NCBI GenBank assembly: GCA_012960415.1
Contig: DUBH01000067.1
Span: forward strand, 30,905 to 71,906
Length of the DNA: 41,002 nt
Origin: Henriciella sp.
GTDB lineage: Bacteria > Pseudomonadota > Alphaproteobacteria > Caulobacterales > Hyphomonadaceae
Direction of reading: 5' to 3'
Shown in pieces: positions 1 through 41,002 of this stretch. The notes under the pieces are model-generated. The model saw only the letters and a program-made list of their open reading frames with translations. It was not told where the DNA came from and searched no databases. The translations under genes and the position numbers were made by a program. The stretch's first letter is position 1. Each line of letters starts with the position of its first letter.

Positions 1-2093
1 AGGGCGCGCCGCCATTTCATGTCGGCAAAGAGCGGCGCCTGATCTGCATAATGGGGCGACGTTTCATCCAGCGTCGCCGCGCCATACTGATGGATGACCT
101 CGGCCGTTTGTTCACCATTCTCATCCCACTCGACCAGCGCGATCCATGTGTCGCCAGCCGCTGCCGCCAATATGCCAGTGTCGCCGATCTCTGCCGGATA
201 GATGGCCCGCAGTGTGTCGGGCCCACCATCGAGCGGCAGGCTCACCTCGCCGCGCACCAGGCGGTTCACCTCACCCCATTCGGGGTCGATACGGCCATGA
301 TGGGTCATCAGCCAGTCGACGGCTTCGCGGAACGCCTCTTCCGGCGCAGGCGGCGTACTGCCATCAATGGAGCTCCGGATTTCGCGGATGACCGTCAGCA
401 CCCCCAGCGCGGCATGCGTATTCTCGCGGTTTGTTCGTCTGTCCCATGCGCCGAGGTGATCAGCAGCCGTTGCAAGCGCCTCGTCATCGCTCCAGTCCTT
501 TGCCAGCACCGCGTCAATCACAGCCTCTGTCTGCGAGCCCTGCGCATAGGACTGATCGAACTTGATGTTTAGAAGGCGGGTTCGGCCGATGGGTTCGCCG
601 TCGCCTGTCAGCTCTGCGATACGCAGGGAGCGGTTGGTCTCATTTTCCTGCAAACCGGTGGCGGCCGGGAAGTCGTCTGGCTTCAGATTGTCCGCGCCAT
701 CTGTGGCTGAATAGGGCGTATTGTTCGCATTGTAGACAAAGCCGCTTTCGGGATTGACGAGCATCGGCACGTCTTCAAACGGCAGATAGTCCTGCCAGAT
801 GAGATCAGAGCGATCGCCCGGCAGATCCTTACGCCAATTCCAGCCCGGCACTCTGTCCGGATACTGAGCATTGTGGATGAAGGCGACATTGCCCGCCTTG
901 TCCGCATAGACATAATTGATGCTCGGCAGAGCGTTCATCGACATCGCATCCATGAACTCACCGAGAGAGCCCGCCTTGTTGAGGCGGTAATATTGTTCCA
1001 GCTGGCGGATCTCACCGCGCCCGGCATAGCGGATTGCGTAAGTGCCGTGCTCGGCTTCGATGACCGGGCCGTGCACAGAGTGCTTGAGGGTACGCTTTAC
1101 CTTGAACGCAAACGGGCCAAACAGGCCAACGCGGATGGTCACGGTTTCGGTTTCAAAATCGCGCCACTCGCCGTCCAACCTGTAGCGGTCGCCAGCCTCG
1201 TCGACTTCCAGCCGATAGACATCGGCAAGGTCTGGCTTGTTGACTGTGTTTGCCCAGCCAAGGTCCTGATTGAACCCGTGCAGAATAAGCGGCGTGCCCG
1301 GGAAGAGCCCGCCTGTGATGTTCAGTCCTTCGTCAGAGACAAGCTGCGCTTCCCACCAGGCAACAGGCCCGGTCATGGGCTGGTGCGAATTGATCAGAAG
1401 ACGCGTGACGCCGTCGCCTGAACGCTCCGGCGTGACAGCGAATGCATTCGATCCACGTTCTGGCTGGCCATGCGGGACGGCGTGAAACGCTTCGCGCCCA
1501 CCGCTCGGGTCGAGCGCGATCGCGGCCTGCCGTTCGTCTCCAAACAGCTCCATCAACGTGGAATCGAGGCCGTAGAAGAATGGCGTCTTAAAGATAAAGC
1601 CCGCAACGACGTCCTCTGCGGTGAAGGGCGCGAGGCCCGCCCAGGTCGCGCCCGGGTTTTCAGCGGCATAGAGATTAAGGCCAGCAGCATAGGCCTCTGC
1701 GATGGCCTTCACATCTTCGGGCACATCCTGCTCATACCGCTCATCTACCGTGTCCCAGACACCAAGCAGAGCGACGATATAGTCTGTGGGCGCCGCGCCA
1801 GCCCCTTCATAGCGCGCGAGAACACCGCGGGTGGCAGCGACGACATTCTGGATCGTCTCGTAGTCGTCTTCGGCATGCGCATAGGCGACACCAAAGGCGA
1901 CGTCCGCGTCACGCGCGCCGTAGATGTGCGGCACGCCCCAATTATCGCGGATAATCTCGACATCGTAGCTGGAGGCTGCTGCGGCGAGGTTAGCTGGCGG
2001 CGGATTGCTGCCAACCGGGTCCCATAGCCAGATGGCCAGCCCGACAATAGCGATGATGATGGCGACGAGGCCCCATTTCAGGATCCGCATCAT
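1..2093 (-). CDS. Penicillin acylase family hydrolase (3' end cut off by window edge)
   Basis: Ntn-hydrolase of the penicillin/acyl-homoserine-lactone acylase family, which hydrolyses amide bonds and is matured by self-cleavage in the periplasm. The start is ATGATG at 2093, preceded by GGAGG five bases upstream. Residues about 3-22 form one hydrophobic segment (signal anchor). A conserved N-terminal region follows with RDNWGVPHIYG at about 48-58, typical of the alpha subunit. The nucleophile region RGSNAFAV places the serine at residue 215 (codon 1449-1451), which would become the N-terminus of the beta subunit. Further family landmarks are NSHQPM, LGWANTVNKPD and NANNTPY. About 697 codons are visible and the frame runs off the left edge, so the C-terminus is missing. 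The substrate cannot be told from sequence. The NhaC antiporter gene ends 48 bases upstream on the same strand. Confidence 0.9.
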   Translation of the reverse strand, partial: MMRILKWGLVAIIIAIVGLAIWLWDPVGSNPPPANLAAAASSYDVEIIRDNWGVPHIYGARDADVAFGVAYAHAEDDYETIQNVVAATRGVLARYEGAGAAPTDYIVALLGVWDTVDERYEQDVPEDVKAIAEAYAAGLNLYAAENPGATWAGLAPFTAEDVVAGFIFKTPFFYGLDSTLMELFGDERQAAIALDPSGGREAFHAVPHGQPERGSNAFAVTPERSGDGVTRLLINSHQPMTGPVAWWEAQLVSDEGLNITGGLFPGTPLILHGFNQDLGWANTVNKPDLADVYRLEVDEAGDRYRLDGEWRDFETETVTIRVGLFGPFAFKVKRTLKHSVHGPVIEAEHGTYAIRYAGRGEIRQLEQYYRLNKAGSLGEFMDAMSMNALPSINYVYADKAGNVAFIHNAQYPDRVPGWNWRKDLPGDRSDLIWQDYLPFEDVPMLVNPESGFVYNANNTPYSATDGADNLKPDDFPAATGLQENETNRSLRIAELTGDGEPIGRTRLLNIKFDQSYAQGSQTEAVIDAVLAKDWSDDEALATAADHLGAWDRRTNRENTHAALGVLTVIREIRSSIDGSTPPAPEEAFREAVDWLMTHHGRIDPEWGEVNRLVRGEVSLPLDGGPDTLRAIYPAEIGDTGILAAAAGDTWIALVEWDENGEQTAEVIHQYGAATLDETSPHYADQAPLFADMKWRRA

Positions 2094-2141
2094 GCGCCCC
2101 TCCCCTTCAGTTTCCTTTATATCCGTGGAGGCGTGCACGTA

Positions 2142-3512
2142 TCAGAGTGTGGTGGCAATACCTGCCGCGAGATAGCTGATGACGGCGAGCAGCCCGGCAG
2201 TGAGCGCATAGGGCAGCTGCGTGCGCACATGTTCGATGTGGTCACATTCGGCCGCGAGGCTTGCGATGATCGAGGTGTCGGAGATTGGCGAGCAATGGTC
2301 GCCGAAGACGCCGCCGCCGAGGACCGCTGCGAGAGCGAGCGATGGCGGAACACCGCTGCCCAAGGCGAGCGGGATGGCGACAGGCACGAGGATGCCATAG
2401 GTGCCCCAGCTCGTGCCCGTCGTGAACGAGGTGATGCCAGCCACGACGAAGACGATGGCAGGTAGCGCCCAGGCAAAGGAGATACTGCCTGCAAGGCTGC
2501 CGAGGACTTCGCCCGTGCCGAGCGCCTTAAGGCTCGCCCCTAGCACGAGAGCGAGGAAGATGACCGTGACTGCAGGCAGAAGGTCCCCCATCCCCTTGAA
2601 GCCTGTCTCGATCAGGCTGCCCTTTGGCTCCTTGCCGGAGAGCAGGAGCAGGGTGAAAGCAATAGCCGTTGCAAGGCAGACCGCCCAGAGGATGGACTGG
2701 GAGCCTGAGCCTTCCAGCATGTTGCCGCCGCCCGTCCACAGCATGAAGCCAAGCGCGCCGCCGACCAGCACGAGCAAAGGCACGCCCATATTGAGCGCGC
2801 TGCCGCTTCCGGTTTCTTCTTCCGGCGCATCATCATTGGCGGCGATGGTCTGCGCCTCGCGGGCCCGCAGCGGGCCAAAGGTGCGGTCGCTGATCACGGT
2901 CAGCCAGACACCGGCAAGCGTCAGCAGCGCATAAAAGTTGAGCGGGATGGTCGCGACGAGAACGGCCAGCGGATTGTCGAGATCATATTCAGCGATGAGG
3001 CCGAGTACGAAAGCGCCCCAGCCATTGAGCAGGATCAGTATGCTGACGGGCGCAGAGGTGGAGTCGATGATATAGGCGAGCCGCTCCCGGCTCATCTTCA
3101 GCCGGTCGAAGAGCGGCCGGCCCATGATGCCCGTTGTCAGAAGGCTGATATTGGTTTCGACGAAGATGAGCGTACCGGTGAGCGCGGTCACGGCGCCTGC
3201 CCGGCGCCGCGTGCCAGCTGCGCCTGTGCGCACCAGCCAGTTCACCATGCCGGCAATCCCGCCGGACCGGCGCATATATTCGATCAGCGCCCCGATGATG
3301 AGGCAGAAGAGGAGGATGCGGGTATTGCCCTCACTGCCAAAGACGGAGACCGCGCGCTCTACGCTGCCGAGAAAGCCAAGCGCCGGGTTTCCCCCGGCGA
3401 TCAGCGTTTCAGATGTCCAGATGGCGAGGCCCAGCGCCCAATAGACGTTGCGCGTCCAGACCGCGATGGCGAGCGCCAGGACAGGCGGCAGAAGTGTAAT
3501 CCAGTCTGCCAT
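2142..3512 (-). CDS. nhaC: NhaC-family Na+/H+ antiporter
   Basis: A polytopic inner-membrane protein of 456 residues, the usual size for NhaC antiporters, which exchange cytoplasmic sodium for protons (some relatives exchange organic acids). About 11-12 hydrophobic segments are spread over the whole length. The diagnostic motif GDHCSPISDTSI lies near residues 402-413, close to the C-terminus, and FVETNISLL lies near 117-125. The region around 225-240 is acidic and hydrophilic and probably a cytoplasmic loop. The start ATG at 3512 has a purine-rich GGGAGAGG upstream. It sits between the acylase (48 bases downstream) and the dipeptidase (33 bases upstream), all on one strand, so co-transcription is likely. 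Family assignment is firm; the transported ion is inferred. Confidence 0.88.
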   Translation of the reverse strand: MADWITLLPPVLALAIAVWTRNVYWALGLAIWTSETLIAGGNPALGFLGSVERAVSVFGSEGNTRILLFCLIIGALIEYMRRSGGIAGMVNWLVRTGAAGTRRRAGAVTALTGTLIFVETNISLLTTGIMGRPLFDRLKMSRERLAYIIDSTSAPVSILILLNGWGAFVLGLIAEYDLDNPLAVLVATIPLNFYALLTLAGVWLTVISDRTFGPLRAREAQTIAANDDAPEEETGSGSALNMGVPLLVLVGGALGFMLWTGGGNMLEGSGSQSILWAVCLATAIAFTLLLLSGKEPKGSLIETGFKGMGDLLPAVTVIFLALVLGASLKALGTGEVLGSLAGSISFAWALPAIVFVVAGITSFTTGTSWGTYGILVPVAIPLALGSGVPPSLALAAVLGGGVFGDHCSPISDTSIIASLAAECDHIEHVRTQLPYALTAGLLAVISYLAAGIATTL

Positions 3513-3545
3513 TATCCGCCTCTCCCGCGCTGGCCTGCGACCGCC

Positions 3546-4874
3546 CTATTTCAGGACGTTCGGCGATTGCAATTCAGAGGTGCGGGCCTCTTCGGCCTGA
3601 CGCAGGAGGCGCAGCATGTTGCCGCTCCAGAACTTCTCAATGTCCTGCTCGCTATAGCCCGCCTCGAGAAGCGCCGCGGTCACTTTTGGAAGGAAGGTGA
3701 TATCGGTCATCCCCTCAACGCCGCCGCCGCCATCCCAGTCAGCGCCCATGCCGACATGGTCCGGGCCGACAAGGTCGAGCGCATAGAGAAGATGCTCCAT
3801 GAACTTCTCGAAGCTGGAACGAGGTGCGGGGTATTGCGCGTCGATCGCGTCGCGGGCGGCGCTGTACTCTTCGCGCGCGGCATCGTCGAGATCGTAATAG
3901 CTACCGCCGAATTGTTCTTCCAGATCGGCCATTGCCTGCTGGCGCTCCGGGCTTGGCTCCAGCGCTTCGAGATAGCCGCCATAGGCGTTGATCTGGATGA
4001 CGCCGCCGTCTTCGCCGATGGCGAGCAGGAGCTCATCGGGAATGTTGCGGAAGTGGTCATAGACGCCATCGACGCCCGTGTGGGACAGGATCAGCGGCGT
4101 CGTGGACAGCTCTATCATGTCATAGACGGTCTCATCTGAGGCGTGCGAGCCGTCGAGGATCATGCCTAGCTCGTTCGCCTTGCGCACAAGGTCCTCACCA
4201 AGCGGCGACAGGCCGCCAAAGGAGTCACCTGACACATCGGTCGCGCTATCGGCGAACTGGCTGTCGCGAAAATGGACCGGCGCGATCATGCGCAACCCGC
4301 CGATATAAAAGGCCTCCATCAGCGACACATCGGTGCCGAGCGGGTAGGCGTTTTCCATGCTCTGATAGACGACACGTTTCCCTTCGCCTGCGATGCGTGC
4401 GGCATCATCAGCGGTGAAGGCGAGCTCAACCTCACCGCTATATTTGGCCGCCAGTTCGCGGATCGACATCTGGCGCAGCAGCGCCTGGTTGCGGGCGGCG
4501 ACATAGGACGCCTCATCAAGTGGCCCCTGCGCTGTGAAGATCACCCAGAACCCGCCATCAAGGCCGCCTTCCTTCATGCGCGGCAGGTCGACATGGGTGC
4601 CGTCCTCCTCGAAGCTCTGGCGGACGGAGAAATTGTAGTCCGGCGTGTGGAAATAGGCCGGGGTATCGAGGTGGGTATCCATGACGAGCATGCCTTCATG
4701 GATCGCCTCAACATTCTGCGGCACGCTCATCGGGGCGGCGACTTCCGCAGTGGACTGAGCCTCAGCTGGCGCGATAATCTCACTGCCGCTTGGCTCTGCG
4801 TCCGGGTTACACGCTGCCAGAAGTGTCAGCGCACCTGCCATCATGAGACCCTTGCGAAAGTTGAAACCCGTCAT
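3546..4874 (-). CDS. Lipoprotein membrane dipeptidase (peptidase family M19)
   Basis: A zinc dipeptidase of the renal-dipeptidase family, 442 residues. The N-terminus is a lipoprotein signal peptide with lipobox LLAAC and the acylated cysteine at residue 22, so the enzyme is probably anchored in the membrane facing the periplasm. Family motifs are visible in order: MDTHLDTP (the HxD zinc ligands), the histidine region LILSHTGVDGVYDHFRNIPD, and MGADWDGGGG near the C-terminus. It is a little longer than many bacterial M19 enzymes because of the lipoprotein leader and an acidic, alanine-rich spacer. It lies 33 bases upstream of nhaC on the same strand. Members of the family hydrolyse dipeptides with varied stereochemistry; the natural substrate is not predictable here. 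Confidence 0.9.
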   Translation of the reverse strand: MTGFNFRKGLMMAGALTLLAACNPDAEPSGSEIIAPAEAQSTAEVAAPMSVPQNVEAIHEGMLVMDTHLDTPAYFHTPDYNFSVRQSFEEDGTHVDLPRMKEGGLDGGFWVIFTAQGPLDEASYVAARNQALLRQMSIRELAAKYSGEVELAFTADDAARIAGEGKRVVYQSMENAYPLGTDVSLMEAFYIGGLRMIAPVHFRDSQFADSATDVSGDSFGGLSPLGEDLVRKANELGMILDGSHASDETVYDMIELSTTPLILSHTGVDGVYDHFRNIPDELLLAIGEDGGVIQINAYGGYLEALEPSPERQQAMADLEEQFGGSYYDLDDAAREEYSAARDAIDAQYPAPRSSFEKFMEHLLYALDLVGPDHVGMGADWDGGGGVEGMTDITFLPKVTAALLEAGYSEQDIEKFWSGNMLRLLRQAEEARTSELQSPNVLK

Positions 4875-4944
4875 CCTGAAACCCCTTTAGTAAATCTGTT
4901 TGCGATACCAGCAGAAGCCGGGCCGGGCTGCAATCAAAGATGCG

Positions 4945-6252
4945 TCATTCACCCCGGCTCTTGCGCAGCTCTGCCCAGCGTTTCAGCCGTTCGGCGATGG
5001 GGCCTTCACGCCCTTGCCCCTTGGGCTGGTAGAAGCTTTCGCGCTTCATGCCATCCGGAAAATAGTTCTGGCCTGAAAAGCCCTCTTCGGCGTTATGGTC
5101 ATAGGCATAGCCCTTGCCATAGCCCTCACCCTTCATGAAGGCGGTGGGCGCGTTCAGGATATGCTTTGGCGGCATCAGCGAACCGGTCTCTTTCGCGGCG
5201 CGCTGGGCTGCTTTCCAGGCGGTGTAGACCGCATTGGACTTTGGCGCGGTGGCGAGGTGGCCGACTGCATGGGCGAGGGCAAGCTCGCCCTCCGGACTGC
5301 CGAGGCGCTCATAGGTGCGGGCCGCTTCATTCGCGATCATCAGCGCCGTCGGGTCAGCAAGGCCGATATCTTCTGACGCCATGCGGACAATGCGGCGGGC
5401 GAGATAGAGCGGGTCTTCGCCGCCTGTGACCATGCGGGCGAACCAGTAGAGCGCGGCATCGGGGTCCGACCCGCGCACTGATTTGTGCAGAGCGGAGATG
5501 AGATTGTAGTGCTCTTCACGGTCCTTGTCATAGGCGGGCGCGCGCTTCTGAAGCGCCTGGCTCAGCGATTCTGGCGTCAGTTCGGTGCCCTCATCGGCAA
5601 GCGTGAAAGCCTGCTCGGCAAGGTTCAGCATGTAGCGGCCATCGCCGTCGGCCATGTCGATCAGGGCTTCGCGGGCACGCGGCTCAAGTGGCAGTTTTCG
5701 CCCCTCAAGCGCTTCGGCGCGAACGAGCAGTTCTTCCAGCGCCTCTGGCGTCAGGCGCTTGAGCGTCAGCACGGCGCAGCGCGACAGGAGCGCGCCATTG
5801 ATCTCGAAGCTCGGATTCTCTGTCGTGGCGCCGACGAGGGTCACCACACCCGCCTCGACGAAGGGCAAAAAGCCGTCCTGCTGGGCGCGGTTGAAGCGGT
5901 GGATCTCGTCAACGAAGAGCAGCGTGCCCTTGCCGGTGGAGCGCCGGTTCTCTGCCCGGTCGAAGGCGGCGCGCAGATCCTTCACGCCAGAGAAGACCGC
6001 GCTGATCGCCTCGAATTCGAGATCCGTTTCCTTGGCGAGCAGCCGCGCAATCGTCGTCTTGCCGACACCGGGCGGGCCCCAGAAAATGATCGAGGAGAGA
6101 CGCTTGGTCGACAGCATCCGGCCGAGCGCACCGTCCGGGCCGAGCAGATGGTTCTGCCCGACGACTTCGGACAGCTTTGCCGGGCGCAGCCGGTCAGCCA
6201 GCGGCCGAGGCGCCTCGTCAGCCATACCGGAAGCGTAAAAGAGATCACTCAT
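4945..6252 (-). CDS. rarA: Replication-associated recombination protein A (MgsA/RarA AAA+ ATPase)
   Basis: A clamp-loader-like AAA+ ATPase that acts at stalled replication forks and interacts with single-strand DNA binding protein. The protein is 435 residues from the ATG at 6252, the normal family length. The N-terminus carries PLADRLRPAKLSEVVGQ, the Walker A motif GPPGVGKT is at 59-66, the Walker B DEIH at 115-118, and a sensor-1 region VGATTENPSFEINGALLSRC follows. The C-terminal part has the family signature GYGKGYAYDHN and YFPDG. A GTG three codons upstream (6261) is an alternative start; neither has an ideal Shine-Dalgarno sequence. It is divergent from the TauD gene, with about 55 bases between the two starts. 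Confidence 0.93.
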   Translation of the reverse strand: MSDLFYASGMADEAPRPLADRLRPAKLSEVVGQNHLLGPDGALGRMLSTKRLSSIIFWGPPGVGKTTIARLLAKETDLEFEAISAVFSGVKDLRAAFDRAENRRSTGKGTLLFVDEIHRFNRAQQDGFLPFVEAGVVTLVGATTENPSFEINGALLSRCAVLTLKRLTPEALEELLVRAEALEGRKLPLEPRAREALIDMADGDGRYMLNLAEQAFTLADEGTELTPESLSQALQKRAPAYDKDREEHYNLISALHKSVRGSDPDAALYWFARMVTGGEDPLYLARRIVRMASEDIGLADPTALMIANEAARTYERLGSPEGELALAHAVGHLATAPKSNAVYTAWKAAQRAAKETGSLMPPKHILNAPTAFMKGEGYGKGYAYDHNAEEGFSGQNYFPDGMKRESFYQPKGQGREGPIAERLKRWAELRKSRGE

Positions 6253-6307
6253 GCTCCACACCTAGCCCGCGTCAGTGCCCGTGATAAGATGGCAGCTGGA
6301 GGAAACC

Positions 6308-7153
6308 ATGACACTGACCATCACCCAAAGCGGTGAGGCGTGCGGGGCGAGCGTAACAGGCATAAACCTGAGCCAGCCCCTGGATGAGGCGACCGTTGCG
6401 GAGATCCGTGCGGCCTGGCTCACCCATCACGTCCTTGCCTTTCCGGGCCAGAGCCTCAGCGATGATGAGCTGGAGCGCTTCACGCAATACTTCGGCCCTT
6501 TTGGCGACGACCCGTTCATCGCGCCGATACCGGGCCGAAAGCATATCATCGCCGTCAAACGAAACGCAGATGAGACCGGCCCCGTCTTTGCCGAGACGTG
6601 GCATACCGACTGGAGCTTTCAGGCTTCCCCACCCGCCGGCACATGCCTCTATGGCATCACCATTCCGCCCATTGGCGGCGACACGCTTTTCACCAATCAG
6701 CACAAGGCACTGGCAGAGATGCCTGACGATCTGCGTGAAAAGCTGGACGGCAAGATGGCCGTGCATTCGGCGCGAAATGGCTATGGCAAGGCAGGCCTAT
6801 ATGGCGAGAAGGATGAGGGCCGGAGCATGGACATCCGCTCTTCGGATGAAGCGCTCGCGACGCAGTCCCACCCCATCATCCGCAGGCACCCCGAAACCGG
6901 CGAGGAAGGGCTTTTCGGCTGCGCCGGATACATTATCGGCTTCGAGGGCATGGACGAGGAAGAGAGCTGGGCCCTGCTGACAGAGCTTTATCGCTGGCAG
7001 ACGCGGCCAGAGTTCCAGTACCGCCATAAATGGTCGGCCGGCACGCTGCTCATGTGGGACAACCGCTCATGCCTGCACATGGCAACGGGCGGCTATCAGG
7101 GGCATGACCGCCTGCTCCACCGCACGACCATTGGCAGCCGCGCGGCCGCCTGA
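6308..7153 (+). CDS. TauD/TfdA family Fe(II)/2-oxoglutarate dioxygenase
   Basis: A 281-residue non-haem iron, 2-oxoglutarate-dependent dioxygenase. I placed the start at ATG 6308 because GGAGG lies five bases before it; the longer frame from 6275 has no such site. The metal ligands are visible as H99 and D101 in WHTDWSF and the distal H257 in CLHMATGG, and the 2-oxoglutarate-binding arginine is in LLHRTTI. Family members oxidise small acids such as taurine, 2,4-D or alkyl sulfates; nothing in the sequence or neighbourhood fixes the substrate, and no sulfonate transporter is adjacent. The gene converges with the PKHD-type dioxygenase gene, leaving only seven bases between stop codons. Confidence 0.9.
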   Translation: MTLTITQSGEACGASVTGINLSQPLDEATVAEIRAAWLTHHVLAFPGQSLSDDELERFTQYFGPFGDDPFIAPIPGRKHIIAVKRNADETGPVFAETWHTDWSFQASPPAGTCLYGITIPPIGGDTLFTNQHKALAEMPDDLREKLDGKMAVHSARNGYGKAGLYGEKDEGRSMDIRSSDEALATQSHPIIRRHPETGEEGLFGCAGYIIGFEGMDEEESWALLTELYRWQTRPEFQYRHKWSAGTLLMWDNRSCLHMATGGYQGHDRLLHRTTIGSRAAA

Positions 7154-7160
7154 ACGGCTG

Positions 7161-7838
7161 TCAGACCTCTGACCATAGGCGCCGCAGATTCGCGATCACC
7201 TTTGAGAGCGCGAGATGTTCTGGAGCCCCTTCTGGCAGGGAGGCGCGCATGGAAACTTTTAGGTTCGCAAGATCAAAGAGGATGTCGCGCTGCTCGCTGG
7301 TGCGGACCTGGCTCTGTACCCAACCGACGCAGACCGTGCGCTGGCCAGATGTGATCGTCTCTACGCGGTGCAGGCTGGTCGAGGGATAGAGGAGGAGCGA
7401 GCCCGCTTCGAGCTTCATGGAATGGATCATGCCCGCCCAGTCGATCGTCAGCTCACCGCCCTCATAATCGGTCGGGTCATTGAGAAATAGCGTGAAGGAC
7501 AAATCCGTCCTGATCCGGTTCGCACCTGTGCCCATCAGCGCATTGTCGACATGGGTGCCATAGCCCTGCCCCTCACCGCTGCGGCTGACGAGCAGGCGTG
7601 ACAGGCGCGCAGGCTGTGCGGCGGCCTGGAAGACAGCGTTCTTGCGGATGGCATCATTGAGCAGCGTGTGCAGCGCGCTGCCCGAGCGGGACGACAGATC
7701 CGCCTGCTCATTGCGCTTCACTTTCGCCGCTTCCGGCCCCGCGGTCTTGCGCCCATCGGCCCAGCCCGTCTTCGCCAGAAGCTCCTTCGCCTCAGTGAGA
7801 GCGCCTGCATCGAGTATGTTTGGAATCGTGATCAGCAT
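7161..7838 (-). CDS. PKHD-type Fe(II)-dependent dioxygenase (PiuC-like)
   Basis: A 225-residue Fe(II)/2-oxoglutarate oxygenase of the PKHD/prolyl-4-hydroxylase fold, matching the length of PiuC/YbiX proteins. The metal-binding triad is visible as H96 and D98 in YGTHVDNALM and H157 in LHRVETI, with the 2-oxoglutarate-binding R167 in SGQR. The start LITIPNIL is typical of the family. PiuC homologues usually sit beside TonB-dependent siderophore receptors and are iron-repressed; no receptor is present here. Instead the gene shares a 73-base divergent region with a lipoprotein gene at 7912, and that region contains a Fur-like palindrome (7847-7861). An iron-related role is inference from the family and this site. 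Confidence 0.9.
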   Translation of the reverse strand: MLITIPNILDAGALTEAKELLAKTGWADGRKTAGPEAAKVKRNEQADLSSRSGSALHTLLNDAIRKNAVFQAAAQPARLSRLLVSRSGEGQGYGTHVDNALMGTGANRIRTDLSFTLFLNDPTDYEGGELTIDWAGMIHSMKLEAGSLLLYPSTSLHRVETITSGQRTVCVGWVQSQVRTSEQRDILFDLANLKVSMRASLPEGAPEHLALSKVIANLRRLWSEV

Positions 7839-7846
7839 CTTGCTTT

Positions 7847-7861
7847 TGAGAATTAATTGCA
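7847..7861. promoter_or_regulatory. Possible Fur-like operator between PiuC-like and lipoprotein genes
   Basis: The 15-mer TGAGAATTAATTGCA sits nine bases upstream of the PKHD dioxygenase start and 51 bases upstream of the divergent lipoprotein start. It matches the classical 7-1-7 Fur pattern TGATAATNATTATCA at 10 of 14 positions (own count by eye). Iron repression is common for piuC genes. The match is imperfect and the surrounding DNA is locally AT-rich, so this is only a candidate. Confidence 0.3.
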
Positions 7862-7911
7862 GATATAGCTAGGCGTTACCGGAACACTCGCAACAATGAA
7901 AGTGCACTTCT

Positions 7912-8814
7912 ATGGCATCTAAATACAAATCTCTTGCTGCGCTCGGCCTGTCGACCACGCTTCTTGGCGGCCTTGTAGCGTGCGGCAATGAGGTGGAGAC
8001 CACCCCTGCCCCGACCGAAACCGCCGCAGCCGAGGACACGGACACCGCAGCGACACAGACCCCTGACGCGCAAACCGACACCTCGTCTTACGGCATGTCC
8101 GGCGGCGAAGGTGAAGGCGAAGGCGGCGAGGGCGAAGGGGGTGAAGGTGAAGGCGGCGAAGGCGGGGTAGACCTCGCAGCCGCTTCGCAGGACCCTGCCG
8201 TCTATCGCAGCGCTCTCGCCATGACCGAAGCGCACATCCGCGCCGGCATCGACGCGCTGGACGCAGGCGAGCGCCGCGCAGCGGGCGAAATGTTCGCCCA
8301 CCCGGTCAGCGAGATCCTGCTCGACTTCGAACCGGTCCTCGTCCAGCAGGGCGTCGAACCTTTCGCACAGAAGCTGAGCGATGCCTCGGCCGCCGTGTTC
8401 GCTGAAGAGTCTGCTGAAGACCTCCGCGCCCGCGCAGAAGACATCATTGCGACGCTGCGCGCCGCAGCGGACAAGGCCCCGGAAGGCAGCGACAGCGAAG
8501 CTGTTGTCGAAGCCAAGGTTATTGCTGACCAGATCAACCGCGCAACGGCGCAGTACGACTCTGCGACCCGCACCGACGCGTATGAGCCATATCTCGACGG
8601 CTATGGCTTCTACAGCACGGCAAGCGCCCTACTCAACGATCACCGCGCCGAGATCGAAGCCGACGCGCCAGAGTTTGCCGAGCAGGCTGAAGCTGTCCTC
8701 GCCATCCTGGCCGACGCCTATCCAACAGCAGACCGCCCGGAAACGCTGGACGCAGACCGGTCTGCCATGACGGCCAGCAATTCAGAGCTCCAGCTGATCG
8801 TGAGCGGCCTCTAG
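7912..8814 (+). CDS. Uncharacterised Gly/Glu-rich lipoprotein
   Basis: A 300-residue exported lipoprotein I do not recognise as a named family. The signal peptide ends in a lipobox LVAC with cysteine 24. Residues 25-60 are rich in Thr, Ala, Pro and acidic residues, and 64-85 consist almost only of Gly and Glu in short repeats, giving a flexible acidic tether. From about 88 on, the protein is predicted mainly alpha-helical, beginning with ALAMTEAHIRAGIDALDAGE and AHPVSEILLDFEP, and highly acidic overall. There is no good Shine-Dalgarno sequence; the purine run GAAAG lies eight bases before the ATG. It is divergent from the PiuC-like gene and followed by a strong terminator. The conserved-looking histidines (AHIRAG, FAHPVSE) could bind metal, but that is speculation. 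Confidence 0.75.
   Translation: MASKYKSLAALGLSTTLLGGLVACGNEVETTPAPTETAAAEDTDTAATQTPDAQTDTSSYGMSGGEGEGEGGEGEGGEGEGGEGGVDLAAASQDPAVYRSALAMTEAHIRAGIDALDAGERRAAGEMFAHPVSEILLDFEPVLVQQGVEPFAQKLSDASAAVFAEESAEDLRARAEDIIATLRAAADKAPEGSDSEAVVEAKVIADQINRATAQYDSATRTDAYEPYLDGYGFYSTASALLNDHRAEIEADAPEFAEQAEAVLAILADAYPTADRPETLDADRSAMTASNSELQLIVSGL
8102..8165 (+). repeat. Short tandem Gly/Glu codon repeat inside lipoprotein gene
   Basis: About 64 bases made of irregular GGC-GAA/GGT-GAA/GGC-GGC units encode the Gly/Glu stretch at residues 64-85 of the lipoprotein. Unit order varies, so it is a degenerate microsatellite-like tract that keeps reading frame in multiples of three. It could vary in length between strains. 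Confidence 0.8.
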
Positions 8815-8833
8815 GGCTTCGCTGACAAGCATC

Positions 8834-8880
8834 GCAACAAAGAAAAGGCCGGGCAGATCGCCCGGCCTTTTCTTTGTTGC
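8834..8880. terminator. Bidirectional rho-independent terminator
   Basis: A perfect 21-bp inverted repeat (arms 8834-8854 and 8860-8880) around the loop AGATC. The inner part is GC-rich (GGCCGGGC/GCCCGGCC) and the outer part is A-rich on one arm and T-rich on the other, so each direction has a T-tract after the GC stem. It lies between the convergent lipoprotein gene (stop 8814) and the S9 peptidase gene (stop 8894) and can serve both. Confidence 0.92.
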
Positions 8881-8893
8881 ATTTCAGACTGGC

Positions 8894-10903
8894 CTAGTCT
8901 GCGGCCGCTTCGCTTGCTGCGTCCGCTTCTTGCTGGGCTGGCTCGCCCTTGAGATAGGTGTTGAGGAAGCTGACATAGGCTTCTGACGCGGTGATGCGGT
9001 TCTCGCGCTTCTGGAAGCCGTGGCCTTCATCGGGGAAGAGCACATACTCGACCGTCGCCCCATTGGCGCGGGCTGCTTCCACCAGTTCATCGCTCTCGAC
9101 CTGCAGGACGCGTGGGTCGTTCGCGCCCTGGATAACCAGCAGAGGCTTGGTGATCTGGTCGGCATGGAAGAGCGGCGAAATCCGGCGCAGGCGCTCTTCA
9201 TCCTCTGCCGGGTCGCCCATCTCATCATAGAGCGCATCGCGGAACGAGCCCCACCATGGCGGAATGCTCTCAAGCGTACGCAGCCAGTTGGTCACGCCAA
9301 AGATGTTCACGCCGACATCGAAGACTTCCGGCTCGAACGCCAGCGCGGCAGCGACCATGAAGCCGCCATAGGAGCCGCCGATGATGCCGATTTTGTCCGG
9401 GTCGATCCCTTCGACGCCTTCAAGATATTCGCGGCCATAGACGATGTCCTGCAGGTCGTTTTCGCCGTGGTTCTGGTCATCAAGGTGGAAGAAGGTTTTC
9501 CCATAGCCGGATGAGCCGCGATTGTTCGCACCGAGCACAGCATAACCATGATTGACGAGGTGCTGGATCGTCGCCGAATAGCCGCGCGTTGTCTGGCCGC
9601 CCGGCCCGCCATGCACCCAGACCAGCGCCGGGACCGGGTTTTCCGCCGATGCCTGCTTCGGCATGTAGAAGACCGCCGGAATTTCCAGCCCGTCAAAGCT
9701 CTTATAGCGGACGATCTTCGCCGTCACGAGGTCATCCTCATCAATCGCTTCCGGGAGCGCAGAGGTCAGACGCGTCGCCGCGCCGGTCTCAAGATCGGCC
9801 ATGTAGAGATTGAAGGGCGAGGTATCGGTGTTCACGCCGAAGGCGATTTCGCTCTCATCGCGGCTGAAGCGGACCTGACCGACTTCACCGTCCGGGATAT
9901 TGCTCAGCGCGACTTGCTCGCCGGTCTGGTTGTCGAGGATGGTCAACTCTGTCAGCGCATCATTGTTGATGGCGGACACGAGATAGCGACCGGTCGGACT
10001 GTCGAAGACGTAGGACACGTCCCAGTCTGCCTGGATGAGCGGGCTGCGCTCGCCGCTTGCGAGATTATAGGTCCAGGCCTGATTGAACTCGCCATACTCA
10101 TTGGTGGCATAGATCAGCGTTTCGCTATCGGCGGTGAAGTCATAGACGCCGTATGCAATGTCGCCTTCATGCTCGGTGATCAGCCGCTGGGTCGGCTCAT
10201 CAGCCAGCAAGTCGACGAGGAAGATGTTGGAGTCCGCATTGGTGCGGTCCTTGGACAGTGCCAGCCATCGGCCATCTGGCGAGACGCCGGCAATGTCCTT
10301 GCCGTCATTCTGGAAGATCATTTCGCGCGCATAGTCGCTGGCCCGATAGGCGTAGAGGTCGTTAGTCTGCGGGTCGCGCTCATTGGTCTGGACGTAGAAG
10401 ACCTCACCGTCGCCGCGCCAGCCGACAAAGCTTGCGCGCGTCTCTTCGCCGGGCGTCAGGTCGCGAAGGGTCCCGTCTTTCTCGCGCACATAGACGTGGA
10501 AGATCTCATTGCCGCCGCCATCAGAGGTCAGCAGCGCTCGGTTGTCTTCCGGAAAGAAGGACTGGGCATAGATCGCGTCGCTATTGGAATTGGTGAGCGC
10601 GGTGATCGCGCCGGTCTCGTCCATCGTCACCGCATTGAAGATGCCGGTCACATCGGTTGAGGCGAGTATCTCGTCGCCCTCAGCGGAGAAGACATAGCCG
10701 CCAGACGAAGCGAGCGAATAGCTCGTCGTCTCGTGAAAAAGCGCGGCCGGATAGGTCTCCACCTCAACCCCGACGAGCGGTGTATCGCTTGCGTCAGCGC
10801 TTTCGCTCGGCGGCGTTGGCGCGGTCGTATCGGTTTCCTGTGTCTGCGCGCAGCCAAAGGCAAGCATGGACGCACCAAGCGCCAGTGCCGTTCTGAGTTT
10901 CAT
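8894..10903 (-). CDS. S9 family prolyl oligopeptidase-type serine peptidase, lipoprotein
   Basis: A 669-residue exported serine peptidase with an N-terminal WD40-like beta-propeller and a C-terminal alpha/beta-hydrolase domain (dipeptidyl-peptidase IV/acylaminoacyl-peptidase type). I chose ATG 10903 because GGAGGG lies seven bases upstream and it begins a lipoprotein signal peptide ending in LAFGC; the longer frame to 10951 adds a non-signal leader. The catalytic triad is readable: S511 in GGSYGGFM, D596 in GANDPRV and H628 in DEGHGF. Family landmarks WVHGGPGGQ and NNRGSSGYGK precede the nucleophile. It probably degrades oligopeptides in the periplasm. A 90-base gap separates it from the DegP gene upstream on the same strand. 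Confidence 0.92.
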   Translation of the reverse strand: MKLRTALALGASMLAFGCAQTQETDTTAPTPPSESADASDTPLVGVEVETYPAALFHETTSYSLASSGGYVFSAEGDEILASTDVTGIFNAVTMDETGAITALTNSNSDAIYAQSFFPEDNRALLTSDGGGNEIFHVYVREKDGTLRDLTPGEETRASFVGWRGDGEVFYVQTNERDPQTNDLYAYRASDYAREMIFQNDGKDIAGVSPDGRWLALSKDRTNADSNIFLVDLLADEPTQRLITEHEGDIAYGVYDFTADSETLIYATNEYGEFNQAWTYNLASGERSPLIQADWDVSYVFDSPTGRYLVSAINNDALTELTILDNQTGEQVALSNIPDGEVGQVRFSRDESEIAFGVNTDTSPFNLYMADLETGAATRLTSALPEAIDEDDLVTAKIVRYKSFDGLEIPAVFYMPKQASAENPVPALVWVHGGPGGQTTRGYSATIQHLVNHGYAVLGANNRGSSGYGKTFFHLDDQNHGENDLQDIVYGREYLEGVEGIDPDKIGIIGGSYGGFMVAAALAFEPEVFDVGVNIFGVTNWLRTLESIPPWWGSFRDALYDEMGDPAEDEERLRRISPLFHADQITKPLLVIQGANDPRVLQVESDELVEAARANGATVEYVLFPDEGHGFQKRENRITASEAYVSFLNTYLKGEPAQQEADAASEAAAD

Positions 10904-10993
10904 GGGGGAGCCCTCCGCATCTAATGTTGATGCGGACGCTAGCACCGCCATCCAAGAGTGGCGAGGCTTGGCGGGTCAGATTTTCGAAATCGC

Positions 10994-12523
10994 CTAGAGG
11001 CGCAGCGTCCCCCTGATGGGGCGGCCATTGCGATCAAGCTCGATCGTCCAGGTTGACGTCTCGCCGCCAAGCGCCTCGTCGAGATCGCTCAGACCTTCGA
11101 TCTGCGTGTTGTTCACAGACACGATCAGGTCACCCGGACGGACCACACGCCAGGCATAGGCGCCGCGCATGATGCGCGTGACAAGGACGCCGGTTTCAAA
11201 CGGGTCGCGGCCAAGCTCCTCGGCAAGGCGCGGCGACAGCTCTGCCACTTCGGCGCCGGAGAAAGGATGACGACCTTCCAGAAGCTCAAGCTCTGCCTCG
11301 GTCGCGCCGGGCGGCGGGGCGAGTTCCACGCGGATAGTCTCAAAGGACCCACCGCGCAGGACAGTCAGCTCTGAAAACTCACCCGGTGAACGGGTCGCTG
11401 CAAGGAATTTGAGGCCCCGCTCATCGAAGACTTCGCGGCCATCAATCTGGGTTATCAGGTCCCCCCGCGCGATACCGGCGGCATCTGCAGGGCCGTCCTG
11501 GAAGACTTCGGTCACCATGACCCCCAGCGGGCGGTCGAGGCCTTGTGCCTGCGCAATGTCATAGCTGACCGATTGTGCCTTCAGCCCCAGCCATGGACGG
11601 ACGATCATGCCTTCATTGACGGCCGCATCGACGACGCGGCGCACCATTTCGGCCGGGATGGCAAAGCCAATCCCGTTCGAGCCGCCGGAACGCGAGAAGA
11701 TCGCCGTGTTCACGCCGACAAGCTCTGCTTTCGTGTTGATCAGCGCGCCGCCAGAATTGCCGGGGTTCACCGCTGCATCGGTCTGCAGGAAGAAGGAATA
11801 GTCCGACACGCCGACATCAGTGCGCGCAGTGGCCGAGATGATACCGGTCGTCACAGTCTGGCCGACGCCAAACGGGTTACCGATGGCGAGCACGATGTCG
11901 CCGACTTCGGTGTCGCGCGTATCTGCGTATTTCACAGTCGGGAGCGGGTCGCCATCATTGTCGATGCGCAGCACGGCAAGGTCGGTGCGCTCATCGGAGA
12001 GGACGAGCTCAGCCTCATATTCGCGGCGATCCGACAGGACGACAAGGAATTGGTCGGCATCCTTTACCACATGGCTGTTGGTGACGATGACGCCGTCATC
12101 CGACACGATCACACCAGAGCCGAGCGAATTCTGGACACGCTCGCGCGCACGCGGCGTCGCGCCGAAGAACTGGCGGAAGATCGGGTCATTGGCGAAGGGC
12201 GAATTGCTCTCGCGCACAACGCGGCTGGTATAGACGTTCACAACTGCCGGGGAGACCTGTTTGACCAGCGGCGCATAGGAGAGCTGGACTTCGGCCTGGC
12301 TTTGCGGGACGCGCCGGCCCGGCATGAAGAAGTTGCCGTTCTCGTCTGCCTGCGCCTCACCAGCCAGTTCAGCCGCAGACTCGCTGGTCTGAGATTGCGC
12401 GCCGGCCTGCTGGCCGAAGGAGAATAGCGGACTGATTACAACAGCCAGCAGCGCAAGGACTGCGATGGCCGAAATGAAGAGCAGTTTCGAAACGTGCCGT
12501 GTCATGGCGGTGTTATGCATCAT
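10994..12523 (-). CDS. Do-family periplasmic serine protease (DegP/HtrA)
   Basis: A 509-residue trypsin-like protease of the DegP/HtrA/DegQ family, which degrades or refolds damaged envelope proteins. After a short basic start, residues about 14-32 form a signal peptide or anchor. The catalytic triad is H151 (TNSHVV), D181 (RTDLAVLRI) and S257 (GNSGGAL). Two PDZ domains follow: one with PWLGLKAQS and DGPADAAGIARGDLI, the second around LVTRIMRGAYAWRVVRPGDLI. The open frame continues upstream to 12670 but would overlap the next gene, so I start at ATG 12523; 12505 (MTRHVSK) is an equally good alternative, and neither has a clear Shine-Dalgarno. A long imperfect inverted repeat lies just upstream (12561-12596). 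Confidence 0.92.
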   Translation of the reverse strand: MMHNTAMTRHVSKLLFISAIAVLALLAVVISPLFSFGQQAGAQSQTSESAAELAGEAQADENGNFFMPGRRVPQSQAEVQLSYAPLVKQVSPAVVNVYTSRVVRESNSPFANDPIFRQFFGATPRARERVQNSLGSGVIVSDDGVIVTNSHVVKDADQFLVVLSDRREYEAELVLSDERTDLAVLRIDNDGDPLPTVKYADTRDTEVGDIVLAIGNPFGVGQTVTTGIISATARTDVGVSDYSFFLQTDAAVNPGNSGGALINTKAELVGVNTAIFSRSGGSNGIGFAIPAEMVRRVVDAAVNEGMIVRPWLGLKAQSVSYDIAQAQGLDRPLGVMVTEVFQDGPADAAGIARGDLITQIDGREVFDERGLKFLAATRSPGEFSELTVLRGGSFETIRVELAPPPGATEAELELLEGRHPFSGAEVAELSPRLAEELGRDPFETGVLVTRIMRGAYAWRVVRPGDLIVSVNNTQIEGLSDLDEALGGETSTWTIELDRNGRPIRGTLRL

Positions 12524-12560
12524 GAAAATGGCTCTATTGCGGCCTTGGCGAGGGCGCAAT

Positions 12561-12596
12561 CTGGCACCGCATGACAATTTTGTCAGCTGGTGCCAG
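12561..12596. promoter_or_regulatory. Long imperfect inverted repeat upstream of degP-like gene
   Basis: Outer arms CTGGCACC (12561-12568) and GGTGCCAG (12589-12596) pair perfectly. An inner pair TGACAA (12572-12577) and TTGTCA (12580-12585) is also perfect, separated by short mismatched bulges. The whole lies between the transporter stop at 12606 and the protease start, about 40 bases before the start. It may be an operator, or a hairpin limiting readthrough from the transporter gene; it lacks a T-tract, so a classical terminator is less likely. Confidence 0.5.
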
Positions 12597-12605
12597 TGGG
12601 TGAGC

Positions 12606-14054
12606 TTAGCTTTTCTCGAAACGCGGCTGCGCTGTTGCCCCTGAGCGGAGGGCTTCGAGGTTGGCTTCATGGTCTTCGCGGCTGATCCGGTAGAAGCTGA
12701 TGCAGACCATCATGATCGTCCACAGCGTGAGCAGGCTGAGCGCATAGCCCCAACCAAGGATGCGGATGGATTCCTCGCTTGCCTGCGCGGCCCGCATACC
12801 GGGGGTAATGGACGCGACCGCGAGGACGCCCGAAGCCGTCAGAACGCCCATGCCCTGAGCCAGTTTGCGCATGAAGCTGATGCCCGCGAAGTAGATGCCC
12901 TCTGAGCGCCTGCCCGTTGCGAGCTCATTCTGCTCGACGATGTCAGCAACCATGGAGGCTGCCAGCATCTGGTAGGCAATAATCAAAGCGAGATCGAATA
13001 CGGTCACGCCCAGTACGAAGTAATAGAGCGCATCGCTGCCGTTTGGCGGTAGGAGGCCGAACTGGCGGAGGATGACCGGCATCGGCGCAATCGTGAAGGC
13101 GAGGAAGCCGATGATGATCGCTGCCTTCTTCTTGCCGAACGCTTTACCAACCGGCGGCGCGATGACGAGCGCAAGAATGGCCGAGACGTAGACCGCAACG
13201 GTCAGCCCGCCGATCTGGTCATTGGTGAATTCCCAGAAAAAGCCATTGATATACTGGTTCAGGGTCGCCGAGATGCCGCTTGCCAGAAGACCGAAAAGCG
13301 TCGCAATGAACAGCGCCCGGAAGGATGGGTTCGACACGGTTTCCCATATCTCGCCAAGGATCTTCATTGGGGTCAGCTTGCGCGCGGCAGGCGGCGCTTT
13401 CAGATGCGGGATATGCCTGTGCGTACCAAGCGATGTCACCGCGATGGATGCGAGGATACAGCTTGCCCCGATGAGGCCGTAGGTGTTCCAGCCGGGGATA
13501 TGGAAGAAGCCTGACGGATCACCATCGCTCGGGAGGAGTAGGAAGAAGAAGAGGATGATCTGGACCGTAAGGCCGCCGACCCAGGCAAAGAAATAGCGGA
13601 ACGACATGAGCGATGTCCGCTCATCATAGTCCTGCGTCAGTTCGGCCGCGAGCGCGGTGCTCGGCACCTCGAAGAAGGTGTACATCAGGCGTACGATTAC
13701 CGTGAAACCAAGTAGCCAGGCGAAGAGGTTGAGGCCGGAAAGCTCTGTTGGCGGGTTCCAGACGAAGAAATAGCCAATCGCGACCGGCACCATGGCGATA
13801 TACATGAAGGGGTGCCGGCGCCCCCATTTCGTCCGCATATTGTCTGACCAGTAACCGACAACCGGGTCGGAAAAGGCGTCAATCAGGAGCGCAATCCAGA
13901 GCGCCGCCGCAACGAGGACGGCCGACAGTCCCATGATCTGGCTGTAGAACAGCAGCAGGACGTATTCGAAGCCATTATTCTTGATGCCGCCAGCGGCGCC
14001 GCCAATGCCATAGGCAAGGCGTGTTGCGAGGCTCGGCTTACCGGTCTCAACCAT
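12606..14054 (-). CDS. GPH-family (glycoside-pentoside-hexuronide:cation) MFS symporter
   Basis: A 482-residue integral membrane transporter with about 12 hydrophobic segments. The N-terminal RLAYGIGGAAGGI and the loop DPVVGYWSDNMRTKWGRRHPFM are the signature of the MelB/GPH group of the major facilitator superfamily, which takes up sugars or related solutes with Na+ or H+. The aspartates in LLIDAFSDP correspond to the cation-site region in this group. A long central loop near 210-225 is basic. There is no sugar-catabolic gene next to it, so the substrate is unknown. It lies 37 bases downstream of the ABM gene and upstream of the degP-like gene on the same strand. Confidence 0.87.
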   Translation of the reverse strand: MVETGKPSLATRLAYGIGGAAGGIKNNGFEYVLLLFYSQIMGLSAVLVAAALWIALLIDAFSDPVVGYWSDNMRTKWGRRHPFMYIAMVPVAIGYFFVWNPPTELSGLNLFAWLLGFTVIVRLMYTFFEVPSTALAAELTQDYDERTSLMSFRYFFAWVGGLTVQIILFFFLLLPSDGDPSGFFHIPGWNTYGLIGASCILASIAVTSLGTHRHIPHLKAPPAARKLTPMKILGEIWETVSNPSFRALFIATLFGLLASGISATLNQYINGFFWEFTNDQIGGLTVAVYVSAILALVIAPPVGKAFGKKKAAIIIGFLAFTIAPMPVILRQFGLLPPNGSDALYYFVLGVTVFDLALIIAYQMLAASMVADIVEQNELATGRRSEGIYFAGISFMRKLAQGMGVLTASGVLAVASITPGMRAAQASEESIRILGWGYALSLLTLWTIMMVCISFYRISREDHEANLEALRSGATAQPRFEKS

Positions 14055-14091
14055 ATCGGGCCCTCCTTCAGGGACGACGCGTCAGAGGGTT

Positions 14092-14382
14092 TTATTCAAC
14101 GATATCGTAGCGTTCGATTTCCGGCTTTCCGGCGAAACAGCCTGCCATCTTGGGCCCGGCTGCCTTGAAGTATTCAGTCTGGCCGTGCGCCTTGAGCGCT
14201 TCGCCGTCCGAATACTGTTCCATGAAAATGTAGGTCTGCGGATCGGACTGGGAGCGGTAGAGCTGGTAGGTCAGACAGCCAGGCTCATTCGCCTTGACCT
14301 TCGCCATCAGATCCTTGCCGACCTGTTCGAACTCGTCCGTCTTGCCTTCAGCAATGTGTAGCTTCGCCACGATACCAATCAT
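14092..14382 (-). CDS. Antibiotic biosynthesis monooxygenase (ABM) domain protein
   Basis: A 96-residue single-domain protein of the ABM/YgiN type, a dimeric ferredoxin-like fold found in quinol and anthrone monooxygenases. It starts MIGIVAKLHIAEGKTDEFEQ and contains the family landmark EPGCLTYQLYRS followed by FMEQYSD and the helix EALKAHGQTEYF. A strong GGGAGG lies just upstream of the ATG at 14382. It is placed between the transporter and RidA genes on the same strand. Such proteins act on reactive quinones or are simply redox stress proteins; the substrate here is unknown. Confidence 0.85.
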   Translation of the reverse strand: MIGIVAKLHIAEGKTDEFEQVGKDLMAKVKANEPGCLTYQLYRSQSDPQTYIFMEQYSDGEALKAHGQTEYFKAAGPKMAGCFAGKPEIERYDIVE

Positions 14383-14470
14383 GCAGTCCTCCCTTAGGGC
14401 GTTTTTCGCCTCTATTGATAGATAGCTTATCGCTTAACGGAAAGGGTACAAGACGTTACGTGGCGGAGGG

Positions 14471-14863
14471 TCAGACCTGAGCGCGGAGCGCCGTCACTTC
14501 GATTTCGATCTTCATCTCAGGCGAGATAAGGTCAGCGATCACCATCGTCGCTGCGGGACGAATCTCGCCCATATGCCTGCCGAGTACGGGCGCCACCTCA
14601 TCGACCAGCGCCCGGTCTGTCAGCGTGTACTGGATGCGGACAATATCCGACATGGCAAAGCCGGCTTCATCGAGAACGCGGCCAATTGTGGCAAAACAGG
14701 CTTCCGCCTGTGCGGCGGCATCCTCCGGCAGGGTCATTGAGGCGTAATCATAGCCGGTCACCCCAGCCACGAAGCACCAGTCCCCCTGCACCACCGCACG
14801 CGAATAGCCGAGCGTCTTCTCGAACGGCGAGCCAGTGGAGATCAGGCGGCGCCCGCTTGCCAT
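14471..14863 (-). CDS. RidA family (YjgF/YER057c/UK114) protein
   Basis: A 130-residue member of the RidA superfamily; classical RidA deaminates reactive enamine/imine intermediates. The family landmarks are the start region SGSPFEKTLGYSRAVVQGDWCFVAGVTG, the AAAQAEACFATIGRVLDEAGFAMSDIVRI helix-strand and the C-terminal RPAATMVIADLISPEMKIEIEVTA. In canonical RidA the catalytic arginine lies in the R-P-A motif before the last strands, and here EIRPAATMV retains it. Many relatives (Rid1-7) have other roles. The gene is seven bases from the end of the crotonase gene, consistent with one operon. Confidence 0.88.
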   Translation of the reverse strand: MASGRRLISTGSPFEKTLGYSRAVVQGDWCFVAGVTGYDYASMTLPEDAAAQAEACFATIGRVLDEAGFAMSDIVRIQYTLTDRALVDEVAPVLGRHMGEIRPAATMVIADLISPEMKIEIEVTALRAQV

Positions 14864-14870
14864 GTGAGGC

Positions 14871-15668
14871 CTACTTGCCTTCGAACTTTGGTGCGCGCTT
14901 TTCGAGGATGGCGTGCACGCCTTCCATATGGTCCTCGGTCTCGTGCATCAGGGCCTGCGAAGCGGCCGAAAGTTCCATGATCGTGTCGTAGGAAGCAGAC
15001 TGGCCGTGCCGCAGGAGGGTCTTTGCGAGGCGCAGGGCCTGCGGCGGCTGAACGGCCATACGCTCTGCCAGCGACATGGCAGCATCCATAAGCGCTTCGG
15101 ACGTGTGGACTTCAGAGATGAGGCCCCAGTCGAGCGCGGTTTCCGCATCGATCACATCACCGGTGAAGAGAAGCTGGGCGGCGCGGGCATTGCCGACGAT
15201 CCGTGGCAGCAGCCAGGCGCCGCCATCGCCCGGAATGAGGCCGAGCTTGAGGAAGGTCACACCGAACTTCGCCTTGTCCGACGCGATCCGAACATCCGCC
15301 ATACAGGCAACGTCACAGCCAAGGCCGATCGCCGGGCCATTCACCGCAGAGATCAGCGGGACTTCGAGATTGTAGAGCGATTTAACGACCATATGGATAT
15401 TACGGCGATAGCCATTGCGGATCTGGTTCGGGCTGCCGCCGAACGCGCCTGTCTTGTCACGCATGGCTTTCACGTCACCGCCAGCGGAGAAAGCGCGGCC
15501 TTCACCCGTCAGGATCGCCACACGGATATCGGGGTCAGCCTCGATCTCGGCGCAGGCCGCAGCGACAGCCGGGCCATCGCCTTCCTGACCGAGGGCGTTC
15601 ATCATGTCCGGACGCGTCAGCGTCAGCGTTGCGATGGATCCGGATTTTTCGAGCTTGATGACGGACAT
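14871..15668 (-). CDS. Enoyl-CoA hydratase/isomerase family protein, PaaG-like
   Basis: A 265-residue crotonase-fold enzyme acting on an acyl-CoA thioester. I set the start at 15668 (GAGGGAGA upstream); the longer frame to 15926 overlaps the next gene. The oxyanion-hole motifs are AFSAGGD (59-65) and NGPAIGLGCD (110-119). The residue equivalent to catalytic Glu144 of rat enoyl-CoA hydratase is D119, and the residue equivalent to Glu164 is not Glu (FGVTFLKLGL). This pattern, with IPGDGGAWLLPR after it, matches PaaG-type ring-epoxide/2,3-to-3,4 enoyl-CoA isomerases, which use an Asp. So isomerase rather than hydratase activity is more likely. The gene lies upstream of ridA in the same direction. 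Confidence 0.88.
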   Translation of the reverse strand: MSVIKLEKSGSIATLTLTRPDMMNALGQEGDGPAVAAACAEIEADPDIRVAILTGEGRAFSAGGDVKAMRDKTGAFGGSPNQIRNGYRRNIHMVVKSLYNLEVPLISAVNGPAIGLGCDVACMADVRIASDKAKFGVTFLKLGLIPGDGGAWLLPRIVGNARAAQLLFTGDVIDAETALDWGLISEVHTSEALMDAAMSLAERMAVQPPQALRLAKTLLRHGQSASYDTIMELSAASQALMHETEDHMEGVHAILEKRAPKFEGK

Positions 15669-15756
15669 GATGTCTCCCTCAATGTTTTGCAGAGTGTCTG
15701 AATTTCCTGATCGGACTATGGCAGGCTTGGGACCATGTCGAGTGGTCACCCGCCTC

Positions 15757-16305
15757 TTATTGGCTGGCAGCGCTGCGGCGATAGATACCGGTGAACCAGT
15801 CGTCCCAGCTTTCGGTTTCTGAATTGTATTGCTGGAAGTACTGGGTGACGCTCCCATCGGCTTCAGGCGTCCAGCTACCGCGGAAAGGCGCAGTCGTGCC
15901 ATTGCGGTAGGCGATCTTGCCTTCAAGGCGCATTTCGCCGTCCTCGGTCAGCTTGCCCGCATAGTCTATCGTCGCGCCACGTGCGACCCACACCTGACGC
16001 CACTTTTGAAGTCCGGTGTCGTAGAAATTATAGCTCTGTCCCGTTGACCCTCGCGCGCCTGTCCACCGCTCAATCAGGAGGCAGCCGTCTTCAGCTTTCG
16101 TGATCGAATTGGTGCCCGCAACCCGTCCGTCCGGTGTGGTGACGTCCCACTCGCCCAGCCAGAAATCGAAGTCGTCATACACGTCGCCTTCACAGGAAGG
16201 CGGAGCAGCCTGCGGCGCGGCTTCGCCAGCCTCCTGCGCGCCCGCAATTGGCTGAATACCCAAGCCTGCGACCAGAGCGGCCACAGCAACAGAAACCTGC
16301 TTCAT
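15757..16305 (-). CDS. Uncharacterised secreted protein (DUF1579-like beta protein)
   Basis: A 182-residue protein with a cleavable signal peptide (about residues 1-22, ending near IAGAQ). The mature part begins with an alanine/proline-rich linker and then DFDFWLGEWDV, a motif typical of small exported beta-rich proteins with a lipocalin-like fold that are often annotated DUF1579 or hypothetical. Alternating strands with many Trp/Tyr (QSYNFYDTGLQKWRQVW, FRGSWTPEADGS) support a beta-barrel. I chose ATG 16305 because GGGGACGTGAAG precedes it and it starts the signal peptide; the frame continues to 16365 through a terminator hairpin. Function unknown. It is separated from the acyl-CoA dehydrogenase gene by that terminator. 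Confidence 0.75.
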   Translation of the reverse strand: MKQVSVAVAALVAGLGIQPIAGAQEAGEAAPQAAPPSCEGDVYDDFDFWLGEWDVTTPDGRVAGTNSITKAEDGCLLIERWTGARGSTGQSYNFYDTGLQKWRQVWVARGATIDYAGKLTEDGEMRLEGKIAYRNGTTAPFRGSWTPEADGSVTQYFQQYNSETESWDDWFTGIYRRSAASQ

Positions 16306-16317
16306 CTTCACGTCCCC

Positions 16318-16354
16318 AAAAGAAAAACCCGGCCTGCAGTGTTGCAGGCCGGGT
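16318..16354 (-). terminator. Rho-independent terminator after acyl-CoA dehydrogenase gene
   Basis: A perfect 12-bp stem ACCCGGCCTGCA/TGCAGGCCGGGT (16327-16338 and 16343-16354) with a four-base loop. On the minus strand it is followed by TTTTTCTTTT, a good T-tract. It lies 26 bases after the stop of the acyl-CoA dehydrogenase gene (16381) and ends only about 13 bases before the next start codon (16305), so it may act as an attenuator for that gene. Confidence 0.88.
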
Positions 16355-16380
16355 CTGTTCGTCAAGCTTTCGCAATATGC

Positions 16381-17538
16381 CTATTCGGCAGCCATCGCCT
16401 GATCTTCACCGGTGAGGCGCGAGTAGCGGCGCATGTGGAAGTCCACATTGCCATATTCGCTGTCGATCATGGTGAGGCGCTTGAAATAGTGGCCGACAGC
16501 CAGCTCATCCGTCATGCCCATGCCGCCATGGATCTGGATGGCTTCCTGTCCGACGAAACGGCCGCCCTGGCCGATACGGACCTTTGCCGCGGACACGGCT
16601 TTCTTGCGGGTCACTTCGTCTTCGTCGAGCTTCAGCGTGGCCATGTAGGTCATGGAGATAGACTGCTCGTGCTCCATGAACATGTCGACCATGCGGTGCT
16701 GGAGCACCTGGAACTTGCCGATTGCGATGCCGAACTGCTTGCGCTGCTTGGAGTACTCGACCGTCTGCTTGTGCGCGACGCCCATGGCGCCCATGGCTTC
16801 GGCACAGACTGCGACCGTTGCTTCATCGACGATACGCTCGATCAGCGGCAGGGCCTTGCCCTCTTCGCCGATCAGGTTGCCAGCTGGGACGGAGACGTTC
16901 TCGAAGTACACTTCAGAAGCGCGGCGACCATCGACGGTCGGGTAGTCGCGGGTGGTGACGCCCTTGGCATCCTTTTCCACGATGAAGACAGAGATACCGT
17001 CTTCGTCGCGGCGGTCGCCGGAGGTGCGTGCCGTCACGATGAGGTGGCTTGCCCAAGGCGCGCCAACGACAACAGCCTTGTGGCCGTTCAGCGTGTAGGC
17101 ATCGCCGGCTTTCTTGGCGGTGGTCTCAAGATCGTTGAGGTCGTAGCGGCCGCGTGGCTCTGCATAGGCGAAGGCGAACACGCGTTCACCGCCGATGATA
17201 GCTTCGAGGTGCTCGGACTTCTGCTCTGGTGTGCCGGCATGCTTCAGGAAACCGCCTGCGCAGACGATGGTCGGGACGTAAGGTTCAACGACCAGCGCCT
17301 TGCCGAACTCTTCCATGATAACCATGGAGTCGATCGAGCCGCCGCCAAGGCCGCCATCTTCCTCAGAGAAAGGCGCCGCAAGCAGGCCGAGTTCGGCAAA
17401 CTGCTGCCACATCTCTGGACGCCAGCCGCTTTCGCTGCCGACAACCTTGCGACGCGTGTCGAAATCATACTGGTCGCGCAGCAGCCTTGCGAGGCTGTCG
17501 CGGATCATTGTCTGTTCGTCTGAGAAATTGAAATCCAT
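16381..17538 (-). CDS. Acyl-CoA dehydrogenase family protein, probable non-catalytic partner subunit
   Basis: A 385-residue acyl-CoA dehydrogenase with the three usual domains: the N-terminal helical part (MDFNFSDEQTMIRDSLARLL), the central beta domain (AFAYAEPRGRYDL in place of the usual T-E-P-x-x-G-S-D flavin motif) and the C-terminal helices with QIHGGMGMTDE. The usual catalytic-base segment G-G-x-x-E-I-x-R near the C-terminus is absent; the equivalent stretch reads MIDSEYGNVDFHMRRY. This is how the smaller subunit of heteromeric acyl-CoA dehydrogenases from steroid-degrading actinobacteria (FadE28/FadE29-type pairs) looks. The second acyl-CoA dehydrogenase at 18219-19415, which keeps the Glu, is the obvious partner. 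A terminator follows. Confidence 0.88.
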   Translation of the reverse strand: MDFNFSDEQTMIRDSLARLLRDQYDFDTRRKVVGSESGWRPEMWQQFAELGLLAAPFSEEDGGLGGGSIDSMVIMEEFGKALVVEPYVPTIVCAGGFLKHAGTPEQKSEHLEAIIGGERVFAFAYAEPRGRYDLNDLETTAKKAGDAYTLNGHKAVVVGAPWASHLIVTARTSGDRRDEDGISVFIVEKDAKGVTTRDYPTVDGRRASEVYFENVSVPAGNLIGEEGKALPLIERIVDEATVAVCAEAMGAMGVAHKQTVEYSKQRKQFGIAIGKFQVLQHRMVDMFMEHEQSISMTYMATLKLDEDEVTRKKAVSAAKVRIGQGGRFVGQEAIQIHGGMGMTDELAVGHYFKRLTMIDSEYGNVDFHMRRYSRLTGEDQAMAAE

Positions 17539-17571
17539 TACGGTCTCCTCCGGGAATTTCTTTGGTTTTGT

Positions 17572-18216
17572 CTAGTTCAGAAGCGCCGCGCAATTCCCGA
17601 GCTGTTCGGGTGCGGGCACATCTTGAGTTTCGTCTGATTGCGCAATCAGCGTGACGCGGTCCTTACCGCTTTCACCCCAATCGAGCGCCACTGTGTAGGG
17701 TATGTCTGCCAGTACGATCAGTTTTTCATCCTCAGCGTCAGCTTCGGACTCGGGATAGTCGATCAGAACTTCATTCGCCGTCCGGGTCTCGCCCATCAGG
17801 AAGAAGTCCTGCGCTGCGCCGACACGAATGACCGGGTTGCCGGAATAGCTTGACTCTTCCATGACGCTCCCCTCGGTCAGTGGAAAAAGGGCCGACAAGC
17901 GGGCGCGCTCATCCGTGTCCGGCATCTGGTCTTCGCTACAGCTGCGATAATCGATGCCAGAGAAAAGCACGAAAAAGTCTCCGGGTCCGGACGTGCCGGG
18001 TTCGGCCATTCCGTCATCCATAAGACTTTCGTAGATCGCCCAGTCTTCGCCAGCTGCCACGATGCGTTCCCGATAGCTTGAATCGTAGCTGTCATAGTGG
18101 CTGACCCAGAAAAGGGATACGCCTGCCTCGACGTCAGGAATGTCCTGACCTGCAGCGGGAAGAGCCGGGGCAGCAAAAGCAAAAATGAGTGAAGCGATTG
18201 CTGCCCGGGTCATCAT
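17572..18216 (-). CDS. Uncharacterised secreted protein between two acyl-CoA dehydrogenases
   Basis: A 214-residue protein with a cleavable signal peptide (AAIASLIFAFAAPALPAAG, cleavage near residue 23). The mature part is acidic, with many Asp/Glu/Ser/Tyr and two or three cysteines (DYRSCSEDQ, LGNCAALL) that could form a disulfide. I recognise no family. The start is ATGATG at 18216/18213, two bases after the stop of the upstream acyl-CoA dehydrogenase gene at 18219, and its end is 33 bases before the next acyl-CoA dehydrogenase gene. Translational coupling with those genes is likely, which is unexpected for a periplasmic protein. Confidence 0.72.
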   Translation of the reverse strand: MMTRAAIASLIFAFAAPALPAAGQDIPDVEAGVSLFWVSHYDSYDSSYRERIVAAGEDWAIYESLMDDGMAEPGTSGPGDFFVLFSGIDYRSCSEDQMPDTDERARLSALFPLTEGSVMEESSYSGNPVIRVGAAQDFFLMGETRTANEVLIDYPESEADAEDEKLIVLADIPYTVALDWGESGKDRVTLIAQSDETQDVPAPEQLGNCAALLN

Positions 18217-18218
18217 GT

Positions 18219-19415
18219 CTAGAGCCCCAGGATCATCTTGGTGATGATGTTACGCTGGATCTCGTTCGAGCCGCCATAGATCGACGTCTTGCGCATGTTG
18301 AAATAGCTCGGTGCTGCCTGGTGGGCATAGTCCGGGCCGATCGGGAACTCGTTGGAGCCATCTTCCGGGAAACCGCGGAAGTATGGGTGGCCATAATGGC
18401 CGACGGCCTCAAGCGTGAGCTCGGTCAGGCGCTGCTGGATCTCGGTGCCCTTCACCTTGAGGATGGAGCTTTCCGGACCAGGACCCTTGCCCTGTGCTTC
18501 ACCGGCCAGCGTACGCAGCTCGGTGAATTCCAGCGCCGTCAGGTCGATCTCCAGCTGCGAGATCTTGCGCAGGAAATCGTCGTCCTTGATCAGCGGCTTG
18601 CCTTCGAGCAGCTCAGTTGAAGCGATCTGGCGAAGCTTCTCGACACCGCGCTTGGAGCGGGCGACGCCGGCGATACCAGAACGCTCGTGAGCGAGCAGGA
18701 ACTTGGCATAGGTCCAGCCTTCGTTTTCCTTGCCAACGAGGTTCTCGACCGGCACGCGAACGTCCGTCAGCCAGGTCTCGTTGACCTCATGGCCGCCATC
18801 GATCGTCTTGATCGGCTTCACCTCGATACCCGGGGTGCGCATGTCAGCGAGGATGAAGGAGATACCTTCCTGTGGCTTCGATGCATTCGGGTCCGTGCGG
18901 CAGAGGAAGAAGCCCCAGTCTGCGTGCTGCGCGAGCGTCGTCCAGGTCTTCTGGCCGTTGATCACATAATGGTCGCCGTCGCGGACAGCCGTCGTCTTGA
19001 GCGAGGCAAGGTCAGAACCAGCGCCCGGCTCGGAATAGCCCTGACACCACCAGACAGACCCATCACGGATGCCCGGCAGGTGCTTGGCTTTGATTTCCTC
19101 AGAGCCGAATGTGTAGATCACCGGGCCGACCATGGAGACGCCAAACGGCAGCGGCATGATCGTATCCATGCGGGCGTTCTCTTCCGACCAGATGTACTTT
19201 TGGGTCGGGGTCCAGCCGGTGCCACCATACTTTTCTGGCCATGCCGGAACCGACCAGCCTTTTTTGCCAAGGATCTGGTGCCAGGCCAGCATGTCTTCCT
19301 TGCTGAGGTCCTCGCGCGCGCCAACGCCGCGAAGATGCTCAGGATAATTGTTTTCGATGAATTCGCGGACTTCCTTGCGGAAGGCCACTTCTTCGGGCGT
19401 GAATTCCAGATTCAT
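18219..19415 (-). CDS. Acyl-CoA dehydrogenase (catalytic subunit)
   Basis: A 398-residue FAD-dependent acyl-CoA dehydrogenase introducing an alpha-beta double bond into an acyl-CoA. Domains: N-terminal helices from residue 4, the flavin motif YSEPGAGSDLASL in the middle beta domain with the VINGQKTWTT element, and the C-terminal helical domain ending STYGGSNE-type motif (IYGGSNEIQRN, E385 as probable base). Its tryptophan-rich LGKKGWSVPAWPEKYGGTGW near 50-70 is typical of the larger partner in paired acyl-CoA dehydrogenases. The tight cluster with 17572-18216 and 16381-17538 suggests one transcript. The promoter region upstream contains a palindrome (19485-19498). The acyl substrate cannot be deduced. 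Confidence 0.92.
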   Translation of the reverse strand: MNLEFTPEEVAFRKEVREFIENNYPEHLRGVGAREDLSKEDMLAWHQILGKKGWSVPAWPEKYGGTGWTPTQKYIWSEENARMDTIMPLPFGVSMVGPVIYTFGSEEIKAKHLPGIRDGSVWWCQGYSEPGAGSDLASLKTTAVRDGDHYVINGQKTWTTLAQHADWGFFLCRTDPNASKPQEGISFILADMRTPGIEVKPIKTIDGGHEVNETWLTDVRVPVENLVGKENEGWTYAKFLLAHERSGIAGVARSKRGVEKLRQIASTELLEGKPLIKDDDFLRKISQLEIDLTALEFTELRTLAGEAQGKGPGPESSILKVKGTEIQQRLTELTLEAVGHYGHPYFRGFPEDGSNEFPIGPDYAHQAAPSYFNMRKTSIYGGSNEIQRNIITKMILGL

Positions 19416-19484
19416 GTGCGCGCTCCTCTAGTGTTTTTTGGTCTTACGGACGTCTTCTGCCTCTCGCCTTCCACGAAAGCAAGG

Positions 19485-19498
19485 TGACGCGAACGTCA
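19485..19498. promoter_or_regulatory. Palindrome upstream of acyl-CoA dehydrogenase operon (LiuR-like operator candidate)
   Basis: TGACGCGAACGTCA is a perfect 5-bp inverted repeat with a CGAA centre, 70 bases upstream of the start at 19415. Read on the minus strand it extends to TTGACGTTCGCGTCAC, close to the palindromes I associate with MerR-type LiuR regulators of acyl-CoA breakdown genes in proteobacteria. The TTGACG could double as a -35 element. Regulator identity is inference from memory of the motif. Confidence 0.35.
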
Positions 19499-19530
19499 AC
19501 GTAAATCATGTCGCACCCAAAAGGCAGCGA

Positions 19531-20544
19531 TTAGCTGCCCGGCTGGTCCGGTTTTCCGAGAAATGGTGCGCAGGCTGTCCGCAGAAGTCCAATTGCAGCG
19601 ACCGATCCCATACCGCCGCCTGTATTGAATTCCATTGGCATGAGAGGGGTCATGTCCAGGCGATCCAGCGCGGCCTGATGGGCCGGGCGGCGCGTGACAT
19701 GGCCAGCCAGGACATGTTCCACGGCGCTCGGGTTCATCGCATGCACGATACCGGCCGCAATCGTCGTCGCGAACCCGTCGAGCACAACCGGCACAGACTG
19801 GATTCTCGCCGCGAGGATCGCACCGACGCAGGCGGCGAGTTCACGCCCCCCGAGGCAGCGCAAAGCCTCCAGCGGGTCATCCAGATGCCCGCGATGCCGC
19901 GCCAAGCCTGCATTGACCGCCTCGATCCGCGCCGCGCTGATTTCCTTGGGCGTCGATGGACCGGGCCTCACCCAGTAGTCAGGTGTTCCGCCATACAGGC
20001 CGCAAGCCACGGCGGCAGCCGCTGTACCAATACCGGCACCGACAACGCCGAGCGCCAGAAGATCCGGTTTGCCCTCAAGCGCCTCGAAACCATAGGCAAT
20101 CGTCGCGGCGCATTCACGTTCGCTCATTGCGGCGCCGTCGGTAAAGTTCGCGGTCGGCTGCTCTATGGCGAGTTCGAAGATACGGATATTCGCCTGATTG
20201 GCGGCGGCGATGGCCGAAAGCGGTGCCCTGCCCGCGCGCAGATCATCAACGCGCGTCTTGGTATTTTCATCAGACGACAGTGACACAGCACCATCAATCG
20301 CGGTTACGCCGTGAGAGCCTGCAAAGACCGCCAATGTCGCGTTTTCGATGCGCGGCGGATAACGCCGCTGCCAACCCGCCAGCCATTCGGCCGCCTTTCC
20401 AAGCTTGCCGAAATCGCCCTGGCGTCCCATGCCGAGCAGCGCGTTGTGCACCTGTTCACTGCAGGACGCATCCGGGGCGATATCGCGCATCGCGAGCTCG
20501 CGGACGTCACTGAAAGGTGTAGAAGATTCAAGCGCCTTGCTCAC
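19531..20544 (-). CDS. cobT: Nicotinate-nucleotide-dimethylbenzimidazole phosphoribosyltransferase (CobT/CobU-like)
   Basis: A 337-residue protein of the CobT family, which makes alpha-ribazole phosphate for the lower ligand of cobalamin. I set the start at GTG 20544 because GAGAGGGAA precedes it; the frame to 20784 would run through the divergent gene. Family landmarks: AVFAGSHGVTAIDGAVS in the N-terminal third, GVVGAGIGTAAAAVAC in the middle, and PVVLDGFATTIAAG. The C-terminal motif, normally LGEGTGA with the catalytic Glu (E317 in Salmonella CobT), reads TGGGMGS here, so that Glu is replaced by G310. A nearby E305 might substitute. No other cobalamin gene is adjacent. It may be a CobT with altered chemistry. 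Confidence 0.83.
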   Translation of the reverse strand: MSKALESSTPFSDVRELAMRDIAPDASCSEQVHNALLGMGRQGDFGKLGKAAEWLAGWQRRYPPRIENATLAVFAGSHGVTAIDGAVSLSSDENTKTRVDDLRAGRAPLSAIAAANQANIRIFELAIEQPTANFTDGAAMSERECAATIAYGFEALEGKPDLLALGVVGAGIGTAAAAVACGLYGGTPDYWVRPGPSTPKEISAARIEAVNAGLARHRGHLDDPLEALRCLGGRELAACVGAILAARIQSVPVVLDGFATTIAAGIVHAMNPSAVEHVLAGHVTRRPAHQAALDRLDMTPLMPMEFNTGGGMGSVAAIGLLRTACAPFLGKPDQPGS

Positions 20545-20656
20545 ACGATTCCCTCTCACTGGATTTAACGGGAAACCGCATGATCCAGCCGTCGAAGTCA
20601 ACGAAACTTTCGTGAATTTTTGACATAGTCCTTTTACTGCTGAAGAACAGGCCCTG

Positions 20657-20863
20657 ATGACTACACCTCGACCCACGCCAATCGTCTCTCCATGCAAGAA
20701 AGTTTGCGCCGTAGACGGACAGACAGGACTTTGCCTTGGCTGCGGACGGACCTTGCGTGAAATCGGCGGCTGGTCGAGCTTCACCGCCGATCAGCGCGAT
20801 CAGGTGATGATCGAGCTCGATGGGCGTATGGAGCGCCTCAAGTCGCTCGGAAAACTCGGCTGA
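20657..20863 (+). CDS. DUF1289 family small cysteine protein
   Basis: A 68-residue protein with the DUF1289 pattern: SPCKKVC, then GLCLGCGRT, then a conserved W and a C-terminal helix. The four cysteines (C-x3-C then C-x2-C spacing) suggest a zinc or iron-sulfur site. DUF1289 proteins are widespread in proteobacteria with no defined role. The gene is divergent from cobT, 112 bases apart, and only 19 bases upstream of the aspartic protease gene, so both are probably one operon. A TTGACA element (20620-20625) lies 32 bases before the start and could be part of its promoter. Confidence 0.88.
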   Translation: MTTPRPTPIVSPCKKVCAVDGQTGLCLGCGRTLREIGGWSSFTADQRDQVMIELDGRMERLKSLGKLG

Positions 20864-20882
20864 GACGAGGGCGTAAGGTCAG

Positions 20883-21413
20883 ATGAACCATAAATTCTTC
20901 AGTCTGATGGCAAGCGCTGGCGCAATTGCGGCTGCGCTGGTGCTCATCCTCATCCCGAAGATCGAGAAGGCCGAAGCGGCATCTGAAGAACAGGCCGTCG
21001 AGACGGTGAATGTCGTCGACGCTGAAGACCCAGGCGAAATGCGCCGTACCGCCGTTATGCTCATCAAGTCCGACGGCCATTATTGGGCCCGCACCCTCGT
21101 CAATCGGAAAGCCAGTGTCGACTTCATGGTCGACACGGGCGCGAGCACCGTCGCGCTGACGCAGGAAGATGCCCAGAAGATGGGGCTGCGCCCGCGCGAC
21201 CTTACCTACGACATCGAAATCCGTACCGCTGGTGGCATCACCTATGGCGCCGATGTGATGATCGACTCGATCAGGATCGGCGAAGTGGAAATCCGCGATG
21301 TCCGCGGCGTCGTGATGCAGGATGTGCTGACGCAGTCCCTGCTCGGCATGAGCTTTCTGCGCGAGCTTTATTCCTATGAGTTTCGCAGCGACCGGCTGAT
21401 CATCCGGCAGTAG
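20883..21413 (+). CDS. TIGR02281 family clan AA aspartic protease
   Basis: A 176-residue single-domain retropepsin-like protein. Residues about 5-27 are one transmembrane segment, so the catalytic part should face the periplasm. The active-site motif FMVDTGASTVAL contains D84, preceded by the beta-strands HYWARTLVNRKAS; the family signature LTYDIEIRTAGGI and the C-terminal LLGMSFLRELYSYEF are clear. Such proteins dimerise to form a full active site, but physiological substrates are unknown. The last 14 bases overlap the end of the convergent TSUP gene. Confidence 0.88.
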   Translation: MNHKFFSLMASAGAIAAALVLILIPKIEKAEAASEEQAVETVNVVDAEDPGEMRRTAVMLIKSDGHYWARTLVNRKASVDFMVDTGASTVALTQEDAQKMGLRPRDLTYDIEIRTAGGITYGADVMIDSIRIGEVEIRDVRGVVMQDVLTQSLLGMSFLRELYSYEFRSDRLIIRQ

Positions 21414-22224
21414 TCTTCCAGATCATTCGCACCGAGACGAGCACCAGCAGCACGCCGAAAAGCTTGCGCAGCAGGCCCGCATCAAGCTTGTGGGCAAGTG
21501 CCGCCCCAATCGGCGCCATCGTGACCGTGCAGACAGAGATCAGCGCGAAGGCAGGCAGGTTGACATGGCCGAGCGAGAATGGCGGCAGGCCTTCGCGGCC
21601 AAGCCCATTAAGGATCGCCACGATCGCGCCCGGAAAGCCGATGGCGACACCAAAGCCTGCAGCCGTGCCGACCGCCTGATGGATCGGACGGCCACATATG
21701 GTCATCAGGCTCACGCCGAACGTGCCGCCGCCAATACCCATGATTGCTGAGAGCGCACCAAGCCCGGTCCCGAGCCCCGCGCGCGGGGCTCCGCCGGGAA
21801 GATCATCCGCGAGCTTCCAGGTTGGCCGGCCGAAATAGAGCTGAAGCGCAAGGATCAGGAGAAGCGAACCGAAGGTCAGCGTCATCGCATCCTTGGACAC
21901 AAAACCCGCCACCAGCTGTCCGAGACAGGCACCAATCACGATCCATGGGGCCCAACCTTTCAGCACGGCCCAGTCCACCGCGCCGCGCTGATTGTGCGAC
22001 ATGACAGAGCGGATCGAGGTCAGGATGATCGTGGCAAGCGAGGTCGCCACGGCGACATGCATGGCCGTCTCGCCATAGCCGAGTGCCGTCAGCAGGAAAT
22101 AGAGAACTGGCACGATGACAGCGCCGCCGCCTATACCAAACAGGCCCGCTGCCAACCCGGCAACAATCCCGGCTGCAATAAGCGAAATTGTGAGCACGCC
22201 ATACTCGGCGAGAAACGCATCCAT
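21400..22224 (-). CDS. TSUP family sulfite exporter TauE/SafE-like permease
   Basis: A 274-residue inner-membrane protein with about eight hydrophobic segments. The two internally repeated halves carry the family motifs GIVAGLAAGLFGIGGGAVIVPVL near the N-terminus and LGALSAIMGIGGGTFGVSLMT in the second half. TSUP permeases move sulfite, sulfoacetate or other organosulfur anions; direction and substrate are unknown here. The start codon overlaps the dusA stop codon (TGATG), which points to translational coupling. The 3' end overlaps the convergent aspartic protease gene by 14 bases. Confidence 0.88.
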   Translation of the reverse strand: MDAFLAEYGVLTISLIAAGIVAGLAAGLFGIGGGAVIVPVLYFLLTALGYGETAMHVAVATSLATIILTSIRSVMSHNQRGAVDWAVLKGWAPWIVIGACLGQLVAGFVSKDAMTLTFGSLLLILALQLYFGRPTWKLADDLPGGAPRAGLGTGLGALSAIMGIGGGTFGVSLMTICGRPIHQAVGTAAGFGVAIGFPGAIVAILNGLGREGLPPFSLGHVNLPAFALISVCTVTMAPIGAALAHKLDAGLLRKLFGVLLVLVSVRMIWKTTAG

Positions 22225-23243
22225 CAGGCATCGACCTCCACGCCGGTAACATGCGACAGGGCTTCGTCCAGCACGTCGAGACCGGCGCCTTCTTTCACTG
22301 CCTTTTCAGAAAGCGTCCGGCGCCAGGCGCGTGCACCCGGCTGGCCAGCAAAAAGCCCCAGCATATGCCGCGTCATGGATGAGAGCTTTACACCTTCGTC
22401 CAGCCGCGCTGCCATATACGGCCGATAGCGTTCCAGAGCCGCCAGCGCGCCGTCCATGTCGAAACTGTCATGGCCGATGCCCTCACGGATCAGCTTGTCG
22501 GCCGCCAAAAGGCAGGAAGGCGTCTGATAGGCGGCGCGCCCCATCATGATACCGTCAAATGTCTCAAGATGGGTGGCCGCGTCCTCCATCGTCTTGATCC
22601 CGCCATTGAGGATGAGCGTCAGGTCAGGCCGCTCGGCCTTGAGGTCTGCCACAAGCCCGTAATCGAGTGGCGGTATATCGCGGTTTTCTTTCGGGCTGAG
22701 GCCTGACAGCCAGGCCTTGCGCGCGTGCACGGTAAACACCTCACAGCCAGCATCTGCGACATGGTCGACAAAACCGAACAGCGTCTCGCGCGGCGGATCA
22801 TCATCCACGGCGACGCGGCACTTCACGGTCACGGAAATTGAGACAGCGTCACGCATTGCAGCGACGCAAGCCGCCACTGTCGCGGGCTCCTGCATCAGGC
22901 AGGCGCCAAACCGCCCCGACTGGACCCTGTCCGACGGGCAGCCACAATTGATATTGACCTCGTCATAGCCAAACTCTTCGGCGATGCGGCTCGCCTCAGC
23001 CAGCTTGGCCGGATCGGACCCGCCAAGTTGCAGGACGACCGGGTGCTCTGCGTCACTGAAACCGATCAATCGCTCGCGGTCACCGTGAATGACGGCATCG
23101 GCGGTCACCATCTCCGTCCACAAAAGCGCATCCTTCGACAGCGCGCGATGAAACATCCGGCAATGCCTGTCCGTCCAGTCCATCATAGGCGCGACCGAAA
23201 ACCGGTAAGTCGATTGTGTCGGATATGTCATTGAGTCTGGCAT
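22224..23243 (-). CDS. dusA: tRNA-dihydrouridine(20/20a) synthase DusA
   Basis: A 339-residue FMN-dependent tRNA-dihydrouridine synthase. It starts with the family motif SVAPMMDWTDRHCRMFHR and continues with QLGGSDPAKLAEASRIAEE, then NINCGCPSDRVQSGRFGACLM, which carries the catalytic cysteine in the GCPS loop region and FGACLM. The C-terminal helical tRNA-binding part follows (SSMTRHMLGLFAGQPGARAWRR). SMTRHMLGLF is typical of DusA rather than DusB/C. Length agrees with DusA. An ATG at 23231 is an alternative start. The downstream TSUP gene overlaps by one base. The upstream gap of about 96 bases holds no gene. Confidence 0.93.
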   Translation of the reverse strand: MPDSMTYPTQSTYRFSVAPMMDWTDRHCRMFHRALSKDALLWTEMVTADAVIHGDRERLIGFSDAEHPVVLQLGGSDPAKLAEASRIAEEFGYDEVNINCGCPSDRVQSGRFGACLMQEPATVAACVAAMRDAVSISVTVKCRVAVDDDPPRETLFGFVDHVADAGCEVFTVHARKAWLSGLSPKENRDIPPLDYGLVADLKAERPDLTLILNGGIKTMEDAATHLETFDGIMMGRAAYQTPSCLLAADKLIREGIGHDSFDMDGALAALERYRPYMAARLDEGVKLSSMTRHMLGLFAGQPGARAWRRTLSEKAVKEGAGLDVLDEALSHVTGVEVDA

Positions 23244-23339
23244 TCAGGTGCGGTCCGGCTCGAATTCGATCGCACCTATAGCGCCTTGGATCGCAAGCAA
23301 TCTACCCCGCCCCTGCTGCGGCCGGCTGACCACACGTCC

Positions 23340-24047
23340 CTACCCAGCCGGGGCGAATGCTTCTTCCCCGATCAAGGGCACGAAGTGAACACCGCCAAGA
23401 TCCTCTTCTGAGAAGTCGTCTTCACCCCGCCTTGTGACCTTCATCAGTCTTTGATTATCAGTCCCACGGGCAACCGGTACAATGAGCCGACCGTCAGGTG
23501 CCAGCTGGCTCAGCAACGGCTGAGCGATGTGAGGCGCAACGGCCGACACGATAATCGCGTCGAAAGGCGCTTCCTCGACCCAGCCGGCAGAGCCATCACC
23601 CGCCCGGATCTCGATGTTGGTGCAGCCAAGTTCTGCAAGCCGCGAAGGTAGCTCTTCCGCAAGCGCTTCATCGCGCTCTATCGCATACACCCGCCCTGCC
23701 AGATGCGACATGATGGCGACACAATAGCCAGATCCAGCTCCGATTTCGAGAACGCGTGAATTCGATGTCAGACCTGCAGCCTCGACCATCAGCGCGACCA
23801 CATATGGCTGCGAGATGGTCTGGGCCTCACCAATTGGCAGCGGGCTGTCATCATAGGAGAACTCCCGGAGGTTTTCGGGGACGAACAGCTCACGCGGAAC
23901 GGCCTTCATTGCCCGCAGCAACGCCTTGTCGCGTATTCCGCGCGCCTTGAGCTGGCGCCGCACCATTTTCTGTCTCTCAGAGGCGAAAAGCTTCTCACTT
24001 CTGGCCCCAGCTTTTGAACGTTTCATGCCAGAGAAACGGCCGCTCAC
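23340..24047 (-). CDS. pcm: Protein-L-isoaspartate O-methyltransferase
   Basis: A 235-residue S-adenosylmethionine-dependent methyltransferase of the PCMT family that repairs isoaspartyl damage in proteins. A basic N-terminal extension (about 25 residues) precedes RQKMVRRQLKARGIRDKALLRAMKAVPRELFVPE. The SAM motif VLEIGAGSGYCVAIM and the substrate-site motif DGSAGW follow, with the family's YDDSPLPIGEAQTISQPYVVALM. The start is read as GTG 24047; ATG 24026 (MKRSKAG) is an alternative. It is followed on the same strand by dusA after about 96 bases. A 85-base gap separates it from the next acyl-CoA dehydrogenase stop. Confidence 0.9.
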   Translation of the reverse strand: MSGRFSGMKRSKAGARSEKLFASERQKMVRRQLKARGIRDKALLRAMKAVPRELFVPENLREFSYDDSPLPIGEAQTISQPYVVALMVEAAGLTSNSRVLEIGAGSGYCVAIMSHLAGRVYAIERDEALAEELPSRLAELGCTNIEIRAGDGSAGWVEEAPFDAIIVSAVAPHIAQPLLSQLAPDGRLIVPVARGTDNQRLMKVTRRGEDDFSEEDLGGVHFVPLIGEEAFAPAG

Positions 24048-24131
24048 AACACAGCGTTCCTCGTCTTCAGCTTTCAGACGGGCACGACAAGTTGCTAATG
24101 CTTTGTTTTAATGGAGCTAAGCTGCAGGCTT

Positions 24132-25310
24132 TTAATTGGCTTCCATTCTGGCCAATTGGGCTTTCTTGATCTTTTTTGCCAGCGACCATTTATGCACCTC
24201 AGTCGGCCCGTCATAGATCCGGAAAGCACGTACTTCGCGGAACAGCTGCTCCACAATCGTATCGCGGCTGACGCCCATACCACCCATGACCTGGACGCAC
24301 CGGTCAGCAACACGGAACAGCGCTTCGGACACCGCGACCTTGGCCATCGAGCTTTCGACATTGCCGTTCTCGCCACGGTCGAGCGCATCGGCGCACCAGT
24401 CGATCATCAGCGAGGATTGCTGAAGGTCGATCTGGTTCTCAGCCAGCATGAAGCCAACCCCCTCATGGTCGACCAGCAGCTTGCCGAACGCCTGCCGCTT
24501 GCAGGCATATTCGGTCGCGATTTCCTGCGCGCGGGTCGCCACGCCGTGCCAGCGCATGCAGTGCGACAGGCGCGCTGGCGCGAGCCGGATCTGCGCATAG
24601 CGGAAGCCCTCGCCCGGATTGCCCAGCATGTCGGTCGCAGGCACGCGCAGATTGTCGATGATGACTTCGGAATGGCCGCCCGGCATGGAATTGTCGATCG
24701 TGTCCAGCACGCGCTCGATCCGGATCGCGTCATTCGGAAGGTCGACAAGGAACATGCACGCGCCCTCATCAGATTTCGCCATAACGATGCCGACCTTCGC
24801 GCCCTCTGCGCCCGTGATGAAGGTCTTGCGGCCATTGATAACCCAGTGATTGCCGTCCTGCTCTGCAGTTGTCTTCATCATGGACGGGTCAGACCCTGCC
24901 CCGCCATCCTCGGCCGGCTCCGTCATGAAGAAGGCAGAGCGCGCCTCGCCGGAGACCAGCGGCTTCAGGAAGCGCTCATGCTGTTCTGGCGTTGCGACCT
25001 TGCCGAGCAGGAACATGTTGCCCTCATCTGGCGCGCCGGTATTGCACGCCACGGGGCCAAGCGGTGACAGGCCAGTCTTCTGCAGGACATAGGCGGTGCC
25101 GCGCTGCGACAGGTGGCTGCCATCTTTCAGGATGTGCGGCGTCATCACGCCAGCCTCGCGGGCTTTCGCGCGCATTTCCACGACCAGCTCTTCCGATGGG
25201 CCATGGTCGCCAAGGCGCGGGTCACGCTCATACGGCGCCACGACATCGCGCACAAAAGCTTCCACACGTGCGCCAATTTCCTCGGCAAGTTGCTGGTCGG
25301 CATAGGTCAT
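24132..25310 (-). CDS. Acyl-CoA dehydrogenase (ACAD10/11-like)
   Basis: A 392-residue acyl-CoA dehydrogenase resembling the dehydrogenase domain of ACAD10/11 and long-chain acyl-CoA dehydrogenases. The flavin-site motif reads FFMTEPAEDGGAGSDPSMMKTTA, with the extra DGGAG insertion usual in this group. Further landmarks are VINGRKTFITGAEGAKVGIV and the C-terminal QVMGGMGVSRDTIVEQLFREVRAFRIYDGPTEVHKWSLAKKI, where the Glu of GPTEV is the likely base. The start follows a GAGAC-type purine run. It is divergent from the ROK kinase gene, with 94 bases between starts, and unlinked by strand to the other acyl-CoA dehydrogenases. Confidence 0.92.
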   Translation of the reverse strand: MTYADQQLAEEIGARVEAFVRDVVAPYERDPRLGDHGPSEELVVEMRAKAREAGVMTPHILKDGSHLSQRGTAYVLQKTGLSPLGPVACNTGAPDEGNMFLLGKVATPEQHERFLKPLVSGEARSAFFMTEPAEDGGAGSDPSMMKTTAEQDGNHWVINGRKTFITGAEGAKVGIVMAKSDEGACMFLVDLPNDAIRIERVLDTIDNSMPGGHSEVIIDNLRVPATDMLGNPGEGFRYAQIRLAPARLSHCMRWHGVATRAQEIATEYACKRQAFGKLLVDHEGVGFMLAENQIDLQQSSLMIDWCADALDRGENGNVESSMAKVAVSEALFRVADRCVQVMGGMGVSRDTIVEQLFREVRAFRIYDGPTEVHKWSLAKKIKKAQLARMEAN

Positions 25311-25404
25311 GGGGTCTGTCTCCTTGAAGCGGACAAAGACCTATCCATTGCATCGCGGGCTGCATAGTCTGGCAGGTCTGATAGGGTGAAAGGTCACAAG
25401 GCAG

Positions 25405-26289
25405 ATGTCGGAAAATTCGCTTCATGGCGGCATCGATGCAGGCGGCACCACCTTCAAGTGCGGGCTCGCTGATGCGTCCGGCAATCTTATCAACACACAT
25501 CGCGTGCAAGTGACCACGCCGGAAGAAACGCTCGCTGCCGCCGCGGGCTGGTTCGCGTCGAACGCACGCTCTGGCAGCCTGAAGACCTTCGGCATTGCCA
25601 GCTTCGGCCCGATCGATGTCGATTCGCGCTCGGCAAGCTATGGCACGATTACCGGGTCGGCAAAGCCGGGTTGGTCCGGCATGAACCTCCGCGGGCATTT
25701 TGCCGATGCACTCGGCCTGCCCGTCACCGTGGACACGGATGTGAACGGCGCCCTCCTCGCTGAAATGATACTAGGCGCAGCGTTGGACTGCAGTTCTGCC
25801 GCCTATGTCACCGTGGGAACGGGCATCGGGGCCGGGCTCTTTGCCAATGGCGGCTTTCTGGGCCGGCCCTCACACCCTGAATTTGGCCATATCGCATTGC
25901 GGCGTCACCCCAGCGACGGGGACTTCAAGAGCGTCTGCCCTTTCCACGACGATTGTCTGGAAGGCCTCGCCTCGGTTCGCGCCATTCGTGCGCGGGCCAA
26001 TGCGCCGGAAGACCTTCCCGCTGATCACCCCGTCTGGGATATTGCTGCCGACTATCTTGCGCAGGCGGCCCGCACCCTCACCCTCTCCTTCCGTCCGGAA
26101 CGGATCATCCTTGGCGGCGGGCTGATGCTCGCTCCGCACCTGATTTCCCGCATACATAAGGCCTTCGACCAACAGATGGGTGGCTATCTGGAACACGTCC
26201 CCTCCAGTGAGCTGATCACCACGCCGGGCCTTGGCGACAATGCCGGGCTCATCGGCGCCATCCTGCTCGGTCAGCAAGACGCGCAGTGA
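25405..26289 (+). CDS. ROK family sugar kinase (fructokinase-type)
   Basis: A 294-residue ATP-dependent sugar kinase of the ROK family. GGIDAGGTTFKCGL at residues 8-21 binds phosphate of ATP. The catalytic aspartate is D112 in VDTDVNGA. The ROK zinc site is complete: H162 (EFGHIALRRH), C178, H181 and C184 in VCPFHDDCLEG. The sequence FGHIALRRHPSD...VCPFHDDCLEGLAS is like that of bacterial ROK fructokinases, so fructose or mannose is a likely substrate, though glucose or another hexose cannot be excluded. It sits 84 bases upstream of the CoA-transferase gene. Confidence 0.88.
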   Translation: MSENSLHGGIDAGGTTFKCGLADASGNLINTHRVQVTTPEETLAAAAGWFASNARSGSLKTFGIASFGPIDVDSRSASYGTITGSAKPGWSGMNLRGHFADALGLPVTVDTDVNGALLAEMILGAALDCSSAAYVTVGTGIGAGLFANGGFLGRPSHPEFGHIALRRHPSDGDFKSVCPFHDDCLEGLASVRAIRARANAPEDLPADHPVWDIAADYLAQAARTLTLSFRPERIILGGGLMLAPHLISRIHKAFDQQMGGYLEHVPSSELITTPGLGDNAGLIGAILLGQQDAQ

Positions 26290-26373
26290 GCGTACGCAGG
26301 GTCAGCCTGTGCTGAAATGAACTCCCGGTCTAAAACGCTTGCAGCAAAAAAAGACCAAGAGGGAGCATGCGTC

Positions 26374-27552
26374 ATGGACATAAAGGGATTTCCACTCGAA
26401 GGGCTGAAAGTCCTTGATCTTTCACGCGTTCTTGCAGGCCCTTTCGCGACCCGCATGCTATCGGACCTTGGCGCCGACGTCCTCAAGATCGAACCGCCTG
26501 AAGGCGATGTCACGCGCCATTTTGGCAAGTCAGATAACGGCGTCGCAGGCTTCTACCTTCAGCAGAATATCGGCAAGCGGAACATCTGCATCGACCTCAA
26601 GGCCGACGGCGCGCGTGAGCTGGTGCTCGACCTCTGCCGCGAAGCTGACATGCTGGTGGAGAATTTCCGCCCCGGCGTGATGAAACGCTTCGGCCTCGAC
26701 TGGGAGAGCGTCCACGCGGTCAATCCAAAGCTCGTCATGCTATCGATTTCCGGCTTTGGTCAGACCGGCCCAGAGAGCAAGCGCGCGGCCTATGCGCCGG
26801 TCGTCCATGCCGAAACCGGCCTCATCGCCCGGCAGGCCGAGATCAGCGGCGGACCGGCAACCGACCTGCAATACTCACTGGCCGACTCCTATAGCTCTCT
26901 GCACGGGCTAGTCGGTCTGCTCGCCGCCCTGCGCGTCGCTGAAAAGACAGGCGAAGGCCAGCACGTCGACATCGCCATGATCAATGTCGTTCACGCGACT
27001 GACGACTACGCCCACTGGGCGCTGGACGGTGTCTGGCCAAAGCCGAAGGAGAACCAGGTCTGGGACGCACCGGAGGGCAAACGCATCCTGATCGCGTCCG
27101 ACATGAAATGGATCTGGATCGTGCTGTCGAAAAAGGCTGGCCTCGTCGACCCGACGCCGAAAGGCGCAAGCCTCGAAGAGAAAGTCGCTGCCCGCCACAA
27201 GGCCGTCACCGAACACATCCTCTCCTATCCAAGCTTTGAGTCGCTCACCAAAGCGCTGGACGGGATGAACCTCGCCTGGGGTCTGGTGCGCAAGTTCGGC
27301 GAGGAATCCTTCTCGCAGACCAGCGTCGGGCCGAATGGCATTCTGGTCGATGTCGAAGACGACAAGGGCAATGCCCGCCGCACAGTCCAGTCGCCCTATA
27401 AATTCTCTCAGTCGAAGAGCGGCATCACCGCAGGCATGCGCCCACCACGCCGGGGCGAGCACAATGTCGATGCGCTAAAAGACTGGATTGGTGCCGATGA
27501 GGCCCGCGTCTCTGAGCTGACGGACAAAGGCATCCTGCTCAGCGAAAGCTGA
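26374..27552 (+). CDS. CaiB/BaiF family CoA-transferase (family III)
   Basis: A 392-residue class III CoA-transferase, which moves coenzyme A between acids through an enzyme-bound anhydride. I chose ATG 26374, with GAGGGAG eight bases before it; the frame begins at 26317 but that leader has no RBS. Landmarks: GLKVLDLSRVLAGPFATRMLSDLGADVLKIE at the start and the catalytic aspartate D171 in SLADSYSSLHG, equivalent to Asp169 of formyl-CoA transferase. The C-terminal part ends with PPRRGEHN. Members act on carnitine, bile acids, succinyl-benzoate and other acids; substrate unknown. The adjacent ROK and acyl-CoA dehydrogenase genes are not on one transcript with it. It converges with the histidine kinase gene, 13 bases apart. 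Confidence 0.9.
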   Translation: MDIKGFPLEGLKVLDLSRVLAGPFATRMLSDLGADVLKIEPPEGDVTRHFGKSDNGVAGFYLQQNIGKRNICIDLKADGARELVLDLCREADMLVENFRPGVMKRFGLDWESVHAVNPKLVMLSISGFGQTGPESKRAAYAPVVHAETGLIARQAEISGGPATDLQYSLADSYSSLHGLVGLLAALRVAEKTGEGQHVDIAMINVVHATDDYAHWALDGVWPKPKENQVWDAPEGKRILIASDMKWIWIVLSKKAGLVDPTPKGASLEEKVAARHKAVTEHILSYPSFESLTKALDGMNLAWGLVRKFGEESFSQTSVGPNGILVDVEDDKGNARRTVQSPYKFSQSKSGITAGMRPPRRGEHNVDALKDWIGADEARVSELTDKGILLSES

Positions 27553-27565
27553 GCGATCGTCGCAC

Positions 27566-28609
27566 TCAGACAGGGATATTGAGTTCGAACGAGGTCAGGT
27601 CAGCATCGGACTTTGCCGAGAGTTCGCCGCCATGCGCCTCTGCGATCTGCGCCGAGATATAGAGACCCAGCCCAAGACCATGCGGGCTGTTGCGGGAGTC
27701 GCCTTTAAAGAAAGGTTGAAACAGGTTTTCCCGTGCCGCCTCCGGGATCTCTTCGCCCGTATTGGCGACAGTGATTATCAGCCGATTGTCTGAATTGCGC
27801 GCCGTAATCTGTATTGGCTCGCCCGGTAGACCGTGTGTGACCGAGTTCCCAACCAGATTCGACAGGACCTGCATGATGCGCGGCGCATCACAATCAATCT
27901 TACCGTCCAGCGCCGTATCGATCTCGATATTGGCGTGGGGATAGGTGTTGCGTATTTCGTCAACCACTTCGACAATCTGCTGGTCGAGATCCGAATGGGC
28001 CAGGCGCTCAAGACCGATCCCGTCGCCGAGTCGCACCCGCGCGAAATCCATCATGTTCTGGATGAGCTCGGACATCCGGCCGGAGCTGGCTTTCATCCCC
28101 TGCAGAACGCGGGCGCTGCGATCATCCTGAGCCGAGCGCGACAGCAGACGAATGCCGGAAATCATGGAACTTAGCGGATTTCGGAGATCATGACCGAGAA
28201 TAGCGAGGAATTGCTCCCTGAGCTCGGCTTCGGCCTGCTGATCCAGGATTGTCTGGACCCGCATCTTTTCTTCGGTGATGTCGCGAACGGTACAGAAAAA
28301 CTGCTCACCTTCCGGAACAGCATTCCAGGAGAACCAGATATACCCGCCATCCTTGCGGCGGTAGCGATTTTCGAACCGGAGAACAGGCTTTCCGGTCATC
28401 ATCTCTGAAAACCCTTCATTGGATCGATCGACATCGTCCGGATGCAGAAATTTCAGATAGGACTCGCCAACTATTTCCTCGCGGTCCCAGCCCAGAGCCG
28501 TTGTCCAGGCCGGATTGACGGCGACAAACCGCCCATCCCTGTCGAGAATACAAATAGGATCAGGCGTGACTCGCCACGTCCGGGTCGCGATATAATTTTC
28601 TTCTAACAC
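27566..28609 (-). CDS. PAS-domain sensor histidine kinase (orphan)
   Basis: A 347-residue soluble-looking histidine kinase without transmembrane segments. A PAS/PAC domain (about residues 10-115, DRDGRFVAVNPAWTTALGWDREEI and FENRYRRKDGGYIWFSWNAV) leads into the dimerisation domain with the phospho-acceptor H140 in FLAILGHDLRNPL. The ATP domain has the N-box N255 (LSNLVGNSVTHG), a G1-like VANTGEEIPE, an F-box FQPFFKGD and a G2 GLGLGLYI. The start is GTG 28609 with GGAGG five bases upstream. No response regulator is adjacent, so its partner is unknown. A 282-base gap with inverted repeats lies upstream. Confidence 0.92.
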   Translation of the reverse strand: MLEENYIATRTWRVTPDPICILDRDGRFVAVNPAWTTALGWDREEIVGESYLKFLHPDDVDRSNEGFSEMMTGKPVLRFENRYRRKDGGYIWFSWNAVPEGEQFFCTVRDITEEKMRVQTILDQQAEAELREQFLAILGHDLRNPLSSMISGIRLLSRSAQDDRSARVLQGMKASSGRMSELIQNMMDFARVRLGDGIGLERLAHSDLDQQIVEVVDEIRNTYPHANIEIDTALDGKIDCDAPRIMQVLSNLVGNSVTHGLPGEPIQITARNSDNRLIITVANTGEEIPEAARENLFQPFFKGDSRNSPHGLGLGLYISAQIAEAHGGELSAKSDADLTSFELNIPV

Positions 28610-28891
28610 CCTGACCTCCAGCGACGAACGCCTACTAGATCAGGTTTTCGGCCGTTTGGACAGGGATTGTCCGTAGAAGAGACTTCGGGACAATCGCCCA
28701 GATCAATAATGATGACAGGTGTTTTGGACCACTTTTGCCTTAACATAAGTTAAGCCTGTCTCGGGATCGCAATAGTGGCGCGGGCTTGGGAAAGCAGATA
28801 AAAAAGGCCCGGGCAAACCACATCGCCCGGGCCCTTCTGCAAAAAACGTCAACGCTCTTCTGCCAGAACCAGAGCGTTTATGTCCAAACCT
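28610..28891. other. Non-coding region with inverted repeats
   Basis: No open reading frame worth calling. It holds three structures: GATTGTCC (28665-28672) with GGACAATC (28688-28695), a perfect 8-bp inverted repeat 16-43 bases into the region; CTTAAC/GTTAAG (28739-28744, 28749-28754) nested inside GACAGG/CCTGTC (28714-28719, 28755-28760); and a terminator hairpin at 28806-28833. Confidence 0.7.
28798..28833 (-). terminator. Terminator after nitronate monooxygenase-like gene
   Basis: GGCCCGGGC (28806-28814) pairs perfectly with GCCCGGGCC (28825-28833) around a ten-base loop. On the minus strand it is followed by TTTTTT, giving a standard rho-independent terminator for the gene ending at 28892. 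Confidence 0.85.
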
Positions 28892-29881
<990 letters not shown>

Positions 29882-30029
29882 TCAAATCATGTTTTCCCGC
29901 CCTTGATAGGACAATCACTCGGCCCTGCGAAGGATTGCCCTCGCGGCAGCAAATCACCCGCCCCTTGCACTCGCTACAGGACAGTCCATTCTTGCCCGAG
30001 ATAAAAGATTTAAGGGAAGGACCGACCCC

Positions 30030-31112
30030 ATGGCTGACGTCAGCGAGCTCTGGATCAATAGAACCGACTATCGGAAGACGAAACCCGTCACCCGGCCACA
30101 AGCCCCGCTTGAAGACGGACAGGTCCGGGTCGCCATAGACAAGTTCGCGATCACCTCGAACAATGTAAGCTATGCAATCTCCGGTGACGCCATCGGCTAT
30201 TGGCGGTTCTTTCCTGCCGAGGAAGGCTGGGGCAAGGTCACCGTCTGGGGCTTTGGCGATGTCGTTGAATCGCGCAGCCCGGATATCGCTGTGGGCGAAC
30301 GTCTCTATGGTTTCTTCCCGATGGCCAACGAAACCGTGCTCACCGTGGGCAGCGTCAAGGATGACTATTTCATGGACGCCGCCCCGCACCGCGCGGACCT
30401 TGCTGCCGTTTATAACCAGTATCGCCGCCTTGCCGGAGAGCCAGAAGCCCTGCGCACAATGGAAGATGAGCGCAGCCTCTACTTTCCGCTCTTCATTACT
30501 TCCTTCGTTCTTTACGACTATCTGACCGACAATGATTATTTCGGCGCTGAGCAGGTCGTGATCGGCTCGGTTTCATCGAAGACGGGCTTCGGGCTTGCCC
30601 AGTTCATCAAGGAAGATGGCAAGGCGGGCAAACGCGTGATCGGTCTCACGTCTGCGGGCAACAAGGCATTTGTCGAAAGCCTCGGCTGCTGCGACGAGGT
30701 CCTCCTCTATGGCGAGGAAGAGAGGATCGATCCGTCCGTGAAGACCGCCTATGTCGACATGTCCGGCAACCGCGATCTCACCGTCACCCTGCACAATCAC
30801 CTTCAGGAAAACATGGTCGAAAGCTGTATGGTTGGCGCGACCCATTGGGAGAGTGCGGGCCGGGCAAGCGGCCTGCCCGGCGCAGAGCCGCGCTTCTTCT
30901 TCGCGCCTTCGCAGATCGCGAAGCGCAACAAGGACTGGGGCCCCGGTGTCCTCTACACGAGGGCCAGCGACGCAAGCGCGCGTCTCGCCCGCGAGGCCTC
31001 AAAGGAAATCGAGATCGAACGGGTGAAAGGCGCCGATGCGGTCGCCGCAATCTGGCGCGACTTCCTCGACAATAAGGTCGCCCCGAGCCGCGGCATCATG
31101 GCATCGCTTTAG
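30030..31112 (+). CDS. DUF2855 family protein
   Basis: A 360-residue protein of the DUF2855 family, which has a medium-chain-dehydrogenase/quinone-oxidoreductase-like layout (N-terminal GroES-like part, C-terminal Rossmann part) but no defined activity. Landmarks: an N-terminal beta region with DKFAITSNNVSYAISGD, WRFFPAEEGWGKVTVWGFGDVVES, then SVSSKTGFGLAQFI in the cofactor region and VDMSGNRDL. A GGAAGGA precedes the ATG at 30030. It lies upstream of the PEPC-like gene on the same strand (gap 140 bases), and is divergent from the nitronate monooxygenase-like gene. Confidence 0.87.
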   Translation: MADVSELWINRTDYRKTKPVTRPQAPLEDGQVRVAIDKFAITSNNVSYAISGDAIGYWRFFPAEEGWGKVTVWGFGDVVESRSPDIAVGERLYGFFPMANETVLTVGSVKDDYFMDAAPHRADLAAVYNQYRRLAGEPEALRTMEDERSLYFPLFITSFVLYDYLTDNDYFGAEQVVIGSVSSKTGFGLAQFIKEDGKAGKRVIGLTSAGNKAFVESLGCCDEVLLYGEEERIDPSVKTAYVDMSGNRDLTVTLHNHLQENMVESCMVGATHWESAGRASGLPGAEPRFFFAPSQIAKRNKDWGPGVLYTRASDASARLAREASKEIEIERVKGADAVAAIWRDFLDNKVAPSRGIMASL

Positions 31113-31252
31113 CGATCTCTGCGCTGTCGGCAGGCAGATGCAGGATCGGTCCCGCGCCTGCCCTCCCTCAGCCTTGACCGGCACTGGTCAGACCGTCCTG
31201 CTGAACAAGATGAGCGTTCAGACGCTATCTTGCTTTCAGGGAGACCGACAAT

Positions 31253-34072
31253 ATGCCGACCAGAAAGACGCCGCTCGACCCGGCCCGCATCCGCAAGTTC
31301 CTGCGCGACCACGCCGAGGGCATTGATCGCGACCCGCTGACCAATTCGGTTTTCTCCTTTGCCCTTCAGCTTTTTCAGGACCTTGAGGCCGGCCGCACCA
31401 GCCTCTCCAGCGTCGCAGAAACGGTGGACGTGCTGCACTTCGATCTCCTGCAGGCACGCGCCGACCAGTTCAGGGCGCAGCACACTGAGATCGGCAAACC
31501 GAAGGATGCGTTCGCCGGCGTCGGCGCGCAACTCTCTGCCCTCGCCAAGTCGGACCCTGACCGTTTTCGCGAAACCGTAACGCGGCATGCTGGCGGTATT
31601 GTCTTTACCGCTCACCCGACTTTCGCTCTCTCCCAGCGCCTGCGCCGTGCCTTCGCCGCCTATGCAAGCCAGCCCGGCAAAGGCGAACTCGCCACCCTCA
31701 AATCCGCCGCCAGCGATCCCCAACCAGACTGGCCCGACCAGATCACGCTCAGACATGAGCATGAAGAAGCGCAGGACGCGATTGCGAACGCGCAGGACGC
31801 CGCCGGCCACTATGCCAGCCTCATTGTCGAAACAGCCCGAACATCCCTCGATAACTGGCGCGGCCTGCGCCCGGTCCTGCCAACACTTGCAAGCTGGGTC
31901 GGCTATGACCTCGATGGACGCACCGACATTCACTGGTCGCAATCCATCACGCTACGCCTTCGCGAGAAGGCCGCCCAGCTCGCCTATTATCGCGGGCGTC
32001 TTTCCAATTTCGACGAGTTCGAGACGCTTAAGGCTCTAGAGGAACGGCTCGCCGCTGCGCAGGCCCATACCGAAGCAGCCGCCGGAAGATTCGGCCAGGA
32101 CCTCTCAGACCCGGACGTTCTCAGCGACGCCGCCAACTTCCTGACAGCCGCCTCGGACGCGAAAATCACCGACGCGGCCACCCTGACCGATCCACTGACG
32201 ACGCTCATCGAAGACGCTGAGACGCCAGATGAGACAGCAGCCGCCCTGATGATCCTGCGCGCCGAAATTGATGCGCTCCAGCTCGGCACCGCCCGCATCC
32301 ATCTTCGCGTGAACGCTGCGCAGGTGCGCACCGTCCTTCAGCGCGATCTCGACCTTGAAACCGAAGACAGTGAGCTTGGCCGCCTTGCGCTCAGCAAGCT
32401 GTCAAAGATGGCGGGCAAAACAGAGGTGCGCCCCGTCAATTTCGCAGACCTCTTCCTCGAACAGTCCACCGCCCGGCGCCAGTTCATGATGTGCGCGCAG
32501 ATCCTGAAACATGTCGATGCAGGCTCACCCATCCGCTTCCTCATCGCAGAGAGCGAAAACCCGGCAACCGTCATGGGCGCGCTGCACCTTGCCCGCCAGT
32601 ACGGCGTGGATCATGCCCTCGACATCTCACCGCTCTTTGAAACACCAGAAGCCCTCGAAACCGGCGGGCGTTTTGTCGAACGCCTGCTCGAGGAGGCTGC
32701 CTTCAGGGACTATGTCAAAACTCGCGGCTATCTCTCTATCCAGCTTGGCTTTTCCGACTCTGGCCGCTTCATCGGTCAGGTCGCCGGCAATATGGCGATT
32801 GAGCGGATACACAGCCTGATCGGACGCGCGCTCGGCGAAGTCCTGCCCGGCACGGGCCTTCTAGTCTTCAATACGCATGGCGAGTCCATCGGACGCGGCG
32901 CCTATCCCGGCAGCTTCCAGCAGCGCCACGATCATTTGTTGACGCCATGGACGCGCGGTGAGCTCCTCGCCCGCGACATCCAGCCCATCCACGAAGTGAG
33001 CTTTCAGGGCGGCGACGGTTTTCTTCATTTCGCCACGCCAGAGCTGTCGCGCGCGACCTATGCCGCCTTCTGCGAACACATCCTGTCAGAGCCAGCCTCT
33101 ACCGATGACGACGCGTTCTATACCCAGACCGACTTTGTCTGGGATGCCTATCGCGCGCTTCGAAACTGGCATGAGACGCTGTTTGTCGACCGCGACTATG
33201 AGAAGATGCTGGGCGGTTTCACCTCCGGCTTTCTGGTCAAGGCTGGCTCGCGCCCGGTAAAACGCGCGGGCGGACCAAGCGGGCCATCTGCCATCCGGGC
33301 CATCTCGCACAATGCCATGCTCCAGCAGCTTGGCGTGCCGCTGAATTCCGCCTGCGGGATCGGCTCTGCCATGCCGCGAGAGAAAGAGCGGATGCGCGAC
33401 ATCATCAATGCTTCGCCGCGCCTTCATGCCCTCATCATGCTGGCCACCCGTGCCCGGATGCTGACCAGCCTGCCAGTCCTTCGCGGCTATGCAAGTGTCT
33501 TCGACCCGCATGTCTGGCTCGCTGTGTCCCGTCATGGCGACGTCTCACAGGCCAGCGCCCTTCGCCGCGTCGCAGATACGCTCGGTGAGAATCATACAGC
33601 TGCCAGCCTTCAGAAAATCGCCAACCGACTAAGCGTGGACCTGATCGAGTTTGATACACTGATCGCCTCGCTCGATGATGCGCCCAGCGTCGAGAGCCGG
33701 CATGAGAACCGGCTGGACTTCCATGCTCTCCACGCCATCCGCCAGGCTCTGATGCTTTACGCGCTCAGCCTGACAGGCCGTCTCAGCGATCTCTCGGCGC
33801 GCCACGATACCAGCCGCAGCGACATCATTTCGCTCGTTCTCGACATGCGGATCGATGATGCTGCCGACCTCCTGGAGACGATCTACCCACCGTCTCGCGG
33901 CGAAACTGACATATTTCAGGGCATGGTCGAACCCGGCTATGAAAGCGGCGCACCAAGTCAGGCAGGCTATGATCGCCTCCATCAGGAGTTGATAGAACCA
34001 CTCCGCCAGTGTGGGTCGCTTATCTCAAGGCTTTCAATAGCCACCAGCCATGCCTTCGGGGCATGGGGCTAG
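31253..34072 (+). CDS. Divergent phosphoenolpyruvate carboxylase-like protein
   Basis: A 939-residue protein with the overall length and motif order of bacterial PEP carboxylase, but unusual at key positions. The first catalytic motif is kept as TAHPTF (H121, E. coli H138). The motif YSDSAKDAG reads FSDSGRFIG, so the catalytic Lys (E. coli K546) is R505. The mobile loop FHGRGGSIGRGG reads FNTHGESIGRGA, so the first Arg (E. coli R581) is a His and the first His (H579) is Asn, while the last Arg (E. coli R587) is retained as R548. GSRPVKR (R667) and the second arginine (R682) are kept. The C-terminus ends in FGAWG instead of the usual NTG. AGGGAG lies nine bases before the ATG. It sits 195 bases upstream of pfaD. 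Activity as PEPC is doubtful. Confidence 0.82.
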   Translation: MPTRKTPLDPARIRKFLRDHAEGIDRDPLTNSVFSFALQLFQDLEAGRTSLSSVAETVDVLHFDLLQARADQFRAQHTEIGKPKDAFAGVGAQLSALAKSDPDRFRETVTRHAGGIVFTAHPTFALSQRLRRAFAAYASQPGKGELATLKSAASDPQPDWPDQITLRHEHEEAQDAIANAQDAAGHYASLIVETARTSLDNWRGLRPVLPTLASWVGYDLDGRTDIHWSQSITLRLREKAAQLAYYRGRLSNFDEFETLKALEERLAAAQAHTEAAAGRFGQDLSDPDVLSDAANFLTAASDAKITDAATLTDPLTTLIEDAETPDETAAALMILRAEIDALQLGTARIHLRVNAAQVRTVLQRDLDLETEDSELGRLALSKLSKMAGKTEVRPVNFADLFLEQSTARRQFMMCAQILKHVDAGSPIRFLIAESENPATVMGALHLARQYGVDHALDISPLFETPEALETGGRFVERLLEEAAFRDYVKTRGYLSIQLGFSDSGRFIGQVAGNMAIERIHSLIGRALGEVLPGTGLLVFNTHGESIGRGAYPGSFQQRHDHLLTPWTRGELLARDIQPIHEVSFQGGDGFLHFATPELSRATYAAFCEHILSEPASTDDDAFYTQTDFVWDAYRALRNWHETLFVDRDYEKMLGGFTSGFLVKAGSRPVKRAGGPSGPSAIRAISHNAMLQQLGVPLNSACGIGSAMPREKERMRDIINASPRLHALIMLATRARMLTSLPVLRGYASVFDPHVWLAVSRHGDVSQASALRRVADTLGENHTAASLQKIANRLSVDLIEFDTLIASLDDAPSVESRHENRLDFHALHAIRQALMLYALSLTGRLSDLSARHDTSRSDIISLVLDMRIDDAADLLETIYPPSRGETDIFQGMVEPGYESGAPSQAGYDRLHQELIEPLRQCGSLISRLSIATSHAFGAWG

Positions 34073-34119
34073 CCCGGGTTTTCGACCTTATATACATATC
34101 TATGCAGCCGCTCATTCTG

Positions 34120-34164
34120 TTGCAATTGCAATAGGTTGAGCAAAATCGTGACATCTGCGTCACG
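34120..34164. promoter_or_regulatory. Two palindromes in the region upstream of pfaD
   Basis: The 195-base gap between the PEPC-like gene and pfaD (34073-34267) is locally AT-rich and has no gene. It contains a perfect 12-base palindrome TTGCAATTGCAA (34120-34131) and a perfect 6-bp inverted repeat CGTGAC/GTCACG with six-base spacer (34147-34152, 34159-34164). These are typical operator shapes and suggest that pfaD-pfaA has its own regulated promoter. Confidence 0.5.
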
Positions 34165-34267
34165 TTTCTTGTCACTTTTGCTGCGCATGCGAAAAAGACT
34201 GGCTGGAACATTGCAAGAAAGGCCAAATCGCGCTCTAATCCACAACCTGTAGGGGAATAGCTGACGG

Positions 34268-35776
34268 ATGCGGATTCAGCATTGGGAACCCAGTCATCAT
34301 AGCGGCCCGGCCATGAAGGTTGAGACGCGCCAGCCCCCCTTAACCAAACAAGGCTCTGAAAACGACACGGCAGCGGTCTATGCAGACTGGCTGGGCGATC
34401 ACGCATTCACCAAGACCCATGGTAGCCGCTTTGCCTATATCGTCGGTGAGATGGCGCGCGGCATCGCAACGCCGCACATGGTCATCGCGGCTGTGCAGGC
34501 GGGTCTGGTCGGCTTCTATGGAAGCGCTGGCCTCAAGCCGGACACCATCGCCGCAGGTCTTGATGAGATTGAGGCCGCCCTCGGCAAAGGCGCGCCTGCC
34601 TGGGGGGCCAACCTCATCCATACGCCGCAGCAGCCGGGCTATGAGCGTGCCGTCGTTGACCTCTTCCTCTCGCGAGGTGTCGCCCGCGTCTCTGCCTCTG
34701 CCTTCATGCAGCTGTCGCCCGAAATCGTCCGATACAGCGCCGCTGGCCTGTCGCGCGCCGCCGATGGCAGCATCCAGCGCAGCACCTACGTCTTCGCCAA
34801 GGTCTCGCGCGCAGAAGTTGCGCGCCAGTTCATGGCCCCTGCTCCCGATGCCATTCTGAAACAGCTCGTCTCCCGGGGGGACATCACACGCGAGCAGGCC
34901 GAGATCGCCGCGAGCGTCCCGGTTGCTCTCGACATTACCGCCGAAGCCGATAGCGGCGGGCATACTGACAATCGCGCCGCCGGTCCGCTCTTCTCCTCAC
35001 TGGTTCAGGCGCGCCGCCAGGTCTGCGAAGAGCATGGCATCAACGCCGACGATATCCGCATCGGCCTTGGCGGTGGGATCGGCACACCCTGGGCAGCAGC
35101 CGCAGCCTTCCAGATGGGCGCGGCCTATATCATTACCGGATCAGTCAATCAGGCCGCGGTCGAATCCGGCCTCTCGCTGGCCGGGCGCAAACTGCTGGCG
35201 GATGCAGGCCCGGCTGACGTCTCGATGGCTCCGGCCGCCGACATGTTCGAACAGGGCGTAGAGGTTCAGGTGCTAAAGCGCGGGACGCTTTTCGCCATGC
35301 GCGGCAAACGCATGCGCGAGATCTACAGGACACGCACCAGCTTTGCCGACTGCACGCCGCAGGAACAGGCCTTCATCGAAACCGCGCTTGGTGAGCCCTA
35401 CGCTGCCGCATGGGAGAAGACCCGCGCCTATATGAGCGCGACCAATCCGAAAGAGCTCGCGAAAGCCGAAGCCGACCCGCGCCATCAGCTGGCGCTTGTC
35501 TTCCGGCGCTATCTTTTCTTTGGGGCGCAGTGGGCGCGTGAAGGCGATGAAACGCGCCTGCGCGACTACCAGATCTGGTGCGGCCCGGCGATGGGCGCCT
35601 TCAATGAATGGGTGAAGGGAAGCCCGCTCGAAGCGCTCGAGAACCGCACCGTCAAACAGATTGCGCTGAACCTCCTCGACGGGGCGGCTCATCTCACACG
35701 GCTCCAGGCGCGGCGCGCGTGCGGAGAGAACATTCCACAATCAGCTTTCGACTACAGGGCGGGGCTATTCGAATAA
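34268..35776 (+). CDS. pfaD: PfaD-type trans-acting enoyl reductase
   Basis: A 502-residue FMN-dependent enoyl reductase of the PfaD family, a 2-nitropropane-dioxygenase-like TIM barrel that reduces double bonds in the chain carried by Pfa polyunsaturated-fatty-acid synthases. Landmarks: AYIVGEMARGIATPHMVIAAVQAGLVGFYGSAGL, GANLIHTPQQPG, the phosphate site GLGGGIGTPWAAAAAFQMGAAYI, and the C-terminal WCGPAMGAFNEWVKGSPLE, a PfaD hallmark. It begins at ATG 34268; an internal ATG at 34313 is an alternative. The next gene starts 28 bases downstream, so pfaD and pfaA are one operon. Length agrees with PfaD rather than the smaller nitronate monooxygenases. Confidence 0.92.
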   Translation: MRIQHWEPSHHSGPAMKVETRQPPLTKQGSENDTAAVYADWLGDHAFTKTHGSRFAYIVGEMARGIATPHMVIAAVQAGLVGFYGSAGLKPDTIAAGLDEIEAALGKGAPAWGANLIHTPQQPGYERAVVDLFLSRGVARVSASAFMQLSPEIVRYSAAGLSRAADGSIQRSTYVFAKVSRAEVARQFMAPAPDAILKQLVSRGDITREQAEIAASVPVALDITAEADSGGHTDNRAAGPLFSSLVQARRQVCEEHGINADDIRIGLGGGIGTPWAAAAAFQMGAAYIITGSVNQAAVESGLSLAGRKLLADAGPADVSMAPAADMFEQGVEVQVLKRGTLFAMRGKRMREIYRTRTSFADCTPQEQAFIETALGEPYAAAWEKTRAYMSATNPKELAKAEADPRHQLALVFRRYLFFGAQWAREGDETRLRDYQIWCGPAMGAFNEWVKGSPLEALENRTVKQIALNLLDGAAHLTRLQARRACGENIPQSAFDYRAGLFE

Positions 35777-35804
35777 ATCTCTGGCTGAGGGGCTGAGACA
35801 CAAC

Positions 35805-38800
35805 ATGGCAGACAGAACGTCAGGACCAGCAGACATCGCAATTGTGGGCTACGGTGCCATGTTCCCGGGCCGTGGGGACACGCCGGGCTTCTGGCGCGAT
35901 ATTGCAGAAGGCGTCGATACGCTGGGGCCGGTACCGCCGACCCACTGGCTGATCGAAGACTATTACGACGCCAATCCGCGCGCCCGCGACAAGACATATG
36001 GCGAGCGCGGCGGCTTCCTCTCGCCGCAAGGCTTCGATCCGCTTTCCTTTGGCATCCCGCCGAACCAGATCGACGCGACTGACAGCGCGCAGCTGCTCGC
36101 CCTTATGGTCGCACAGACCGCACTGGATGAGGCTGAAAAGGCCACCAATGGCACCATCGACCGCAAGCGTACCTCCTGCATCCTTGGCGTCGCATCGGCC
36201 ACCGAGCTTGTCGGCCATATGTCCGGCCGCCTGCAGCGCCCGTCATGGGTAAAGGGCCTGCGCGAGGCTGGCCTGCCAGAGACGCAGGTGCAGGCGATCG
36301 CCGACAAGATTTCTGAGAATTTCTCCGAGTGGAAGGAAAGCACCTTTCCCGGCCTTCTCGGCAATGTCGTCGCCGGGCGGATCGCCAACCGGATGGACCT
36401 TGGCGGCTCGAACTATGTGACAGATGCGGCCTGCGCCTCATCCCTCTCGGCGCTGCACGGCGCCATCCATGAGCTTCGCGCCGGTGATAGCGACCTTGTC
36501 CTCGCCGGCGGTGTCGACGCGCTGAACGACATTCTCATGTATATGTGCTTTTCCAAGACACCGGCCCTGTCGCCGACAGGGGATTGCCGCCCCTTCTCGG
36601 ACAAGGCCGACGGCACCATGCTTGGCGAAGGGATCGGCATCCTGGCGCTCCGCCGGCTTTCCGATGCAGAGCGGGACGGAAACCGTATTCATGCTGTCAT
36701 CAAGGGGATTGGCGCAGGCTCGGACGGGCGCGCTACGGCGATCTATGCCCCGCTCCCGGATGGTCAGGCCCGCGCGCTTGGCCGCGCCTATGAACAGGCG
36801 GGTTATGACCCGCGCTCTGTCGAACTCGTCGAAGCACACGGCACCGGTACAAAAGCGGGTGACGCCGCCGAAATATCCGGCCTGAAACTTGTCTTCTGCA
36901 AGGAAGGCGAAAGCGTCTCCGATCCGTGGTGCGCCATCGGCTCTGTGAAATCACAGATCGGCCACACCAAGGCGGCTGCAGGCTCTGCCAGCCTCATCAA
37001 GACGGTCATGGCGCTCTCGCGCAAAGCGCTGCCACCGACACTGAAAGTCGACCAGCCCGCCCCCGCGCTCGCCGGGTCACCCTTCTATGTAAATCGCGAG
37101 CTACGCCCCTGGGTCAGAGACAAGGCCCATCCGCGACGCGCCTCTGTCAGCTCCTTCGGCTTCGGAGGGTCGAACTTTCACGTCACGCTGGAAGAATATA
37201 CCGGCCAGCTCGCCCCTCACCCCGACCGCATTTTGCCAGCCGAGCTGGTCATGGTTTCGGCAGACACGCCGGACAACCTCGCCAAGACTATCGAGACTAT
37301 CGCGTCGAAGCTGGTGCATGAGGAAGACCTCGCCATCGCGGCCAGCGAAGGCCACGTCTCATTTGCTGCCGATGCCGTCTGCCGCGCGGCCATCACCGCC
37401 AGCGACAATAAGGACTTCGCCGCCAAAGCCGCAAAGCTTGCCTCGCTCATTCGCGCAGGCACTGCCGAAACAGCCCCTCTGCCGAAAGGCGCCACCATCA
37501 GCCTCAGTAAGGCCGCGCCCGGAAAGCTCGCCTACCTTATGCCCGGACAGGGCAGCCAGTATGTCGGCATGGGCCGTGAGCTCGCGCTCGCCTTCCCTGA
37601 AGCGCGCGCCGCATGGGACTTTGCCGCCAGCCACAAGAAAGCGGGCAAGCTCGCCCTTCACCGGCTCGCTTTCCCGCCATCGGCTTTCAATGACGAAGAC
37701 GCCAAGGCGCAGGCCGATACGCTGACCGCGATGGAGAACGCACAGCCCGCGCTCGCTGCAGCGTCACTGGCCGTTCTCGCCGTGCTCGAAAAGGCCGGAC
37801 TAAACGCCGACATGGCCGCCGGTCATAGCTTTGGAGAGATCATGGCGCTCAATGCCGCCGGCGTTCTCTCTGACAAGGATGCGCTCTCGACCGCCGTCAA
37901 ACGCGCCAAGCTGATGAACAAAGCCGCCGCCGACAATGAAGGCGCAATGCTGGCGACACAGGCATCCAGCGAGCAGCTCGCGCCAATTCTCAAAAACCAT
38001 CCGGACGTCGTTGTCGCCAATGACAATGCGCCGACCCAGACCGTGCTCTCCGGACCGGTCGACGCGATCGAAGCGGCCCGTCAGGCCATAGAGGCCGCTG
38101 GCATCAAGGCGCGCCGCCTGCCGGTCGCGTCGGCCTTTCACTCGCCGATAGTTGCAGGCGCCGTTGCCCCGTTCCGCAAGGCGCTCGGCAAGACTGACTT
38201 TGCCAAGGCTGACTTCCCTGTCTTCGCCAATGCCTCGGCCAAGCGCTACCCGCTTGCCTATGACAAACAGCGTGATCTCCTCGCCGGACAGATCGAAAGC
38301 CCCGTCCGCTTCCGTGAGATCATTGAGGCGATGCATGAGGCAGGCGTCACCACCTTCTTGGAAGCTGGCCCCGGCACGGTGCTGACCGCGCTTGTCGGCC
38401 AGATCCTTCCCGGCAAGGCGACCGCCGTCGCGCTCGATGACAAGAAGGGCAGCGGCCTCGCCGCTTTCCTCGCTGGCATCGGCAAGCTGGCTGTCCTCGG
38501 CCATGAAGTCGACCTCGAAGCGCTCTTTGCCAACATGCCAGCGCCAGAACCGCGAAAAGCCCGTTCCAAGCACGCGATCGACCTTACCGGCGCCAATTAC
38601 AACAAGCCCTATCCGCCGAAAGGCGGTGCAGCCGCGCTCCCGCCGCCAAACGCCGAGAACACCCGGCCAAAGCTGAGCGAACCCTTATCCGCTGCTCCAC
38701 CCGACCCGATTGCATCAAAGCCAGCACCGCCAACACCTTCTTCTGTAAAGTCACCCCAGCCAGGACCTTCGCCCATGACTGAGCCCCGCCAGACCGCTCC

Positions 38801-39728
38801 CGCCTCCACCGCCGCGCAGATCCACGCGCAGATGACGGAGGCGCATAATGCCTACATGCAGACACTCCAGACGGCGCACGCCCAGTATATGCAGGCGACG
38901 CAAGCGATGCTCGCGGCGTCCAGCGCAGTCCCTGCCGCCGCGGCGCAACCGCAAGCCGCGCCAGCGCCTCGGCCCGTGGCCCCACCTGCCCCGGCACCGG
39001 TCGCAGCAGCTCCTGCACCTCAACCGGCGCCAGCTCCCGTCCCATCTGCGCCTGCCCCGGCGCCTGCGCCGATCATGGCAGCGCCAACGCCTGCTCCGGC
39101 TCCGGCCCCTGCTCCAGCCGCCGCGCAGGACTTCACCGCACTCGTGACCAGCCTCGTCGCTGAGAAAACCGGCTACCCGTCAGACATGCTCGAACCTGAC
39201 ATGGACCTTGAGGGTGAGCTGGGCGTCGACTCCATCAAGCAGGTCGAGATCCTCTCGGCCCTGCGTGAGAAGATGCCGAGCCTGCCGGAAATCGAGCCTG
39301 AACAGATCGCCGAACTCCGCACGATCGCGAAGATCGCGGCCTTCCTCAGCCCATCGGACAGCGCCGCCCCGGCTCCCGCGCCAGCGGCCCCAGCTGTGCA
39401 CGCGAATGGCAATGGCTATGCGAATGGCAACGGCCACCATATCGCTGCCGCCGCGCCTGCGCCTGCTCCGGCAGCGCCGCCCGCAGCAGCCCCGTCCGGC
39501 GTCAACATGACCGAACTTGTCCGCAACCTCATCGCCGACAAGACGGGCTATCCGCCGGAAATGCTCGAGGACGATATGGACCTTGAGGGCGAGCTTGGTG
39601 TCGACTCCATCAAGCAGGTCGAGATCCTCTCTGCCCTGCGGGAGCAGATGCCGAACCTGCCAGAAGTTGAACCGGAACAGATCGCAGAGCTGCGCTCCAT
39701 CCGGAAGATCGCCGATTTTTTTGGCTAG
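35805..39728 (+). CDS. pfaA: PfaA/HglE-like multidomain synthase, KS-AT-ACP-ACP part
   Basis: A 1307-residue type I iterative polyketide/fatty-acid synthase module. Ketosynthase (about 10-460): C210 in [11 protein letters not shown]345 in EAHGTGT, H387 in GHTKAAAG. Acyltransferase (about 575-900): [10 protein letters not shown] at 581-590, S675 in GHSFGE, H779 in SAFHSP. A 35-residue helical segment rich in Gln/Met (1007-1042) and a long Pro/Ala linker follow. Two acyl carrier proteins: S1143 and S1268, both in [16 protein letters not shown], 125 residues apart. EPA/DHA PfaA proteins carry five or more ACPs; two resemble HglE or secondary-lipid synthases. It stops after the second ACP, with the KR domain continuing in the -1 frame. 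GAGGGGC precedes the ATG. Confidence 0.93.
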
Positions 39729-39763
39729 GGGGCGCGCCGGCGTCGCCTGACGCTGCCCGCCCC
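39716..39763 (+). promoter_or_regulatory. Candidate programmed -1 ribosomal frameshift signal
   Basis: The slippery heptamer T_TTT_TTT (39716-39722) is exactly in phase with the pfaA reading frame (GAT TTT TTT GGC TAG). The spacer is six bases, including the stop codon. It is followed by a GC hairpin: outer stem GGGGCG (39729-39734) with CGCCCC (39758-39763), inner stem 39738-39744 with 39749-39755 (one G-U pair), loop GCCT. After a -1 slip, reading continues through a Pro/Ala linker into the KR domain. A lost T in a homopolymer (T8 read as T7) gives the same continuation and is the main alternative. Confidence 0.6.
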
Positions 39764-40840
39764 GCTTCGCCAGCTCCCGGGCAGGAAGCCGCAACGCTTC
39801 CATCCCTGCCGCTCAAGGCTGTGGCTTATGTCAGCCAATCCGCCATCGGACGGGTGACACCGGGCCTGCGCGAAGCATCGCTGACTGAATGGGTGAGCCC
39901 GGACCTCGGCGCAGCGCAGCCCTTCGTGGCCGCGCTCAATGCATCGGGCTTCAGGGTCAGCGCCGTCACCAGTCCGAGCGGGACAGCCAGCGCCCTGATC
40001 CTCGCCCACGGCCTAACCAGCCCGCGAGAGACTTTGCACGCAGATGCCGTCGCTGCGCTCAAGATCAACGCCCCGCAACTCGAAACCCAGGGCGGCACGG
40101 TCATCCTGCTTCAGGACACAGGCGGGCTCTTCCAGCCGCACGACCACCGGGCCTGGCGCGGCGGGCTTTCCGGCCTTGCCCGCACCGCCGCACGAGAATT
40201 CGCCGCCGCCACAATCCGCCTGATCGATATCGACGTGGCTGGCTTCGGCACGGCGCTCGCGGCCAGCCATCTCGCCGAAGAACTGCTCACGGGCGGCACC
40301 GCGCCCACCGCAGGCCTCAGCCCCGCTGGACGTTACGTGCCGCAGGACACAGACTTCACCCTGCCCCGCAACCAGCCGGGACGCCTTGGCCCGCAGGACG
40401 TCATCCTCGTCACAGGGGGCGCGCGCGGCGTGACTGCAGACTGCGTGATTGAGCTCGCCCGCCGCACAGGCGCGCGCTTCGCACTGCTCGGCCGCTCAGA
40501 GATCACACCATGGCCCTCAGGCCTTCCCGTCACCACAGATGAAAAAGCGCTGCGCGGCGCGCTCGCAAAGGCGGCCAAGGACGCTGGCGAGAGGATCACG
40601 CCTGCCGCGCTTAACAGCCGCGCCCGCGCCTTGCTCTCCGGCGCTGAAATCCGCGAAACGCTGGACGCTATCGCCCGCGCTGGCGGTGAGGCGCGCTACA
40701 TCCCGGCAGACGTCTCTAACCCCGCCGCCCTCGGCGCAGCCCTCACCAATATCCGCAGCCAGCTTGGCGACATTACGGGTCTCGTGCATGGCGCAGGCGT
40801 CCTTGCTGACAAACTCATCCGCGAGAAAACGCCCGAACAG
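39723..40840 (+). CDS. pfaA: PfaA C-terminal ketoreductase domain in the -1 frame (incomplete)
   Basis: A stop-free frame running on from the slip site. It starts with a Pro/Ala linker ([18 protein letters not shown]), then a PfaA-type KR: the structural half around residues 30-210 ([36 protein letters not shown]) and the catalytic half with the NADPH motif [15 protein letters not shown] (about 40409-40450) and [21 protein letters not shown]. In this frame a TGA stands at 39668-39670; there is no ATG, GTG or TTG between it and GTG 39821, which is already inside a conserved strand. So it is not an independent gene. The KR is cut before its Ser and Tyr catalytic residues by the MurI-like sequence that follows at about 40840. 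Confidence 0.85.
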
Positions 40841-41002
40841 ATCCGCGCCCGCAGTCGCAGCATTGCCCGGTTTCTGATTGCCCAGGGCGCCAAGGCGCTG
40901 GTGGTGGCCTGCAACACCGCGACCGCGGCGGCCGTTGCCGAGCTGCGCGAACTGCATGATCTACCGATTATCGGCATGGAGCCCGCCGTCAAGCCGGCGG
41001 CC
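40838..41002 (+). pseudogene. murI: Glutamate racemase (MurI) fragment fused in frame, probable chimeric join
   Basis: From about codon 40838 the frame no longer matches a KR domain but reads [33 protein letters not shown]... and [22 protein letters not shown] carries the catalytic cysteine (codon 40910-40912) of glutamate racemase, and [11 protein letters not shown] is another MurI landmark, in the right order and spacing. MEPAVKPA is characteristic of beta/gamma-proteobacterial MurI. Only the first ~55 residues of this region are visible. KR domains continue here with a completely different sequence. The likely explanation is a misassembled contig end; a real recombination is possible but less likely. 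Confidence 0.8.

Follow-up and report, generated by a model that had tools for sequence, protein, structure and literature searches.

A candidate programmed -1 ribosomal frameshift site at the ACP/ketoreductase boundary of an iterative Pfa-type lipid synthase in Hyphomonadaceae

The stretch of DNA analysed here (the window) is 41,002 nucleotides long and corresponds to bases 30905-71906 of contig C67 in an 86-contig draft genome of Henriciella sp. The end of the window is also the end of the contig. The features of interest are all close to this end:

34268..35776, + strand: pfaD-like gene, directly upstream of the pfaA-like ORF (TIGR02814, 550.9 bits; cutoff 449.25)
35805..39728, + strand: pfaA-like 0-frame ORF of 1307 aa, KS-AT-ACP-ACP, the predicted short product (Pfam KS, AT and two ACP stretches)
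39516..39719, + strand: second ACP (PF00550, residues 1238-1305 of 1307, profile positions 2-66 of 67)
39716..39722, + strand: slippery heptamer T_TTT_TTT, in phase with pfaA (GAT TTT TTT), seen in the sequence
39716..40843, + strand: -1 frame, with the linker and the 5' part of the KR, cut short at the chimeric end (Pfam KR, E = 9.5e-14)
39723..39728, + strand: one sense codon, GGC, followed by the 0-frame stop TAG (39726-39728), seen in the sequence
39729..39763, + strand: 35-nt GC-rich hairpin, the proposed stimulator, 6 nt past the heptamer (fold and covariation)
40821..41002, + strand: chimeric contig end, outside the system (182 bases identical to L041)

The locus qualifies as a Pfa gene cluster, with a PfaD-type enoyl reductase above the cutoff in the window and a further KS gene next in the relative L038. 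In L038 this KS-AT gene comes after the KR; the contig of the window strain breaks before that point. Against the PfaA model TIGR02813 the 0-frame protein scores 990.3 bits, just below the curated cutoff of 1010.1, and the KR part of L038, scored separately from the 0-frame protein, gives 290.6 bits at model positions 1911-2267. Upstream of pfaD there is a 939-aa ORF (31253-34072) in which about 140 residues match PEP carboxylase (Pfam, 48.5 bits, above cutoff), with a score far under the cutoff of the NCBIfam model. Elsewhere in the window, an in-phase A7 run (A_AAA_AAA, 26346-26352) lies about ten codons into an ORF listed from 26317, the true start of which may be a later ATG.

The last 182 bases of the window do not belong to the synthase. 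They are identical to a contig of a Pseudomonas MAG (NORP330; L041) and encode a fragment of a racemase (MurI). Because bases 40821-40843 are alike in the Pseudomonas contig and in the KR of the relative L010, with one mismatch in 23, the join is placed there. The rest of the KR of the window strain is found on contig C43 (G000:C43) from about base 591. The first 590 bases of that contig gave no DNA-level alignment with L010, L038 or L041, and a plasmid search with the chimeric end gave no match. The contig end is most likely an assembly chimera of the last 160-180 bases or so, remote from the frameshift signal.

The 0 frame of pfaA ends in GCC GAT TTT TTT GGC TAG, and according to Pfam the second ACP of the window is complete ahead of this stop. 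An earlier note on this DNA had described an in-phase T_TTT_TTT, a stop, a six-base spacer and a stem, and all four are present as described. It had also placed the KR in the -1 frame, behind an upstream stop and with no start codon. The frame and the stop, which is 48 nt upstream of the slip, are correct; the KR frame does contain GTG codons, at 39821 and 39854.

The KR of L038 was used as a query (E <= 1e-25) against 105 genomes of the family of the window strain, Hyphomonadaceae, to which NCBI assigns Henriciella. A KR is encoded in 57 of them, spread over three of ten genus groups. Two could not be read across the junction (in G112 the match begins at the contig start, and in G115 the contig lacks the ACP), leaving 55 readable junctions. 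Each was scanned downstream of the ACP serine motif for the first 0-frame stop, accepting stops within 60 codons and with no requirement for a heptamer. All 55 have a 0-frame stop exactly 43 codons past the serine motif, with T6(T/C)-NNN ahead of the stop and GGG behind it. Of the heptamers, 38 are T7 and 17 are T6C. TGA serves as the stop in 21, TAG in 19 and TAA in 15; with three different stop codons at one position, it is the function of the stop that is kept, and not its letters. When the same site is aligned across these genomes, as the earlier note had suggested, none of the 55 has a single open frame. The split genes form one clade, and the 55 genomes therefore do not represent 55 independent events.

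A pattern search that made no use of the KR found the layout and its ACP context exactly once in each of 53 of the 105 family genomes, while a reversed control pattern had no match in the same 105. The four KR genomes missed by the pattern are G010 and G125, where one letter differs upstream of the heptamer, and the two at contig edges, G112 and G115. The T6Y heptamer alone is unremarkable, occurring twice in the window against 3.25 expected. Its codon usage is less ordinary: the first slip codon is TTT in all 55 junctions, whereas upstream 0-frame Phe codons in the same fetched stretches are TTC 302 times and TTT 87 times, and those near the end of the first ACP are TTC 13 times and TTT once. 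U_UU.U_UU.U and U_UU.U_UU.C both appear among the motifs that PMC4066793 lists as efficient in E. coli measurements, and that source also names H_HH.U_UU.Y among the most efficient heptamers; the T7/T6C variation thus keeps within the slippery set. The site accordingly has an in-phase X_XXY_YYZ heptamer, and both site and layout are conserved across the family.

One genome departs from this picture. G052 (L027, 1200-1300) retains the heptamer and the stop, part of the linker is deleted, and the -1 frame ends after 15 codons; the KR follows the stop in the 0 frame, and the hairpin differs from that of the family. This may represent decay, an error, or another route to the KR.

The region downstream of the stop (39729-39768) has a predicted folding energy of -26.3 kcal/mol (z = -3.39), with 1 of 200 dinucleotide shuffles equally stable. 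The earlier note had counted a 6-bp outer and a 7-bp inner stem. The outer stem is as it stated, and the inner stem is predicted to have 8 bp, arranged as 2+6 in the minimum-energy fold and as 1+7 in the centroid. Fourteen hairpins were folded in all (the window and 13 chosen relatives), with z between -1.97 and -3.82 throughout. In the predicted folds of 46 distinct 40-nt post-stop stretches, the first base after the stop is paired in 45, its partner being base 35 in 33, base 32 in nine, base 37 in two and base 28 in one. The last of these is G125, with a shorter 28-nt stem, and the sole exception is G052, which folds otherwise. The outer pairing of the 47 distinct sites points to a hairpin of 35 nt in 36 and of 32 nt in nine, and agrees with neither length in G052 and G125. 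The two lengths differ by three, so that the -1 frame is kept. The stem starts 6 nt past the heptamer, within the spacing of about 5-8 nt that is given for stimulatory RNA structures in PMC4066793, and is the putative stimulator.

The alignment of all 47 sites was ungapped and mixes the two hairpin lengths, and they were therefore counted separately. The main covariation set consists of the 38 distinct sites that remain when the nine of 32 nt are removed, aligned without gaps and not fitted to the structure, and includes G052 and G125. In this set 79.3% of cells pair, compared to 51-61% when the pairing is slid by one to three columns. Both sides change in 60 cells; the shuffles average 21.9 (none of 500 as high) and the slid pairings give 14-45. 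The covariation score of 0.328 compares with 0.225 or less for the slid pairings. More weight is given to the slid controls, because shuffling leaves the relatedness of the sequences in. Among the five covariation measures, the number of further pair types in the 38 sites was not above shuffles (177 of 500 as high). The clearest covarying pair, columns 17 and 45, is A-U in 13 sequences, G-C in 13, G-U in 10 and other in two. Counted in a single register, the inner half of the stem has some positions that lack a pair in 16-22 of the 38 sequences. In the nine 32-nt sites, 98% of cells pair and there are no double changes. The 3' arm of the hairpin often encodes an Arg-Pro pair, and part of the conservation of that arm could thus reflect constraint on the protein.

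The KR itself is under purifying selection in the -1 frame. Its dN/dS is about 0.09: 0.09 for the window against G004 and 0.086 against G018 (1104 nt), and 0.082 for G017 against G014 over 1500 nt. The -1 frame is open across the 400 nt read in 54 of 55 junctions, the exception being G052. This selection suggests that the KR is expressed. It has no conserved start of its own among the 55 junctions: in the window, none of the starts in the first 300 nt comes with a Shine-Dalgarno match, and over the same distance six of 55, G052 among them, combine an in-frame start with a 4-nt Shine-Dalgarno match, at five different places. The KR is likely to be makeable only as a fusion.

On the basis of these observations, we propose that the ACP2/KR boundary of this iterative Pfa-type lipid synthase is a programmed -1 ribosomal frameshift site, with a probability of roughly 0.9. 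Ribosomes would read through KS-AT-ACP-ACP and arrive at GAT TTT TTT, the hairpin then lying at the mRNA entrance. Without a slip, a ribosome would read one further codon, meet the stop, and release a KS-AT-ACP-ACP protein with a complete second ACP, which would be the default product. In a fraction, both Phe-tRNAs would re-pair one base back, and the ribosome would read on through the linker into the KR to give the full PfaA. Both products could then enter the synthase complex, and the KR dose per ACP would be lower than in a fused enzyme and set by the shift efficiency. This reading takes the shift to be a ribosomal one and both products to be made and used; it also supposes that what is set is the ratio of KR to KS/ACP in the complex. 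The earlier note had suggested two such products from one -1 signal, and this appears to be the best interpretation of the layout, its conservation, the covariation, the selection on the KR, the lack of a conserved KR start and the fused homologues outside the family.

The alternative that survives best accepts the shift and questions its purpose: a neutral break in the frame could have been kept by a compensating slip signal, with a short form that has no function. This is compatible with the proposed frameshifting and is unlikely without being negligible. The short form has no known function, and G052 demonstrates that the layout can decay. On the other hand, all 55 retain the immediate 0-frame stop, in the form of three different codons, and the preserved stop can be argued to mean that termination is wanted; the undivided frame is found in none of the 55. 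Phase variation of the T run was also considered and rejected, the undivided frame being absent from all 55 genomes.

Transcriptional slippage, in which RNA polymerase adds or drops a base on the T run and so brings the KR into frame on an altered mRNA, was raised in the earlier note and is very improbable. Slippage on homopolymers is known in bacteria (PMC3711429), and 38 of the 55 junctions do have T7. The rule given in that source asks for a homopolymer of at least about eight, or for two shorter runs, which neither T7 nor the T6C of the other 17 provides; moreover slippage leaves the in-phase placement, the constant 6-nt spacer, the kept stop and the covarying hairpin unexplained. More improbable again is the idea that the locus consists of two genes, pfaA1 and pfaA2, with the KR translated alone by re-initiation. 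Split pfaA genes have been described for Type D and Type H clusters (PMC3098273), but the scattered starts with a Shine-Dalgarno match in six of 55 junctions do not provide the KR with a start of its own, and the heptamer and hairpin would have no explanation. Finally, a sequencing or assembly error, including the one-base deletion considered in the earlier note, or a decaying pseudogene, might be suspected from the 86 contigs and the chimeric end 1.1 kb downstream, but it is already refuted for the family by the same layout in 55 of 55 genomes, seven of them listed as one contig (G018, G041, G047, G106, G118, G124 and G135), and by the KR dN/dS of about 0.09, although reads of the window's strain could still differ.

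Outside the family, the KR is usually fused. In other families of the same taxonomic order (G213, G261, G247, G286 and G100) the KR and ACPs share one frame, and most of the genes obtained when the KR search was widened to further groups were fused as well. A tree of 48 KRs, with 32 of the split ones and 16 others, places the split KRs in one clade (support 99/92); G796, one of the 16 treated as fused, is itself split and sits outside this clade. A set of 50 KR loci outside the family, some of which are ordinary polyketide-synthase KRs, comprised 32 in one frame with the ACP, 10 at a locus edge, three (L170, L171 and L173) where the script missed the ACP and separate inspection found one frame, and five that are split.

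All five of these splits are by -1: G796 (L185), G830 (L194), a second copy in G886 (L206), L218 and L224. Each has an in-phase heptamer from the efficient E. coli list within at most 120 nt before the 0-frame stop, and the frequency of such a heptamer in codon shuffles is 0.09, 0.47 (a very short region), 0.02, 0.06 and 0.06 respectively. Stems 5-6 nt downstream are predicted for L185 (z -2.4) and L218 (z -2.2), and no such stem for L194, L206 and L224 (z -0.4 to 1.5). In-frame start codons follow the heptamer within 400 nt in every one of the five. In L206 and L218 one or two of these have a Shine-Dalgarno match, and separate translation of the KR is therefore possible there.

The individual cases differ. 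In L185 (reverse strand, from 1438), from the distant proteobacterium G796, C_CCA_AAG is followed 5-6 nt on by a 12-bp hairpin, and the switch to the -1 frame of the KR falls at the same domain boundary as in the window. Of 100 genomes examined as relatives of G796 five matched, and among these the C_CCA_AAG junction is in G796 alone: the split of G830 falls on an A10 run, in G436 and G832 the KR and an ACP are read in one frame, and the G791 locus is cut off by a contig edge. L218 (from 2048), on plasmid pPP1 of Persicobacter psychrovividus, has G_GGA_AAG, a 6-nt spacer, a short hairpin and the KR in -1, with a TTG that has a Shine-Dalgarno match 240 nt on. On the related plasmid of Persicobacter sp. 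JZB09 (L217) there is a single frame; in a Bacteroidota sample the KR was found in four of 390 genomes, with frames of 2359-2907 aa, and the Persicobacter site was not confirmed by relatives. L224 (from 2105), on plasmid pSALBX2 of Streptomyces albogriseolus, has C_CCA_AAA, one codon, TGA and the KR in -1, and lacks a clear hairpin; on the Streptomyces plasmids of L216, L222 and L223 the genes are fused. In L194 (near 1309) and L206 (near 973), pfaA-like ACP and KR part by -1 at A10 runs. Such runs are prone to sequencing error and mutation, and these breaks could be recoding, slippage or indels. Frame changes are also seen at other places, apparently inside an ACP in the case of L178.

With one genome per case, the outside splits provide a lead from sequence comparison and no demonstration. 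We regard it as possible, at somewhat less than an even chance, that recoding recurs at the ACP/KR boundary of Pfa synthases, where -1 frameshifting would have arisen independently in several lineages with different heptamers to set the KR dose at translation, and that the 'split pfaA' genes of the literature include unrecognised frameshift fusions.

A known counterpart of the proposed arrangement is dnaX (tau/gamma) of E. coli, in which an in-phase heptamer, a hairpin a few bases downstream and an early stop give long and short forms of a subunit. In dnaX the heptamer is A_AAA_AAG, there is an upstream Shine-Dalgarno stimulator, and shifting shortens the protein. The earlier note had likened the window to dnaX, and in general the resemblance holds: the heptamer, hairpin, early stop and (predicted) two forms of a complex subunit are common to both. 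The differences are that the heptamer here is T_TTT_TTY, that the predicted shift lengthens the protein, and that no upstream Shine-Dalgarno-like stimulator was found in any of the 55 junctions (listed 4- or 5-nt motifs, about 6-22 nt upstream of the heptamer). The -1 frameshifts of IS3-family and other bacterial insertion sequences also combine a heptamer with a hairpin, and there the shift gives a fusion, as proposed here; U_UU.U_UU.C is among the heptamers observed in IS elements according to PMC4066793. Those signals serve the transposase of a mobile element, whereas the window encodes a metabolic megasynthase.

One-frame PfaA synthases (TIGR02813) have the same KS-AT-ACPn-KR order and the same PfaD neighbour, whereas the KR of the window follows a stop and lies in the -1 frame. 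Shulse and Allen (2011; PMC3098273) list a Type D, with pfaA split into [KS-AT-ACP5] and [KR], and a Type H, also with a split pfaA. The Type D break is between the ACPs and the KR, as in the window, and is described as two genes; the term 'frameshift' is absent from the main text of that paper. A term search in the first 300,000 of the 475,107 characters of PMC5009743 gave no match; PMC12895367 was a further source. Among the literature matches listed there was no report of frameshifting in Pfa, fatty-acid or polyketide megasynthases; the GeneTack supplementary clusters are outside these matches and may hold an unnamed entry.

A gene finder is expected to call this locus as a PfaA without a KR, together with an orphan or missing KR. 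To our knowledge, the conserved -1 frameshifts established so far in bacterial genes are few once mobile elements, phages and dnaX are set aside. Should the cell make both products, translation would set how much ketoreductase the iterative synthase complex carries, and such dosing would bear on how iterative synthases are programmed to reduce or not to reduce.
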